Below, in pieces: positions 1-64,000 of a DNA stretch of 64,000 nt. Where the stretch lies: NCBI GenBank assembly GCA_020683205.1, contig CP085689.1, positions 124,001-188,000 of the forward strand. Direction: 5' to 3'. How positions within the stretch are numbered: position 1 is the stretch's first letter; each line of letters begins with the position of its first letter. Source of the stretch: Lentisphaerae bacterium WC36 (GTDB lineage Bacteria; Verrucomicrobiota; Lentisphaeria; Victivallales; SZUA-371). A program made the position numbers and the translations under genes. The notes below the pieces were generated by a model. It worked only from the letters and a program-made list of their open reading frames with translations. It searched no databases and was not told the origin of the DNA.

Positions 1-803
1 TCATTGAGTATGAATTGTTGCCATTTATTCCATATTTTATTGAAAAATTATTTTTAAAAAATAGACGTTATATTTTAAATTTTGATGATAATGTGTGGGA
101 AAAATATCAGCGCGCTCCATTCAAATATTTTCTTAAAAATAAATATTACAAATTAATAAAAAATGCCAAAAATGTGATAGTCGCAAACCATTTTTTGGCT
201 GATAAAGTAAAACAATATAATGATAATATTGTTTTCATTCCAACAGCAATTGACGCTACTAAATATCAACGGCATCAGAATGGCAAATTTGAACGCTTTA
301 CCGTTGCGTGGATTGGAACTCCAGAAACATTTCATTATGTTAGAAATAGTAGCTCAATATGGCAAAAATTAGCAGAAAAAGTTGATTATAAATTTTTGAT
401 TATTGCGCGTGAAAGTTTAAAAGATTATGAGATTAATGGCGTTGATATGGAATTCATCAATTGGAGTGAGCGAATTGAAGCTACATTGTTACCACAATGT
501 CATATTGGGGTTATGCCGTTAGATGATAGCAATTTTTCATTGGGGAAATCAGCTTACAAAATTATTCAATATTTTGCCAGTGGCGTTGTTCCTATTGCCA
601 GTAATGTTGGCGAAAATAATCATGTAATTCATAACAATCATGATGGATTTTTAGTTCAAAATGATGATCAATGGGTTTCCGTAATAGAGGAATTGTATAA
701 TGATCGAAATTTACTGGAAAGATTATCGATAAATGCAACTGCGAGCGCAAAAAAATTTGATATAAAAGTTTATTCAGAAAAGATTTTAAGTTTAATTGAT
801 TAA
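1..803 (+). CDS. glycosyltransferase (group 1/GT4-like), 5'-truncated
   Basis: The frame is already open at the window edge (it reads IEYELLPFIPYF from base 3), so the true N-terminus lies outside and the TTG at 15 is not a real start. The visible part has the feel of a GT-B fold glycosyltransferase: a stretch with NFDDNVWEKY, a middle segment with FTVAWIGTPET, and a C-terminal donor-binding half with GKSAYKIIQYFASGVVPIAS, NHDGFLV and a closing SAKKFDIK. In this superfamily these segments bind the nucleotide-sugar. The likely role is assembly of a surface or lipid-linked glycan; the acceptor and sugar cannot be told. A sulfatase follows 63 bases downstream on the same strand. Confidence 0.8.
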   Translation, partial: IEYELLPFIPYFIEKLFLKNRRYILNFDDNVWEKYQRAPFKYFLKNKYYKLIKNAKNVIVANHFLADKVKQYNDNIVFIPTAIDATKYQRHQNGKFERFTVAWIGTPETFHYVRNSSSIWQKLAEKVDYKFLIIARESLKDYEINGVDMEFINWSERIEATLLPQCHIGVMPLDDSNFSLGKSAYKIIQYFASGVVPIASNVGENNHVIHNNHDGFLVQNDDQWVSVIEELYNDRNLLERLSINATASAKKFDIKVYSEKILSLID

Positions 804-866
804 TAATTATATTGCGCTATAGTGTGTTTGTAGCAAAGGTAGGATTAACTTTTATTTTATGCGAGA

Positions 867-2426
867 ATGCAAACCATGAAAACACGACCTAATATCATTT
901 TTATTTTGAGCGATGACCAAGGACACTGGGCAATGAATTGCGCAGGTAATAATGAATTAATTACTCCAAATTTAAATAATTTAGCGGCGACAGGAATCTT
1001 ATTTGACAATTTTTTCTGCACTTCACCAGTTTGTTCACCAGCTAGGGCTTCAATTTTAACAGGAAAAATTCCTTCGCAACATGGCGTACATGACTGGATT
1101 CGCAAAGGAAATATAAAAGATATAAATGGTGATTATGGATATCAAGGTAAAGATCGCCCAATCGATTATTTAGCAAATTTGGCACTTTATACTGAAATTT
1201 TAGCGGACAATGGTTATAATTGTGGCTTGTCTGGGAAATGGCATTTGGGAGATAGTGGACGTCCTCGTTTTGGGCATAGATATTGGTATAGTCATGCATT
1301 TGGAGGAAGTAGTTATTATAATTATCAAGTTTTTGAGAATGGCGAGTTAAAAACCAAAACAAAATATTTAACCGAAGAGTTTACCGACAAAGCATTGGAT
1401 TTTCTTGATATGCAAAAAGGTTGTGAAGAGCCATTTTATTTAGGGGTTCATTATACCGCTCCACATTCTCCATGGGAAAAAGAGGAGCATCCTGCTGAAA
1501 TTTGGGCTCTTTATGATGATTGTGAATTTAATTCGGTACCAAATTTACCACCTCACCCATGGGATAATGGGATGATTTATGCATTTACTCCAAAAAAACG
1601 TCGTGAAACGTTACAAGGGTATTTTACGGCAATTACGGCGATGGATAAGCAAATTGGACGTATTATTGATAAACTTGAAGAGATGAATATTCGTGAAGAA
1701 ACTATTATTATTTTTACTGCTGATAATGGTATGAATATGGGACATCATGGAATTTTTGGCAAAGGTAATGGTACATTCCCAATGAATATGTATGACTCAG
1801 CTATTAAAGTGCCATTTATAATTTCAGCACCAAGTAAAGTGGAGCAGGGTGTTATTAATAGTAATATGCATAGCCATTATGATATTTTCCCGACGTTAAT
1901 TGATTATTTACAGTTAGAAGTAGCTGAAACAAACAATCGATTTGACACTGATGTCATTGTTGATTTACCAGGGAAAAGTTTTGCTGGAGTTTTAAATGGA
2001 AAAGATTACGGCAGTAATGGACATGTGGTGATTTTTGATGAATATGGACCTGTACGTATGATTAGGACTCAAAAATATAAATATGTTCATCGTTATCCGT
2101 ATGGACCTCATGAATTTTATAACTTAGAAAAAGATCCAAGTGAAGATATAAATCTTATTTACAATGAAGATTATATCAATGAAATTAACAATATGCGCAG
2201 GGATTTAGTTGAATGGTTCAAGAAATGGGTAAACCATGAATGCGATGGAGCAAATTTAGCTGTGACAGGCAGCGGTCAAGTTGATGTTGTTACTAGTGAA
2301 AATGGAGGACGGTTAGCGTTTTGCCAAAATTATGTGCAAAAACATGATTTAAATATTTCTCAAGATGACTTCAAAAAACTTCATTCTCAATCATTAGATC
2401 AATATAAGTTAGATGGCAATTCATAA
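867..2426 (+). CDS. sulfatase (S1 family, formylglycine-type)
   Basis: A 519-residue type I sulfatase of the alkaline phosphatase superfamily. It hydrolyses sulfate esters after conversion of the active-site Cys to formylglycine. The N-terminal metal site IFILSDDQGH is at residues 11-20 and the maturation motif CSPAR is at 56-60, with Cys56 as the residue converted. A second metal-binding segment (TADNGMNMGHHG) lies near residue 290. No signal peptide is visible, so it looks cytoplasmic, unlike the other sulfatase in this window. The start at 867 has no strong Shine-Dalgarno; a second ATG three codons later is possible. The substrate is unknown, and a choline-sulfatase or arylsulfatase-like specificity cannot be separated by eye. 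Confidence 0.9.
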   Translation: MQTMKTRPNIIFILSDDQGHWAMNCAGNNELITPNLNNLAATGILFDNFFCTSPVCSPARASILTGKIPSQHGVHDWIRKGNIKDINGDYGYQGKDRPIDYLANLALYTEILADNGYNCGLSGKWHLGDSGRPRFGHRYWYSHAFGGSSYYNYQVFENGELKTKTKYLTEEFTDKALDFLDMQKGCEEPFYLGVHYTAPHSPWEKEEHPAEIWALYDDCEFNSVPNLPPHPWDNGMIYAFTPKKRRETLQGYFTAITAMDKQIGRIIDKLEEMNIREETIIIFTADNGMNMGHHGIFGKGNGTFPMNMYDSAIKVPFIISAPSKVEQGVINSNMHSHYDIFPTLIDYLQLEVAETNNRFDTDVIVDLPGKSFAGVLNGKDYGSNGHVVIFDEYGPVRMIRTQKYKYVHRYPYGPHEFYNLEKDPSEDINLIYNEDYINEINNMRRDLVEWFKKWVNHECDGANLAVTGSGQVDVVTSENGGRLAFCQNYVQKHDLNISQDDFKKLHSQSLDQYKLDGNS

Positions 2427-2525
2427 AGAGAATCTTAAAATTATTTATAATTAAGTATTATAAAAGCGGTTAGTAATTTTAAATTAAGTAGACTATCAAC
2501 TTTTTTTGTGAAGGAGAAAATTGCA

Positions 2526-3572
2526 ATGTATAAGATTTTAGAGAATGTGACTGTGGTTTTAATATTTATTTGCGCTGCTGTTGCAGTAATCTTTTGAGGA
2601 CTAAAATTGAAAAAATTTACAAGGATTTGACTTCTTATAAAGAAATCACTTATTCTATCGGCTAATGTTTAGTTAAGCAGTTGAAAAAAGATAACCCAAT
2701 TGTAAGCCTATTGATTTAGATGTATCCTTAAAACCATTCATAGAATGTAAAGAAGGTTATAGTTTTTCTTGTGAAGGTTTAGATTTGAAGGGAATTAATT
2801 TACTAGATTTATGTATCTACTCTAACGATGAAAATAAAGATGGCTTAAAAATATTAAAAAAATACCCTTCAAAATGTATGGTGAATTGTTTGAATCTTTC
2901 ATCTGAAATTATAGATCATCTTCCTAATAAAATTGCTATGTTAAGCATTGAGTTCGATGAGAGTAAAAGAAAAAGAAATAAAAATAAGCTAGAAAATGAT
3001 ACTCTAGATTGCACTGAATTATATTCTTATAAAGAATTAGATGTTTTGTGTTTGTATAATGTTAAGGTTTATAAAGGCATATTAGATTTAAATTTGCTAA
3101 AAATTAGTGAATTATCATTTGCTCCAAACGTACCAACAAAACTGTTGCTTAGAAATGGCTATTTAGTGAATTAGTTATATTTTAATAGCTATGTAATTTT
3201 AGAAAATGAAATAACTTGTGATAAATTAAATTTATACGCAGGGTATAAAAGAATATAAATATATAAAAGAAATTTTGAAAAAATAAAGTCTAAAGAGCTA
3301 CTTTTTACATTTAGAAAAATAACAAATGATAATTATTAAGATATTATAGATATTTTACAATAATTGGTTAGTAAAGATATATAAAAAAAATAATCTTTTA
3401 TTACGTTCTTGAAATTGATATGGACGAAAAAAGTTTAAATAAAAAATTTGTAAATATTTTATTTAAAATTAGAGCAAAAAATATTAAAATAAAGAATGAC
3501 TTTATTCATGAAATACAAGAAATTGATGTAAAAATAGATTGGTATGAGTTGCCAAATGATTTAGATGAATAA
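2526..3572 (+). pseudogene. decayed gene of unknown family (stops and frameshifts)
   Basis: The remains of one gene. It begins with MYKILENVTVVLIFICAAV, a membrane segment, behind a GAAGGAG ribosome site, and ends after 23 codons at a TGA. Protein-like sequence continues in shifting frames. A 129-codon open stretch at 2785-3174 extends upstream without a start (KPIDLDVSLKPFIECKEGY). Beyond its TAG the same frame runs on through several TAA codons. After an A8 run near 3390 the reading moves to a third frame, which contains a clean 50-codon end (3420-3572, starting MDEKSLNKKF). Leucine-rich spacing is suggestive, but I recognise no family. The mixture of frameshifts and stops indicates decay rather than recoding. 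Confidence 0.6.
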
Positions 3573-3580
3573 ATTAATAA

Positions 3581-3620
3581 AATAGGTTAAAAATGAAAAA
3601 AATAGGTTAAAAATGAAAAA
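3581..3620 (+). repeat. perfect 20-bp tandem duplication at a start codon
   Basis: Bases 3581-3600 and 3601-3620 are identical (aataggttaaaaatgaaaaa). The second copy supplies the ATG of the GH18-like gene at 3613. The first copy supplies an ATG at 3593 that makes a five-codon frame (MKKIG stop) ending at 3610, just before the real start. The duplication therefore doubles the translation start region. Confidence 0.9.
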
Positions 3621-4632
3621 AATAATTAAAAGTTTGACGAGAATTACAGTTGTATTAGGTATTATTTTTGCAATATTTGGTATTATTTATTGGATAATGC
3701 CATCTGGTAAATTGTTTACTGATGGGCGTTTTGATTTAAGGCAAAATGGCATTTGGTTACAGCATGGTTGGCTTGGTGATGATATTTGGTTCAAGCGCAA
3801 TAATCGTGATAAAACGAAATTTAGAAGCGAGCAGAAAATTACTGAGTTATTTACTAAAATGAAAAAACATAGTATAAAATTTTTATATCCACATTTGTGT
3901 CCAACCTTTTTTGATGGCAAAATTTCTAAAGTTGATGATATACAGACAAAGTTATTTTTGAAATTAGCAAAGAAAAATGAATTAAATATTTTACCGTGGA
4001 TAGGAGGTGTTTTTGATGATAGCGTCAAGTTAAGTTCTGAAAAATGGCGTAAAAATTTTACTGAATCAATTCTCCGATTATTGAATGAATATAGTGAATT
4101 TGATGGAATACAAATTAATATTGAGCCGTTGCCAAATGGCAATAAGGACTTTATTTTGTTATTAAAAGAACTGCATGATGTTTTTCCAAAGGATAAAATC
4201 ATTTCAATTGCCGCATATCCACCTCCAACAATTTTACATCCACATGAAAATGTGCACTGGGATATGCAGTATTATTCAGAAATAGCGCCATATGTCGATC
4301 AAATGGCAGTAATGATGTATGACACAGCTATTAAATTTCCTAAGTTATATGTTAGTTTAATGAGTTCGTGGACAAAAGAATTACTCAATAATAAAACATT
4401 GAAAAAGTTTAATGTGAAAATTCTGCTTGGCTTGCCAGCATATGATGATGCATATACGACGTATCATGAACCTGAAGTTGAAAATATTAATTATGCGCTA
4501 AAAGGAATAAATTTGGGGTTAAGTTCTTTTAAAGAGTTACCTAAAAATTATCAAGGAACTGTTATTTATTGTGAATGGGAAATGAATAACAGTAAATGGC
4601 AAATTTTTTATGAAAATTTTCAAAAAAAATAA
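3613..4632 (+). CDS. membrane-anchored GH18-like glycoside hydrolase
   Basis: A 339-residue protein with an N-terminal membrane segment (about residues 7-29, ITVVLGIIFAIFGIIYWIM) and an extracytoplasmic TIM-barrel-like body. The segment DGIQINIEPLP resembles the DGxxxDxE catalytic strand of GH18 chitinase-type barrels, with Glu in the acid/base position, and VDQMAVMMYDTA resembles the later barrel strand containing M-x-Y-D. The family match is by motif only. The substrate is unknown and it could be a non-catalytic relative. The gene stands alone between a pseudogene and tRNA-Leu. Its start lies in a 20-bp tandem duplication with a weak AGG ribosome site. Confidence 0.65.
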   Translation: MKKIIKSLTRITVVLGIIFAIFGIIYWIMPSGKLFTDGRFDLRQNGIWLQHGWLGDDIWFKRNNRDKTKFRSEQKITELFTKMKKHSIKFLYPHLCPTFFDGKISKVDDIQTKLFLKLAKKNELNILPWIGGVFDDSVKLSSEKWRKNFTESILRLLNEYSEFDGIQINIEPLPNGNKDFILLLKELHDVFPKDKIISIAAYPPPTILHPHENVHWDMQYYSEIAPYVDQMAVMMYDTAIKFPKLYVSLMSSWTKELLNNKTLKKFNVKILLGLPAYDDAYTTYHEPEVENINYALKGINLGLSSFKELPKNYQGTVIYCEWEMNNSKWQIFYENFQKK

Positions 4633-4720
4633 AAAATTGTATTCTTTTATTGCTTAAATACTTAACATTGCTTGAGGTTATGTCATGCTAAAAAAGTTTG
4701 AAAAAAATTTAAAAAGTGAT

Positions 4721-4748
4721 TTGTAAAATAGCAATTGCCTCCTATATT
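4721..4748 (+). promoter_or_regulatory. sigma-70-type promoter for tRNA-Leu
   Basis: TTGTAA at 4721-4726 and TATATT at 4743-4748 are separated by 16 bases. Transcription would begin near 4755, about 20 bases before the tRNA. Confidence 0.5.
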
Positions 4749-4774
4749 AAAAGCACAAACTCAATGCGAGAGTT

Positions 4775-4861
4775 GCCAGGATGGCGGAATTGGCAGACGC
4801 AACGGACTTAAAATCCGTCGGCCGCAAGGCTGTGAGGGTTCAAGTCCCTCTCCTGGTACCA
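4775..4861 (+). tRNA. tRNA-Leu(UAA)
   Basis: A long-variable-arm tRNA. The acceptor stem GCCAGGA pairs with TCCTGGT (one G-U), followed by A and an encoded CCA. The anticodon stem ACGGA/TCCGT encloses the loop CTTAAAA with anticodon TAA at 4809-4811, which reads UUA. The variable arm GGCCGCAAGGCT and the T-loop GGTTCAAGTCCC are normal. Confidence 0.96.
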
Positions 4862-4875
4862 TTTGAAATATTCCA

Positions 4876-4909
4876 CACCTAAGAATTTATTTTCTTAGGT
4901 GTTTTTTTA
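4876..4909 (+). terminator. intrinsic terminator after tRNA-Leu
   Basis: A perfect 10-bp stem (CACCTAAGAA with TTCTTAGGTG) around a six-base loop, followed by a T7 run. Confidence 0.88.
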
Positions 4910-4969
4910 TGTTTGTTTTGAATTATATAATTGCCTTCATAATGTATAATTGTTAAGGATTAGTTAATA

Positions 4970-6348
4970 GTGTCAGATAAAAGTATCATTTTGAAAAATT
5001 GTTGTAAAAAACTTCAAAGATTATCATTTTATGGATTTGTAATTTCTTTTAGTAAAGAAAAACGACAGGCTCAAGTTGTTGCGATGTTAATTGGTGAAGC
5101 TATAAAATTTGATTGCTTAGATGATGCTGAAATTATTATTCGCCAACAATTGGCTCTAATGGTTTCTGGTTGTACTTCAATAAAATATCAAAAAAATATG
5201 GGACTTACGTCTGCATTAACTTATTAGAACAAGCTAGAACATTTTCTCAGCATAGTAAATACGCAGGCATTTTATATGAAACTTTAAAGCAGTTAATTTG
5301 TGAATCTTCCACAGCCGTAGAAGAAGACATAGGAGTTGCATTGACTAATCGTGTTTGGCTTGGTTGGCATCTTAAGATGAAGAAATTACTGCTTTTCAAG
5401 CTGTAAGTAGAGCAATTGAGGATTGCTGGTATAATCTGAAATGACTGCAAAGGTGCCAGTTGTTCATCATTTATGGACTAATTGTCTAGATTTGTTTTCT
5501 GGGATTACAAGATTAGCAGATACTGTTATTCATAATGTTGAGGAACTTTTTCAAACTAGAGGTGTTATTTACGATTATTATCTAGCTTTTTTGGGGCATC
5601 AGGAGTATTCCTCTATTTCAGATTTAGCTCGTTATTAAGTTTGTCAAAATTTGGTGGGTTTTTCTTAGGAGCTTAGTTGGTGCGATTTTTGACATTATAG
5701 TAAAAGGAAAGGAATGCACTTTTTGCTCCTTTATCTGATTATTTTAGGTCACTAACTAGTGTTGCTGCAGATTTAGAAACTTTGTCTCAGCCATTTTCTG
5801 AAGATATTAAAGAACAAATGAAACAGTATTTCAATTGTTATAACGAAGAATTCAAAACAAAATATTTTTCACACAATTATGTGGATAGTGATTTTATTTA
5901 TTTTGGTCGTCTAAATCATCCTCTATGTAATTTGATAGTTAAATATCAAATTGTGGCTTTAGTAGCTTTTGGAAAAGAAGGAGGGCTAGATGTCTTAAAA
6001 AAATTACAGATGCAAAATGCGTGAAACTCTGTCTAATTTTTGGAAAAGTACGAACGATGGAGATATGCTTCAGTTTTTTTACAGGAATTAATTCAAGGTT
6101 GACGTGATTCAAATTTTGGAATAATAACTAATGTTTTTCCTCTGGAGCAAGCTCTTATGGACTTAGGTTATTATGAAATTGCTCTTTTTGTTGACAAAGG
6201 AGGGGGCAAGTGAGATGGAAATCGATTTCATATTAATTCACGTCCTGCGCGTGAGAGATTTATCGTTGAAAAATTGAAATTACGTCGCTATGCGATAAAG
6301 TCATGGTTGAGAGTTGATTTAAGCGCTAAGAAGTCGATTGATATATAA
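4970..6348 (+). pseudogene. large decayed gene of unknown family
   Basis: Protein-like sequence runs for about 1.4 kb in all three forward frames. The pieces join end to end: 4970-5227 (GTG start, SDKSIILKNC), then 5190-5370 in another frame (CINLLEQARTFSQHSKYAG), then DEEITAFQAVSRAIED in a third frame to 5443, then 5441-5638 (VPVVHHLWTNCLDLFSG), then 5720-6024 (FAPLSDYFRSLTS onward), and a tail from about 6100 ending SAKKSIDI at 6348. At least four frameshifts and several stops separate them. No family is recognised. The undecayed protein would have been about 450 residues, predicted soluble. Confidence 0.6.
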
Positions 6349-6408
6349 AAATATAAAGACCAATTTAAATGATAAAAATTGGCCCTAATAAATAATAAAA
6401 AAATATTT

Positions 6409-7923
6409 TTATTTTACAATTAAGTATTTAGTTTTATCTGCGTGGTAGCTTTTATTTTGTTGTAATTGTAAAAATCTTTTAAGCGCTTTTCGAACAATTA
6501 TTGGTTCTTTTGTCGTTTTTGATTTCTGTGAACGAGCTATGTTTGCGAAAGTTTTACTTCGCCAATTGGTTAATGCGAAACGATTAGTAGCAAAAGATAT
6601 TCTTTTTTGCGGATTTTGTTGCCAAATAGAACCATCTTTTAATATTATATCCTCTATGATTTTGCCTTTTTTATTAACTATTGTTTTTAAGCCATAAATA
6701 TTTAAAGTTTTCTGTTTGCTTTTTACTAAATTATTAATAATAGTTTGATATTCATTAAAGTTTAAATGTGTTTTATAGCAGTTATCTTCGTATTTAAAAA
6801 ACATATAGAGGTCAAAGTCATTGATGTTTCCTTTTTTTAATGTGGCATTTTTTTTAAGTTGTCCAATTATAGCATAATCAGTTTTGATTTGTTCTTTTAG
6901 AGCATTGCCAATAAGATTGACTGCTGTAGAATTATACAAATCAATATCATCTGGCTTTATTTCTGCATTAACTGACGCAAATGTTTTACGACCGCATTCA
7001 GGGAATTGCTTGACAAATTCGTCGTAAAAAAGTTTTTTTAGCGCTGGGTCTTCTGGTGTATCTTTTTTTACTGCTTCAAATTTGCTTGAAACATTTAAAA
7101 TTTTGCGTGTTTTTTTATCAAAATCAATCGTCAGATCTATAAAGCCTTGAGCATGATAGCCCGCTTGAGTGTAATATCCTCCATTTGGAGTTTTTTCTCC
7201 AGGAATTAATTTATGCATGTGTGCTCCTAGGATTATATTAAAAAAAGGATACTTTTTTAGTAAACTGTAAACTCTGTTACGTGAATAATTTCTAAAACCA
7301 TCGTGAACTGCTAAAACATAAATATCTGCTGTTATTTTTTGCTCTTTGAGTTCTTTGGTAATTCTTTTCATTGCATTATCGTAATTTTCAAATTTATAAT
7401 CTCTTGTGAAGTCGTATAGTCCATTATCAGGCACTGTTAAAGGTACTACTAAAATTTTTACACCATCTTTTGTAAATATTTTATAGTTGGAAAAAATTAG
7501 TTCACCGTTTTTTTTATTAGTAATATTTGCAGCATAAAGTTGTACATCAAGTTTTTTCATATTATTTTTTAAATCTGTCAAATTATAATCTAACTCATGA
7601 TTGCCGACTACAGTTATGTCAAAATTAAAGGCTTTTAGCAAACATAGCGAACTATAACCATTTGAGTATGAAGCTTCAAAATTTCCATGAATAAAGTCCC
7701 CTGTGTCAATTAGTAGCGTTTTATCTTTATTATAAAGGGCTTGAGTTTTCTTGAGGAGTGTTAACATTTTAAAAAGGTTATAATCTTTTAAATAGGTGCT
7801 ACTGTGAATGTCAGAGGTTTGTAAAATATGTAGCTTTGTTGTTTCTGCTCTTAAATTTAATCCACCTAGAAATAGTGCAATTAAACTTACCATTAATCTT
7901 TTTCTTACATTACGAACAATCAT
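6409..7923 (-). CDS. secreted metallophosphatase / 5'-nucleotidase family protein
   Basis: A 504-residue exported protein of the UshA/CpdB type. The signal peptide covers about residues 1-26 (ending LNLRAE). The metallophosphoesterase domain shows the ordered metal motifs SDIHS, DTGDFIHG, VGNHELDY and GAHMH, which bind the two metal ions. A C-terminal 5'-nucleotidase-like domain follows from about residue 310. Such enzymes dephosphorylate nucleotides or nucleotide-sugars in the periplasm. An AAGAGA ribosome site precedes the ATG at 7923. It is transcribed alone, facing the pseudogene at 4970-6348. Confidence 0.87.
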   Translation of the reverse strand: MIVRNVRKRLMVSLIALFLGGLNLRAETTKLHILQTSDIHSSTYLKDYNLFKMLTLLKKTQALYNKDKTLLIDTGDFIHGNFEASYSNGYSSLCLLKAFNFDITVVGNHELDYNLTDLKNNMKKLDVQLYAANITNKKNGELIFSNYKIFTKDGVKILVVPLTVPDNGLYDFTRDYKFENYDNAMKRITKELKEQKITADIYVLAVHDGFRNYSRNRVYSLLKKYPFFNIILGAHMHKLIPGEKTPNGGYYTQAGYHAQGFIDLTIDFDKKTRKILNVSSKFEAVKKDTPEDPALKKLFYDEFVKQFPECGRKTFASVNAEIKPDDIDLYNSTAVNLIGNALKEQIKTDYAIIGQLKKNATLKKGNINDFDLYMFFKYEDNCYKTHLNFNEYQTIINNLVKSKQKTLNIYGLKTIVNKKGKIIEDIILKDGSIWQQNPQKRISFATNRFALTNWRSKTFANIARSQKSKTTKEPIIVRKALKRFLQLQQNKSYHADKTKYLIVK

Positions 7924-8112
7924 TTTTTTCTCTTTTTAGTTATTTCTTATTTTGATTTTTAAAATTATATTGCAAAAATCCTTTGCTAAAAAACATCATT
8001 TAATATATTGTAAAAACGCTTAAAAAGCTATGAAAGACACTATAATATTTCATATATATATTACTCTAAAGGTTGCATTGAGGTTATTATTGATTTTTTT
8101 TAATGAAAAAAC

Positions 8113-8140
8113 TTGATTATTCTAAAAAAATGTTAATATT
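8113..8140 (+). promoter_or_regulatory. possible promoter of the small basic protein gene
   Basis: TTGATT at 8113-8118 is followed after 16 bases by AATATT at 8135-8140. The whole 7924-8226 interval is AT-rich and otherwise holds no gene that I can see. Confidence 0.3.
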
Positions 8141-8226
8141 AATAGTTCTAAGGTTTTAAAGAGAACTTAGTAAAAGAATTTTAAATAAAAATTAAATATA
8201 AGATATAAATTGCAGGAGATTGTAAA

Positions 8227-8382
8227 ATGTCACAGCATCCAAGTTTACGCGTAGGCGGTAAAATTAGACAAAAAAGAAATGTATTAAAACGTTTTGAGCG
8301 TCTTGATGCATTAAAAGCTGAAGGTCGTTGGAAAGAAGGCGATAAAGTTTTAGGTTTACCAAAAACTAAGCCAAATATCTAA
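8227..8382 (+). CDS. small basic protein of the Chlamydia/Verrucomicrobia family
   Basis: A 51-residue, strongly basic protein. It starts MSQHPSLRVGGKIRQKRN, continues VLKRFERLDALKAEGRW and ends VLGLPKTKPNI. The RNVLKRFER core and the closing GLPKTK are the hallmarks of a small basic protein family confined to the PVC superphylum; its function is not established and an association with the ribosome has been suggested. An AGGAG site at 8214-8218 lies eight bases before the ATG, and a strong terminator follows, so it is a monocistronic and probably highly expressed gene. It is the best lineage marker in the window. Confidence 0.9.
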   Translation: MSQHPSLRVGGKIRQKRNVLKRFERLDALKAEGRWKEGDKVLGLPKTKPNI

Positions 8383-8411
8383 GACATAAGTTTACATGTT
8401 TTTGTTAAAAA

Positions 8412-8446
8412 AGTACTATTTATAACCTAAATAGTGCTTTTTTTTT
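8412..8446 (+). terminator. intrinsic terminator after small basic protein
   Basis: An 11-bp stem (AGTACTATTTA with TAAATAGTGCT, one G-U) around TAACC, followed by a nine-base T run. Confidence 0.88.
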
Positions 8447-8544
8447 GTAAAAATATTATATTGTAGCTATGTTACATTGATTATGGTATGTTTTACTATT
8501 AAACTGAGTAAATTCTCTTTAACTATAAAAACTAGGAAGATGTT

Positions 8545-9291
8545 ATGAAAAAAAGATTGTCACTAATTTTAGTCGGATTGTTTCTTGTTGCAGTGATTAA
8601 TTGTATTGCTGGAACTATAATTTTTAAAGATAATACAAGCATTAGTAAAGTTGAAATTGTTGGAATTTATAATGGTAGAATTTATATTGAAAAAAATGAT
8701 TTAAAAAAGAATTATCCTTTGTCATCTGTAAAAGCTTATTATAATGAAGATATTGAAATTGATTCTGCTATTAATAAACGTCTAGTAAATTATAAGGCAC
8801 GCGTGAATAAAGTATATTTTAGTAGTGGGAGTAAGAAAAAAAGTAAATCAAGTAAAAAAACAATTAGAAAAACAGCAGAAATTACTTTTTCATTGGCAAT
8901 GTATCAAAATAGTCAAAGTAAAGAATTGCGTCAACCTTATTTATATTTATATGTTTTAACAGAAGATGATGATTCAACAACTGATAACATAAAAGAGCGT
9001 AAAGTTTATTCTTTTTCGTATCCAAGAAGTGCTAAAGTAAATTTAAAAAGTTATAGCATTGGCAAAATTATGTCAAAAGTTTTGGCTAGTGATCGAAAAA
9101 TTATTAATCGTGATAACTTAAATTATACAGGAACAACAGTAAAAATACCATTCACAATTAGAAAGGCAAAAATTATTGCATACCGTTTGGAAGTTTATAA
9201 TAATGATTCGTTAAGTGCTGTGAAAATTGGTAATTTGGTAGGATTACAGCAAATTCCTAAAGATTGGTGGTATAGTATAGATTATAAATAA
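8545..9291 (+). CDS. exported protein of unknown function
   Basis: A 248-residue protein with a signal peptide (MKKRLSLILVGLFLVAVINCIAG, cleavage near 23). The mature part is basic and beta-rich, with a Ser/Lys cluster around residues 92-110 (SSGSKKKSKSSKKTIRK) and a second half carrying aromatic strands (LYLYVLTEDDD, YRLEVYNND, ending WWYSIDYK). No family is recognised. The cysteine in VINCIAG could form a weak lipobox, making it a lipoprotein, but this is uncertain. An AGGAAGATG site precedes the start, and the gene is alone between two terminators. Confidence 0.7.
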   Translation: MKKRLSLILVGLFLVAVINCIAGTIIFKDNTSISKVEIVGIYNGRIYIEKNDLKKNYPLSSVKAYYNEDIEIDSAINKRLVNYKARVNKVYFSSGSKKKSKSSKKTIRKTAEITFSLAMYQNSQSKELRQPYLYLYVLTEDDDSTTDNIKERKVYSFSYPRSAKVNLKSYSIGKIMSKVLASDRKIINRDNLNYTGTTVKIPFTIRKAKIIAYRLEVYNNDSLSAVKIGNLVGLQQIPKDWWYSIDYK

Positions 9292-9323
9292 TTGATTAAC
9301 ATATTTTGAAAATTAAAAATTCA

Positions 9324-9368
9324 CACTTTTAAAAATTATTAATATCTGATTTTTAGAAGTGTTTTTTT
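9324..9368 (+). terminator. intrinsic terminator
   Basis: A 13-bp stem (CACTTTTAAAAAT with ATTTTTAGAAGTG, one G-U) with a 12-base loop and a T7 tail. Confidence 0.75.
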
Positions 9369-9515
9369 ATAATATTAATAGCGATAATTTAAGTTGAATT
9401 TCTTGATTATTAAAAAAATACAACTATTTTATTTATTTGAAAAATTTTTAATTAATAAAATATGTAAATTATTAAGTTTATAAGAGTAAGTAATTTTAAG
9501 ATAAGGTATAAAATC

Positions 9516-11465
9516 ATGGCAAAAGGTACAGTTGTACAAAAAATTATTGATAACCACTACATTAGTGGCGATAAAGAGATTGGTAAGCCAGTAGCAATTC
9601 GCATTGATCAGACATTGACTCAAGATGCGACAGGTACAATGGCATATTTAGAGCTTGAAGCAATGAAAATTGACCGCGTAAAAACTGAATTATCAGTTTC
9701 TTATGTTGATCATAATATGATGCAAAATGGTCCAGAAAACCGCAATGACCATTTATATTTACAAACAGTTGCGGCTAATAAAGGTGTATATTTTTCACGT
9801 CCTGGTAATGGTATTTGTCACCAAGTTCATTTAGAGCGTTTTGGTGTTCCAGGTAAAACTTTGTTAGGTTCAGATTCACATACGCCTACAAATGGTGGCA
9901 TTGGTATGATGGCGATTGGGGCAGGTGGTCTTGATGTTGCTTTAGCAATGGCTGGTCAACCATTCCGTATGGTTTACCCAAAAGTTATTGGTGTGAAATT
10001 AATAAACAAATTATCTCCATGGTGTGCTGCTAAAGATGTAATTTTACATTTGTTAAGTATTTTAACAACACGTGGTAACGTTGGTTGCATGGTTGAGTAT
10101 TTTGGCGAAGGCGTAAAAAGCTTAACAGTTCCTGAGCGTGCGACAATTACAAATATGGGAGCAGAGTTAGGTGTGACAACTTCTCTTTTCCCTTCAGATG
10201 AAATTACAGAAGAGTTCTTGGTTTCTCAAGGTCGTGGCGAAGCTTATGCTGCATTAGCTGCTGATGCTGACGCTGAATACGATCAAGTTATCGAGATTGA
10301 CTTAGCAGAAGTTGTACCAATGGCTGCATGTTCACCAAGTCCAGATAATATTGAAAAAATTACAGATTTAGCTGGTCAAAAAGTTGATCAGATTATTATT
10401 GGTTCTTGTACAAATAGTTCATTACAAGATTTATTAAAAGTTGCGGCAATGTTAAAAGGTCGTCGTGCAAATGATAGCGTGACATTAGCGATTGCTCCTG
10501 GTAGCCGTCAGGTTATGGAAATGTTAGCACGTTGTGGAGCATTAGCTGATATTATTGCAGCTGGAGCTCGTATTCTTGAGGCTGGTTGTGGTCCATGTAT
10601 TGGTCAAGGTCAAAGCCCTGCAAATGACACATTAACATTGCGTACATTTAACCGTAACTTCGCTGGTCGTACTGGTACAAAAGGTGATAATGCATACTTG
10701 GTTAGCCCTGAAGTTGCATGTGCGGCTGCATTAACAGGTTTTGTTACTGACCCACGTGAATTAGATTTTGAATGTCCAACAGTTGAAGTTCCAGCTGAAT
10801 TCTTAATCAATGACGATATGATTATCCCTCCACCAGCAGATGGTAGCGGTATTGAAATTATCCGTAAGCCAACAATTGGTAACCCTCCTGAAAATGGACC
10901 ATTACCAGAAGTGATCGACGGTGAAGTTGTTCTTAAAGTTGGTGATAAAATCACTACAGACCACATTATGCCTGCAGGTATTCACTTAAAGTTACGTAGT
11001 AACATTCCAGCATATTCACAAGTTGTATTTGAGTGCTTTACTGAAGAAGGCAAGCCATCATTTGCTGAACGTGCAGCAGTTGTTCGTGATAACGGTAAGC
11101 ATGGTATTATTATTGGTCGTGACAGCTATGGTCAAGGTTCAAGCCGTGAGCATGCAGCAATTTGCCCTATGTACTTAGGTATTAAGGCTGTAGTTGCATT
11201 TGCGATTGAGCGTATTCATAGTGCAAACTTGATCAACTTTGGTATTATGCCATTGATTTTTGCAGATCATGCAGATTATGATAAAATCGAAGAAAACGAT
11301 AAATTAGTTATTGAAAATGCTCCAGCTCAATTAGCTGTTGGCGCTCCAGTAGAAGCTAAAATCGTTAAGCCTAACGGTGATGAAGTTGCTATTACATTAA
11401 CTCACAAAATGAGTGAAGAAGATATTGCAATTATTAAAGCTGGTGGTCGTTTGAACTGCGCTTAA
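9516..11465 (+). CDS. acn: aconitate hydratase (short, Aquifex-type aconitase)
   Basis: A 649-residue aconitase that interconverts citrate and isocitrate in the TCA cycle. It carries the substrate and cluster motifs of the family: DHNMMQNGPENRNDH, LGSDSHTPTNGG, GSCTNSS near residue 295 and GCGPCIGQG near 357. The three Cys in the last two motifs hold the [4Fe-4S] cluster. The swivel domain shows GRDSYGQGSSREHAA. At about 650 residues it matches the compact Aquifex or mitochondrial-like group rather than the 890-residue AcnA. A TAAGG site precedes the ATG. Its codon use looks more GC-biased at third positions than that of its neighbours, as expected for a highly expressed enzyme. Confidence 0.95.
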   Translation: MAKGTVVQKIIDNHYISGDKEIGKPVAIRIDQTLTQDATGTMAYLELEAMKIDRVKTELSVSYVDHNMMQNGPENRNDHLYLQTVAANKGVYFSRPGNGICHQVHLERFGVPGKTLLGSDSHTPTNGGIGMMAIGAGGLDVALAMAGQPFRMVYPKVIGVKLINKLSPWCAAKDVILHLLSILTTRGNVGCMVEYFGEGVKSLTVPERATITNMGAELGVTTSLFPSDEITEEFLVSQGRGEAYAALAADADAEYDQVIEIDLAEVVPMAACSPSPDNIEKITDLAGQKVDQIIIGSCTNSSLQDLLKVAAMLKGRRANDSVTLAIAPGSRQVMEMLARCGALADIIAAGARILEAGCGPCIGQGQSPANDTLTLRTFNRNFAGRTGTKGDNAYLVSPEVACAAALTGFVTDPRELDFECPTVEVPAEFLINDDMIIPPPADGSGIEIIRKPTIGNPPENGPLPEVIDGEVVLKVGDKITTDHIMPAGIHLKLRSNIPAYSQVVFECFTEEGKPSFAERAAVVRDNGKHGIIIGRDSYGQGSSREHAAICPMYLGIKAVVAFAIERIHSANLINFGIMPLIFADHADYDKIEENDKLVIENAPAQLAVGAPVEAKIVKPNGDEVAITLTHKMSEEDIAIIKAGGRLNCA

Positions 11466-11497
11466 TAGCTTTAATTTCGATCAAGATAATAAAAAAG

Positions 11498-11530
11498 CAA
11501 TTACCTAATTAAATAAGTAATTGTTTTTTT
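11498..11530. terminator. bidirectional terminator between acn and the K+ channel remnant
   Basis: The stem CAATTAC/GTAATTG has a T7 run on the plus strand and a T6 run on the minus strand, so it can serve both converging genes. Confidence 0.75.
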
Positions 11531-11540
11531 ATTGCTTTTC

Positions 11541-12224
11541 TTAAAATTCTTTATCGCAGTATGGACATTTTGTTTTACTTTTATTGATTTCTTGAATGAA
11601 ACCGGCGCTGATTATACCAGTTGGCATTGCAATTATGGCAATACCAGCTAATGCCATACAACTTGCGATTGCTTTACCTGCTATAGTGACTGGGTAAATA
11701 TCTCCATAACCAATTGTTGTCAAGCTAACAATAGCCCACCACATTGAAAATACCTTGGGTTGAACTTCGTGTATTAGCACAGCGGAAAAGATAATGGTTA
11801 GCAACATAATTAAAGATGTTATAAATAAAGAATCTTTTTCTTTTTTGACAACTCTTTTAAAAAGATCAAGAACTGAAATATAACGACCAATTTTTGCTAT
11901 TCTAAAAATTCTAAAAATTCTGAAAAATTGCAAATCGAGTCCTAAAAAAGGGAGATAGAAAGGTAATATTGCTAGAAGATTGGGGTAAATATGAATTTTA
12001 ATCGTGTAAATGGTTTTTCTGTAATAGAGTATATTCTCAAAAAATATTCAATTGTAAAAATGGTAACTGAAATTATTTCAATAATAAAAAATAATTTAGA
12101 AAAATTGTTTCTAAAGGAGTCTACAGATTGAAAAACAATAGTTATGACATTTATGCTTATCAGTGCTAAAATAAAATAATTAAATAGCTTGTTGTTTTCT
12201 AAAAATAGGTAAATTTTTTTTCAT
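11541..12224 (-). pseudogene. voltage-gated potassium channel, frameshifted
   Basis: The distal frame (11541-11933) encodes the S4 voltage sensor with spaced arginines (RIFRIFRIAK), S5, and the pore with filter TTIGYGD, ending in CPYCDKEF. The missing S1-S3 part is present upstream in other frames: LALISINVITIVFQSV (S1) and VTIFTIEYFLRIYSI (S2), then NLLAILPFYLPFLG (S3). Two single-base changes break it. One is an A8 run just after the ATG at 12224, where one base fewer restores the frame. The other is a C4 run near 11985, where one extra C gives FTPNLLAILPF. The break is either true inactivation or homopolymer error. Known members form tetrameric inner-membrane K+ channels. Confidence 0.8.
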
Positions 12225-12876
12225 AGTTATTAGCCTTATCATAATTTTTTGTTTTAAAAAATAAAACAAAGCTAACTTATATTAAAAATAAACTGCTACC
12301 TTATTTATCATAAAAAAAGTATTGTCTTAAAAGTATTCTTGAAATCATATAAAGGATATTTTTTTGATTTTGATTTGTAATTCGATTTTTTAGGTATTAA
12401 GTTTTACTATAATTTAATAATTTATAGTGTTTACTTTCACTATTTCTGCGTTTTACGATAAAATCGCCAAATTTTAGAACAAAAGACGTTAAAGAAGTAA
12501 CTGAAAGGCTTCGTTCACTATATCTATATTGCTGTAATTTAAGCTGTATTTAATAAAATACGGCTTTATAGATATTTTGAGCGTATTCTTTTTCTGCATT
12601 TTTGTTCGGGTGTTTGGCGATACCTATCGTAAGTGTAGGAATTTGAATACGCTCTTTTTTGTGTCTTTAATAGCATTTGAGAGCCAAGCTATAAACCATA
12701 AATATTGTTTATAAAAAACGTCTATTTTTGCTATATTTTGTAATTCATAAACATTGATAATGCTTGCATTACCAATAATTAAAAATAAAAAATCTTATCA
12801 AAAATTTTAATTTTTTTATTTTAACACTATTTATGCTCCATAGCTTAAATAAAAACTTTAACTCAAAGGTATAAAA
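12225..12876. other. gene-poor interval with weak protein remnant
   Basis: No intact gene is visible in about 650 bases. On the minus strand around 12540-12670 a short frame reads RIQIPTLTIGIAKHPNK, faintly like the end of a GGDEF domain, but it is bounded by stops. A 10-bp perfect inverted repeat (12579-12588 with 12645-12654) brackets that stretch and is followed on the plus strand by T6. Confidence 0.35.
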
Positions 12877-13059
12877 ATGAAAAAAATTAATTTCAATGGC
12901 ACAAAATATACAAAAATGACAGTTTTAGTAAAACCTAATGAATTCTCACAATTTTTACGCTTCCCAAGACGTACATTATTAGAAGAGCCCCGAATGATAT
13001 TTGGCAAAGATGAAAAAGATATTAAAGGATATATTTTATCGATTATTGAAGAGGATTAG
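12877..13059 (+). CDS. small conserved-looking protein of unknown function
   Basis: A 60-residue protein starting MKKINFNGTKYTKMTVLVKP and ending GYILSIIEED. A good AAAGG ribosome site sits nine bases before the ATG. It has no signal peptide or membrane segment. The sequence looks like a small folded domain (LVKPNEFSQFLRFPRRTLL in the middle), and I do not recognise it. It is isolated, with a long empty stretch upstream and a terminator downstream. Confidence 0.55.
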   Translation: MKKINFNGTKYTKMTVLVKPNEFSQFLRFPRRTLLEEPRMIFGKDEKDIKGYILSIIEED

Positions 13060-13120
13060 TTAGTATCTAATAATCGTGCTTAAATAAAAATTTGACGATA
13101 TTAGGGTTATTTGTAAAATA

Positions 13121-13157
13121 AAAATGATCACTGCAATTTTGTTGCAATGACCATTTT
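13121..13157 (-). terminator. terminator of argH
   Basis: A 16-bp stem around five bases. Read on the minus strand, all arms pair, with two G-U wobbles and a T-rich tail. On the plus strand the same positions give mismatches, so it belongs to argH. Confidence 0.75.
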
Positions 13158-13183
13158 AAAGTACTATAATTTTGGGAAATATT

Positions 13184-14557
13184 TTAGTCAGTTAAAAAAT
13201 TATTCCAAAATTCAATTTGTTCCTTAACTTGTTCAGGAGCAGTTCCTCCAAAACATTGGCGCTTTTCAACACTGCTCACAGGAGAGAATAGTGTCAAAAA
13301 TTCTTCATTCGCTTCAGGAATTGTAATTTGCATCTCTTTTAAAGAAACCTCATTAAGCTCTTTATTATTATCTTTGCACCATTTCACAAATGCGCCAACA
13401 CGGTGATGGGCATTTCTAAATGGAACATTTAGTTCAACTAATTTTTCTGCAACATCTGTTGCCATTAAAGCAGGATCGCTAGCCGCTTCAAGCATATTTT
13501 CGCGGTTTACTTCCATTTCAAGCATCATTTGTGGGAATACACTTAAAATTTTCTTTGCAGTATCAATCGCATCAAATAATGGCTCTTTATCTTCTTGTAA
13601 GTCACGGTTGTAAGTCAAAGGTAAACCTTTACAAAGCGTTAACATTGTCATTAATGAACCAATGATACGAGCGCTTTTACCACGTGATATTTCAGCAATA
13701 TCTGGATTTTTCTTTTGCGGCATTAAGCTTGAACCTGTGCAGAACGCATCAGATAATTCAACGAAATTAAACTCTTGAGAACACCATAAGATAACATCTT
13801 CACTCAAACGAGAAACGTGAATTCCAAAAGTTGCTAATGCGTTTAATAATTCAATCATGTAGTCACGGTCAGCAACTGTATCCATACTATTGCGAGTGAT
13901 TTTTGAAAAGCCTAATTTTTCGCGTACGAATTCGCGGTCAATTGGCAATGTTGAACCCGCCAATGCACCACTACCAAGTGGTAAATAATCAACACGTGTG
14001 TAGCAAGACTCTAAACGCTCAACATCACGACCTAGCATCTCAACATACGCTAATAAGTGATGGGCAAATAAAACAGGTTGAGCATGTTGTAAGTGAGTGA
14101 ACCCAGGTAAAATTGCATCGCCATTACGTTCGCATTGACTTAAAAGAGCTTTTTGGAAATCCTTAATGCCAGCAATTAATTCAGTGATTTCACTCTTAAC
14201 ATACATGCGTACATCTAAAGCAACTTGATCATTACGGCTACGAGCTGTATGTACACGTGCTCCTTCGTCGCCAAGAGCTTCGATTAAGGCACTTTCTATG
14301 TGCATATGAATGTCTTCAAGTTCCGCTTTGAACTCAAAATCACCATCATCAATACGCTTTTCAATAACATCTAATTCTTTAGTAATCAGATTAGCTGTTT
14401 CTTGTGGAATAATTCCACAGCTCGCTAACATTGCTGAATGTGCTTTGCTACCTAAAACGTCAAATTTATATAATCTTTTATCATATGAAACTGATTCACT
14501 GAACTCAGTCACATTCTTTGCTGTATCTTCGCTAAAACGACCACCCCAAAGTGCCAT
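13184..14557 (-). CDS. argH: argininosuccinate lyase
   Basis: A 457-residue member of the fumarase/aspartase superfamily that splits argininosuccinate into arginine and fumarate, the last step of arginine synthesis. It starts MALWGGRFSED. The family signature GSSLMPQKKNPD contains the catalytic-loop serine, and TARSRNDQVALD and TGFTHLQHAQPV are the other conserved regions. The length is normal. A GGAG ribosome site lies upstream of the ATG. No other arg gene is nearby; the gene of unknown function at 14702 precedes it on the same strand. Confidence 0.97.
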   Translation of the reverse strand: MALWGGRFSEDTAKNVTEFSESVSYDKRLYKFDVLGSKAHSAMLASCGIIPQETANLITKELDVIEKRIDDGDFEFKAELEDIHMHIESALIEALGDEGARVHTARSRNDQVALDVRMYVKSEITELIAGIKDFQKALLSQCERNGDAILPGFTHLQHAQPVLFAHHLLAYVEMLGRDVERLESCYTRVDYLPLGSGALAGSTLPIDREFVREKLGFSKITRNSMDTVADRDYMIELLNALATFGIHVSRLSEDVILWCSQEFNFVELSDAFCTGSSLMPQKKNPDIAEISRGKSARIIGSLMTMLTLCKGLPLTYNRDLQEDKEPLFDAIDTAKKILSVFPQMMLEMEVNRENMLEAASDPALMATDVAEKLVELNVPFRNAHHRVGAFVKWCKDNNKELNEVSLKEMQITIPEANEEFLTLFSPVSSVEKRQCFGGTAPEQVKEQIEFWNNFLTD

Positions 14558-14701
14558 AATATTTACTCCAAATTTTATATTTAAAGGGTTATTAATTTAA
14601 AACAGTAATTTTCATTAAAACCCAAGATTATTATTCTACAATCTTAAGATAAGGAGTTTTTTCAATTTGGCAAATAAAGAGCACTATATTTTTGCGCTTT
14701 T

Positions 14702-15301
14702 TTAAGTCATTTCACGCATTGCAACAATACTTTGGTCAAAATCAATTGCTTCAGAGGCTTTAAGTTCTTGAAGTTCATTGTCATTAATATATATGCTTGC
14801 ACCTTTTTCAGAGGTTGCCGCATTTTTCTTCGAGTAGTAATTTTTTAGAATTTCAGCTAATTGTAAAATTTCAGATGTTTTTAAAAAGAGGTCATCAGTA
14901 CTACTAATTTGTTTCATTTTAATCATATCATAAACATCGTCTAAAACCAAATTTGGGAAATCAGCATTTGCTGCATAGAATTTGCCAATGAATTCGCCAA
15001 TTTCTTTATTTTCAAGCAATGGTAAAACAATTTTTGCTTGGCAAATGGTTTCTTCAATATTTACGTCAAGAGCTTTAATTGTAAAGTATGAGAAGTTATC
15101 AAGTTCTTGAGTTTCACGCGATTTATAGTAAAATTGATCTTTTATACCACGGACTTTGTAGTTGCCAACCTCAATATTGTTATGTCGTAAAAGTTCTCGA
15201 TAGATTCGTTCTGTTTTGCGATATTCTTCGATTAACTCTTTGACATCTAATTTCATTAGTTGATCATAGTCTTTTTTAGGTAATTTAATTAATTTTTCCA
15301 T
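14702..15301 (-). CDS. unknown cytoplasmic protein
   Basis: About 199 residues, starting MEKLIKLPKKDYDQLMKLD; a GTG two codons earlier (15307) could be used instead, and neither start has a strong ribosome site. It is rich in charged helices, with coiled-coil tendency around residues 1-40 and 135-165. It has no membrane segments, signal or recognised motif. It lies upstream of argH with a 144-base gap and may or may not share its transcript. Confidence 0.6.
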   Translation of the reverse strand: MEKLIKLPKKDYDQLMKLDVKELIEEYRKTERIYRELLRHNNIEVGNYKVRGIKDQFYYKSRETQELDNFSYFTIKALDVNIEETICQAKIVLPLLENKEIGEFIGKFYAANADFPNLVLDDVYDMIKMKQISSTDDLFLKTSEILQLAEILKNYYSKKNAATSEKGASIYINDNELQELKASEAIDFDQSIVAMREMT

Positions 15302-15496
15302 ATTCACTATCTTGTAATTCTTTAATTAAAATGTTATATATATCACGATTGAGGTTTGTTTAACAATAATATTTAACGACCTTTTTGACAAATTTTTTAG
15401 AGCGCTAAGTTATAAAAAAATTGTAAAATATTTTTTTATTGATATATTTAATAATATTCTCTAGCACTCAAAATTAAATTAAGAAGATTGCAAAAA

Positions 15497-17227
15497 ATGA
15501 TAAACTATCTACAAATTAGAAATTTTGCGTTAATCGACAAAACTGATATTGAATTTGATTCGCAGTTTAATGTTATTACAGGTGAAACTGGAGCGGGTAA
15601 ATCGATCATTTTAGGTTCAATTGCTTTAATTTTAGGAGAACGTGCACCTAAGAATATTATTCGTAATGGCGAAAAGCGTTGTGAAGTTGTCGCAAATATT
15701 CATTTACAAAATATTGCGATGTCATGCCGAAAAAATATTGCCGCAATTCTTCATTCGTGTGGTATTGTCGACTTTAGTGATGAATTTCTAGGCTATGATG
15801 AATTGCATTTAAAAAGAGTAGTAACATCAAGTGGTAGTCGTAGTTTTATTAATGATTGTGCGGTTACACTACAAACTTTAAAAGCTGTTGGTGACCTTTT
15901 AGTTGATATTCATGGCGCGAATGAACATCAATCATTACTTCAACAAAGTAAGCAATTAGCAATTTTAGACCGTTTTGCAAATACTGAGGAGCTCTTAGGA
16001 GAATGTCGAAATATTGCTAACGAATTAAAACTTCTTGACCAGCGTCGTAATGAATTATTTAAGAATATTCCTTCAGAAGTTGAAGCCGAACACCTTAGCA
16101 TGATTGTTGAAGAAATTAATAGTGTTGACCCTCAAGAAAATGAAGATGAAGAGTTAAATTCTCAGCATAAAATAGCCGCAAATAGTCGTGAATTATTGCA
16201 ATCTACAGCGTTAATTAGTAACTTAATCGAAGGTGTTGATAGTGGAGAGTTTGAAACAAAATCTGTTCTTGATTATTTCGCTGAAATTTACCGAGAATTG
16301 ACTAATATTTCATCTTTAGATGATAACAGTAGTGCAAGTAGTAAAATGTTGGAAAAGAGTAGTTTAATTATTGAAAGCATTCGTGAATTTAGCTATGATA
16401 TAGACAATTATCGTGATAAAATTGATATTGATGAAGAACAGCTGAATTATATTGAAGAACGTATGAGTAAAATATTGACATTAATTCGTCGTTATGGTCC
16501 GACTTTAGATAAGGTTTTTGAAGCTCGTGATAACGCTTTAAAGAAACTAGAAGATTTTCATAACTTTGAAGAGCTCAAAGAAGTATTGAAAGGTGATGAA
16601 AGTCGTTTGAAGTTAAAGCTTGAAAATCAATGTAAAAAAGTAACTAGTTTGCGTCAAAAAGCTGCCAAGGAGTTTGTTAAGCTAATTTCGCAAAAATTGT
16701 GTGTGCTTGGTTTTGAAAAAGGACAATTAAGTGTTGATTTTAAAAATATTAAACCAAGTGAAAACGGTGCTGATAGTATTAACTTTATGTTTTCGGCAAA
16801 TTTAGGTGAAGATTTAAAACCACTAAAAGAGATTGCAAGTAGTGGAGAAATTTCACGAGTAATGTTAGCAATTAAAACTGTTTTAGCGGAAAATGATGCT
16901 GTGCCAATTTTAATATTTGACGAAGTTGATGCAAATATTGGAGGCGAAACGGCAATGCAAGTTGGTAAAGAATTGCAAAACTTGGCAACGACTCATCAAG
17001 TTATTACAATTTCTCACTTGGCGCAAGTTGCTTCGCATGGACATCGCCATTTTTATGTATATAAAACAGTTGATGATGACAGTCAGCGCTCATTCTCTTA
17101 CATAAATAGCTTGAATAAAGCAGAGCGTCATGATGAAATAGCACGTATGCTTGGTGGAAGTTCTGGAGCCTTACAGCACGCAAAAAAGATGATTAACGCT
17201 GTAACAAAAATGGGAGAAATTATATAG
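15497..17227 (+). CDS. recN: DNA repair protein RecN
   Basis: An SMC-like ATPase of about 576 residues for double-strand break repair. The N-terminal Walker A motif is GETGAGKSIILGS and the ABC signature region is LKEIASSGEISRVMLAIK. The Walker B/D-loop is ILIFDEVDANIGGETA, followed by the switch His in TISHLAQVA. Between the halves is a coiled coil, as expected. I place the start at the ATG at 15497 (MINYLQIRNFALI), ten bases after AAGAAG, rather than the in-frame TTG at 15488. It is transcribed alone, converging on the sulfatase at 17295. Confidence 0.96.
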   Translation: MINYLQIRNFALIDKTDIEFDSQFNVITGETGAGKSIILGSIALILGERAPKNIIRNGEKRCEVVANIHLQNIAMSCRKNIAAILHSCGIVDFSDEFLGYDELHLKRVVTSSGSRSFINDCAVTLQTLKAVGDLLVDIHGANEHQSLLQQSKQLAILDRFANTEELLGECRNIANELKLLDQRRNELFKNIPSEVEAEHLSMIVEEINSVDPQENEDEELNSQHKIAANSRELLQSTALISNLIEGVDSGEFETKSVLDYFAEIYRELTNISSLDDNSSASSKMLEKSSLIIESIREFSYDIDNYRDKIDIDEEQLNYIEERMSKILTLIRRYGPTLDKVFEARDNALKKLEDFHNFEELKEVLKGDESRLKLKLENQCKKVTSLRQKAAKEFVKLISQKLCVLGFEKGQLSVDFKNIKPSENGADSINFMFSANLGEDLKPLKEIASSGEISRVMLAIKTVLAENDAVPILIFDEVDANIGGETAMQVGKELQNLATTHQVITISHLAQVASHGHRHFYVYKTVDDDSQRSFSYINSLNKAERHDEIARMLGGSSGALQHAKKMINAVTKMGEII

Positions 17228-17294
17228 TTTTTCCTAAAATTAATAAATTTTATACAAAATACTATTTTCTAGAAAAAACTATATATTAAAAAAA

Positions 17295-18760
17295 TTACGG
17301 TTGAGTAATATCGTTAGGAGCTAAACCTCCTGCAGGATATGGTCCCCACTTACGTGTTTTATTTTTATTTTTTGGAACTATAAATTGAGCTTCTTGAGGT
17401 TTTTCTACTTTTAGAGGACTAATATCTCCATATATTTTTTGTTCTGATTTAAGCTTCAGTAACATCTTTTCAATAATTTTTGCGTATTTTGGTTTATTGG
17501 CTAAATCTTGAATTTCATAAGGATCATTTTTAATGTTATATAATTCAATTTTATTAATATGTGGGAAAACCATTATTTTCCATTCACCGTCATTTAGTGC
17601 TCGTTGATAATTTTTGTATGCTAACATTAGGTTATTGCGAACTTTTTGCTGCTTTTGATAAATAATCGGTTTTAAGCTTTTACCATCCAAATTATTTGGT
17701 AATTTCCCATTAGCTAAATCAACAATTGTTGGGTAAATATCATGAGTATAAACAAATGAATTATTTGTGTGATGTTTTACATTTGGGATGCTGATTAAAA
17801 ATGGAACTTTCATTGTTGCATCATAGATATTTTGTTTACCCATCAAACCTTTACTTCCTATTGCTAGCCCTTGATCGGACGAGTAAATAATAATGGTGTT
17901 TTTCCTTAAATTTAATGTATCTAATTTATCAATTAAACGACCTAAATCATAATCCATCGCAGTGATTAATGAATAATAATCAAAAAGGTGTCGCTTGATT
18001 GCATCTTTTGTCCGCGGCCATTTTTCTAAACTTTCATCACGAATAAACATATCACCAATGTTATATGGATGTTGAGGTAAATAATTAACTGGTAAAACCA
18101 TATTTTTTATATTGTACATATCACGAAATTTTTTCCCACTCCAGCGTGGATCATGTGGAGCAGGTATGCCTAGGTACATAAAAAATGGTTTGCTTTTATC
18201 ACGTTTTACAGTTAGATAGTTGATAGCATCATCAACTATATTTTTGGCTGCTCTTCCAGTTGCTAACTCTTTAGGCATATCTATATCATGAAAATAGTCA
18301 AATTGTTTACGAATAATTGGATTATTTGCCCAGCCACTTTTTTCATCAAAATAGGTTTCATATCCAAGTGCTTTCATTGATTTAGGCATGGTGTTCCAAT
18401 TTGGATTGGCATAATATGATTTATATGGACGTTTTAGGCCTTGTTTTTGAAAGGCGCGTTGTTCCTCTTCAAATCTAAAGAATGTTTTTCCTGTCATTAA
18501 CATATTTCTTGCGGGTATGCATACAGCGCCAGTGTTTCCTCCAAAGCAAAAACCGTTACTAAAAACAACCGATTGTTTAGTTAGTTTATCAAGATTGGGG
18601 GTAATAATATTATTATTTCCTAAGGCGTTAATAGTATTCCATTTTTGATCATCTGCAAAAAGAATGATAATATTGGGCTTTAAATTTGTTTTTGCAAATA
18701 TTACATTTGATGCAATTAAGTTGCAAAGTGAAGTTAAAAAATTTTTTTCGAGTGTAACAT
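17295..18760 (-). CDS. secreted sulfatase with frameshift after signal peptide start
   Basis: A type I sulfatase. The open catalytic frame contains PNIIILFADDQKWNT, the maturation motif CIPAR (in AVCIPARNMLMTGKT), YSSDQGLAIG and the C-terminal part, and stays open upstream to about 18776. It has no ATG/GTG/TTG start before residue M of MLMTGK (18503), which lies after the catalytic Cys. A proper start with an AAGGAT site is at 18760 (MLHSKK) but in another frame. One extra base in the A7-T6 tract (plus-strand 18736-18748) would join MLHSKK to FLTSLCNLIASNVIFA and restore a signal peptide. So the gene is frameshifted, phase-variable, or misassembled. It would act in the periplasm. Confidence 0.8.
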
Positions 18761-18857
18761 ATAAGTAATCCTTTTTTTAAGTTACTTTAATATAACACAT
18801 TAAGAGAAATTTGAAAATTGGAAGATATTGTCTTTTAATAGTTTTTCTGATAAATTT

Positions 18858-20204
18858 TTATTTTAGGCTCCTAAGGCGCATATTTAGCGCACTAAACAAG
18901 CTCAACGCTTGTGCTACTGGAAAATCCTTATAAGCTAAAGAAGTGATGATTTTCTTGATACGGTATTCAAATTCATCAAAATCAGTTTCTTTAATAAGAC
19001 TAATTGTTGCTAAAAATTCATCTTGATAGTTTGGCAAATTGTAAAGAGCAAAACGTTCAGCTGCATCAGGTCCTAGAGTTGTTGATTCGCGTGGTCTAAG
19101 TCCATGAGCTAAACGTAATAGTGGCGAATTTGCTTTGCCAGGGGCAAAACGAAATGAAGCGATGATGTCTTTCATTTCGGCAATATTGCGACTGTGAAAA
19201 ATCTGTTGCATTTTAGCTATAGGAAATTTTTGTTCAATTGCTTTAACCTGTTCATTTTCTTGCCATCTACTACAGATAAAATCATGGTCAATTTTTGCAT
19301 AAACAGATTCACCTTCAACAGTTGCCAAACCGATATTTTTTATGTGTAAATCATCTTCCATGAGAATATAAGCAAACATAATTATTGAGATAAGCCCAAA
19401 TACTTCAAAAGAGTTTTCATCTATAGGTGGTAGTTTAGAATATTCTACAAAACCACGCAGGCCTTCTGAACAAATTCCTATAACACGGTCTGATTCGTTG
19501 ACCATAATTAACGAAGATGAAATCCTTGCTCCTAAAAAATAACGCCAAACTGATGCATAAACAACCTCTGTAGCAAATTCATCGAGTTGATGCTGACCTT
19601 CAATCATTTTTCCAAAATATAATGTTTGAGATATTTCGTCTTCATAAATGACAACTCGGTGAGCTGATTCACGAATTTCCTTTATTTTATATAATTTTGA
19701 GACATCAATAGTCAAACTTTCTGGTAATGCGCTTAAAAAAAGTGCCGCATATGGAAGACTTCCTATTGCTTCTTGGATATGTAAAATTGGTGACTCAGAT
19801 TTTCTTGCAGCCTCAGGAGAGGGAGTTCTAGTTCGTGGTGGCGATGGATTAGCAGAAGCTTTTTTTAAATAAACTGCCCTAATAGATGATTTTAATTTTT
19901 GTGAGGCTTTATTTAAGCGGCGAGCTTCTGTAGCTAGTTCTCCTGGTGGAGTATTAATTGCATTTAATTTATTTATTTTGCTTAAAAGTTCTGTAGAGAT
20001 GATTGATGCTAAAAAATAGTTTATCAATGTATCACCGTAGTTTTCTTCTTCCATTGCAGAAATAGCTAGCTGCAAATAGACTTTGAATAAATTACACGCT
20101 TTATATTCATCTTTATTTAGCAACCCTTTGAAACCTTTTCTAGGTGTGGCATATAAATAAACATCAACAGCGCCTAATACTTTGATATATAATTCTCTTG
20201 ACAT
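18858..20204 (-). CDS. kinase-like protein with proline-rich linker, function unknown
   Basis: A 448-residue soluble protein. Residues 1-115 are all-helical. Residues 119-139 form a low-complexity linker (NPSPPRTRTPSPEAARKSES). The rest looks like a kinase-fold domain: LYFGKM with Lys199 as possible ATP ligand, DDLHIKNIG with Asp285, His287 and Asn290 in a DxHxxN pattern, and AKIDHD with Asp306/308 as possible metal ligands. DxHxxN followed by a metal Asp is known in HipA and phosphatidylinositol-kinase-like enzymes, including bacterial effectors. No signal peptide or membrane segment is seen. The assignment rests on motif spacing only. It is a single gene with no clear partners. Confidence 0.5.
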   Translation of the reverse strand: MSRELYIKVLGAVDVYLYATPRKGFKGLLNKDEYKACNLFKVYLQLAISAMEEENYGDTLINYFLASIISTELLSKINKLNAINTPPGELATEARRLNKASQKLKSSIRAVYLKKASANPSPPRTRTPSPEAARKSESPILHIQEAIGSLPYAALFLSALPESLTIDVSKLYKIKEIRESAHRVVIYEDEISQTLYFGKMIEGQHQLDEFATEVVYASVWRYFLGARISSSLIMVNESDRVIGICSEGLRGFVEYSKLPPIDENSFEVFGLISIIMFAYILMEDDLHIKNIGLATVEGESVYAKIDHDFICSRWQENEQVKAIEQKFPIAKMQQIFHSRNIAEMKDIIASFRFAPGKANSPLLRLAHGLRPRESTTLGPDAAERFALYNLPNYQDEFLATISLIKETDFDEFEYRIKKIITSLAYKDFPVAQALSLFSALNMRLRSLK

Positions 20205-20273
20205 AGTATAAGTTTAATCTGTTTTTAATCGTTATTTTTAAATATTATTGTAATGTTATACTAAAAAAAAAGC

Positions 20274-20305
20274 AACAAAAAAAGCCCTAATAAAATTAGG
20301 GCTTT
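20274..20305 (-). terminator. terminator of the GH105 operon
   Basis: A perfect 10-bp stem (AAAGCCCTAA with TTAGGGCTTT) with loop TAAAA. The U-run lies on the minus strand, 30 bases past the GH105-DUF4861 stop. Confidence 0.88.
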
Positions 20306-20333
20306 GAAAGCTTTAACAAATTTAATTGAGAGT

Positions 20334-22349
20334 TTAATCTAATTGAAATAACTCTAAGTAAGTTGCAAAATCACTATTAGTAAAACCAGCTTGTTTTTCC
20401 CATGCATAACCAGCATAGTAAGAAATTTTACCATTTTTATCTGTATTAGCATTTAAAAACGTATGGCCTGTAAATTTATTTTTTGCCCCTCGTAAATAGT
20501 AGCTGTACTTAATTTTTTCTGGTTTAATTTTTACTCCAACTTCAAATCCACCATCAAAACTTTCGCCGACCATATAAACTCCGTCAGTTTTATTATTGTA
20601 ACGATCAACCCAATATTTATCATGGAGTGAAATTCCGATAACTACTGGTAGATTTGCTATAACGTTATTAGTTTTAGCGTTTTTGAAGGTGCTTTCAACT
20701 TTGAATAATCTTTCGCCTGAGTGAAGTGTGATAACTTTTTCTTCAATAAGTTTTTGATTATTGTAGTTCCAGTCATAGAAAAGCTTAAACTTTGTAATAA
20801 AACCGTTAGCGACAATGGTTTCAGCTTTTTTGAAAACTGTCCCATAGTAAACTTTGCGTGAATTATCTTCAGGGTCTCTTAGTCCCATACTTCCAGCACC
20901 AAAAGATGTACCAACTTTATATGGATCGTAGCCTTCGCCATAGTCCTTGTGATAACTTTTACCTTCTTTTGCTTGGCTATATAATTTATTAATAATAGGG
21001 TAGCTAACACGTTTTAAAAAACAGTCGAAACCGTTTCCTACGTTAGTTTTAGCAGCACTTGGTCCATAAACACGAAATGCAATATAATCATTTTCCCAAG
21101 CATAATCATCAAGACGTTCTGGTACTAATCGACTGTAACAGCTTCCAGTAATTTTTTTAAGTTTTGCTTCGTTTGAAATGAATTTATGGTATTCTTCAGC
21201 CGCCATTAGGTATCCTCCGACACCATAAATTTCTGTATCGTTTGGATTGAAATGATCAGGAGACGCACCAACTGGTTGAACATGGGTAACTTTACCTTGA
21301 GCTGTAACTTTACTATTTAAACCGTTCCATGCTTTAATTGCGTATGGTAGGTATCGGTTGGCATCGAGTAAGCCATTATTTATTCCCCAAAATAATCCAT
21401 AACAGAAAAATGCAGAGCCGCTCGTTTCATAAAATGGGAAATCTTTTTGATCAATTAAATTCATCGCCCATAACCCGTTGTCACGGTTTTGAATTAAAAC
21501 TAGTGTGCGTGTCATATCCTTAAAAATTTTCTCAAAATAAGGCTTGCTGTTGTGCCCTTCTGGTAACCATTTCATCACCGAAGCTAAGCCTGCATAAACC
21601 CAACCGTTTCCACGACCCCAAAAAATTGGTTTGCCGTTATTGCTTGTTCTGCCAAGAAACCTTTCGTCACGATAATAAAGGTTATATTTTTTACTATAAA
21701 GCAGGTCTGTACAAGTCTTGAATTCATTAACCATATGATTCATATAGCTATTATCGCCTGAAACTTTACTCACTCCTGCCCATGCAGGAGGAGCCATAAA
21801 TAATGCGTCACACCAGTTCCAACGATGGCGGTTATATTTATAACGGAATGAATATTTAGGCATCACTTTTATTTGATGTGAAAAATCTTTTTTTGCCTGC
21901 TCGATATAGTGTTGTTTGCCTGTTAAAAGGGCCAATTCAACATAGAGTTGCACTACTGCATGATCGTCAGCAAAACCTTTGCTATTACCTAGTTGATAGT
22001 TAGCATCTTTAGCAATTTTTTCCATTAGATTTAAATATTTTTTATCATTAGTAACGCGGTATGACGATGCTAGCCCTCTGAAAAATGGCGCTAAAGTCCA
22101 ATCACGGTGCTTTAATCTTTTTGCTTGTTTGTCAAGGCGTTTGATTTGGTAATCAGCGACTGAAATTATTTGTTTTTTTGCGAAATCAGCGCTGCTTAAA
22201 TTAACATTTTGACCTGGATAGGCTTCCTTTAGTAGTTTGTTAATTCGTTTTACATCATCTGATGTTTGACAATTGTGAGCAAATGTTGTGCTTAAAGAAC
22301 TGCAAATTATAGCTGAACTTAAGAACATGGTGGTAAGTGTTTTTTTCAT
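20334..22349 (-). CDS. GH105/GH88 unsaturated glucuronyl hydrolase fused to DUF4861
   Basis: A 671-residue exported enzyme. It has a signal peptide (cleavage near residue 25, STTFA), a GH105 (alpha/alpha)6 barrel at about 30-390, then a DUF4861 beta-sandwich-like domain to the end (ERLDDYAWENDYIAFRVYG onward). The motif WCDALFMAPPAW carries the catalytic Asp of YteR-like hydrolases; WGRGNGWVYAGL and YETSGSAFF are further family signatures. These enzymes remove the unsaturated uronic acid left by polysaccharide lyases. The start sits one base after the stop of the upstream paralogue, with AAGGGA as ribosome site, so the pair is an operon. Confidence 0.92.
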   Translation of the reverse strand: MKKTLTTMFLSSAIICSSLSTTFAHNCQTSDDVKRINKLLKEAYPGQNVNLSSADFAKKQIISVADYQIKRLDKQAKRLKHRDWTLAPFFRGLASSYRVTNDKKYLNLMEKIAKDANYQLGNSKGFADDHAVVQLYVELALLTGKQHYIEQAKKDFSHQIKVMPKYSFRYKYNRHRWNWCDALFMAPPAWAGVSKVSGDNSYMNHMVNEFKTCTDLLYSKKYNLYYRDERFLGRTSNNGKPIFWGRGNGWVYAGLASVMKWLPEGHNSKPYFEKIFKDMTRTLVLIQNRDNGLWAMNLIDQKDFPFYETSGSAFFCYGLFWGINNGLLDANRYLPYAIKAWNGLNSKVTAQGKVTHVQPVGASPDHFNPNDTEIYGVGGYLMAAEEYHKFISNEAKLKKITGSCYSRLVPERLDDYAWENDYIAFRVYGPSAAKTNVGNGFDCFLKRVSYPIINKLYSQAKEGKSYHKDYGEGYDPYKVGTSFGAGSMGLRDPEDNSRKVYYGTVFKKAETIVANGFITKFKLFYDWNYNNQKLIEEKVITLHSGERLFKVESTFKNAKTNNVIANLPVVIGISLHDKYWVDRYNNKTDGVYMVGESFDGGFEVGVKIKPEKIKYSYYLRGAKNKFTGHTFLNANTDKNGKISYYAGYAWEKQAGFTNSDFATYLELFQLD

Positions 22350-22350
22350 T

Positions 22351-23550
22351 TTATTTTCCCTTGTATTGTTTAAATTTATTATTATTAATAAATTTTAAGT
22401 ATTCTTCTGCTGCCATCAAATAGGCACCAACGCCATAAATTTCAGTATCATTAGGCTTAAATTTGTCTGGCGCGTAGCCAACTGGTTGAACATAAGTCAC
22501 ACGACCTTCAGCTGTAACTTTTTCATTGAGTCCATTCCAAGATTTAACAGCATATGGCAGATAAGTATTAACGTCTAGTAATCCGTTATTCATGCCCCAA
22601 AATAGACCGTAACAGAAGAATGCGGTACCACTTGTTTCATAGAGAGGATACTCGTTATGATCAATTATATTCATTGCCCACAATCCATTGCGTGGATTTT
22701 GCCATTTTATTAATGCTGAACTCATTTTCTTAAAAAGATCTTCAAAATATAATTTACTTTCATGATCTTGTGGCATCCATTGAATAACTGAAGCTAATCC
22801 CCCATAAACCCAGCCATTTCCACGGCTCCAAAAAATATTTTTGCCATTTTTATTTAATTTATTGATATAACGTTCATCACGAAAATATAGGTGATATTTG
22901 TCGCTGAATAATTTGTTAGTATTAGTTTTAAATTCAGTGACCATGAAGTTCATATAAGTATTATCACCCGTCATTGTACTTAACTTTGCCCAAGCGGGAG
23001 GAGCCATAAAAAGTGCATCAGCCCAGCTCCAACGATGGCAATAGTTTCTAAATCTAAATTTGTATTTTGGCATCAATGTCATTTGTTCAGTGAAATCTTC
23101 TCTAGCTTGAGCCAAAATACTTTTGTCATTAGTAAAATCTGCTAATTCTAAATAAAGTTGCACAATTGCTTGGTCGTCTGCGTGACCTTTGCGTAATCCT
23201 AGTTGATAATTGGCATCTTTAGCAATTTTTTTCATTAAATCAAGATAATTTTTATCTTTGGTTATTCGGTAACATGCTGCCAAACCACGGTAAAATGGAG
23301 CTAACTCCCAGCGGCGTTCTTTGATGCGTTTAGCGTGTTTTTTTAGATGCTTAATTTGGTATTCAGCAACTAATGCCATTTGCTTTTTTGTGAAAATAGC
23401 ATTATCAAGTTTGATTGTAGAGTGAGGATAATCCTTTTTCAATAATAAGTTCACTGTTTGCAGTTCTTTTTCATTACTATCACAAGTACATGATGTTCCA
23501 AACAAAGCAGTAGCTGCTACAGTTAGTAGCGATAGAGTAATTCTTTTCAT
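22351..23550 (-). CDS. GH105/GH88 unsaturated glucuronyl hydrolase
   Basis: A 399-residue exported paralogue of the next gene that lacks the DUF4861 domain. The N-terminus ends in ALFGTSCTCDSNEK; the Cys after a hydrophobic run could be lipidated, though the lipobox is weak. The barrel carries WADALFMAPPAW (catalytic Asp), WSRGNGWVYGGL and YETSGTAFF. The role is the same step as its neighbour, probably with different substrate or location. An AAGGGA site precedes the ATG. The two proteins are similar through the entire barrel, which indicates duplication within the locus. Confidence 0.91.
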   Translation of the reverse strand: MKRITLSLLTVAATALFGTSCTCDSNEKELQTVNLLLKKDYPHSTIKLDNAIFTKKQMALVAEYQIKHLKKHAKRIKERRWELAPFYRGLAACYRITKDKNYLDLMKKIAKDANYQLGLRKGHADDQAIVQLYLELADFTNDKSILAQAREDFTEQMTLMPKYKFRFRNYCHRWSWADALFMAPPAWAKLSTMTGDNTYMNFMVTEFKTNTNKLFSDKYHLYFRDERYINKLNKNGKNIFWSRGNGWVYGGLASVIQWMPQDHESKLYFEDLFKKMSSALIKWQNPRNGLWAMNIIDHNEYPLYETSGTAFFCYGLFWGMNNGLLDVNTYLPYAVKSWNGLNEKVTAEGRVTYVQPVGYAPDKFKPNDTEIYGVGAYLMAAEEYLKFINNNKFKQYKGK

Positions 23551-23649
23551 TTCACTTTTCCCTTTATTTTTATTCTAAAATAATATTTAAAAATTACCTT
23601 AGATCATGATATAATGCAAATTACAATTACAAAAAAAAAGGCAAAAATT

Positions 23650-24195
23650 TTAAAATCCTGCAAGATATTTTTTTATGTTATGGAAATAGTCGACATTTTT
23701 ACCAAGTCCTTTATGACCTGCAATGCCGTTTTGGAGAATATTTTTAATAGCCAAGAATTGTTCATTGGTTGCAAAGCCTTTCTTAAAAAAATAAAAACGA
23801 AGTGATCTCGTTTCGTGAGTACCTTGAATTATAATTAAATTTTCAGCCGCATGAAAACAGGCTACTTCGGCAAAAGGAATTATTAATGTTTCGGTTAAAC
23901 CTTCAAAATAAAAAGTCCCATCGTCTTCAATATAGCCACGTTGCCATTCGTTTGTTTCATTAGAATATTTTGATTTGGTAATGAATTTAAGGTTGAATAA
24001 AATGATAATTGTGGGCAATATTAGTAAAAAATAGCAGTAGTTTGAACTAATTGAAGGCCAAAAGGCTTGTACTATTATACGAATAAAAAAGATAATTATC
24101 AATGATAATAGTACACTGCGAAAAACGCGTAAACGTTCAACTTGTAGTTTAGTTTTTAAGCTATCTTCATCAAAATAGTAACGATATTCAATCAT
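23650..24195 (-). CDS. membrane protein with C-terminal YcxB-like domain
   Basis: A 181-residue protein with two membrane segments at about residues 27-46 and 52-70 and a C-terminal cytoplasmic beta-rich domain (YIEDDGTFYFEGLTETLIIPF) of the YcxB/PH-like type. The family assignment is tentative. Its ATG overlaps the panB stop (ATGA), so it is translationally coupled to panB. Confidence 0.65.
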   Translation of the reverse strand: MIEYRYYFDEDSLKTKLQVERLRVFRSVLLSLIIIFFIRIIVQAFWPSISSNYCYFLLILPTIIILFNLKFITKSKYSNETNEWQRGYIEDDGTFYFEGLTETLIIPFAEVACFHAAENLIIIQGTHETRSLRFYFFKKGFATNEQFLAIKNILQNGIAGHKGLGKNVDYFHNIKKYLAGF

Positions 24196-24995
24196 TTTTT
24201 AAAAGTATTTTCCTCCGCTGGAAATTTTTGTTCTTTAACTTCACTAATGTATGATGTTATGGCATTTGTAATTGTTGTAGCTAAATTTGCGTAGCGTTTA
24301 GCATGCTTTGGTAAAAAGTCTGCGTCAAGTCCTAAAACATCATTTAACACCTGTACTTGACCATCACAATTCGCTCCTGATCCAATGCCGATAATCGGCA
24401 CTGAAATATTTTTAGCAACTATTTGAGCAACATCGTCAACAACACATTCTAAAACGATTGCACAAACTCCAGCTTTAACCAATTTTTTAGCATCGTCAAT
24501 TAACTTTTGCACCACTTCTTCAGAACGGCCGCTAACAAAAAATCCGCCTTCAGCTTTAACCCTTTGAGGTAACAATCCTAAATGTCCCATTACTGGAATT
24601 CCAGCATTAACTAAAATATTAATTAATTCAGAGTGTTCTGCTCCTTCAATTTTTATGCAGTCACAGTGTGCCTCTTGAATTAAGCGTCCAGCATTTGCAA
24701 TAGCTTTTTCTAAAGAAATTTGACAACTTAAAAATGGCATGTCACCAACAATAAACGTATTAGACGCTCCACGACGAACCATAGAGCAATGATGTACCAT
24801 CATATCCATAGTTACTGGAATTGTCGAGTCAAACCCCATTATCGCATTGCCTGCCGAATCACCAACTAAAATAATATCAATCCCAGCCGTTTCCGCCAAT
24901 TTAGCCATGGTTGCATCATAGGCTGTTACCATGGCTATTTTCTCATTATTATTTTTCATATTACGCAGATTGCGCACTGTTAACTTCTTTTTCAT
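24192..24995 (-). CDS. panB: 3-methyl-2-oxobutanoate hydroxymethyltransferase
   Basis: A 267-residue enzyme that transfers a hydroxymethyl group from methylene-tetrahydrofolate to ketoisovalerate, the first step of pantothenate synthesis. Conserved elements: AMVTAYDATMAKLAE, LVGDSAGNAIMGFDST, GDMPFLS, KIEGAEH, PVMGHLGLLPQ and IIGIGSGANCDGQVQV. The length is normal. No panC or panD is next to it; the following gene is a coupled membrane protein. Confidence 0.97.
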   Translation of the reverse strand: MKKKLTVRNLRNMKNNNEKIAMVTAYDATMAKLAETAGIDIILVGDSAGNAIMGFDSTIPVTMDMMVHHCSMVRRGASNTFIVGDMPFLSCQISLEKAIANAGRLIQEAHCDCIKIEGAEHSELINILVNAGIPVMGHLGLLPQRVKAEGGFFVSGRSEEVVQKLIDDAKKLVKAGVCAIVLECVVDDVAQIVAKNISVPIIGIGSGANCDGQVQVLNDVLGLDADFLPKHAKRYANLATTITNAITSYISEVKEQKFPAEENTFKK

Positions 24996-25156
24996 ATAAA
25001 AAATTTATACACCATATTTTTTGTAGAGCAAATATTGTCACTCAATAATTTTTCATTATTATTTTTGTTAATGGTAGATTATTAAAATAATCACATCTAT
25101 ATTGACTATAATAAATAGGTTCAAGCCTAATTAATCAAATATTCAGGATAAAAAAA

Positions 25157-27184
25157 ATGGCAAAACGTAGTAAAAAGTCTTTAAATAATAGTAAAAAGGG
25201 TGGTTTTAAGCGTAAATCTAAAAGCAAAGCTGGGCGTCGTGCCATCAAAAAACGTATTAAAGCAAAAACTAAACGTGAATTAATTTTAGGAATAATTGCA
25301 ATTTCTCCGTCAGGTTTTGGTTTTGTAGCTCCAGAAGATGGAGGAGATGATATCTTTATTCCACCACAGCATTTACATTCGGCAATGGACGGCGATTCAG
25401 TTAGCATTGAAATATTACCTGAACGACGAATTGACCGTAACGACCCTACTAAAGGGAAGGCAGGTAAAATTATTGAAGTTGTCGAGCGAGCACGTTACAC
25501 ATTAGTTGGTAAATTATTAGCAAATCATAAAGTGCGTCCATTAAGTAAAAGAATTGCAGCTGATATTAAAATTAAGGGCAGTTTGTGTGGAGCAAAACGT
25601 GGCGACTGGGTTGAAGTTATTATTAACCCACCTCAAGATAAGTTTGAAGGGTTCACTGGATCTATTAAGAAAAAAATTGGTAAAGCAGGAACGATTCAAT
25701 CTGATTTAGACGCAATTGTTGCGGAATACAGTTTAGAGCCTCCATATGATGATGAAATGGAAGCATTTGCAAATAGCTTAGAGCCACGTGAAATTGAGCG
25801 TGTTGATTTAACGAATTTATTTTGTGTGACTATTGACCCTGCTGATGCCAAAGATTACGACGATGCGGTTTCACTAAAACAAACGGATGATGCGGATGTG
25901 GTTGAAATTGGAGTACATATTGCCGATGTCGCAACGTGGATTGCGCCAAATTCACGGATTGATAAGGAAGCACGTAAACGTGGTTTTACTTCATATTTGC
26001 CGGGGCGCACATTGCCGATGTTGCCACGTCAATTAACGGCAAAAATTAGTTTACGTCCTGATGGCGAATCTTTTGCGCACACAGTGATTTTAACTGTTAA
26101 TAAGAAAACAGGGAAAATTTTAAGTTCAAAACGTTTTCATTCACGAGTGCAAATTACCCGTCGCTTGACATTTCCAATGGTGCAAAACTTTATTGACAAC
26201 GGTGAATATCCAGCTGAATGGAGCAATGAATTTCGTAATAATTTGACCGAATTAGTGAAAATAACTCAAACTATGCGAAAACAGCGTAAAAAACAGGAAC
26301 AATTTTTACAGATTGATTCTTCAGAGGTACGTTTGTTATGTGACGAGGGCGCAGATAAAATAATTGGCATGCAGCTTAAAGAGCAAAAAGAAGCTGATAA
26401 ATTAATTGAAGAATGTATGTTGGCGGCTAATAGCGCTGTCGCAACTGAATTGATTGATAAACATATTTCAGGACTTTACCGTAATCATCCTGAACCAATG
26501 CCAGAAAAACTAGAAGAGTTTGCGGCATTAATGGCTAAAACATTTAATTTAAGTGTTGGTGATTTAAGTAATCGTGTTAACTGCAACAATTTTTTAAGTA
26601 GTTTAGCAGATAATGAACGTAAGCCAGTTATCATTAATGCGTTTGTTCGGTCGATGCCTCGAGCTTTATATGAAAATGAACCAGCATTACATTTTGGTTT
26701 GGGAAAAGGTCGTTACAGCCATTTTACAAGTCCAATTCGCCGTTACAGTGATTTGATTGTTCACCAGCAGTTATGGGCGGCTGAAGTAAATACACGCTTA
26801 AAATCAAAAATTACCATGGAAAAATTGGCGGCAGATATTTCTGCAAAAGAAGAAAATAATGATAATGCTTATTTTGCTGCGGTTGATCGATTGAAGTTGC
26901 GTTACCTCGAAGAGCAAAGTGAGGACGACGAAGTACCAAAAGTTCATGAAGGATTAATTATTAAAATTACTGGGAATGGTATGTTAGTTGATGTTCATAG
27001 CTTGGGAATTTATGGATTTATTCCACATGAGTTATTGCCACGTGATTTTAGGTTTAATGCCTCTGAAGGTGAATTATTTAGTTATCAGCGTCAACAAGCC
27101 TTTAGAGCTGGAGATTTTATCTTTTTACACTTAAGAGGGGTTGATTACGCCAAAGGTAGCGCAATCTTTAAACCAATATTGTAA
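25157..27184 (+). CDS. rnr: ribonuclease R
   Basis: A 675-residue 3'-5' exoribonuclease. It has a very basic N-terminal tail (residues 1-40, mostly Lys/Arg/Ser), cold-shock-like domains, the RNB catalytic domain with TIDPADAKDYDDAVS near residue 230 (metal-binding aspartates) and HFTSPIRRYSDLIVHQQL, and a C-terminal S1 domain (VHEGLIIKITGNGMLVDV). It degrades structured RNA. It is shorter than the E. coli enzyme, which has long flanking tails. CAGGA precedes the ATG. The gene is monocistronic. Confidence 0.95.
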   Translation: MAKRSKKSLNNSKKGGFKRKSKSKAGRRAIKKRIKAKTKRELILGIIAISPSGFGFVAPEDGGDDIFIPPQHLHSAMDGDSVSIEILPERRIDRNDPTKGKAGKIIEVVERARYTLVGKLLANHKVRPLSKRIAADIKIKGSLCGAKRGDWVEVIINPPQDKFEGFTGSIKKKIGKAGTIQSDLDAIVAEYSLEPPYDDEMEAFANSLEPREIERVDLTNLFCVTIDPADAKDYDDAVSLKQTDDADVVEIGVHIADVATWIAPNSRIDKEARKRGFTSYLPGRTLPMLPRQLTAKISLRPDGESFAHTVILTVNKKTGKILSSKRFHSRVQITRRLTFPMVQNFIDNGEYPAEWSNEFRNNLTELVKITQTMRKQRKKQEQFLQIDSSEVRLLCDEGADKIIGMQLKEQKEADKLIEECMLAANSAVATELIDKHISGLYRNHPEPMPEKLEEFAALMAKTFNLSVGDLSNRVNCNNFLSSLADNERKPVIINAFVRSMPRALYENEPALHFGLGKGRYSHFTSPIRRYSDLIVHQQLWAAEVNTRLKSKITMEKLAADISAKEENNDNAYFAAVDRLKLRYLEEQSEDDEVPKVHEGLIIKITGNGMLVDVHSLGIYGFIPHELLPRDFRFNASEGELFSYQRQQAFRAGDFIFLHLRGVDYAKGSAIFKPIL

Positions 27185-27366
27185 ATAAAAATCACAATTA
27201 TATTTAAATAAAATATTATAGTTTTTTTGCAATTCAATAATTAAAAGTTATTGTAATTTATTGTGGGAAATTTTTTAGCAAAAAATGATTCAATAACCTT
27301 AAATAATATTTTTTGCCGAATATTCGTGTAGAGACTAAAACAATCCATAAATGATTTTTGTATATT

Positions 27367-29169
27367 ATGACTAATTATGATGAAAGTAAAATAAAAACGC
27401 TCAGTTCATTAGAGCATATTAGATTGCGCCCAGGTATGTATATCGGACGGATGGGCAGTGGCGCACACCCTGATGATGGGATTTATATTTTATTAAAAGA
27501 AGTTATTGATAACTCAATTGATGAATTCATTATGGGGTGTGGTCGACGCATTGATGTTGATGTCGATAAAGAAACAAATACTGTTAAAATTCGTGATTTT
27601 GGGCGTGGAATCCCGCTAGGAAAAGTCGTTGAATGTGTATCGGTTATTAATACTGGTGGAAAATATAGTGATGATGTATTCCAGTTTTCGGTAGGCTTGA
27701 ATGGAGTTGGTACCAAGGCGGTAAATTCATTGAGTGAAAAATTTACTGTGCGTTCATATCGTGATGGAAAATTTAAAGAAGCTGTTTTCCAAAAAGGTAC
27801 GTTAATTAGTGAAAATAGTGGTAAAACAGAAGAGCGCAATGGAACATATGTTGAATTCATTCCAGATCATGAATTATTTCCAAATTATGAATTCAGAATG
27901 GAATATATTGAACGCAGAATGTGGATGTATGCGTACTTAAATAGCGGGTTATCGCTATACTTAAATAAAGAGCGTTATTATTCAAAAAATGGGCTTCAAG
28001 ACCTTGTAGAAGATGAAGTTGGAGAAGATGGTATTTATAATATTATTCATTACAAGGATAAAACTATTGAATTTGCATTTTGCCACACTTTAAATTATGG
28101 GGAAAATTATTTTTCTTTTGTAAATGGTCAATATACCAATGATGGTGGAACGCATTTATCAGCATTTCGTGAGGGAATTTTAAAAGCGATAAATGAATTT
28201 TCGGGAAAGTCATATCAAGCTAATGATGTACGTGACGGTATTTTAGGCGCGGTGGCTGTAAAACTAAAAGAACCAATATTTGAATCGCAAACAAAAAATA
28301 AATTGGGTAATACCGACGTTCGTGGTTGGATTGTTAATACCGTAAAAACTGCGGTCACTGATTATTTGCACCGAAATTTAGAAGAAGCCGATTTATTAAT
28401 TGATAAAGTTCAGAAAAATGAACAGGTTCGCAAACAGATCCAAGCGGTCAAAAAGCAATCTAAAGAAAAAGCAAAACGTATGAGTTTAAAAATTCCAAAG
28501 CTTAAAGATTGCAAATATCATCTACATGATCGTTCAAAACGTGGCGAAGAAACGATGATTTTTTTGACAGAGGGGCAATCTGCGGCTGGTTCAATGGTGA
28601 GTAGTCGTGATGTACACACCCAAGCAATTTTTTCGCTAAAGGGTAAACCATTAAATGTTTTTGGGTCGAAGATTGACCAAGTTTACAAAAATGAAGAATT
28701 GTACTACATCATGCAGGCATTAAATATTGAAGATGGTATTGACAATTTACGCTACAACAAAGTGGTAATAGCTACCGATTCGGATGTGGATGGTTTGCAT
28801 ATTAGAAATTTATTGATTACATTTTTCCTAACATTTTTTGAGCAGTTAGTTTTAAGTGGTCATCTTTATATTCTTGAAACACCGTTGTTTAGGGTACGAA
28901 ACAAAAAAGAGACCATTTATTGTTATAACATTGCTGAACGTGACAAAGCAGTGGCTAAATTAGGAGGCTTAAAGCGTGGGGTTGAAATTACTCGATTTAA
29001 AGGGCTGGGTGAAATTTCACCAAATGAATTTGGACGCTTTATTGGCGAAGATATTCGTTTAGAGAGTGTTACGGTAGAGCATATGAGAAACGTTGGTGAT
29101 ATGTTAGAATTTTACATGGGGAAGAATACTCCAAAGCGTCGCGAGCATATTGTTGATAATTTAGTGTAA
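27367..29169 (+). CDS. parE: DNA topoisomerase IV subunit B (GyrB/ParE type)
   Basis: About 600 residues: a GHKL ATPase (LKEVIDNSIDEFIMGC, FGRGIPLG, VGLNGVGTKAVNSLS) followed by the transducer and TOPRIM domains (FLTEGQSAAGSM, ATDSDVDGLHIRNLL). It supplies ATP-driven strand passage with ParC for decatenation. The short length without a GyrB insert and the pairing with a ParC-like gene point to topoisomerase IV rather than gyrase. I choose ATG 27367 (MTNYDESK) over the TTG at 27358. No Shine-Dalgarno is visible; both par genes share TATATT immediately before ATG. Confidence 0.88.
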   Translation: MTNYDESKIKTLSSLEHIRLRPGMYIGRMGSGAHPDDGIYILLKEVIDNSIDEFIMGCGRRIDVDVDKETNTVKIRDFGRGIPLGKVVECVSVINTGGKYSDDVFQFSVGLNGVGTKAVNSLSEKFTVRSYRDGKFKEAVFQKGTLISENSGKTEERNGTYVEFIPDHELFPNYEFRMEYIERRMWMYAYLNSGLSLYLNKERYYSKNGLQDLVEDEVGEDGIYNIIHYKDKTIEFAFCHTLNYGENYFSFVNGQYTNDGGTHLSAFREGILKAINEFSGKSYQANDVRDGILGAVAVKLKEPIFESQTKNKLGNTDVRGWIVNTVKTAVTDYLHRNLEEADLLIDKVQKNEQVRKQIQAVKKQSKEKAKRMSLKIPKLKDCKYHLHDRSKRGEETMIFLTEGQSAAGSMVSSRDVHTQAIFSLKGKPLNVFGSKIDQVYKNEELYYIMQALNIEDGIDNLRYNKVVIATDSDVDGLHIRNLLITFFLTFFEQLVLSGHLYILETPLFRVRNKKETIYCYNIAERDKAVAKLGGLKRGVEITRFKGLGEISPNEFGRFIGEDIRLESVTVEHMRNVGDMLEFYMGKNTPKRREHIVDNLV

Positions 29170-29214
29170 TTAAAATCACTGTAATGAAAAAAATAACCAA
29201 AAAATTTATATATT

Positions 29215-31614
29215 ATGGCTGAAATAACTGATAATAATAGTGAAAATTTTGATTCTGATAATATTGATGTAAACAATTGTGAACAAGCAGTTGCTGAAAA
29301 GAATTACACCAATGATTATTTGCGTTCGATGATGGACGAAAATTTTATTGAGTATGCTTCATATGTTATAAAAGAACGTGCAATTCCAGATATTGATGAT
29401 GGTCTTAAACCTGTGCAACGTCGTATTTTGTGGAGTTTGTTTCGGATGCACGATGGTAAATACCATAAAGTTGCTAACGTTATTGGCCACACCATGCAAT
29501 ATCACCCGCATGGAGATGCCTCAATTGGTGGAGCTTTAGTTGTTTTAGCCAACAAAGAGTACTACATTGATAAGCAGGGTAACTTTGGTAATATTTTGAC
29601 TGGAGACCAAGCATCGGCTGCACGTTACATTGAATGTCGCTTGACGCCGTTAGCTCAAGAAGTTCTTTACAATAATGATATTACTGATTTTGTTGATTCA
29701 TATGATGGGCGTAACAAAGAGCCCATTACATTACCAGTGAAAATTCCAGCATTATTGATGCAAGGAGCAGAAGGTATTGCTGTCGGTATGGCAACAAAAA
29801 TTATGCCGCATAATTTTAATGAATTACTGCAAGCTCAGATTGCCTACTTAAATAAAGAAGATTTTACTGTTTACCCTGATTTTTTACAGGGAGGCATGAT
29901 GGATGTTACAGATTATGATGGCGGTAATGGGAAAATTACGTTGCGAGCAAAAATCGAGCAACAGGGGCGTAAACTAATTATTAAAGAAATTCCAGCAACG
30001 ACGACGACTGAATCGTTAATTGCATCTATTGAACGTGCTGTTGATAAAAGTAAAATTAAAGTTGCGCAAATTAATGACTATACGGCTGAAAATATTGAAA
30101 TTGAAATTGTTCCAGCACGTGGTTATGATCCTGAAAAAGCGATGCAGGCATTGTATACATATACTGATTGTGCAGTGTCGGTGTCATGTAATATGATGGT
30201 GATTCAAGATAACCGTCCAGTTCAGACAAATACAGATTTAGTGATTAAGCGAAATACTGATAAATTGATGGAATATTTGCGTCGTGAATTGGAAATTGAG
30301 CTTGAAAATCTTGAAAATCAATTTCATAATAAAACATTAGCGCAAATTTTTATTGAAAATAGAATCTACAAACGCATTGAAGAATGTGAAGAATATGATG
30401 CTGTAATTGCTGAAGTTTATGCTGGGCTTGAACCTTTTAAAAATATGCTAAAACGTGAAATTATTGATGAGGATATTGAGCGACTTTTAGCGATTCAAAT
30501 TAAGCGTATTTCTTTATTTGATATTCGTAAAAACCAAAAAGATATTGATGATATTTTAGCGCAAATTGAAAAAATAAAGAAACATTTAAAGCGTTTGCGC
30601 TCGTTTACTATTAAGTATTTGCAAAAATTACTCGAAACATATGGACATTTATATCCTCGTCGTACTATTATTGTTGAAAAATTTGAACAAATTGACCGTA
30701 AGGCGGCGGCGTTAAATAATATTAAGGTTGGTTGGGATAAGAAAAATGGCTACCTTGGTACGGCCGTTAAGAGTGATGAAATGATTACTTGTAATGAGTT
30801 TGATCATTTGCAGTGTTTGGAGCGTAACGGAAAATATAAAATCATTAGTATTCCAGACAAGATTTATGTTGGAAAATTGTATGATTGTCGCCGTTATGAT
30901 AAAGATTTAGAATTTGGAGTAGTTTATAGTGATACTAAGACTAAGAAATTTTACGCAAAACGTTGTAAAATTGCAAAATTTATTAAAGATAAAGAGTATC
31001 GTATAATTCCAAATAAAAGTCGTCTAGAAGTTTTTACTCCACGCAGTGATGCGATGTATGAAATAAAAACTGATGCGCGCGTTAAAGATAAGAAAACGCA
31101 GGAAATTTCATTGTATGATTACCCTGAGAGAACGCCTAAGGCGAGAGGGATTTTAGTTAGTACTAATTTAGTTAAGAAAATTACCCATCTGCGTTACTTG
31201 ACTCTTGAAGAGCTTGAAAATTACAAAAAATTTGGTTTGCGAGAAGCACCTGAAGAGCAGTTCTCTACTGAAGATAATAGTAGCAATAACTCTGAAGTTT
31301 TAGAAAAAGTTGAAATTGCGCATAACCATGACGTTGTTGAGAAAATTGTTGGGGAAGCTGAAAAAGTTACAGCAATTGTTGAAGATAAAATAGAAGAAAC
31401 TGTTGTGGAAAATGTGGTTGTTGAAGAGGTTCTAGAGGATGAAACTGAAGCTAAAAAAAAGCAAAAAATTGAGATTAAAGATAAATCAAAAACAGAAATA
31501 ACAATTGATTCTGAATCGACTCAAGTTGAAGATAAAATTGACTCTAAAAATAATGTATCTAGTGATGATTATGATGAAGATGACGACATAATGCAATTGG
31601 AATTAGGGTTTTAA
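29215..31614 (+). CDS. parC: DNA topoisomerase IV subunit A (GyrA/ParC type)
   Basis: A 799-residue partner of the preceding gene, 45 bases downstream. The breakage-reunion domain contains GLKPVQRRILW, GHTMQYHPHGDASIG and the catalytic Tyr138 in DQASAARYIECRL. A coiled-coil region spans about 360-480. The C-terminal beta-pinwheel is reduced, and the last 160 residues are a charged, Glu/Lys-rich low-complexity tail ending DDIMQLELGF, unlike typical GyrA. The first 30 residues are also an acidic extension. It functions with ParE in chromosome decatenation. Confidence 0.88.
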   Translation: MAEITDNNSENFDSDNIDVNNCEQAVAEKNYTNDYLRSMMDENFIEYASYVIKERAIPDIDDGLKPVQRRILWSLFRMHDGKYHKVANVIGHTMQYHPHGDASIGGALVVLANKEYYIDKQGNFGNILTGDQASAARYIECRLTPLAQEVLYNNDITDFVDSYDGRNKEPITLPVKIPALLMQGAEGIAVGMATKIMPHNFNELLQAQIAYLNKEDFTVYPDFLQGGMMDVTDYDGGNGKITLRAKIEQQGRKLIIKEIPATTTTESLIASIERAVDKSKIKVAQINDYTAENIEIEIVPARGYDPEKAMQALYTYTDCAVSVSCNMMVIQDNRPVQTNTDLVIKRNTDKLMEYLRRELEIELENLENQFHNKTLAQIFIENRIYKRIEECEEYDAVIAEVYAGLEPFKNMLKREIIDEDIERLLAIQIKRISLFDIRKNQKDIDDILAQIEKIKKHLKRLRSFTIKYLQKLLETYGHLYPRRTIIVEKFEQIDRKAAALNNIKVGWDKKNGYLGTAVKSDEMITCNEFDHLQCLERNGKYKIISIPDKIYVGKLYDCRRYDKDLEFGVVYSDTKTKKFYAKRCKIAKFIKDKEYRIIPNKSRLEVFTPRSDAMYEIKTDARVKDKKTQEISLYDYPERTPKARGILVSTNLVKKITHLRYLTLEELENYKKFGLREAPEEQFSTEDNSSNNSEVLEKVEIAHNHDVVEKIVGEAEKVTAIVEDKIEETVVENVVVEEVLEDETEAKKKQKIEIKDKSKTEITIDSESTQVEDKIDSKNNVSSDDYDEDDDIMQLELGF

Positions 31615-31634
31615 ATTTCTATGCATAAGGGAAA

Positions 31635-31685
31635 AAATGCTACAATCAAAAAATAAATTTATTTTTTGATTGTAGCATTTTTTTA
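31635..31685 (+). terminator. terminator of parE-parC
   Basis: A long perfect palindrome (AAATGCTACAATCAAAAAATAAA and its complement, nearly loopless) running into T7, 20 bases after the parC stop. Confidence 0.82.
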
Positions 31686-31753
31686 TTTATTGAAATAAAA
31701 TTTTAAATGTAAAAGTCGAAAAATTTCAAAATTGTAGATTTTTTGCTTATTTT

Positions 31754-31799
31754 ATCACAGTATATAGAGCTTGTTAGGCTACTTTATATATACTGTGAT
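31754..31799. repeat. perfect 13-bp inverted repeat between convergent genes
   Basis: ATCACAGTATATA at 31754-31766 and its exact complement at 31787-31799 enclose 20 bases. It lacks a clean T-run on the minus side but lies 52 bases beyond the stop of the minus-strand gene at 31851, so it may terminate or stabilise that transcript. Confidence 0.7.
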
Positions 31800-31850
31800 G
31801 TTTTCAAGACTACTTATATGTTCTTTTGTGCTGTATAAGAAGTACTACAG

Positions 31851-33137
31851 TCATGGTTTACAAGTGAAAAATCGTGAGTTAATAGCAATTAATTTATTTG
31901 TTTTTTGATCAATTATTTTTAACATAAAATTTGCTTCATCTCCAAAGTTTAACTGACACTTCTTTGTTAAAAATTTTTTATCAATAATTACAGCGTTATT
32001 ATTATTCATTACTTCATACATTTTTTTTGCCTTTGTAGGAATAATGTAGGTTTTTATGATTACATTTTTATACCTATCTAGTAAGTAGTATTGCCATTTA
32101 ATTATTTGTTTGTCTTTTTTTAACGAAATATTTTTTGGGAAATCTATTTCAATATGATTTATTTCTTCATTTAAAACAATATTTCCATTAGGTGCTATTG
32201 TGATAGGCTTGCTATAATATTTACGATATAAACTATGATATATATTTTGATTTTTAGGACTATACTTTTGGCCAAAAGTTGTCAAATCCCATTTTTTTAC
32301 AGAACGTACAGCATAATCTATTTTTTTATTTTTTACTTCTTTAATTTTTGCATTAATACTAAAATCGTAAGTTTCTGGGGCTAAATTAGAAATATAAAAA
32401 GAGTTGTTTTTTCGTTTTATAATGGTTTGTGAATTTTGTAAAATCATTTCTGGATTTTGGTTATTATTTTTCCCTTTTGCGGAAAGAGAAAATAAAATAT
32501 CTTCTATTTGAAGTTTAGGGTTTATTTCAAAATTAACCTGTATTTTCCCACTAAATACTATTTTAAAGGGTTTGAATATGCTCTTAAAAAAATCACTATT
32601 GTTGAGCACAATACCATTAATATTTATTTTTGAGTCGTCTGTAATTTTTGTCTGTTTTAGATAGTTAATTTCATTATTCATTCGCCATAATAAAAGATTT
32701 TTGTCATCTTTAGATATTTTGTTAGAAGAATGAGTTATTGGTTCTACAGACTTATATTTTTCAATTGCTTTTTGATAATTTTCTAATTCAAAATCAATTA
32801 AACTTTGAAATAATACTGCCAATGCTTTAACTTCTGATGATTTTGATTTTTCTTGAAGTAATTTAAACCCACTATTTAAAGAGACTAGTTTAAATTTTTC
32901 TGTATCTTTAATATGGTGAACTATTGATTTATCACTTATTAATAATTTTTTTGCCTCAATATCTGATTTTAGCTTTAAAACATTTATTATTTTTTTCAGC
33001 AAATCATCATTTATTTTTGTGTTTGTTAATTCTAAGTTCGTAATGTTAATTTTGGTATTATCCTGCAATTTTACCAATACTGCTAATAATACTGTAATAA
33101 TAATAACTGAGATTAAAGAAACTATTTTGTATTTCAT
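31851..33137 (-). CDS. membrane-anchored extracytoplasmic protein of unknown function
   Basis: A 428-residue protein with one N-terminal membrane segment (KIVSLISVIIITVLLAVLVK, residues 4-23) and a large outside part. Residues 35-160 are helical, with a TPR-like feel (LIDFELENYQKAIEKYKSV). Residues 190-428 are beta-rich (KIQVNFEINPKLQIEDILFS; ending NSRFFTCKP). I recognise no family. It starts 13 bases after the stop of the secreted Cys-rich protein gene, with an AAAAGGAAA site, so the two form an operon and may work together at the cell surface. Confidence 0.65.
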   Translation of the reverse strand: MKYKIVSLISVIIITVLLAVLVKLQDNTKINITNLELTNTKINDDLLKKIINVLKLKSDIEAKKLLISDKSIVHHIKDTEKFKLVSLNSGFKLLQEKSKSSEVKALAVLFQSLIDFELENYQKAIEKYKSVEPITHSSNKISKDDKNLLLWRMNNEINYLKQTKITDDSKININGIVLNNSDFFKSIFKPFKIVFSGKIQVNFEINPKLQIEDILFSLSAKGKNNNQNPEMILQNSQTIIKRKNNSFYISNLAPETYDFSINAKIKEVKNKKIDYAVRSVKKWDLTTFGQKYSPKNQNIYHSLYRKYYSKPITIAPNGNIVLNEEINHIEIDFPKNISLKKDKQIIKWQYYLLDRYKNVIIKTYIIPTKAKKMYEVMNNNNAVIIDKKFLTKKCQLNFGDEANFMLKIIDQKTNKLIAINSRFFTCKP

Positions 33138-33150
33138 TTTTTTTTCCTTT

Positions 33151-34359
33151 TTATTTTATGGGTTCTGTATGACTAAATAACACATCAGGAGCTAGTTTAT
33201 TATCTACTTCTACAAGGTAGACTAATTCCTTAGTATCTTCTCCAGTATATGCCCATACTGTTTCTAAAACTTTATTTGCATATTGAGAAATATTAAGATG
33301 AATAGTATATCCCTTACCATATGTATCAAATTCTGGATTATAAGTATACACAGCAGATTTCGCTTGCTGTGTTGTTAAACTTTGATTTTCTGATAGAGAA
33401 ACAGTTAGAGGAGAACCTCCTAATGTTAATGATTTACTTTTACCAACAGTGTAAGCCTCAGTTGATGAAGCACTTTTTGATGCTTCATTTTCTGTTATAT
33501 CCATTTCCATTTTACCTGTTTTAATAAGGTACTTAGTATTAGGTAAAGGTTCGCTAGCTAATAAAGGGTATCTTGTTTGAATTTTTTTACTACATTGAGC
33601 TTCATTTTCTTCATCGTCAATAACTTTTCCTAGTATGTTAATAGAAGGTCCAGTGTTAGAGGTTGCTTGAATAGTAACTGTTTGAGTAGGAGTCCATGTT
33701 GTATATGGTTCATCTGTAGTCTTGATATAATACGTATATGCTGGAAATCCACCTTCAGCTTCGATTTGATTTACTCCTATTCCATAGTGACTTATTCCAT
33801 CTGGAGTTGTAAAATATTTTGAAATCACACTGTCTCCATTAAAAGAACAGCTTAAAGGAGGAGCTATTATTATAGTAAAAACAGCATCTGAAGGATTGCA
33901 ACTAGCCTTAGACGCAGGATTACTTATAGATTCCCCCGGATAAGAATCATTTACAAATTCACTTGGATATTCACATTTATATTTATAGGTTTTGAAATAA
34001 GTTCCAATTTTAGAATAATCAGTACACCCATTAGGTCCAGTTACCTTAGGGTAGCCTTCTAAAATACTTAAATAATGAGATACTCCTTCTTCATATTTTT
34101 CATTGCATACGGGACATGGATGCCTTGTTAACACTCTACTAGTTCCAGCTTTTGTATATGGAGTAGGATCTGAAATAGCTTGACCAAGAAGGTATCTAAG
34201 AGTTACATTCCCGTCAGAGACAATACAGGATTGATTTCCCCATATTAAAAGATGGTCACATGCATCTTGATTAGGTGATGGAGTGTTTTCTGCAAATGCT
34301 GTAATAGTTAAAGTAAGTAACGCATTAAAGCATAAAAAATTTTTTTTAAATTGCCACAT
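33151..34359 (-). CDS. secreted cysteine-rich protein of unknown function
   Basis: About 402 residues. I choose the ATG at 34359 (MWQFKKNF), eight bases after AAAAAGGAA, over a TTG at 34383. A signal peptide ends at ITAFA/ENTPS. The first half of the mature protein is Cys-rich: CDHLLIWGNQSC, HPCPVCNEKYEEG (a CxxC pair), NGCTDYSKIGTYFKTYKYKC and further single Cys. The second half is beta-rich (TYYIKTTDEPYTTWTPTQTV) and ends VLFSHTEPIK. Disulfides outside the cytoplasm or a zinc knuckle are both possible. No family is recognised. It is the first gene of a two-gene operon. Confidence 0.65.
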   Translation of the reverse strand: MWQFKKNFLCFNALLTLTITAFAENTPSPNQDACDHLLIWGNQSCIVSDGNVTLRYLLGQAISDPTPYTKAGTSRVLTRHPCPVCNEKYEEGVSHYLSILEGYPKVTGPNGCTDYSKIGTYFKTYKYKCEYPSEFVNDSYPGESISNPASKASCNPSDAVFTIIIAPPLSCSFNGDSVISKYFTTPDGISHYGIGVNQIEAEGGFPAYTYYIKTTDEPYTTWTPTQTVTIQATSNTGPSINILGKVIDDEENEAQCSKKIQTRYPLLASEPLPNTKYLIKTGKMEMDITENEASKSASSTEAYTVGKSKSLTLGGSPLTVSLSENQSLTTQQAKSAVYTYNPEFDTYGKGYTIHLNISQYANKVLETVWAYTGEDTKELVYLVEVDNKLAPDVLFSHTEPIK

Positions 34360-34383
34360 AACAAAATTCCTTTTTTCAAACAA

Positions 34384-34683
34384 TTGTTTAAATAAATACT
34401 AATTTTAATTATAATTTCACTTCTTAAATAATATTTTTCTCCTATAGATTTTTAATATAGTGCTGAGAAAAAATATTACAAATATAGTAGTCTAATATTA
34501 AATTTTAAAATTATTTTTGATTGGTTTTTGTTTAAACTTGATTAAAAATTTTTAACTTCTCTGTTATCATTTTGTGAAGTAGTGAAGAAAGGCCAATTAA
34601 TTATATTTCTAATGGTATGGTGTGATCAAAATTGGTTTTAATAATGAAATTTTAGCAATAATACTAAAATAAAAGCAAAAAAT
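34384..34683. other. non-coding AT-rich interval
   Basis: I see no gene in these 300 bases. It must hold the promoter of the minus-strand operon starting at 34359. One plus-strand fragment with GAAGTAGTGAAGAAAGG is not followed by a frame. Confidence 0.4.
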
Positions 34684-34710
34684 AGTTGAGAGTTTTTTAA
34701 GCTCTCAACT
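34684..34710 (-). terminator. terminator of fliD
   Basis: A perfect 9-bp stem (AGTTGAGAG with CTCTCAACT). On the minus strand it is followed by ATTTTTTG. A second weak hairpin lies between it and the fliD stop. Confidence 0.85.
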
Positions 34711-34750
34711 GTGAGAAAAACTTCTCAATTTTTAAGAAGTATAATAATTA

Positions 34751-36199
34751 TCAATCGTCGCTATCAGAATCAATACCTAGTGAATTAATTAAGTATTGCA
34801 TTGAGTTATTGATTTCAGCAACAGCTGTTTCCATATTACTAAACTGTTCCCAAAGTGCGGCTTCATAATCAGCTAAATCTTCATACATTTGATCAATTTC
34901 AATCTCTTTACGCTCAATTTCTTTATTTAGCATCTGTTTCCTAATTGTTACAGATCCGTCAACTAAATCATTGTAATTGTCATTAATCCCATCAACAGTG
35001 CGCATTATGCCTGGATTTTTATCACTATCTCCATAACCTCTAAAAAATTCTTCAACATCGCTATAATTATTTTCTAAAGCGTTATCTAGTTTTGCTTCGT
35101 CAACAATCTTTAAGTGTCCCTCTTGATCATCAAACCATATTCCCATATCATTAAATGTTTCAATAGGAAAATCCTGATTATTATTTTTATCCATTGACCC
35201 CATTAGAGATGAACGCAATCTAGTTAAGTAATTATTAGCAATACTCTCTCCTTGAAGTATACCTGTTTCTGCTTTAACTTCTTCACCTTCTTCGTCAGTG
35301 GTGGTTAGATTTTCTCCCTCCATTACATATTGGGTCAATTCACGAATTTCATCAATTGCTGTATTATAGGTTTCAATAAAATCTGTCAAAAGATTTTTAA
35401 TTGCTTCAGTATCGTTTGAAATTTCAAGTTTTGTTGTTCCTGTTTCAGAAAAATTCATGGTGACGCCAGGAATTACATCATCAATTTCTTGATTACTTTT
35501 GCGTGAAAAATCAATACCGTTGATGTTGCCTTCAAGATTTTTGCCTTGAATTATATAGTCACTTTTTATTGTGTTGAAAGTTCCTCCGCCACTATCGGTA
35601 TTCGTAACTATTCCAAGTTCTCTAAGAACATTATTTGTTCCATTTTCTGATAATGATAAATCACGGTCCCCTGAGTTGACTTTTTCTAATACTAAGGTTC
35701 CACTAATAACCTGCGCAATTACTTTTTCTTCATTAGAAACAGTTGCTTGTGATTGATTAATTTTTTCTGCAATATCATTCAGGGAATCTTCTGCAATTAC
35801 TGTCACATCTTGCCCTTCAACTGAAAATGTTCCGGATAAATTCAATGGCGCTGTTGCATCTGCATAAGAATTCGTTCTTGCCGCCGTTTTGGTCGCTAAT
35901 TGGGTAATTTCAATATTATAGTCTGTGTTTAAGGCTGTATCATCTGCGGTAGCTGTCATCATGCCGACGCTAGATACTGCTTTTTTTTGATCCCAAGTTT
36001 CAAAATTTGATAATGGTTCCATAGAACTATCTAATTTTGAAATTTGACTTGAAACCTCATCCCAGCCTTCAAGTTCTGCTTTATCATTTTCTAACTGGCG
36101 TTCATAAGTTTTTATTTGAGCTTGTTCTCCTTCGAGAATAGCTGCAATCATTGTTTCGGTATCCATACCACTGGCTAAACCACCAATTTGCACTGCCAT
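34751..36199 (-). CDS. fliD: flagellar filament cap protein FliD
   Basis: A 482-residue filament cap. The N-terminal FliD_N pattern is AVQIGGLASGMDTETMIAAILEG (the usual SGLASGID-type start) and the C-terminal FliD_C segment is TDFIETYNTAIDEIRELTQY, then FNDMGIWFDDQEGHLKIVD and a coiled-coil end. The cap sits at the filament tip and folds flagellin subunits in place. GGAG lies upstream of the ATG. It is transcribed divergently from flgK with its own sigma-54-type site at 36264-36280. It is followed by a terminator, so fliS is not adjacent. Confidence 0.92.
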   Translation of the reverse strand: MAVQIGGLASGMDTETMIAAILEGEQAQIKTYERQLENDKAELEGWDEVSSQISKLDSSMEPLSNFETWDQKKAVSSVGMMTATADDTALNTDYNIEITQLATKTAARTNSYADATAPLNLSGTFSVEGQDVTVIAEDSLNDIAEKINQSQATVSNEEKVIAQVISGTLVLEKVNSGDRDLSLSENGTNNVLRELGIVTNTDSGGGTFNTIKSDYIIQGKNLEGNINGIDFSRKSNQEIDDVIPGVTMNFSETGTTKLEISNDTEAIKNLLTDFIETYNTAIDEIRELTQYVMEGENLTTTDEEGEEVKAETGILQGESIANNYLTRLRSSLMGSMDKNNNQDFPIETFNDMGIWFDDQEGHLKIVDEAKLDNALENNYSDVEEFFRGYGDSDKNPGIMRTVDGINDNYNDLVDGSVTIRKQMLNKEIERKEIEIDQMYEDLADYEAALWEQFSNMETAVAEINNSMQYLINSLGIDSDSDD

Positions 36200-36263
36200 A
36201 ACCTTACTCCAAATTTAATATTATACTATTTTGTTATACATTTATATTAACGTCTCTACTTAA

Positions 36264-36280
36264 CGCAATTTTAGTGCCTA
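36264..36280 (-). promoter_or_regulatory. sigma-54-type promoter for fliD
   Basis: The minus strand reads TAGGCACTAAAATTGCG: GG and GC are exactly ten bases apart, with GGCAC and TTGC both matching the -24/-12 consensus. Transcription would start near 36253, about 54 bases before fliD. Confidence 0.65.
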
Positions 36281-36338
36281 AGTTAATTTTTAAAATATTC
36301 TTAATAAAAAACAAAAAAAATATTATAACAGTACGCAC

Positions 36339-36354
36339 TGGCAAAGAAAATGCG
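36339..36354 (+). promoter_or_regulatory. sigma-54-type promoter for flgK operon
   Basis: TGGCAAAGAAAATGCG has GG and GC exactly ten bases apart. The -24 half (TGGCA) is good and the -12 half (ATGC) is acceptable. Transcription would start near 36365 and give a 100-base leader before flgK. Confidence 0.55.
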
Positions 36355-36463
36355 TATAGATAAAAGCATAATTAAAAAATAACAAAAAAGTTTATTCTCA
36401 AGAACTTAAAGATATTTTTAAGACCATTTTGAGAATATCAAAAAAACATGGAGAATAGGTGGT

Positions 36464-37915
36464 ATGTCGTTAAATTTAGCATATAACAATGCGCTTACAG
36501 CGCTTGATGCAAATCAAAAAGCGATTGCAGTTCATTCAGACAATGTTGCAAATGCATCTAATGTCGATTACAAAAAACGTACAACTGTTTTTAATAGCAA
36601 TGGTACGGTGCAAACTGATAATTTAAATTTTGGTAGTGGTGTCCAAGTTGCCAATATCAATCGTGAATTTAATTTAGTTTTAGAAACTAATTTATTAAAT
36701 TCACAATCGCAATATGGCTATTCTGCGAGTTATGCTTACTATTTAAATAACATTGAAAACTTTATTTCACCAAATGGACAGAACCTCATTGGTGATAGCA
36801 TGACTGAGTTACAATCAACATTGAATTCAGCAATGAATAATTTAGATAATTCTGGATCTCAAATTGAACTTTATCAAGCTCTAGAGGATCTGTCTCTATC
36901 AATTAATAACCAATATTCTGAAATGTTGAACATTCGCAATAGTTTAATTGACAGTTCTGGAAATGGTGAAATTAAAACTAATGTGTCGCAAATCAATGAT
37001 TCATTGAATGAACTTCAGCAAATTAATAAAGATTTGGCTAAAGCAGCATCAAAAGGTGTGGAAAATAATGAACTTTTAGATCGTCGTGATGCTTTATTAA
37101 AAGATGTTTCTGAAGCTATTGATATCGAAGTGAAATATAATGATAACGGAACCGTAAATGTTAATATGCCTGCTACTGTTAGCGGAACTGAAACTAATAT
37201 TTTATTAGTCGATGGTAGCGATCCAAGTATTGCCGCAGAACAGTTGACATTATCAACTTCAACTTCTGCAACAAGTGGCTTAACTGTTGGTGTAATTCAA
37301 ACTTCCTCAGGAGACACTCTAGATATTAGTGATAATAAAGGAAGCTTAAATGGTATGATGCAAGCGCTCGAGTACACTGATGAAAATTTACTTAGTTTGT
37401 ATAGCTTTGCAAAAACCGTTACTGATGAAATGAATTCAGTTGCCTATAACGCTTATGCGGCAGATGGTTCAACTAATAATAATATGTTTAAAGAATTAGG
37501 GGCTGTTCCGCCAATTCCAGAAAGTGAAAACTTAGTGGAATTTCTTCTGCCAGATTACCAGAGTTTGCCGTTATGGGACGATCCATCAAAAGCAAATAGT
37601 GCTGATGCTGCAATTATTAAACAATATCAAGATGCACTTAAAGCAACTGTTCCTGGAGAAGATTGTAGTGTCGCAGACTATTCAAATACTTATTTGACAA
37701 AGTTGTCGCTTGATGTAAAGGCCGCGAATGACCAAAGAGATAGCGCTCAAAATACTAATACTATGTATCAAAATGCTGTGTATGATTATAGTAGTGTTGA
37801 CATTAATAAGGAGATGGCTGAATTAATGAATGTACAAAGTTCATTTGAAGCAGCAGCTACGTTGATGAGTACTGTCAATAAAATGGTTAATTCAGCAATC
37901 AATATGGTAAATTAA
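36464..37915 (+). CDS. flgK: flagellar hook-associated protein FlgK
   Basis: A 483-residue HAP1, the first hook-filament junction protein. The N-terminus LAYNNALTALDANQKAIAVHSDNVANAS is the rod/hook family signature, and NREFNLVLETNLLNSQSQY matches FlgK. The C-terminus VDINKEMAELMNVQSSFEAAATLM provides the second half of the D0 coiled coil. AATAGGTGGT precedes the ATG. It is first in the operon with a hook-family gene and flgL. Confidence 0.92.
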   Translation: MSLNLAYNNALTALDANQKAIAVHSDNVANASNVDYKKRTTVFNSNGTVQTDNLNFGSGVQVANINREFNLVLETNLLNSQSQYGYSASYAYYLNNIENFISPNGQNLIGDSMTELQSTLNSAMNNLDNSGSQIELYQALEDLSLSINNQYSEMLNIRNSLIDSSGNGEIKTNVSQINDSLNELQQINKDLAKAASKGVENNELLDRRDALLKDVSEAIDIEVKYNDNGTVNVNMPATVSGTETNILLVDGSDPSIAAEQLTLSTSTSATSGLTVGVIQTSSGDTLDISDNKGSLNGMMQALEYTDENLLSLYSFAKTVTDEMNSVAYNAYAADGSTNNNMFKELGAVPPIPESENLVEFLLPDYQSLPLWDDPSKANSADAAIIKQYQDALKATVPGEDCSVADYSNTYLTKLSLDVKAANDQRDSAQNTNTMYQNAVYDYSSVDINKEMAELMNVQSSFEAAATLMSTVNKMVNSAINMVN

Positions 37916-37960
37916 AGAGAAATAAATATAATTGTAGATAAATAACAATGGAGGTATGAA

Positions 37961-38758
37961 ATGGCCGATCTATTTAACATTGGTGTGTCAGCACTAAAAT
38001 CACAAAGTCAGGCTTTAACAGTTATTGGTAATAACATTGCAAATGTTAATACTAATGGTTTTAAATCTCAAAGCGCAAGCTTTACTGAATCAATTGTCGA
38101 GCAAGGTGGGAAGAGTGGAAATGGCGGACAAATTCAATTTGGTAATGGTGTAAAAGTACAAAGCACTAATGCCGACTGGGGAAACGGTTCATTAATTCCA
38201 ACAGGTAATGCGACAGATTTTGCTATTCAAGGCGATGGTATGGTACAAGTCTTAGTTGATGGTAAAATTGGTTATACTAGAAATACAAGTTTTCAGTTAG
38301 TTGAAGAGGGAGGCAATATTGTTTTGAAAAATAGTGCAGGCGCGGTTCTTTGTAATGGTTCGGACCCAACAACTGCTGCTCCTATAACTTTTACCGATGT
38401 TCCTGTATCTTTAGAAATTACTTCAAAAGGAGAAGTCATCGCTCTTGATGATGCTGGAAATAATGTTGTAGCTGCTGGTTCAGAGCAAATTAATATTCAA
38501 ACATTTAACAACCCTGATTCATTACAGCGTCAAGTTGGTGGAGTTTACATGATTTCAGGTGATACTAGCTTGGGGGTTACTTCTGTTGGTGGAGAAAATG
38601 GCGCAGGGTCTTTTTCGCAAGGTGCAGTTGAAGGTAGTAACGTTGATATCGCTACTGAAATGGCAAATATGATGCAGGTGCAATCAGCATATGAAGCTGG
38701 TTCAAAAATTGTTTCAACTGCAGATGAAATGTTAAAAACAATTTTACAAATGAGTTAG
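37961..38758 (+). CDS. flagellar hook/basal-body protein (FlgE/FlgF/FlgG family)
   Basis: 265 residues. The N-terminus has the motif ALTVIGNNIANVNTNGFKSQ and the C-terminus EGSNVDIATEMANMMQVQSAYEAGSKIV, both halves of the D0/D1 rod-hook fold. The internal FGNGVKVQS and TGNATDFAIQGDGMVQV match the FlgE/F/G core. The length fits FlgG or FlgF. The N-terminal wording and its place between flgK and flgL leave open a short hook protein, so I give no symbol. A GGAGG site sits upstream. Confidence 0.88.
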   Translation: MADLFNIGVSALKSQSQALTVIGNNIANVNTNGFKSQSASFTESIVEQGGKSGNGGQIQFGNGVKVQSTNADWGNGSLIPTGNATDFAIQGDGMVQVLVDGKIGYTRNTSFQLVEEGGNIVLKNSAGAVLCNGSDPTTAAPITFTDVPVSLEITSKGEVIALDDAGNNVVAAGSEQINIQTFNNPDSLQRQVGGVYMISGDTSLGVTSVGGENGAGSFSQGAVEGSNVDIATEMANMMQVQSAYEAGSKIVSTADEMLKTILQMS

Positions 38759-38765
38759 GTTTATT

Positions 38766-39737
38766 ATGGCAATAAGTTCACTTAGTTATCAAAATTCAAT
38801 GATGAATTATTTGGGTCAGCAACAAGCTGATATTTATAAATATAATATGCAGATTACCACTGGTAAAAAATATGTTTACCGTTCTGAAGACCCTATTAAT
38901 GCCATGCGTGCAGACACAATCGCTAAAGAATATGAATTACAAAAGCAGTATAATGATAATATTGAATCAGCTTACAATGTTGAACAGCTAACAAATTCAA
39001 CACTTGATATTATGTCTGATAATTTTCAGCGTGCTTACGAGTTGATTGTTCAATCTCAAAGTGGGACGCAAGATGATAGTAGTTTAGAAACAATGTCAAA
39101 AGAAATTGATGCATTGCTTGATAGCTTGATTGATTTAGGCAATACTACTTTCAACGGTGTTGAAATTTTTGCTGGAGCTGAAACTGGAACTGCACCGTTT
39201 GCTATTGAAGTAGATCCTATATCTGGTCAAGAAGTTGTTAAATTTCTAGGTGAAGACATGGATTCAACTAATACTGTAGAGAACCGTGAAGTGCAATTAT
39301 CAGAAAACAGTAAAATGAAATATGGTATTACAGGCGATGAATTGTTTGTATTTACCGCTCAAATAAATACTGGAACAACTGAAGCACCAGTTTATGTTGA
39401 CACTGAAATTAGTTCTTTAGATTTTTTAATTGAGCTACGTGATAAATTAGCGGCGGGAACAGTTCCAACAACTCAGGATGTTGAAAAACTTCAAGCGATT
39501 ACGATTCATATGTCTGATATGAAGGTTCAAAGTAGTGCTACTTTAGATGTTTTAAAGTCAAGAAAAGAGAATTTTTCAACCATTGAAATTGCTTATAATG
39601 ATACATTGAGCTTTTTACAAGAGGCTGATCAAGCAAAAGTAACAACAGAACTAGCAGAAGTTAAGAGTTCATACGAGGCTACTTTATTATTAATTTCACA
39701 AATGAAACAGATGTCGATTATTAATTATATGAATTAG
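38766..39737 (+). CDS. flgL: flagellar hook-filament junction protein FlgL
   Basis: A 323-residue HAP3 of the flagellin superfamily. The N-terminal part contains NMQITTGKKYVYRSEDPINAMRA, corresponding to the SxGkr...Dp...a signature. The centre has LDSLIDLGNTTFNGVEIFAG, and the C-terminal helix is TELAEVKSSYEATLLLISQM. It lies seven bases after the hook-family gene and completes the operon. No flagellin gene is in the window. Confidence 0.9.
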   Translation: MAISSLSYQNSMMNYLGQQQADIYKYNMQITTGKKYVYRSEDPINAMRADTIAKEYELQKQYNDNIESAYNVEQLTNSTLDIMSDNFQRAYELIVQSQSGTQDDSSLETMSKEIDALLDSLIDLGNTTFNGVEIFAGAETGTAPFAIEVDPISGQEVVKFLGEDMDSTNTVENREVQLSENSKMKYGITGDELFVFTAQINTGTTEAPVYVDTEISSLDFLIELRDKLAAGTVPTTQDVEKLQAITIHMSDMKVQSSATLDVLKSRKENFSTIEIAYNDTLSFLQEADQAKVTTELAEVKSSYEATLLLISQMKQMSIINYMN

Positions 39738-39799
39738 TTTTACTATTAATTAGGTAGGACTAAATTAATTTTTAGAAGTACCATTATATCTTTTTTATT

Positions 39800-39838
39800 G
39801 AAGCAATCAAATAAATTAAAATTTTATTTGATTGCTTC
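39800..39838 (+). terminator. terminator of the flgK operon
   Basis: A perfect 16-bp stem (GAAGCAATCAAATAAA and complement) with a seven-base loop. The T-run after it is short, and it can also act on the opposing gene ending at 39844. Confidence 0.7.
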
Positions 39839-39843
39839 TTCTA

Positions 39844-40335
39844 TTATTTATTTTCATGAGAATACAATTCATTGCAAATTTCACATAAACTTAATTCAGT
39901 TAGAGGTTTACTGTGTTTTAAAATATCATCTTTAGCTTTATTCAAGCCATACATATCACAATAACGTACTGAGCAACATATTTGAGGACGATATCTTATA
40001 ATTAGAATAACTATTTCTGGACAGTTGCTTAGAGCACTATACACAATTGTTGGAATAAGGGTATTGGCTTCGCGATCTGAATAAATATAATCTTCAAATT
40101 GTTCACTTTGTAGTAGCATCTCTACATTTTTAACATCATTATTTTTAATAAATGTTTTTATCAAATTTGATTTATAGCGATCTTGATCATTTAAAAGCTC
40201 CTCATGTATTGATTGTGTAGTTTTCATAGAATGAATATGAGCTTGATTATAAAAGAAAATTCCCGTTAAAACCATTGCTAAAATTACCGAAATGGCGATT
40301 AAAGTTATTATAATTGTCATAATTTTTTGATTCAT
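39844..40335 (-). CDS. single-pass membrane protein, possibly ankyrin-like
   Basis: A 163-residue protein with an N-terminal membrane segment (IMTIIITLIAISVILAMVLTG) and a soluble part containing LIKTFIKNNDVKNVEMLLQS and SALSNCPEIVILIIRYRP, which have the rhythm of degenerate ankyrin repeats. The C-terminus is Cys-rich (ICCSVRYC, LCEIC). The family is not certain. It is transcribed toward the flgL terminator and away from the sugar operon. Confidence 0.6.
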   Translation of the reverse strand: MNQKIMTIIITLIAISVILAMVLTGIFFYNQAHIHSMKTTQSIHEELLNDQDRYKSNLIKTFIKNNDVKNVEMLLQSEQFEDYIYSDREANTLIPTIVYSALSNCPEIVILIIRYRPQICCSVRYCDMYGLNKAKDDILKHSKPLTELSLCEICNELYSHENK

Positions 40336-40427
40336 TAACTTAATAGACCTCTTTTGTAAATTAATAGCTAATAAATAGTCGATTTATTTATCATAAATGT
40401 GTTACAAAAAAAAATCAATAGAAAATG

Positions 40428-40498
40428 TTTTGTTATATAGACTTGATTTTGTTATATAAAACTATATACTATATATAGAATTTTAATTTATATAACAA
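40428..40498 (+). promoter_or_regulatory. promoter with repeated operator-like motifs
   Basis: The promoter is TTGATT (40443-40448), 16 bases, then TATACT (40465-40470). TTTTGTTATATA occurs at 40428-40439 (upstream of -35) and, 19 bases on, at 40447-40458 (in the spacer). TTGTTATATAAA at 40449-40460 has an exact inverted copy at 40487-40498, between the -10 and the ribosome site. Such placement fits a repressor or dual regulator controlling the aldolase operon; no regulator gene is nearby. Confidence 0.6.
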
Positions 40499-40512
40499 CA
40501 ATGGAGATGAAA

Positions 40513-41715
40513 ATGTTTGCATTTAATTATTATAATCCTGTAAGAACAGAATTTGGTTTAGGAACTTTTAAAACATTAGGTGAAAAAGCTGCACAATTAG
40601 GGAAAAAGGCTTTATTAGTTAATTATGAAAATCATATAGTTTTAGAAAATGTTTTAAATGAAGCTAAAGAGCTGCTGAATGCACAAAGTGTTGAAGCCGT
40701 AGAGTTTTATCAATTCAGAGAAAATCCATCAATTGAAACTGTAGCTGTTGGTGTAGAATTAGCAAAAAAAGAAAATTGTGATATGATTATTGCTATTGGT
40801 GGTGGTTCTGTAATGGATGGGGCAAAGGCAATTGCTGCGGGAGTATTTTATGATGGTAATGATTTATGGGATATGGTTTTTCATCGTCACGATGGTAGTG
40901 GTTCTGAAATTAATCCTCCAGAAAAGGCATTACCTATTATTGCAGTACCTACAGTTCCTGCTACAGGTAGTGAAATGAACATGTGTTCAGTTGTTACAAA
41001 TGAAACTAAAAAAGAAAAATCATATATTTGGGCAGAATGCTTGTTTCCACAATTTGCAATTTTAGATCCAGAGCTGAGTTATACATTGCCTGCATCAGTT
41101 TCGGCGTGTTCAGCTGCTGATGCAATTTCACATGCATTAGAAATCTACATTAATAGTGTTGATGGAACTCCACTGCAAAATTATTGGCAGGAAGGTACAA
41201 TGCGTACAATTATTGAAAATATTCCAGCAGCAATTGCAAACCCTACTGATCCTGAAGCTCGTGGGAATTTAACATGGGCGGCGGCGTGTGCTATTAATGG
41301 CTGGGCAAACCCAGGCGATGGTTGGACTCCAATGCACCAGGTAGGTCATGTTTTAAGTAGTCGTTTTGGTGTTAATCATGGAACGAGTTTAACTGTGATT
41401 ATGCCACATTGGATGCGCTATAACAGTGAGCGCCGTCCAAGCGTTTATGAGCGTTTTGCACTTCGTGTAATGAACGTTGAAGAAGGAAATAAAACTTCAA
41501 AAGAAATTATTAATGAAGGTATTGATAAATTTGAAGCCTTTTTAAAAAATATTGGAGTAGCAACTATTTTGAGCGAAATCAATATCACTGAAAATGACTT
41601 AGACAATATAGTTAATGATGTAGAAAAAGTATCATTTAATGCCGATGGTGTGCTAGGTTGTAATCCTGTTATGACTAAAGCTGATATTTTAAATGTCTTA
41701 AAAATGGCTCTTTAG
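40513..41715 (+). CDS. iron-containing alcohol dehydrogenase
   Basis: About 400 residues of the group III (FucO/YqhD/BdhA) family, which reduces aldehydes to alcohols with NAD(P)H. The nucleotide site is IAIGGGSVMDGAKAIA. Metal ligands appear in SAADAISHALE (Asp, His) and in TPMHQVGHVLSSRFGVNHG (two His). I choose the third ATG (MFAFNYYNP) because GGAG at 40503-40506 lies six bases before it. It leads a four-gene operon with a DeoC-like aldolase, an FGGY kinase and a membrane protein, so it probably removes the aldehyde released by the aldolase. Confidence 0.9.
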   Translation: MFAFNYYNPVRTEFGLGTFKTLGEKAAQLGKKALLVNYENHIVLENVLNEAKELLNAQSVEAVEFYQFRENPSIETVAVGVELAKKENCDMIIAIGGGSVMDGAKAIAAGVFYDGNDLWDMVFHRHDGSGSEINPPEKALPIIAVPTVPATGSEMNMCSVVTNETKKEKSYIWAECLFPQFAILDPELSYTLPASVSACSAADAISHALEIYINSVDGTPLQNYWQEGTMRTIIENIPAAIANPTDPEARGNLTWAAACAINGWANPGDGWTPMHQVGHVLSSRFGVNHGTSLTVIMPHWMRYNSERRPSVYERFALRVMNVEEGNKTSKEIINEGIDKFEAFLKNIGVATILSEINITENDLDNIVNDVEKVSFNADGVLGCNPVMTKADILNVLKMAL

Positions 41716-41740
41716 AATTGTTTAGACAGGAGAGTTTATT

Positions 41741-42436
41741 ATGAGTAATGATTATATTGCAAAAATGATTGATTTAAGTTGTGTGCAAGCAAATAGCAGT
41801 TATGAAGAAATGCAAGAAGCTATTGCTTTAGCTGATAAATATAATGTGGCGGCAGTTTTTGTACTGCCTGCACATCTAGAATATGCACAAAAGTATGCAA
41901 AAGAGAATAGCTACAATGCAACTTTTGCTGCAACTGCTGGATTTCCAAGTGGTAGTACAACAACTGCTTCAAAAATAGTCGAAGCACAAAGACAAATAGC
42001 TTCAGGATGCAGAGAAGTCGATATGGTTAATAATATTACATGGTTGAAAGCTAATGAATTAGAAAAATACCGAAATGACATCCAAATGGTTAAAGATTCA
42101 ATTGGAGATATTCCATTGAAAGTTATTTTAGAGTGTCATTATTTGACAAATGAACAAATTGCTACAGCGTGTGAAATTTGTGCTCAAGTTGGTGTAGCAT
42201 TTGTAAAGACAGGAACAGGGTGGGCTGCGACGGGTGCAACGTTAGAAAATGTTACATTAATGAAAAAGGTAGTAGGTGATCGTTGTGAAGTTAAAGCTGC
42301 AGGTGGAGTTCGTGATATCGAAACTGTGATTGCAATGATAGAGCGTGGTGTGACACGTTTTGGTATTGGCGTTAGAACTGCAAAAGCAATTTTAGGTGAA
42401 GATTTAAATGAAGATTTAACGCAGTCAAATTATTAA
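41741..42436 (+). CDS. deoC: DeoC-type class I aldolase (deoxyribose-phosphate aldolase)
   Basis: 231 residues, the DeoC length. The Schiff-base Lys is K156 in AFVKTGTGW; D94 (EVDMVNN) and K185 (VKAAGGVRD) complete the catalytic set. DeoC cleaves 2-deoxyribose-5-phosphate to acetaldehyde and glyceraldehyde-3-phosphate. Here the usual KTSTGF reads KTGTGWAATGAT, so the pocket may be tuned to another sugar phosphate. GGAG precedes the start, 25 bases after the dehydrogenase. The pairing with an FGGY kinase instead of phosphopentomutase suggests uptake and phosphorylation of a free sugar. Confidence 0.86.
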   Translation: MSNDYIAKMIDLSCVQANSSYEEMQEAIALADKYNVAAVFVLPAHLEYAQKYAKENSYNATFAATAGFPSGSTTTASKIVEAQRQIASGCREVDMVNNITWLKANELEKYRNDIQMVKDSIGDIPLKVILECHYLTNEQIATACEICAQVGVAFVKTGTGWAATGATLENVTLMKKVVGDRCEVKAAGGVRDIETVIAMIERGVTRFGIGVRTAKAILGEDLNEDLTQSNY

Positions 42437-42503
42437 AAGTATTAAAATTGTAATTATTGAGCATTGATTATTGAGTAAAATTCTAAATTTTGAGGTATTA
42501 AAG

Positions 42504-44024
42504 ATGAGTCATGTTATTGCATATGATTTTGGAACAGGGGGAATAAAGGCGTCAATTTATGATGTTTCAGGTAGTTGTTTGGCATCGCATTTTGCGACAT
42601 ATGAAACATATTATCCCGCAACTGGGTTTCACGAACAAAGTCCTGAAATGTGGTGGTTAGCAACAGTTGAAGCAACCAAAGCGTTATTAACGGAATGGAG
42701 TGGTAATAAGAATTCTATTAAGGCAATTGGTATTTCAGGACATTCTTTAGCAGTGGTGCCAGTTGGTAAAGACGGTCAATTATTGCGTGAATATGGTATA
42801 ATTTGGAGTGATTCACGTCCAACAACTCAAGTTGATGAATTTTTTGCAAAAACTGATGCTGAAAATTGGTACATGAAAACGGGTAATGGCTTCCCTCCGC
42901 AATTATACAGTGTTTTCAAAATTATGTGGCTGCGTGATAATGAAAAAGATGTATTCAGTAAAATTTATAAGGTTTTGGGTTCAAAAGATTATATCAATTA
43001 TCGCATGACTAATGTTATGGCAACTGATTATTCATATGCATCTGGCAGTGGGGTATGGGACTTAAAAAAATGGTGTTATGATGAAGAGTTAATTAATGCC
43101 GCATCATTGGATAAAAATATTTTTCCTGAGGCGTTTAGTTCACATCATGTGATTGGAAACTTGACAGTTGAAGCTGCTGAACAATTATCATTAACAACTG
43201 AAGTTAAAGTTGTTGCTGGAGGTGTTGATAATAGTTGTATGGCATTAGGTGCACGCGCTTTTCGCGATGGCGACGTTTACAATTCGATGGGGTCAAGCAG
43301 TTGGATTGCCGTAACAGATAAAAAACCATTATTAAATTTAGATTCAAAACCATATGTTTTCGCTCATGTTGTACCTGAAAAATTTACTTCAGCGATTGGT
43401 GTTTTTGCAACAGGATCGGCTTTAAGATGGGTTAAAGAATTGTTATTCAATTATTATAATGAAGAATGTATCGATAATCAAAATCCATTTGCGGCAATGG
43501 TTAATTCTGCAGAAAAAGTAGTGCCAGGTGCAAATGGAGTCTATTTTTTACCAACTTTAGCAGGAGGTTCATCCTTAGATCATTGTCCAGAAGTGCGCGG
43601 TAGTTTTGCCAACTTAGACCTTAAAAATGGTTTTGCTGATATATGTCGTGCAACATTAGAGGGTATTGCGATGGCTCAAGCAAATGCACTAAAAACATTA
43701 GAAGAGTTAACAACCCTTAAAAATGAAATTTTAGCTGTTGGCGGTGGAGCTCGAGATGATTTTTTCATGGAAATTTTTGCAACTTTATACCAAAAAGATA
43801 TTGTGCGAACTCAAGTTGGTCAGCAAGCGGCGGCATTAGGAGCAGCCGCAGTGGCATTGGTTGGTATTGGTGAATGGGAAACATATGATAAAATTGCAGA
43901 AATTCATAATGAAGTAGCCCGTCAATGTAAAAATGAAAATTTAAGAGAATTTTATCATGAGCATTTAGAAAGATTTAATAAATTAAATAAAAAATTAAGC
44001 GATTGGGCAGTGGAGGTGAATTAA
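42504..44024 (+). CDS. FGGY-family carbohydrate kinase
   Basis: About 506 residues, xylulokinase-like. The N-terminal phosphate loop is AYDFGTGGIKASIYD. Further motifs are ISGHSLAVVPV, IIWSDSRP, GSKDYINYRMT, AGGVDNSCMALGA and, in the C-terminal ATPase half, LAVGGGARDDFFMEI. The start is ATG 42504 (MSHVIAYDF) with GAGG upstream; a longer in-frame form from 42471 has no ribosome site. It phosphorylates a ketose or polyol, and the partner aldolase suggests a deoxy sugar. It resembles the LsrK/LsrF pairing in AI-2 processing, but no Lsr transporter is present. Confidence 0.9.
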   Translation: MSHVIAYDFGTGGIKASIYDVSGSCLASHFATYETYYPATGFHEQSPEMWWLATVEATKALLTEWSGNKNSIKAIGISGHSLAVVPVGKDGQLLREYGIIWSDSRPTTQVDEFFAKTDAENWYMKTGNGFPPQLYSVFKIMWLRDNEKDVFSKIYKVLGSKDYINYRMTNVMATDYSYASGSGVWDLKKWCYDEELINAASLDKNIFPEAFSSHHVIGNLTVEAAEQLSLTTEVKVVAGGVDNSCMALGARAFRDGDVYNSMGSSSWIAVTDKKPLLNLDSKPYVFAHVVPEKFTSAIGVFATGSALRWVKELLFNYYNEECIDNQNPFAAMVNSAEKVVPGANGVYFLPTLAGGSSLDHCPEVRGSFANLDLKNGFADICRATLEGIAMAQANALKTLEELTTLKNEILAVGGGARDDFFMEIFATLYQKDIVRTQVGQQAAALGAAAVALVGIGEWETYDKIAEIHNEVARQCKNENLREFYHEHLERFNKLNKKLSDWAVEVN

Positions 44025-44025
44025 G

Positions 44026-45171
44026 ATGTGGACAACTGACATTAACACGATGGTTATTTGGATTGTGCTCGGATTTCTAGGAGGAATGTTTGGAGCAACA
44101 ATAGGTGGACTTTTAGCATTTGTTTTTTGTGGTATTGGGGCATTAATTTCTTCAGCATTGATGTTGGCAGGGCTAACTGATACAGCTAATTTTGTTGATG
44201 CGTGGATTACTTGGGGACCATTTATTGGACCACAAACATCATTTGTTGGTGGTTGTTGGGCTGCGGCATATGCAAAACATAGAGCTGGTTTTCAAAATGG
44301 ACGTGATATTTGTCAACCACTAGTAACACTACAACGTCCTGATGTATTATTAATCGGTGGAATTGGTGGTGTTGTTGGTGCTATTTGTACTTGGCTGGCA
44401 TGGTTGATTCCAAATTTACCAGTTGTTGGCAGCGAATCAACAGTTGCAACAACTAACAGCGTTGCGTTAGGAGTAATGGTCGCATCAATTATTGGTCGTT
44501 TAGTGGTTGGAAAGTCAGGCATTTTTGGCAAAGTTCCTGATAATGTCAATCGTTTTGATGGTGATGAAAATAACTGCTGGATTCCATGGCAACATTCAAG
44601 TTTAAGCATCATTATTTTAGCAACGATGGTGGGAGCTACGAGTGCAATTTTGACCTATTTAAACTCAAATATGCATTTAATGCTATTTGGAGTTATGACT
44701 GTATTATTTGCATTTATGATTTTAGGGCAGGGAGTTATCGCAGGGCACCATTATGCAATTACAGCCTATTTTGCTGTGGCGGCTACAGGCAATGTTGCAT
44801 GGGGTATTGCGTTTGCCTTAATCGCTGGATTTGCATGTGACTTTTTTGCATTTTTGTTTACAGCTCATGGAGATTCACACATTGACCCGCCAACTTGTGC
44901 GATTGCATTTTGCGGGACATTACAGCCGTTATTAATTTGTTTTGGTTTAATGCCATATACACCAATGAATGGAGCAAACACTGTTGAAAATTTATTTAAC
45001 ATAAAAAATATGTTATTTGCGAATAATTCAACATCAGGGGTAATTGCGCTATTAATGATTTTGGTTTTATTGCCATTAATTACTAAATTATTACGCAATA
45101 ATAAAACATTTTTGGTGGGTAATAGTTTATTCGCTACAGCAACTGTCACAGTTGATAATGACGAAACTTAG
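44026..45171 (+). CDS. polytopic membrane protein, putative transporter
   Basis: 381 residues with about eight to ten hydrophobic helices, many Gly/Ala-rich (IWIVLGFLGGMFGATIGGLL, LLIGGIGGVVGAICTWLAW). Polar loops carry conserved-looking motifs: WGPFIGPQTSFVGGCWAA, GQGVIAGHHYAITAYFAVAA and THGDSHIDPPTCAIAF (read FTAHGDSHIDPP), in which His/Asp could bind substrate or ions. I recognise no transporter family. It starts two bases after the kinase stop behind GGAGGTG, the last gene of the operon, so import of the operon's substrate is the natural guess. Confidence 0.7.
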   Translation: MWTTDINTMVIWIVLGFLGGMFGATIGGLLAFVFCGIGALISSALMLAGLTDTANFVDAWITWGPFIGPQTSFVGGCWAAAYAKHRAGFQNGRDICQPLVTLQRPDVLLIGGIGGVVGAICTWLAWLIPNLPVVGSESTVATTNSVALGVMVASIIGRLVVGKSGIFGKVPDNVNRFDGDENNCWIPWQHSSLSIIILATMVGATSAILTYLNSNMHLMLFGVMTVLFAFMILGQGVIAGHHYAITAYFAVAATGNVAWGIAFALIAGFACDFFAFLFTAHGDSHIDPPTCAIAFCGTLQPLLICFGLMPYTPMNGANTVENLFNIKNMLFANNSTSGVIALLMILVLLPLITKLLRNNKTFLVGNSLFATATVTVDNDET

Positions 45172-45207
45172 AAGTTTATGAATTTTTTTTATCAAACATT
45201 TCACAAT

Positions 45208-45241
45208 ATACCGTTAAGTTTTCTTAGCGGTATTCTTTTTT
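45208..45241 (+). terminator. terminator of the aldolase operon
   Basis: An 11-bp stem (ATACCGTTAAG with CTTAGCGGTAT, one G-U) and TTTT loop, followed by TCTTTTTTT. Confidence 0.83.
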
Positions 45242-45484
45242 TATTTTCTCAAAGCATTTTTTTAGTGGATTTGAAAATAAAATTAAGATGGCAATAGTAG
45301 TAATTATTAGTGCAATTGTACTTAAGTTATGACCTAATTTGTCGGCAGTAAATTTAAAGTCATCAGGCGAATATGTTGATGTCATCCTATTAAATAAATA
45401 CATTGCCGCTATAATATATTTTGTTGCGTATAAAATTGTTGCACAAAGAAAAAGTATACTACTAACGATTGTTTCTTTCATCAT
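45224..45484 (-). CDS. small two-helix membrane protein
   Basis: 86 residues with two membrane segments (about residues 6-31 and 55-72) and a basic C-terminus (KKCFEKIKKEYR). No family is recognised. It lies 21 bases downstream of lnt on the same strand, so it may be co-transcribed. Its end overlaps the plus-strand terminator of the aldolase operon. Confidence 0.55.
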   Translation of the reverse strand: MMKETIVSSILFLCATILYATKYIIAAMYLFNRMTSTYSPDDFKFTADKLGHNLSTIALIITTIAILILFSNPLKKCFEKIKKEYR

Positions 45485-45504
45485 AAATTACCTGATTTTT
45501 TGTT

Positions 45505-47277
45505 TTAACAGTTCTTTAATTTTTTCATTAAATTATCACAATGTTTGGCAACGCAGTACATATTCTCAACAGCTATCATTAATGCAATAATGACGATAGC
45601 CCAACAAAACCAAATAAAAATATTACCATAACGAGTATAAAAACTGTGGCGTGGTTTTTTTTCAACATTTACGTTGAATTGTTTAACAGCTTCACTACGT
45701 TTTTCAACATTCATGTTGCCGTTTTCATCTAAAAAAACTGAATCAATAATTTCTCCAGTTGGTGAAATAGCAACGCTTGAAGAATTGTTTCCATTACGTA
45801 CCATTGGCAAACGTGTTTCAACACAGCGAAAAACACTGTTCGCCAAATGTTGAGTAGGTTCTGAACTTTTTGGGTACCATGCATCATTTGAGACGGTTAG
45901 TAATACATTTGCGCCTAATTGTGCCTCTTTGCATGCAATTTCAGCAAAAACATCTTCAAAACAGATACTAACGCCAATAAAAACATTGTCTTGTAATTTA
46001 AGTGGTGAGTAATCAGTGCCTGCTTTTAAGTCTCGACCCATATCAATAATTTTTAGTAAAAATTTTGGCATATATTCTCGAGCAGGAACAAACTCGCCAA
46101 ATGGTACGATATGAATTTTGTCATAACGATTTAAAATTTGAGTATTAGCGCCAAAGTGCAGTAAACTATTGACCATTTTGTAATTATTTTTGCCCTTTAT
46201 TTCATCGAAGTACATTGAGCCAATTAAAAATGGTATTTTGGTTTTTGATATTAAATTAAATAATTCAGCACGATAAGAAATTCCTAAATGACCTCCAATG
46301 TTATACGGCATTGGGACTGCACTTTCGGGCCATACCACCACGCTAATGTCTGGATACCTCAAACGTAGTTTTTTGGTTAATTTAACATATTTATCTAAAG
46401 CTTCAAAAGATTCATTAATACCTGCATGACGACGTTGTGATAAATCACCTTGAACGACACCAAATTTAACAATTGTCTTATCGCTTGATTTTTCATATGC
46501 CTTTTGATATTTTTTTGTGATAAAAAATCCAGTAGTAAAATTTAGGACAATTAAAAATAATGCAACAAATAATGAAATTGGTAAAAATTGTAGTAAAAAT
46601 TTCTGTTTAATCTTAAATTGTAGAAGATTTTTTATTTTTGTGAAGTCTTCAACAAATGTAAAGTTGAAAAAGGCAATAATGAAACTAATACCCCAAATAC
46701 CAGTATATTCGGCAATTTGAATGAAGGATATGTTTTGCCATTGTGTAGTTGCTAAATAATTCCACGGTAATCCTGTTAAAACCCAACTGCGTAACCATTC
46801 ACAAATTGTCCATATTGCTGCTAAAGTTAAGCAATAGAAGGTCTTGCGATACCATGCAACTTGATGTTGGCAAACAGCCTCATGTCCTGCAATTAAAACT
46901 TTTGCAGGGTATAAAATTCTTCGTCTTAAAAAAGGGTTTATTAAAAAAACAGGTAGATAAAAACATGCTAAGAGTAGCGCTAGAATGAATGGTGATGCAA
47001 TGTGAATTTCACGCAACCAGAAAATTAGCATAACACAATACCAATAACTCCAAAAATAACCTAAAAATGCGCTTTTAAAATAGCGCTCATTACGTGTTAA
47101 GGCAAAGACAGGTGTGATGGTAAAAAAAGCCAAAATTGAAATATTAAATTCTGGAAAGGCTAAATTTGCTAACAATGCGCTAAAAAGTAGTACCGTAAGG
47201 GATATTATGAGCATTTTAAACGAATATTTGAAACCTAAATTTTTTGCCTCTGGTTTTTGATCTGCAATTGTTTTCAT
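45505..47277 (-). CDS. lnt: apolipoprotein N-acyltransferase
   Basis: A 590-residue inner-membrane enzyme that adds the third acyl chain to lipoproteins. The N-terminal half has about six to eight membrane helices. The C-terminal nitrilase domain supplies the Glu-Lys-Cys triad: VVWPESAVP, YDKIHIVPFGEFVP and GVSICFEDVFAE, followed by VSNDAWYP. One last helix ends the protein. Its presence implies an outer membrane with triacylated lipoproteins. No ribosome site is evident before the ATG. Confidence 0.93.
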   Translation of the reverse strand: MKTIADQKPEAKNLGFKYSFKMLIISLTVLLFSALLANLAFPEFNISILAFFTITPVFALTRNERYFKSAFLGYFWSYWYCVMLIFWLREIHIASPFILALLLACFYLPVFLINPFLRRRILYPAKVLIAGHEAVCQHQVAWYRKTFYCLTLAAIWTICEWLRSWVLTGLPWNYLATTQWQNISFIQIAEYTGIWGISFIIAFFNFTFVEDFTKIKNLLQFKIKQKFLLQFLPISLFVALFLIVLNFTTGFFITKKYQKAYEKSSDKTIVKFGVVQGDLSQRRHAGINESFEALDKYVKLTKKLRLRYPDISVVVWPESAVPMPYNIGGHLGISYRAELFNLISKTKIPFLIGSMYFDEIKGKNNYKMVNSLLHFGANTQILNRYDKIHIVPFGEFVPAREYMPKFLLKIIDMGRDLKAGTDYSPLKLQDNVFIGVSICFEDVFAEIACKEAQLGANVLLTVSNDAWYPKSSEPTQHLANSVFRCVETRLPMVRNGNNSSSVAISPTGEIIDSVFLDENGNMNVEKRSEAVKQFNVNVEKKPRHSFYTRYGNIFIWFCWAIVIIALMIAVENMYCVAKHCDNLMKKLKNC

Positions 47278-47469
47278 TATAGTATTTTTTTATTTTATTA
47301 AATGGTTTTAAAGTAAATCTTCAACAAATTAATTTAAACAGTAAAAATTTTAATGCAATTTAAAAGAAGAATTTTGGACAACATTTTTCGCTGTTGCAAA
47401 ATTTCACGGCACAATATATAATGTTTATTAGATAATAACAGTGTCAGCATTTAAATAAAGGAGCTGATT

Positions 47470-48204
47470 ATGAAAAATATGTTTATAAAAACTAATGCCG
47501 TAGTATTATTGCTAACATCGCTATTTTTACTTTTTGTTAACAATATGTTTGCAGATGAAGGAGTAGCGCAAAATGTTAAAGAGGTTAGAAAGGTTGTCTA
47601 TGACTCAAATATTTCTGACGAAAAAATGTTTATGGCTGATTTTGACAAACGTGGACCGTACGATTTTGTTCAATTTGGCAAAAAGGAACACCCGTATATT
47701 TGGGATGTTGACTGGACTGTAATGCAATGGGGAGCATATGCGACATTTTTTAAAGAACCAGTAAATGTTTATGGATTAAATTTTAATTTTGCATCGAGTG
47801 CAACTCATAATATGGTGGGTATTTCGTTAGCGGGTCTTGATAATTCGCAAACGGGGGCAAATTATGGTATAAATATGGCGTATATGATTTTCGGAAAACG
47901 TAAAAATTATTTTTTGAGTGCATCAATAATAAATGTTAATTACGAACCAAATTACGCTTTAATGGCTGCATTATGTTTAAATTATGGTTATAATAAAGGG
48001 TTACAAGCTGGGGCTATTAACGTAGGAGAGGGCGTACAAGCTGGTGGTTTTAATTATTCATTTAATGATGATGCAGTGCAATTTGGTGGTATTAATATCA
48101 CTAAAAGTGGCTGGCAATTTGGTTTAATAAACTATAATGAAAAGGCATGGTTGAAGTGTTTTCCATTTTTTAATTATAGTTCTTCGGATGATGATCCATT
48201 TTAA
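47470..48204 (+). CDS. secreted LA_2272-type surface repeat protein
   Basis: 244 residues with a signal peptide (cleavage near NNMFA/DEG). The C-terminal half is made of short glycine-rich beta repeats of the type found in LA_2272 surface repeat proteins: GLQAGAINVGEGVQAGGFNY, VQFGGINITKSGWQFGLINY, closing with FPFFNYSSSD. These are predicted surface or outer-membrane associated; the function is unknown. A strong AAAGGAGCTG site precedes the ATG. It diverges from lnt. Confidence 0.72.
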   Translation: MKNMFIKTNAVVLLLTSLFLLFVNNMFADEGVAQNVKEVRKVVYDSNISDEKMFMADFDKRGPYDFVQFGKKEHPYIWDVDWTVMQWGAYATFFKEPVNVYGLNFNFASSATHNMVGISLAGLDNSQTGANYGINMAYMIFGKRKNYFLSASIINVNYEPNYALMAALCLNYGYNKGLQAGAINVGEGVQAGGFNYSFNDDAVQFGGINITKSGWQFGLINYNEKAWLKCFPFFNYSSSDDDPF

Positions 48205-48249
48205 AGTTAAATTTTAACTGTAAGTGGTTTTCATAAGTTAAGGAAACGT

Positions 48250-48282
48250 ATCCAGCAACCATTTTGATTGCTGGATTTTTTT
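48250..48282 (+). terminator. terminator of the surface repeat gene
   Basis: A perfect 9-bp stem (ATCCAGCAA with TTGCTGGAT) and a T7 run. Confidence 0.87.
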
Positions 48283-48318
48283 GATTATTTCAAATTAAAA
48301 AGTTATGATTATTTATTA

Positions 48319-49920
48319 CTATTTAATTAATTCTAACGCTTTTTTATAAAATGGATCAATTTCGCTTAGTTGGTTATACAACCATTCAACTTTTTGGTTA
48401 TTATCAAAACTTTTTGGCGCTTTGTCAAGGGCATTATAGTATTCTAGAAGATAATTACTGCCACTAATTTCAACATTAGTGTAAAGATGCATTGTATCTT
48501 TGGTAGTTTTACAATAGCTTATATCTGTATCACAGCCAAAAGTCATTATGATTCTTGAATTCGGTAATGAAAAAATCATTGGATTAATGCCTACACCAAC
48601 ATCAATGTTGTTTTTTGGACCAATGGTGATAAAACGTGGGCTTGCTTTTGCAAGAATTGCTAAAGAACTGGCTGAAGAGTAATTATTTTGACACAATATG
48701 AATATTGGTCCAGTAAAGTTAAGCGATTTTTGAGATGGTTCAATTTTTATATCTTCATCATAAACCCTATACTCAATATTCTTTAAATATGGAATTTTTT
48801 GTAATTCAAATTTACTTGGCCAATCTTTTCCAAAACGATTTTTTAAATAGATTTCTACCAGTCCACCTTTTCTATAAGCAAGTGTTGTTTTCAAGTTTAT
48901 AGGTTCTGCAATAATATTTTTTAAAATATTATTCCAAACTTTGTCACTCCCCCCGCTATTATTTCTAATATCTAAAATTATTGCATTAATTTTTTTATTT
49001 GCTGCCTCTTTAATAATATTTTGCTTATAAAAATCAATATATTTCGGATACATGGTAGGGATGCGAATTATCAAAATTTTATCTTTTTTAATATATTTAA
49101 CGCTTTTTTTATTAAGCTTAGAAGCAACTTGCATTTTGCTTAAAAGTTCTTTAGGATAAGCGCATTTTTTACTTAGGTCGTATTGATGTTTTTCCCCATT
49201 TTCATCTTCAAAAATAAGAATCAAAGAATCTGAATCTTTATCAACAATTTTCGTAATAAATGAACGATCATCATAAAATAATTTATTTACAGAGTCATAC
49301 TTTGAAAATTTGCTTTGGTACTGTTTTAATAATTCTAATGTTGTTTTACCATTATAAGATACTAATTTTAAATTAGCTGGGTATTTTTTACCGTCATTGA
49401 TAATATCAAACATAAGATATAAATTTTTATTTTTGTAAAATAATGGGAGATGTACCCTAGGTTGTTTATTTCTTTTCTTGTAGTGCTCTTTCAAATATTT
49501 TTGAGTGATTATATAATCGTCATTTTTTACTAAACCATCGAACCAAAATCGATATTTTTTACCTTCATCAGAACAGTACACACTAACTGGGGCAATTCCA
49601 AAATGATCAGCTTTGCATTGTTGGGTTGCCTTAATGAGTAAATCAATAAACTCTTCAGGAGTTTCGTTGCCTGTAATTCGTTTTTTATATGATTCAAGGA
49701 TTTTTACCATATCAATGCCATAAACTTTTTCAGCAATATCAAATTTAGGGTATGACTCTTTGAATATTTTTATTAAAAAATCAAAATCTTCAACCATCTG
49801 TTGTTTATTTAATTCAGATAAAATAATATCATTTTTATCATCAGTTGTTAACTTTTGATTGGCAAAAATATTTAAACTTAAAAATACCCCGATAACTATA
49901 CTACTCATTAATTTTTTCAT
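48319..49920 (-). CDS. secreted S41-family peptidase-like protein (copy 2)
   Basis: 533 residues with a signal peptide (cleavage near NIFA/NQK). A helical N-terminal region (QQMVEDFDFLIKIFKESYPK) precedes a C-terminal tail-specific-protease-like domain: NAIILDIRNNSGGSDKVW and FILCQNNYSSASSLAILAKA, where the Ser of NYSSAS is the candidate nucleophile, then GVGINPMIFSLPNSRI. The S41 fold assignment is by motif. It lacks an evident PDZ domain. It is a tandem paralogue of the gene at 50040, similar over its full length. Confidence 0.8.
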   Translation of the reverse strand: MKKLMSSIVIGVFLSLNIFANQKLTTDDKNDIILSELNKQQMVEDFDFLIKIFKESYPKFDIAEKVYGIDMVKILESYKKRITGNETPEEFIDLLIKATQQCKADHFGIAPVSVYCSDEGKKYRFWFDGLVKNDDYIITQKYLKEHYKKRNKQPRVHLPLFYKNKNLYLMFDIINDGKKYPANLKLVSYNGKTTLELLKQYQSKFSKYDSVNKLFYDDRSFITKIVDKDSDSLILIFEDENGEKHQYDLSKKCAYPKELLSKMQVASKLNKKSVKYIKKDKILIIRIPTMYPKYIDFYKQNIIKEAANKKINAIILDIRNNSGGSDKVWNNILKNIIAEPINLKTTLAYRKGGLVEIYLKNRFGKDWPSKFELQKIPYLKNIEYRVYDEDIKIEPSQKSLNFTGPIFILCQNNYSSASSLAILAKASPRFITIGPKNNIDVGVGINPMIFSLPNSRIIMTFGCDTDISYCKTTKDTMHLYTNVEISGSNYLLEYYNALDKAPKSFDNNQKVEWLYNQLSEIDPFYKKALELIK

Positions 49921-49976
49921 TAAAAAACTCCAACCGGTTGTTATTGCTAAATTTGATTATTTATTGAGAATAGGAT

Positions 49977-50009
49977 AAAAAATCCCCATAATAATTTAAT
50001 ATTACAGGG
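49977..50009 (-). repeat. 33-bp terminator-like direct repeat, copy A
   Basis: Identical over 33 bases to 51703-51735. It lies between the two S41 genes. Here the hairpin arm that pairs with CCCC is partly lost (GGGC follows instead of GGGATTTT), so it is a weaker terminator than copy B. Confidence 0.85.
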
Positions 50010-50039
50010 CTTATATAATATTTCAAATAGCTGTTATAG

Positions 50040-51659
50040 TCACTTTTTAGAAGTTTTCATTAGTTCTAATGCTTTTTTATAATGTGGGTCAATTTCACCG
50101 AATTGATTATATAACCAATCTAATTTTTGCTCATTATTTAAGTCTTTTGGGGCTTTATTGAGAGCTTTTAAATAATTAAGTTGATAATGAAAACGTTCAA
50201 GTTCAATATTAGTATTAAGGTGCATTGTATCTTCGACGTTGTTGCAATAACTTAAATCTGTGTCGCAGCCAAAAGTTAGCATCATTCTAGAATTTGGTAG
50301 AGAGAATATCATTGGATTGATACCAGCTCCAACATCGATGTTATTTTTAGGACCAATAGTTGTGAAGCGTGGGTTTGCTTTGGCGTGAATAGCTAAAGAG
50401 CTTGCCGAAGAATAATTGTCTTGGCAAAATATAAATATTGGACCTGTAAAATTTAGTGATTTTTCAGATGGCTTGATAGTAATATCTTTATCATTAATCC
50501 AATATTCAACATTTTTTAAGTATGGTACTTTCATTAATTTGTGTTTAGTTTTCCAATCTTCGCCAAAACGATCTTTTAGATATATTTCTACTAAGCCACC
50601 TTTTCGGTAAGCAAAATTTATTTTAAATTTAACTGGTTTTTCAATGATATTTTTTAAAATACTTTTCCACACGTCATCGCCACCGCCTCCATTACCCCTA
50701 ATATCTAAAATGATGGCATCAATTTTTTTGTTTGCAGCTTCTTTTATAATATTTTCTTCATAAAATTGAATATCTCCATAAGTCATTGCTGGAATACGAA
50801 CAATTAATAATTTATTTTTTGGAATATATTTTACTCCTTTTCTAGATACTTTGCCAATAAATGGGATACTTGCTAAAAAGCTTTTTGGAGGAACTAATCT
50901 CTTAGTTGTATCATAGTTATATTTTTTACCGTTTTTATCTTCAAAAGTGATAATTGAAGAGTTAAAATTTTTATCAAATATTTTTCCTAAAAAGTTGTTC
51001 TCGCAATAAAATAATTTATTTTCTGAGTCGTAAAAATGAAATTTGTTTTGATTTTTCTTTAATAATTCTAAAGTTGGTTGTCCAAAACAGGAGATTAGTT
51101 TTATATCAGCTGGAAGTTTTTGTCCATTATGAAAAATATCAAACATAAGATATAAATTTTTATTTTTATAGTAAAGAGGGAAGTGAATTTTTTTTTCATT
51201 TTTTCTTTGTGCTCGAAATAGTTTTATATATGCTTGTGTTATATCATAATCTTCTTCTTTTACTAAATTTTTAAACCAAGGTCGATGTTTTTTAGCAGGT
51301 CCAACGCTATATGCTTTTACGGGAGCAAATCCAAAATGATCTGCTTTGCACTGACTTATTGCGTTCGTTAATATCTTAACGAATTCGCTAGGAGTTTCAT
51401 TGCCAGTAATTCTTTTTTTATGTTTCTCAAGAATTTTTATCATATCAATGCCATAAATATCTTTAGCAATATCAAATTTGGGGTATGAACCTTTGAATGT
51501 TTTTATTAAGAAGTCAAAATCTTCAACCATTTGTTGTTTGTTTAATTTAGGTAAAACAATTTCTTTTTGTTTTTTTTCGTTAGTTGCCACTTCTTGATTA
51601 GCAAAAATATTTAAACTTAATCCTACTCCAACAATTAAACTACTCAAAAATTTTGACAT
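50040..51659 (-). CDS. secreted S41-family peptidase-like protein (copy 1)
   Basis: 539 residues and the same architecture as its neighbour: signal peptide (SLIVGVGLSLNIFA), helical N-terminal part, then IDAIILDIRGNGGGGDDVW and FIFCQDNYSSASSLAIHAKA with a candidate Ser nucleophile. Known S41 enzymes cut C-terminal tails of envelope proteins; the substrate here is unknown. It lies 115 bases after aspS with a terminator between, so it should have its own promoter. Both copies appear intact, so both may be in use. Confidence 0.8.
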   Translation of the reverse strand: MSKFLSSLIVGVGLSLNIFANQEVATNEKKQKEIVLPKLNKQQMVEDFDFLIKTFKGSYPKFDIAKDIYGIDMIKILEKHKKRITGNETPSEFVKILTNAISQCKADHFGFAPVKAYSVGPAKKHRPWFKNLVKEEDYDITQAYIKLFRAQRKNEKKIHFPLYYKNKNLYLMFDIFHNGQKLPADIKLISCFGQPTLELLKKNQNKFHFYDSENKLFYCENNFLGKIFDKNFNSSIITFEDKNGKKYNYDTTKRLVPPKSFLASIPFIGKVSRKGVKYIPKNKLLIVRIPAMTYGDIQFYEENIIKEAANKKIDAIILDIRGNGGGGDDVWKSILKNIIEKPVKFKINFAYRKGGLVEIYLKDRFGEDWKTKHKLMKVPYLKNVEYWINDKDITIKPSEKSLNFTGPIFIFCQDNYSSASSLAIHAKANPRFTTIGPKNNIDVGAGINPMIFSLPNSRMMLTFGCDTDLSYCNNVEDTMHLNTNIELERFHYQLNYLKALNKAPKDLNNEQKLDWLYNQFGEIDPHYKKALELMKTSKK

Positions 51660-51702
51660 TACAAAACTCCATGTGGTTAGTGCTGCTAATTGAAATTAAT
51701 AA

Positions 51703-51740
51703 AAAAAATCCCCATAATAATTTAATATTACAGGGATTTT
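51703..51740 (-). terminator. terminator of aspS and direct-repeat copy B
   Basis: On the minus strand AAAATCCC pairs with GGGGATTTT around an AT-rich inner hairpin and runs into T8. Bases 51703-51735 are repeated exactly at 49977-50009. Confidence 0.8.
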
Positions 51741-51774
51741 GTATTATTTCAAACGTTAATTAAAATTTAATTAA

Positions 51775-53592
51775 TTACGCATTTTGCTCTTCAGAGTCCT
51801 CATCTTCCTCTTCTGGAGGTAAAACTACCTCAATGTGAAGCTCTTCAAGCTGTTTTAAACCAACTTCACTTGGAGCATTCATCATTAAGTCTTGAGCTTG
51901 CTGATTGAATGGGAATGCGATAACTTCGCGGATGTTTGGCTCGTCAGCAATTAACATAACTAAACGGTCAACACCAGGAGCAATACCACCATGTGGAGGT
52001 GCACCATGCTTAAATGCATTAATCATTCCACCAAACTTATCATCTACTACGCTCGCATCATAACCCGCGATTTCAAAAGCTTTGTACATGATTTCTGGAC
52101 GGTGGTTACGAATAGCACCACTTGATAATTCAATACCGTTACAAACTATATCATACTGCCATGCAAGAATGTCTAATGGATCTTTGTTAATTAAATCATC
52201 CATGCCGCCTTGAGGCATTGAGAATGGATTATGGCTAAATTCAACTTTACCAGCTTCTTCGTCAAATTCAAACATTGGGAAATCAACAATCCAGCAAAAT
52301 TTGAATTCATCATTGCTGATTAAATCACAACGTTTACCTAATTCAGGAATAACATGACCACCAATATTCATAACAGTTTTTTCTTTATCTGCTAAGAAGA
52401 ACATTGCGTCGCCATCTTCAACATTGCCAGTTTTTTTACAAAGTGCTAAAGCATCATCACTCATAAATTTAGCGATAGGGCTCTTAACTTCACCATCTTT
52501 CCAGATAATGTAAGCCATACCTTTAGCGCCATTTTCTTGAGCAAATTTAATCATATCATCATAGAATTTACGTGGACGATCTGCTACATTAGGAACTTTT
52601 ATTGCACGAACTACGCCACCTTTTTTCACTACTCCAGCAAATGCTTTGAAGTCACTGCCGTCAAATGCAGCTGTTACATCAATCATTTGTAATGGGTTAC
52701 GTAAGTCAGGTTTATCGCTACCATATTTAAACATTGCTTCACGGTATGGGATGCGTACAAACGGAGCTTCATCCATTTTTTTGTCGCTGAATTTTTTAAC
52801 AACATGTGTTAATAAATCTTCCATTGATGCGAAAACATCATCTTGAGTTGCAAAACTCATTTCAACGTCCAGCTGATAGAATTCACCAGGAGAACGGTCA
52901 GCACGAGCATCTTCATCGCGGAAGCATGGAGCAATTTGGAAATAACGATCAAATCCTGCAACCATTAATAACTGTTTGAACTGCTGAGGTGCTTGAGGTA
53001 ATGCATAAAATTTACCCGGGTGTAAACGGCTTGGAACTAAGTAGTCACGAGCACCTTCTGGAGAACTTGCTGCTAAAATAGGAGTTTGAAATTCTTGAAA
53101 ACCCATATTAGTCATTTTTGCACGAATTTCTGCAATCACTTGCGAACGTAATAAAATATTGTTATGTAAACGCTCACGACGTAAATCTAAGAAACGATAT
53201 TTTAAGCGCATATGCTCTGGAGTTTGCTCTTCTTTTGCAACTTGGAATGGTAAAACATTTGCCTCACCTAAAATTTCCATTTCAGTCGCAGCAACTTCGA
53301 TTTCTCCTGTCGCTAAACGATTGTTAACTGTTTCTTCAATACGAGCAACAACTTCACCCGTAAAACAAGCTACAGTTTCAACACGCCAGCGTTCTAATTC
53401 TTGATAGAAATCTTGCTGAGGATCAATTACCACCTGAGTAATACCAAAATGGTCGCGTAAGTCAATAAAAATTACACCACCATGGTCACGTACACTATGA
53501 ATCCAACCGCTAATTTTTACAGTTGAACCAACATCTTCTTTACGCAATTGTGCGCAGTTGTGAGTTCTGTATCTATGCATATTCTTTACCAT
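51775..53592 (-). CDS. aspS: aspartyl-tRNA synthetase
   Basis: A 605-residue class IIb synthetase that charges tRNA-Asp (or Asp/Asn). The N-terminal OB fold is [22 protein letters not shown]. Motif 2 is [21 protein letters not shown]; the bacterial GAD insertion lies at about 285-420; motif 3 is [13 protein letters not shown]. The acidic tail ([12 protein letters not shown]) is unusual. The natural start may be the fifth codon (MHRYRTHNC, 53580); neither start has a clear ribosome site. An 8-bp hairpin (53684-53706) lies upstream. Confidence 0.95.
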
Positions 53593-53730
53593 ATTATGTT
53601 ATATTTATTTATTTTTTATAAATTTTAATTTTCAAAACCCTTACTATAGCATAAAAGTAAAAAAATACCTCTTTTTTTTGTAATTTTTCACGATATTTGT
53701 GAAAAATTTAATATCATGAAATATTTGTAA

Positions 53731-53759
53731 TTGACACTGCGTGAACATTTTTGTATTAT
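53731..53759 (+). promoter_or_regulatory. consensus sigma-70 promoter for the tRNA-Val cluster
   Basis: TTGACA, 17 bases, TATTAT: a perfect -35 with optimal spacing. A second candidate (TTGTAA 53809-53814, 16 bases, TATTTT 53831-53836) is nearer the first tRNA. Confidence 0.75.
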
Positions 53760-53854
53760 TTTAAATAAAATTTCAGAATATTTTTTTAAATTTTTTCTCT
53801 TTTTTCGCTTGTAAATTTTTTAAATTAACGTATTTTAAACTCCGTTGAAACAAA

Positions 53855-53932
53855 CGGGCGGTTAGCTCAGTTGGCTAGAGCATTTGGTTTACACCCAAAG
53901 GGTCGGGGGTTCGAGTCCCTCACCGCCCACCA
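53855..53932 (+). tRNA. tRNA-Val(UAC), copy 1 with one extra base
   Basis: The same as copies 2 and 3 except for an added C between the D-stem and the anticodon stem (GAGCCATTTGG instead of GAGCATTTGG, at about 53880-53881), so it is 78 bases with CCA. The acceptor GGGCGGT/ACCGCCC, anticodon TAC at 53890-53892 and the CCA are intact. The extra base sits at position 26, where it could disturb the core fold. Confidence 0.85.
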
Positions 53933-53999
53933 TTTTTTTTCAGCATGATCATTTACAATTTTATAAATAGAATAGTTTAGTAACTATCGTTTTTAATTT

Positions 54000-54076
54000 G
54001 GGCGGTTAGCTCAGTTGGCTAGAGCATTTGGTTTACACCCAAAGGGTCGGGGGTTCGAGTCCCTCACCGCCCACCA
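54000..54076 (+). tRNA. tRNA-Val(UAC), copy 2
   Basis: A 77-base tRNA with encoded CCA, acceptor GGGCGGT/ACCGCCC, anticodon stem TTTGG/CCAAA and loop TTTACAC (anticodon TAC, reads GUA). Confidence 0.96.
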
Positions 54077-54108
54077 TTTTTCAAATTAAAAACGCTGTTT
54101 TATAACTT

Positions 54109-54185
54109 GGGCGGTTAGCTCAGTTGGCTAGAGCATTTGGTTTACACCCAAAGGGTCGGGGGTTCGAGTCCCTCACCGCCCACCA
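54109..54185 (+). tRNA. tRNA-Val(UAC), copy 3
   Basis: Identical to copy 2 over 77 bases including CCA. The 32-base spacer before it differs from the one before copy 2. Confidence 0.96.
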
Positions 54186-54248
54186 TTTTTTTAAGTTATT
54201 AATTTTGCGTAAGTTACATAAAATATTAATTTTTCTGCTCAAAGTTGT

Positions 54249-54276
54249 TTGCAAAAGAGTTAAAACATTCTATATT
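54249..54276 (+). promoter_or_regulatory. promoter for the tRNA-Asn pair
   Basis: TTGCAA at 54249-54254, 16 bases, TATATT at 54271-54276. The predicted start near 54283 is 31 bases before the first tRNA-Asn. Confidence 0.55.
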
Positions 54277-54313
54277 AAATGCACTATCAATTAAGATTTA
54301 GTGAAATTGATGT

Positions 54314-54388
54314 TCCGGCTTAGCTCAGCGGTAGAGTAGGTGGCTGTTAACCACTTGGTCGCTGGTTCGAATCCAGCAGCCGGAGCCA
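54314..54388 (+). tRNA. tRNA-Asn(GUU), copy 1
   Basis: A 75-base tRNA. The acceptor TCCGGCT pairs with AGCCGGA, the discriminator is G and CCA is encoded. The anticodon loop CTGTTAA gives GTT. Confidence 0.96.
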
Positions 54389-54426
54389 TTTTTTTCTTAG
54401 CTAACTTAATTTTATAGATAACGTGT

Positions 54427-54501
54427 TCCGGCTTAGCTCAGCGGTAGAGTAGGTGGCTGTTAACCACTTGGTCGCTGGTTCGAATCCAGCAGCCGGAGCC
54501 A
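54427..54501 (+). tRNA. tRNA-Asn(GUU), copy 2
   Basis: Identical to copy 1 over all 75 bases, 38 bases downstream. Confidence 0.96.
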
Positions 54502-55072
54502 TTTTTTTTGTTTGTTAGATATACTTATGTATAATTTTGAATAAAAATACTTTAATAGTAGTAAAATTAAATTATTTTTTATTAACTTTATTTGGGTAGA
54601 CTCTTAAAATAAGCCATATTCATTTGTCCCTATATTATTAGCTTTCGAATACGCTGTTTCGGATGAATATTTCATGAAAAATTCTTTTGTTTTAAGGAGT
54701 GAAATGATTTTATGGTCTTGATAAACTCATAACAATGAAAAAATATGCTACTAGGAGTTTTTTTAATGTACTGCTTATGACTATTAATTATGTGTAATAT
54801 TTTAGGCTTATCATAAAAAGTTAGTAAGTTCAGCACATAGAAATATTTCAGGTTTTTGACTATTTCCTTGAGAGTAAAATATCATACACATTTTAAATTT
54901 ATCAAGAAATGTACGTGATTTAATAACTAATTCTCATATTATTTGTAATTTCACCAGAATGAATACAATATTGGCTTACTTTTAAAATATGAGAGTAGTT
55001 GTCAATGTTGGCGAGATACTAATATAATTAAATATTTTGGGTTGTAAATGTTTTCTGTTATACTTAAAAAAA
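54502..55072. other. non-coding interval with minus-strand protein remnants
   Basis: No intact gene. On the minus strand around 54820-55010, short protein-like stretches appear in different frames (NYSHILKVSQYCIHSGEITN; then ELVIKSRTFLDKFKMCM), each cut by stops. This suggests a long-dead gene; I cannot name it. Confidence 0.35.
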
Positions 55073-55102
55073 AAGATGCAACGCTTTCACACGTTACATC
55101 TT
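55073..55102 (-). terminator. terminator of the four-helix membrane gene pair
   Basis: An 11-bp stem (AAGATGTAACG with CGTTGCATCTT on the minus strand, one G-U) followed by a T-run. Confidence 0.78.
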
Positions 55103-55137
55103 GAGGTGTTTTTTTCAAAGTTGCGCTTTGAATATTT

Positions 55138-55509
55138 TTAGGCAAAGATTATGAGGTATGCTCCTAAAATTAAGAGAATAACTCCAACGCAAAAACTACA
55201 GCTTCTGATCTTTGTCCATAATTTTAAGTATCTATCAGGCATAACTAATACTGAAAAACCTTCGGCAATAAATAGCAAACCAATTATCATTGTTACCAGT
55301 GCAACATGATAACAAATTCCATAAGTTAGCATTACAATTGCGACGCCCAAGGGTAATTCAATGAATCCTGCTAAAAATAATAGCACAGGGCTCACTTTTC
55401 CCATATTGGCGAATAGTTCTTTATAATGTTTGCGGGAAACTAGCATACCTAAACCAGCTGTCAAAAAAGTCCAGCCTATCAATTGAGCAATAATTGATAC
55501 TGTATTCAT
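55138..55509 (-). CDS. small four-helix membrane protein (paralogue B)
   Basis: 123 residues starting MNTVSIIAQLIGWTFLTAG, with GGAGG eight bases before the ATG; a longer GTG form from 55524 would place the ribosome site inside the coding region. It has four hydrophobic helices. Conserved with its neighbour: GWTFL, GLGM, KHY, SPVLLFLAG, ELP, VTMI and GLLFIAEGFS. No family is recognised with confidence. It is second of two tandem genes. Confidence 0.72.
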   Translation of the reverse strand: MNTVSIIAQLIGWTFLTAGLGMLVSRKHYKELFANMGKVSPVLLFLAGFIELPLGVAIVMLTYGICYHVALVTMIIGLLFIAEGFSVLVMPDRYLKLWTKIRSCSFCVGVILLILGAYLIIFA

Positions 55510-55528
55510 TTTACTATCCTCCACTTAT

Positions 55529-55900
55529 TTATGTTGCGATGATAAAATAACACGCTAGCAATAACATTGCGCCACCAAGGCAATAATTACAAATTTTGAA
55601 TTTTGTCCAAAACTTGAGCCAGTATTGAGGTATTACTAATAATGAGAAACCTTCGGCAATAAATAACAAACCAACGATCATAGTCACGATAGCTAAATGC
55701 CAGCAAATTCCAGCAGTTGCAATGACAATTGCAATACCAATTGGTAATTCAACCAATCCTGCCAAAAATAACAAGACAGGGCTTGTTTTGTTCAAACTTC
55801 TTAACATCGCTCTATAGTGTTTGCCAGAGATAATCATTCCTAGCCCAGCTGCTAAGAACGTCCAGCCCATCAATTTTGCAATCATAGTAATAGTATCCAT
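55529..55900 (-). CDS. small four-helix membrane protein (paralogue A)
   Basis: 123 residues with four hydrophobic helices, closely similar to the downstream gene over the whole length and 19 bases from its start. The C-terminal part carries Cys in place of small residues (CNYCLGGAMLLLACYF). A strong AGGAGG site lies before the ATG. The duplicated pair may form a heteromeric membrane complex; its role is unknown. Confidence 0.72.
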   Translation of the reverse strand: MDTITMIAKLMGWTFLAAGLGMIISGKHYRAMLRSLNKTSPVLLFLAGLVELPIGIAIVIATAGICWHLAIVTMIVGLLFIAEGFSLLVIPQYWLKFWTKFKICNYCLGGAMLLLACYFIIAT

Positions 55901-56009
55901 AATTCATCCTCCTGATCTCATCGAATCGTTTTATGTTACTATTTTAGCTTATAAATATAAGCATTTATGAGGAATATATGGCTAATACAAAAAATTTGCA
56001 AGAGTTATT

Positions 56010-56474
56010 TTAAAGTTCATACTTGCCTACAGCCTTGATAGCGTTTTCATAACCACTGTAGAAATCAATTTTAATAGTGTCGATAAGACTGAAAATTGTT
56101 GGCTCTTCAAATTACTGAGTATAGGAATTAATTTTTAAAAGTACACTTTTTTGTCATTTACTGAAGTTATTTATAGAAATAATTTCAGTATTGCTAATAT
56201 TTTAATGGCGTATATTCTTTAATGTTGCATGGAAAGCTTAAAAAAAAATTTAAGTCAATTTTAAAATCAATTGGAGTTTTTTGGGTTTAATTTTTTTTAT
56301 TGCTAACATGAAAAGTTGATCATCGTATGTGCTATAGTATTGGTTTTGTTTCTGTAAAATAATAAGCTGAAAGCCATTAAAATAACATTCTTTATCAAAA
56401 CGGTGTAATAATACATAATCATTTGAATATTCAATAACAACACCAAAAAAAGAAAACCCTCCAAATTGTTTCAT
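56010..56474 (-). pseudogene. decayed small gene, unknown family
   Basis: The first frame (56250-56474) encodes 74 residues (MKQFGGFSFFGVVIEYSND; later FNGFQLIILQKQ), a small beta-barrel-like domain. Near 56280 the sense shifts to another frame (KTPIDFKIDLNFFLSFPC). After several stops the end is again clear: FEEPTIFSLIDTIKIDFYSG to a TAA at 56010. The whole fits one gene of about 150 codons with a frameshift and multiple stops. No ribosome site is convincing. Confidence 0.5.
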
Positions 56475-56735
56475 CTTTGAATTTTATTGATGATTGTTTA
56501 TCTTTTTATTTTTTAATGCTTTATATAATTTACTCATTTTTCTTCCTTTTTTTAAGTAAAAAAACATGATGCCTTAATATAAACTAATTAACGTTAAAAA
56601 TTTCACTAATTATCCATGTTAAAATGTTTGTAGAAATATATCTAAAGGCGTAAAAATTCTGAGGGGTTTCTTTGATATTTAAGATGCAACTCCACCAGTA
56701 ACTTTTTAGTTTAAAAAACTTAAATCTCTTTGTTT

Positions 56736-57029
56736 TTATGAACAATTAAATATGCTTTTACAACCATTGCATTTGTCAGTTTTATGGTAATACGTAGGAG
56801 CTTTTGTGTATGGCTTAAATTTTTGACTGCTGAATTTTTTACTACTTTCTTTTTGCTTGTAATCTAAATTAAAATGATCCCATTCTCCCAATTTTTGTAG
56901 AACAATTATTGAACCATTATTTTGACCACATAAGCAGTTGAATATTTATGACCTGTAATTTAAATGGGATAAATAAATTGGCTGTAAATAAGATGAAAGA
57001 AGTAAAAAAAATATTAATTTTTTCAACAC
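56736..57029 (-). pseudogene. Cys-rich secreted protein gene with one in-frame TAA
   Basis: A single frame of 98 codons. A GTG (57029) or TTG start follows AGAGAAGAAG, then a signal peptide (LKKLIFFLLLSSYLQPIYLS), a TAA at codon 28 (56946-56948), then IFNCLCGQNNGSIIVLQKLG and a C-terminal CNGCKSIFNCS. Two Cys pairs (CLC, CNGC) suggest metal or disulfide binding. Apart from the one stop the frame is whole, so the lesion is recent, or the stop is read through. It lies 26 bases after the flavodoxin-ferredoxin stop on the same strand. Confidence 0.5.
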
Positions 57030-57055
57030 TTTAACTTCTTCTCTTAAAGAAATAA

Positions 57056-57793
57056 TTAACGTTTTAGCGAATCATTAATAAATCGAATCGAATTTTTTTC
57101 ACCTTTAACATGAATTGCATTTTGTGGACAACGATGTGTACACGCTAAACAACTACTGCAATTATGCTTGAAAATTGGCTTGGATTCAATTGTAATATTT
57201 TGTGTAGGGCAAATTTTCGCACATAATCCACAGCTGTTGCAATTATCGTCAACCTTAAATTTTTTATCGAATTTGCCATTATCAAATAATTTATATGCTG
57301 TTTGTGGGATTAGTGATAAAAGAGCTGTTAAGGGGTTAATTTTGCGACAATAACAAACTTTTTTTGCAATATCATTAACAATTGTTTGCTTGTGTTGTTC
57401 AATATTTTTTTTAGGTAAGTTTTTAATCTGTTTAGCTATGTCAAAAAACGGAATAAAATTATCGAGCATTTTAATTTGTTCGCAGTAGGAAAGGGTAATT
57501 TTATTTTTATTGCAGATTTTTTGAAAATGTTTTAAGCCACCACCAGCATGTTCACCATAAGTCATAACCGCGAAGACATAATCTGCTTTTAAAGTTATTT
57601 TGTTTAAAAATTTTTCGACAATTTTAGGAACTCCAAGAGCATAGCAAGGGAAAATGAACCCAATTTCTTCGGCTTGATAATTAAAACTTTTTTCTTGTAA
57701 TGCCTCTGGAATAGAGATTAACTCGCCGCCAATGCTTTGAGCTATCTCAAGACAGTTTCCTGTCGCTGTAAAATAGAAAATTTTAGCTGCCAT
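57056..57793 (-). CDS. EFR1-type flavodoxin-ferredoxin fusion
   Basis: 245 residues. The N-terminal flavodoxin-like part binds FMN (KIFYFTATGNCLEIAQSIG; FIFPCYALGVPKIVEKF). The C-terminal part carries two [4Fe-4S] motifs, CNSCGLCAKICP and CSSCLACTHRCP. EFR1 family proteins are cytoplasmic electron carriers whose partners are mostly unknown. The upstream FAD oxidoreductase is on the same strand, but it is exported, so a direct partnership is doubtful. Confidence 0.88.
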   Translation of the reverse strand: MAAKIFYFTATGNCLEIAQSIGGELISIPEALQEKSFNYQAEEIGFIFPCYALGVPKIVEKFLNKITLKADYVFAVMTYGEHAGGGLKHFQKICNKNKITLSYCEQIKMLDNFIPFFDIAKQIKNLPKKNIEQHKQTIVNDIAKKVCYCRKINPLTALLSLIPQTAYKLFDNGKFDKKFKVDDNCNSCGLCAKICPTQNITIESKPIFKHNCSSCLACTHRCPQNAIHVKGEKNSIRFINDSLKR

Positions 57794-57876
57794 TATAAAT
57801 ACCTTTTTTGTTGTGAAAAACTAACTTTACAGTTTTGTTTTACAAAGCCCCTCAAATGACAGCTAAAATTAAATAA

Positions 57877-59739
57877 TTATTTTATTTTTTCTTTATAGCC
57901 AATCATTTTGCGTAGTTCTTTAATATGTTTTTGATAAACTCCACGTGGTTTGACTTCATATTTTTTGCATAATACAGCTGCGTTACCAACTGCAATTCCC
58001 ATTTGTGCTGTAGTTAACATAACACGTGGTCCTCCTAATGCAACGTGAGTAATACTGATATTTCTTCCGGCCATCATTAAGTTATCGATATTTTTTGAAT
58101 AAAAACTACGGAATGGAAGGTAGTATTTACCAACTTTTAAGAATAACGCCATTGATAAAAAGTCAACATAATCAGGGATTAGAAGATTCATTTGAGCATG
58201 AACATCCACAACTCGAGATTCTTCAACAACGGTATCCTCAAAGTAACGATTATCTTGGAAATCACTTAGTCGTACAATATAATCTCCAATCAAACGGCGA
58301 GATTCACGTTTCCCTAAAATATAACCAACCCATTTTAATTTTAAATTTTTATATTTTGGATCTTTTTTAAGGTTTGCAAAGTTGCCATAAATCGCTTTGA
58401 ACATATGGTCGCGAACTTGTTCTGCATCATCAATTTGGTGTAAATCATTACGAGTGAATTCCCAGTTCCATTCAGAAAAGCTTTTCTTTGTGTCTTTGGC
58501 CACTTCCATTGCCCATGGAACATCTGCGAATTTATATTCATCCTCTAATTTGACTGTTGTCCATAATAAACTTGAACCCATTACGCGGTTGTCTGCTTTA
58601 TCTGGACTCCAAATAAATTTAGTATCAAACTGTTTTTTTTGTTTTGGAGTTACTTTGGTTTTTAAATGTAGTTTAACCCCTTTTGGTGGAGCTTCATTGA
58701 ATTCTTTATTGCTTTCACGACCATAGCGGTACTCTGCTCCTGCCCAGTATCCAACCCAGCCATCACCAGTTGTATCAATAAAAATGTCTCCATTAAAACG
58801 AAGCTTTTTATTACTCGATATATGCATGGCATCAACACTTTTAATTTTTTTGTTTTCAGTAGTTGCTCCATAAGCGCGATAATTATAAAAAATTGTTAAA
58901 TTTTTAATATTATTCATGAAGTCATGACGTTTTTTATCATCTATTGCAGCCTTTGCATCACCATTAGGCCAGTGTTTAGTATCTAATTTTTTGATGAGGT
59001 CTTTATTTTTGCCATAAATTCCTTCTGTATGAACACGAATTTCTGCACTTGCATTTCCGCCTAGTACTGGACGATCATGAATTAATGCAACTTTTAAACC
59101 TTTTTCTGCTGCTGTTGCTGCTGCGGCACATCCAGCAAGACCTCCGCCCACAACAATAACATCATATTTTCCAGCACATGTTACTTGTGCAGTTTCAGTA
59201 TTTACTTTGTTGCGCCATGCTGTTAATTTTTTCAACTCATTTGGTGGCGCGAAGTTATCATCAGTTGTAAAATAAATTGCATCACAACGTCCAGCAAAGC
59301 CAGTTAAATCTTTTAATTTAAGCTCATTTTTACCTTTTGAAATGTTAATTTTACCACCGTTTTGCCATGTCCATTTGTTTTCTTTAGTACCAAAAATTGT
59401 TGATAATACACTATTGTTGATTGCTAAATTAAATCTGCCTGGAGCCTCCCAATTTCCTGGAGCCCAATTTTTTGTTCTGACCCAAACATTGTAGCTAGCT
59501 GTTTCTGGAAAATTAACTAATTTAGTTGCATCGGCAACTTTTTCTCCTAGTCCATGCGCTAAAAGGTATGGAGAGCCCATAACATCCATAAATTGTGGAT
59601 CAACTTTCCAGCCCCCTTTGTTTGAAAATGATTCAGCTTCAACTAAAATTTCGGCTGCGCTTAAGTTGCTAGCAGTAAATAGTGATACTGCTAACGATGT
59701 GCTTGCAAATAATTTGCGTAGTAAACTCTTTCTTCTCAT
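57877..59739 (-). CDS. secreted FAD-dependent oxidoreductase with N-terminal carbohydrate-binding-like domain
   Basis: 620 residues. An Arg-rich signal peptide (MRRKSLLRKLFASTSLAVSL, cleavage after SNLSAA) is followed by a beta-sandwich domain at about 28-165 (ILVEAESFSNKGGWKVDPQF, the carbohydrate-binding-like start) and then an FAD_oxidored domain with dinucleotide motif VIVVGGGLAGCAAAATAAEKG at about 200 and DTTGDGWVGYWAGAEYRYG. Such proteins are common in Planctomycetes, Verrucomicrobia and Lentisphaerae near sulfatases and hydrolases; their substrate is unproven. A palindrome AAGCGCTT lies 97 bases upstream. Confidence 0.85.
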   Translation of the reverse strand: MRRKSLLRKLFASTSLAVSLFTASNLSAAEILVEAESFSNKGGWKVDPQFMDVMGSPYLLAHGLGEKVADATKLVNFPETASYNVWVRTKNWAPGNWEAPGRFNLAINNSVLSTIFGTKENKWTWQNGGKINISKGKNELKLKDLTGFAGRCDAIYFTTDDNFAPPNELKKLTAWRNKVNTETAQVTCAGKYDVIVVGGGLAGCAAAATAAEKGLKVALIHDRPVLGGNASAEIRVHTEGIYGKNKDLIKKLDTKHWPNGDAKAAIDDKKRHDFMNNIKNLTIFYNYRAYGATTENKKIKSVDAMHISSNKKLRFNGDIFIDTTGDGWVGYWAGAEYRYGRESNKEFNEAPPKGVKLHLKTKVTPKQKKQFDTKFIWSPDKADNRVMGSSLLWTTVKLEDEYKFADVPWAMEVAKDTKKSFSEWNWEFTRNDLHQIDDAEQVRDHMFKAIYGNFANLKKDPKYKNLKLKWVGYILGKRESRRLIGDYIVRLSDFQDNRYFEDTVVEESRVVDVHAQMNLLIPDYVDFLSMALFLKVGKYYLPFRSFYSKNIDNLMMAGRNISITHVALGGPRVMLTTAQMGIAVGNAAVLCKKYEVKPRGVYQKHIKELRKMIGYKEKIK

Positions 59740-59833
59740 ATTTTTCTCCGTTCATTAATTTGATGCCTATTTTTTAGGAATCATTTTTAAAACTTTTTAC
59801 CTTTAAAATAAAATAATTTTTATTAAAAAAAAT

Positions 59834-59845
59834 GCAAGCGCTTAA
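59834..59845. promoter_or_regulatory. LacI-type operator candidate upstream of FAD oxidoreductase
   Basis: GCAAGCGCTTAA contains the perfect palindrome AAGCGCTT typical of LacI/CcpA-family operators. It lies in a 393-base interval (59740-60132) without genes, otherwise AT-rich. Confidence 0.35.
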
Positions 59846-60132
59846 AATTATCAATTTTAATCAATTAATTACTAAAAATTATCATTAATGTAATAAATAG
59901 GAAAAATTACTAAAAATTTTTGAAAATATTACGTTAAGGAGTTTAATTAAGAGTATAGCTAATTAATAGTTCTCTAAAATTGACAAATTGTTTAGTATCT
60001 GTTAAAATGATAAAACAATTTTAGAGTTTATAAAAATAGTGGTAAAGTCTGTTGTAATGATGGTAAATTTTTGAAATTTTAATAAATATGAATTTTTAAT
60101 AATAAGATTCATATAATGTTCTGGAGAAAAAT

Positions 60133-61551
60133 ATGGAAAACAGTAGTGAAAATAATCTTTCTTATATGAAGTGTAAAGTTTGTGGTGAAGTGATCGAAGG
60201 TATGGTTGCCCCAGAAATTTGTGTAGTTTGCGGTTCTGGAGCTGAAGCTTTTGAAAAATATACCCCTCATGAAGAGCACATTATCCTTAATAATATTGAG
60301 TTAGAAGTGGTTATTATTGGTGCTGGTATTGCCGCTGTAAGTGCTGCAAAAGCAATTAGAGAGCGCAATAAATTGGCAAAAATTGATCTTTATACTAATG
60401 AAAGTGAATATCCATATAACCGCCCGCTTTTGACGAAAGGTTTAGGTCGCGATATTACCAAAATGAAATATTTTGTCGAAGATAAAGATTTTTACATTGA
60501 AAATGAGATAAATATCCATTTTAATTGTTTAGTTAATGAAATTAATCCTGATGAAAAAAATGTTGTAATTAGCCAAAATTCCGATAGCAATAATCCAAAT
60601 ATTATCGTTGATAACCGCAATACAGAAGTTGTTTCATACGATAAACTTTTAATTGCCACTGGAGCGGAAGCTTTTGTTCCGCCATTTCAAGGTTGTCAAT
60701 TACCAGAAGTATGTGTTTTGAGAAGAAAAATAGACTTAGATCATTTATATAGTGTTTTGCAATCCGGGGCAAATGACAGCAAAAACGTTGTTATTATTGG
60801 AGGTGGACTATTAGGGCTTGAAACTGCTTCAGCACTTGACCGCATGGGGCACTCTGTAACAGTTATTGAAGCATGTCCATCAATTTTACCTCGTCAATTA
60901 GATGCTGATGGTGCACCAATTCTATTAGCAAGCATTGCAGAAAATAGTAATGTTACTGTGAAGTATGGCGTGTTTGTTGAAAAAATTCTTGGAGAAGAAT
61001 GTGTTGAGGCTGTACAAACTAAAGATGGTGAAATTATTGACTGCAATTGTGTGTTAATCTCTGCTGGAAATACTGCAAATAATCAGTTGGCAAAAGATGC
61101 GAATTTATTAACTTCGCGAGCTATTAACGTAAATAAATATATGCAAACATCAAATGATGACATCTACGCAGCTGGAGATTGTGCTGTTTATGAAGAGCGC
61201 ATTGATGGAATTTGGGAAACTGCTAAAGATCAAGGTGAAGTTGCAGGCGCAAACATTGCTGGAGAAAAAACAGTTTATAACAGTAAACCATTTGGCGCAA
61301 CTTTTAGAGCATTTAAAACAAGTTTATTCTCTATTGGCGAAATTAATGTTGAAAAGTGCGACAAAAACAGTGTTTATAGTTTTGTTGAAGAAAAAAATGA
61401 ACCACGTAAAATTTATAATAAATTTGTTTTCAAAAATGGTTTATTAGTTGGTGGAGTTTTACTTGGTAGCGTTGCTAAAACTAAAGAATTGATAGTTGGA
61501 GTAACCAATAAGGTCAATGAAGAAGAAGCAAAAAAACTTAATCTAATTTAA
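60133..61551 (+). CDS. NAD(P)H/FAD oxidoreductase with N-terminal rubredoxin-like domain
   Basis: 472 residues. Residues 14-40 form a short rubredoxin-like iron site, MKCKVCGEVIEGMVAPEICV then VCG, with two CxxC pairs. After it comes a pyridine nucleotide-disulfide oxidoreductase fold: FAD motif VVIIGAGIAAVSAAKAI, NAD motif VVIIGGGLLGLETASAL, and YAAGDCA near the flavin. It resembles NADH:rubredoxin oxidoreductases, with donor and acceptor in one chain, and could reduce rubrerythrin or another carrier in oxygen defence. A GGAG site precedes the ATG. It is a single gene. Confidence 0.88.
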   Translation: MENSSENNLSYMKCKVCGEVIEGMVAPEICVVCGSGAEAFEKYTPHEEHIILNNIELEVVIIGAGIAAVSAAKAIRERNKLAKIDLYTNESEYPYNRPLLTKGLGRDITKMKYFVEDKDFYIENEINIHFNCLVNEINPDEKNVVISQNSDSNNPNIIVDNRNTEVVSYDKLLIATGAEAFVPPFQGCQLPEVCVLRRKIDLDHLYSVLQSGANDSKNVVIIGGGLLGLETASALDRMGHSVTVIEACPSILPRQLDADGAPILLASIAENSNVTVKYGVFVEKILGEECVEAVQTKDGEIIDCNCVLISAGNTANNQLAKDANLLTSRAINVNKYMQTSNDDIYAAGDCAVYEERIDGIWETAKDQGEVAGANIAGEKTVYNSKPFGATFRAFKTSLFSIGEINVEKCDKNSVYSFVEEKNEPRKIYNKFVFKNGLLVGGVLLGSVAKTKELIVGVTNKVNEEEAKKLNLI

Positions 61552-61696
61552 GTTTAACTATCCCTTTGAAACAGTTTGTGGTATTGACAATATCTTTTAG
61601 CGCAATAATATTAGTTATAATGCTATTTTTTTTTAGTTGTTGGAAATTATTTTTTTTAACAGCCAATAAAAAATTATAATTAGAGGTCTATTGCTG

Positions 61697-64000
61697 ATGA
61701 AATACCAACAAAAAATTACGGTCTTATTAGTTTTAGTTTATATTTTACTCTCTGGAGATTCTTTTGCTAAAGAGAGTAAAATTCATGGTGATACTAGTAT
61801 ACAGTCTTCACAAAAAAATGGGCAACTAAAAATCGCTAAGTTTAGCACAGATAGCGCAAAGGCTATAGCGGAAAATGATTTCACATTTATTGATGAATTA
61901 TATGAATTAAGTGGCGATGATTATTGTGAAGGTTTTAACCGCGCAATGTTTTCAACAAATGTTTTCTTAATAAATAATTTGATGTATCCAGCAGTATACG
62001 GATATTCTTCAGTCGTTCCAAAGTACGGCATGGAACGAATTAAAAGTTTTTTCCATAATATTCTATTTGTGAAACGTTTTATGGCAAGTTGCTTACAAGC
62101 TAAATTTTCTGGAGCAGGTATTGAAACATTACGTTTTTTGACTAATACAACCATTGGCATAGCAGGATTTTATGACCCTGCCAAGGATTGGTTCGGGCTT
62201 GATATTCATGAAGAAGATTTTGGACAAGTTTTTACGACATGGGGTTTTGGGCATGGTTCATATTTACATTTGCCAGCATATGGACCAACTAATGTCCGTG
62301 ATGGGATAGGACATATTTTTGATGCGGCTTTTGACCCAAGAACATACCTGTTTTTTGGGATTGGCAGCGGAACTGTTGCTTTAGAAAAGTTAAATGAAGG
62401 GGCAATGGGATATCGTGACTTAGATATGATGATAAATGCGTTCGCTGACCCATATGAAATCAGCAAACAGCTTTATTATGTTAACCGTTATATCAAACAA
62501 CATGATATTGATAATGCTGGAGTTATGGAGCAAAAATATATTGCTTCAATGAAAGACGCTGTTAATACGCATATGCAGCAAAGTGCAAAACGAGAGGCAA
62601 TGAAAAAAAAGACTCCTGAGCCTAACCGTCTCAATGTAGTTCCTCCTGAATATGCACTGCTTGTTGATGTTGACTTGGCGGAATTTCACGCTCAAAATCC
62701 AGAAGTTGACACGATGCGCTATAGTAATTTTGATATTCAAAATGATAAAAAAAGTGTGTGGGTTGATGTTTCGCCATGGAATGATGATTTTTATAATCAA
62801 AGTGTTGTTCGTGAAATTCAACTTAAAAAAGATGCACCAGAATTTATGTATAAATTATGGTTGCAAACTATTGAAGATGAAGATCATGAAAATCATGGAG
62901 ATGTAAATTTAACAGCACCTTTAGCAGTGGTTTGCCCTGGTACTGGGGCGAGTATTTTTAGTTTTGAGTCTGCGGCAATGGCTGAGCTATTGCATCAAAA
63001 TGGTTATCATGTAGCAATTATGAGTAATAGTTTTTCATATAATTTTATGGAAGCAGCTTCGACGGCAATTTTGCCAGGATTTACTCCTTTAGATGCGAAG
63101 GATATGCAATATGCTATTGATGGAATTTTTTATGATTTAACAACAAATTTAGACTTAAGACCACAACGAAAAGCAATCATAGGTTTATCGATGGGTGGGC
63201 TTCAGACATTATTTTTGGCTCAGTTAGAAAAAATAAACCCAAAATTATTTGTTGATAAATTTATTGCGATAAATAGCCCTTGCAATTTACTTTATGCTGT
63301 TGATAAAGTTGATAGTTTATCAAAGGCATGGAATAACTGGAAAAAAGAAGAACAGTTATATAACAGCGTGGTTGCGGGCGCTAAATATATGCATAGTAGT
63401 AATAAGGTTCATGCTCCACTTAATGCTAAAAAGAAAAAGTTAGAAGCTAAAAATGATAATGATAAAGTTAAGCCAACAGCTGATGGTAAAGGTCAAATAA
63501 TTGATCAAAATTCTGATGCTGAAAAATTGATGGAAGAATTGATGGAAGAATTGTTGCCTTATTCAAAAATTGAAGCCCAAGCTCTTATTGCTTTGAATTT
63601 CAAGATTACTTTGGCAGAAACAATTTATACTATTGAGAGCATGCGTAAAAAGTCTGAACTATTTCCTGAATTTCACCAAAGACGTAAAACTCCATTTTAT
63701 CAAAAAGTTTATAAATTTACCTTCAGAGATTATGTCAAAAAATATTTATTAAAAGGATTGGAAAAACATTATAATAAACAGCTTTCTTTACACCGTATGA
63801 ATGAAGAAGCTTCGCTGATTAGTGTTTCACGTGATGTTTTACGAAGTGATAAAGTGCGTATTTATTTGACAATTGATGACCTTTTTGTTGATAAAAAACA
63901 TTTACGAAATCTTAATGCTCGAGCAGGTAAAAATTTAATTGTCTTTAGTAATGGGGGACATTTAGGATTACTTTATATAAAACAATTTCAAGATCACTTA
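61697..64000 (+). CDS. MlaA-like domain fused to an alpha/beta hydrolase, 3'-truncated by window
   Basis: A frame of 768 codons without a stop to the window end; AGAGG lies ten bases before the ATG. A signal peptide ends at DSFA/KES, with no lipobox. Residues 80-270 read as an MlaA/VacJ domain: FNRAMFSTNVFLINN, ETLRFLTNTTIGIAGFYDPA, DFGQVFTTWGFGHGSYLHLP and GPTNVRDGIG. A second domain from about residue 410 is an alpha/beta hydrolase: VVCPGTGASIFSFES (oxyanion region), IIGLSMGGLQT (nucleophile Ser), LTIDDLFVD (candidate Asp) and SNGGHLGLL (candidate His). A Lys-rich insert lies between nucleophile and acid. MlaA extracts phospholipids from the outer membrane; the fused hydrolase suggests a lipase or acyl-transfer role. 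Confidence 0.82.
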   Translation, partial: MKYQQKITVLLVLVYILLSGDSFAKESKIHGDTSIQSSQKNGQLKIAKFSTDSAKAIAENDFTFIDELYELSGDDYCEGFNRAMFSTNVFLINNLMYPAVYGYSSVVPKYGMERIKSFFHNILFVKRFMASCLQAKFSGAGIETLRFLTNTTIGIAGFYDPAKDWFGLDIHEEDFGQVFTTWGFGHGSYLHLPAYGPTNVRDGIGHIFDAAFDPRTYLFFGIGSGTVALEKLNEGAMGYRDLDMMINAFADPYEISKQLYYVNRYIKQHDIDNAGVMEQKYIASMKDAVNTHMQQSAKREAMKKKTPEPNRLNVVPPEYALLVDVDLAEFHAQNPEVDTMRYSNFDIQNDKKSVWVDVSPWNDDFYNQSVVREIQLKKDAPEFMYKLWLQTIEDEDHENHGDVNLTAPLAVVCPGTGASIFSFESAAMAELLHQNGYHVAIMSNSFSYNFMEAASTAILPGFTPLDAKDMQYAIDGIFYDLTTNLDLRPQRKAIIGLSMGGLQTLFLAQLEKINPKLFVDKFIAINSPCNLLYAVDKVDSLSKAWNNWKKEEQLYNSVVAGAKYMHSSNKVHAPLNAKKKKLEAKNDNDKVKPTADGKGQIIDQNSDAEKLMEELMEELLPYSKIEAQALIALNFKITLAETIYTIESMRKKSELFPEFHQRRKTPFYQKVYKFTFRDYVKKYLLKGLEKHYNKQLSLHRMNEEASLISVSRDVLRSDKVRIYLTIDDLFVDKKHLRNLNARAGKNLIVFSNGGHLGLLYIKQFQDHL

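Follow-up and report, generated by a model that had tools for sequence, protein, structure and literature searches.

A compact four-gene operon of Lentisphaerae bacterium WC36 combines an FGGY kinase and a divergent DeoC-type aldolase with an iron-containing alcohol dehydrogenase and a GrpO-family membrane protein

The 64,000-nucleotide stretch of Lentisphaerae bacterium WC36 DNA analysed here (the window) harbours an operon of four genes coding for an iron-containing alcohol dehydrogenase (Fe-ADH), a DeoC-type aldolase, an FGGY kinase and a membrane protein of the GrpO family, which is an uncommon, new combination of known families. The operon is real: its recurrence is far beyond chance, since the identical four-gene order is found in Marinifilum and the Fe-ADH, DeoC and kinase genes stand together in five further genomes. 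With moderate confidence, it is read as a compact, probably fermentative sugar operon for uptake, phosphorylation, aldol cleavage and aldehyde reduction, with a 2-deoxypentose as the leading candidate substrate. It is not a xylulose, ribokinase-type deoxyribose, microcompartment (SPU) or propanediol operon.

All four open reading frames reported in the first-pass annotation are present in the order given there (Table 1). They are co-directional, are separated by gaps of 25, 67 and 1 bp, and each is preceded by a plausible ribosome-binding site. In the case of the Fe-ADH gene, the ATG at 40513, with GGAG 7 nt upstream, is favoured over an in-frame ATG at 40501; the kinase start was placed at the ATG at 42504 behind GAGGT, an in-frame TTG being present also at 42471. 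The cluster had been described as lying between one promoter and one terminator. A terminator-like hairpin does begin 37 bp past the last stop codon, and the argument for it is its position, as the number of hairpins in the region is not above that in shuffled sequences. The promoter did not stand up, as 37 promoter-like matches were seen in the operon region versus 37.0 expected from shuffled sequence, and no specific one can be claimed. On the minus strand, an ORF of 163 aa with an N-terminal hydrophobic segment (39844-40335) stands between the operon and the flagellar genes.

Table 1. Features of the operon region (positions within the window)
Feature	Position	Strand	Remarks
Fe-ADH gene	40513..41715	+	iron-containing alcohol dehydrogenase, aldehyde reductase type
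DeoC-family class I aldolase gene, KTGTGW subfamily	41741..42436	+	
FGGY carbohydrate kinase gene, DeoC-linked clade	42504..44024	+	
GrpO-family membrane protein gene, putative channel/permease for small neutral polyol or sugar	44026..45171	+	
Terminator-like hairpin, then T-run	45208..45233	+	11 pairs, 4 GC, TCTTTTTTTA tail

The search for the same gene order elsewhere, proposed earlier as a check, led to Marinifilum of the Bacteroidota (L062/L120), where Fe-ADH, DeoC, kinase and membrane protein follow one another as in the operon, with identities of 51%, 55%, 51% and 37%, respectively. The triad without the membrane protein is arranged as ADH-DeoC-FGGY in G828, G268 and G355 and as DeoC-FGGY-ADH in G012 and G141. 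The membrane protein joins the triad only in WC36 and Marinifilum, the contig of G828 ending before that position, and most relatives of the kinase/aldolase pair are without it. An Fe-ADH gene accompanies the pair in seven genomes, WC36 counted, and SDR dehydrogenases are found instead in others. Among 15 related kinases examined, which include two close ones left out of the tree described below (L162, L167), 13 adjoin a DeoC gene with the KTGTGW loop; these pairs reside in WC36, in eight other genomes of the host phylum (G828, G012, G291, G251, G268, G355, G141, G128) and, beyond it, in Marinifilum, in the alphaproteobacteria Sinorhizobium and Shinella and in one Bacillota genome. Nevertheless, the pair is uncommon: genomes with kinase matches (E < 1e-70 or 1e-80, the genome searched from being included) numbered 1 of 395 in the Bacteroidota, 10 of 387 in the phylum and 3 of 148 among the closest relatives. 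In G012 the triad is followed by a gene for a 676-aa glycyl radical enzyme (L119, 11410-13437). This enzyme is of the diol dehydratase/choline lyase type, although the first ~200 positions of its family profile are hardly matched, and no activating enzyme is among the listed ORFs adjoining it. Another DeoC neighbourhood with radical-enzyme genes is that of E. coli K-12 (L136, 516-2066), where the deoC operon adjoins yjjI (DUF3029) and yjjW, the latter bearing the annotation of a putative glycyl-radical enzyme activase.

The kinase contains both FGGY domains (PF00370, FGGY_N, 9.5e-52; PF02782, FGGY_C, 7.9e-25). Kinases of this family usually act on ketoses or polyols, not on aldoses. Whether the protein groups with the true xylulokinases had been named as a point to check, and it does not. 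Its scores fall below the xylulokinase cut-offs (319.7 vs 380.25 for TIGR01312 and 202.9 vs 912 for PRK15027), and a tree of 51 sequences places it in a 13-member clade with a support of 100/100, outside of which lie XylB (on a long branch), GlpK, LsrK, FucK and AraB of E. coli. The identity of a xylulokinase was rejected on the TIGR01312 score and the position of XylB.

The aldolase reaches 199.2 bits against TIGR00126 (equivalog cut-off 117.3) and is the sole match to this profile in its genome. The catalytic residues of E. coli DeoC are all kept, Asp102, the Schiff-base Lys167 and the proton-relay Lys201 corresponding to Asp94, Lys156 and Lys185. The altered Schiff-base loop noted in the first-pass annotation, KTGTGW for the classical KTSTGF (Ser to Gly), is indeed present and marks a real subfamily of aldolases. 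Meanwhile the C-terminus reads RFGIGV versus RFGASS in E. coli DeoC, a correspondence made by motif, as the automatic alignment of the C-terminus was poor. The Ser238-Ser239 replaced here binds the C5 phosphate in the E. coli enzyme; hence, the phosphate may sit differently in the operon aldolase. Because the E. coli-type phosphate site, that is, the serine of KTSTG together with the C-terminal Ser238-Ser239, is absent, the protein is filed on its sequence as a divergent DeoC subfamily and not as a proven deoxyribose-phosphate aldolase. The different substrate suggested earlier is a possibility, 2-deoxypentose, deoxy-ketose and polyol not being separated by any of the tests made.

The Fe-ADH comprises the domains PF00465 (3e-44) and PF25137 (1.3e-33), and the metal-ligand motifs AADAISHA and MHQVGH..NHG can be read off its sequence, i.e. 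the family domain occurs together with the metal-binding His/Asp residues. Its nearest solved relatives are 1vlj, an NADH-dependent butanol dehydrogenase, and 7w9x, an Fe-ADH. Its closest kin are aldehyde and butanol dehydrogenases dependent on NADH or NADPH, a kinship typical of reduction.

Neither the membrane protein nor its relatives nor a 39-member profile yielded anything usable in searches of Pfam, NCBIfam and the PDB sequences, and a single-sequence scan of the genome contigs with the membrane protein found no relative; 371 confirmed relatives (loci) were obtained in one scan of the genome contigs with an alignment built from distant plasmid matches. The weak matches it gave among the genomes of the phylum (L002-L013, E ~1e-3) seemed spurious, and the three that were checked encode unrelated ORFs. 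The membrane protein shares 33% amino acid sequence identity over 306 aa with GrpO of E. coli (E 2e-38), and it has the motifs GPx..FAGG, HH and HIDPP, which are conserved in the 39-member family alignment. By homology it is a member of the GrpO permease family and a putative transporter. The family is thus a known one, and the description of the protein as an unfamiliar transporter was not borne out, though its branch is a different one: in the tree it lies outside the GrpO clade and groups with members from Marinifilum, Rikenellaceae, Cyclobacteriaceae and Aminicenantes (99/97). E. coli grpO is annotated as "propanediol utilization system permease", and the function of GrpO, as used here, is that of the annotation only; the gene lies within the grp operon (grpA to grpS), which also encodes microcompartment shell proteins and a glycyl radical diol dehydratase. 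At the DNA level, a close relative from Atlantibacter is 94% identical to grpO, a gene carried by 536 of the 5426 complete genomes of E. coli.

Among the 87 family loci examined, 61 adjoin microcompartment (35), glycyl radical enzyme (24) or FGGY kinase (24) genes, and 11 adjoin RuvAB. Annotated neighbourhoods include GlpK with GlpD, glycerol dehydrogenase with GlpP, and alcohol with aldehyde dehydrogenases. On an Enterococcus gilvus plasmid (L019, 7995-8480) a shortened GrpO-family gene, which overlaps a glucosaminidase gene, is preceded by genes for glycerol dehydrogenase, a GlpP-type antiterminator, an FGGY kinase and an FAD oxidoreductase. In Bryobacterales and related Acidobacteriota (L041, L045, L046, L048, L049, L069, L081, L085, L087, L099) the gene is located beside ruvA, ruvB and mostly a CtpA-type protease, with sugar genes absent nearby. 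In metagenome-assembled genomes of Cyclobacteriaceae and Aminicenantes (L026, 3507-8870; L053, 3-4522) it is found directly 3' of a large polyketide-synthase-like gene, an unexpected setting for a diol permease.

The high-confidence predicted models of the membrane protein (pLDDT 87.3, pTM 0.86) and of a shorter relative from the family (pLDDT 97.5, pTM 0.94) both consist of two halves alike in helix pattern; short half-helices are present. When structures were compared, the first 13 rows for the one model and the first 9 for the other were all urea transporters, at a modest Z of 7.3-8.2, although a value near 8 can come from a common helical arrangement, and ammonium/Rh channels are among the next-best neighbours of both; scattered or partial rows for TRIC, GPCR, PepT and MFS proteins were set aside. 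A weak internal repeat was detected in register, with GPH..TDxVA aligned to THH..IDPPA (P 0.0017; score 24.9 vs a best of 19.8 in 30 column shuffles). However, no sequence similarity to urea transporters or Amt-Rh channels was found, and Foldseek against the PDB returned no significant match for either model (none with E < 1e-3). Since this search was non-significant and such Z values are attainable by common helix arrangements, the urea-transporter-like channel fold suggested by the models is to be regarded as a lead and not as a result.

Several known systems resemble the operon in part. In the DeoK and DeoC route of deoxyribose use, a phosphorylation comes first and DeoC then releases glyceraldehyde-3-phosphate and an aldehyde (PMC6365646), and a kinase step would precede DeoC cleavage in the operon as well. 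Unlike that route, and as the first-pass annotation had rightly pointed out, the operon has an FGGY and not a ribokinase-type (PfkB) kinase; its DeoC loops are divergent, its permease is of the GrpO family and its Fe-ADH is dedicated. The fuc operon of E. coli shares the order of the chemistry, with an FGGY kinase (FucK), an aldolase (FucA), an Fe-ADH (FucO) and a transporter (FucP), but the aldolase of the WC36 operon is of the DeoC type, an isomerase is absent and the transporter is unrelated to FucP. With the glycyl-radical propanediol operon (grp) of E. coli the homologous membrane protein and its motifs are held in common, whereas no glycyl radical diol dehydratase was found in the WC36 genome, only a canonical PFL, no BMC genes occur in the operon and the membrane protein sits on a separate branch. 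In SPU metabolosomes, too, a DeoC-type aldolase feeds an aldehyde-handling enzyme (PMC4207490); the operon, in contrast, is without acylating aldehyde dehydrogenase, RpiB, PduL and shell proteins, and the aldehyde would be reduced instead. Neither BMC shell proteins nor an acylating aldehyde dehydrogenase turned up in the operon or in the ORFs that flank it. A second, FGGY-based way of feeding a DeoC-type aldolase would be represented by the operon, and its conservation extends over at least four phyla. The substrate of the enzyme pair would extend the known catabolic repertoire by a sugar or polyol. The membrane protein, in turn, represents a large family without Pfam, NCBIfam or PDB entry, linked to diol, glycerol and sugar metabolism and with a channel-like predicted fold.

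The observed basis of the proposed pathway is gene content, conservation of order, family memberships, intact catalytic residues and GrpO homology, from which we infer the order of reactions, the direction of transport and the substrate. The GrpO-family channel would admit a small neutral polyhydroxy compound, the terminal hydroxyl of which would be phosphorylated by the FGGY kinase; the KTGTGW aldolase would then cleave the phosphorylated compound, giving glyceraldehyde-3-phosphate for glycolysis and a short aldehyde, to be reduced by the Fe-ADH to an alcohol with re-oxidation of NAD(P)H. This logic of import, phosphorylation, aldol cleavage and reduction had been proposed from the start, and the identities of the parts and their conserved order support it. 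A 2-deoxypentose leads as candidate because of the homology to DeoC, and would yield acetaldehyde and, finally, ethanol. Weighing against this reading are the replaced C-terminal serines of the aldolase, the usual preference of FGGY kinases for ketoses or polyols, the absence of the membrane protein from most relatives of the kinase/aldolase pair, and the tie of GrpO proper, on its separate branch, to propanediol.

Since the aldolase loops are altered, release of glycolaldehyde or a ketone is conceivable; the GrpO-family protein could then serve for export of a diol and not for import of sugar. According to this possible, yet rather doubtful reading, the substrate is not a 2-deoxy sugar but a pentose, ketose or 1-deoxyketose, and a pocket widened by the Ser-to-Gly change in KTGTGW releases glycolaldehyde or a hydroxyketone for reduction by the Fe-ADH to ethylene glycol or 1,2-propanediol. 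It would suit the common use of ketoses by FGGY kinases, the loop and C-terminal phosphate site unlike those of classical DeoC, the link of GrpO-family proteins to diols, and the S. meliloti relatives, where genes for a threitol-dehydrogenase-type SDR and glycerol dehydrogenase lie alongside; however, the location of some family members next to GlpK/GlpD or propanediol dehydratase points to import, and DeoC enzymes favour acetaldehyde as the small partner. It is unlikely that the aldolase serves mainly in deoxynucleoside salvage, acting on deoxyribose-5-phosphate from DNA, with the kinase adding free deoxyribose. The score above the equivalog cut-off and the single TIGR00126 match in WC36 (G000), G012 and G828 would fit such a role, but Marinifilum carries a second DeoC, so that the operon copy there is not a housekeeping one, the KTGTGW subfamily is systematically paired with the kinase, and the operon is without nucleoside phosphorylase or phosphopentomutase. 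The oxidative direction, in which the dehydrogenase converts an imported polyol to a sugar before phosphorylation and cleavage, seems very unlikely in view of the reductive kinship of the Fe-ADH, even though the permease family is polyol-linked and SDR dehydrogenases occur near the pair in alphaproteobacterial and Bacillota relatives.

The fermentative reading can be extended, speculatively and with little probability, to an undescribed route with the kinase and the KTGTGW aldolase at its core. In its fullest form, that of G012 with its glycyl radical enzyme, a radical dehydratase would make the 2-deoxypentose from a polyol, e.g. a pentitol; phosphorylation and cleavage would then give glyceraldehyde-3-phosphate and acetaldehyde/ethanol, amounting to a redox-balanced pentitol fermentation. 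In WC36 the deoxy-sugar itself would enter, via a GrpO-family channel of urea-transporter-like fold. The literature searched contained no description of FGGY and DeoC pathways, of GrpO or of glycyl radical pentitol dehydratases. Production of the deoxy-sugar by a glycyl radical dehydratase of WC36 itself was rejected, as the genome has one PFL-like gene only, which scores as canonical PFL; a search with PF02286 (B12 diol dehydratase) gave no match, the controls being likewise silent.

In Bacillota and S. meliloti (L169, L170, L100), an FGGY kinase and DeoC belong to a larger shared cluster that also holds a ribose-type ABC transporter and other sugar genes, in L170 and L100 those for a 2-hydroxyacid dehydrogenase and shikimate-dehydrogenase-like proteins; this cluster is possibly one related pathway.
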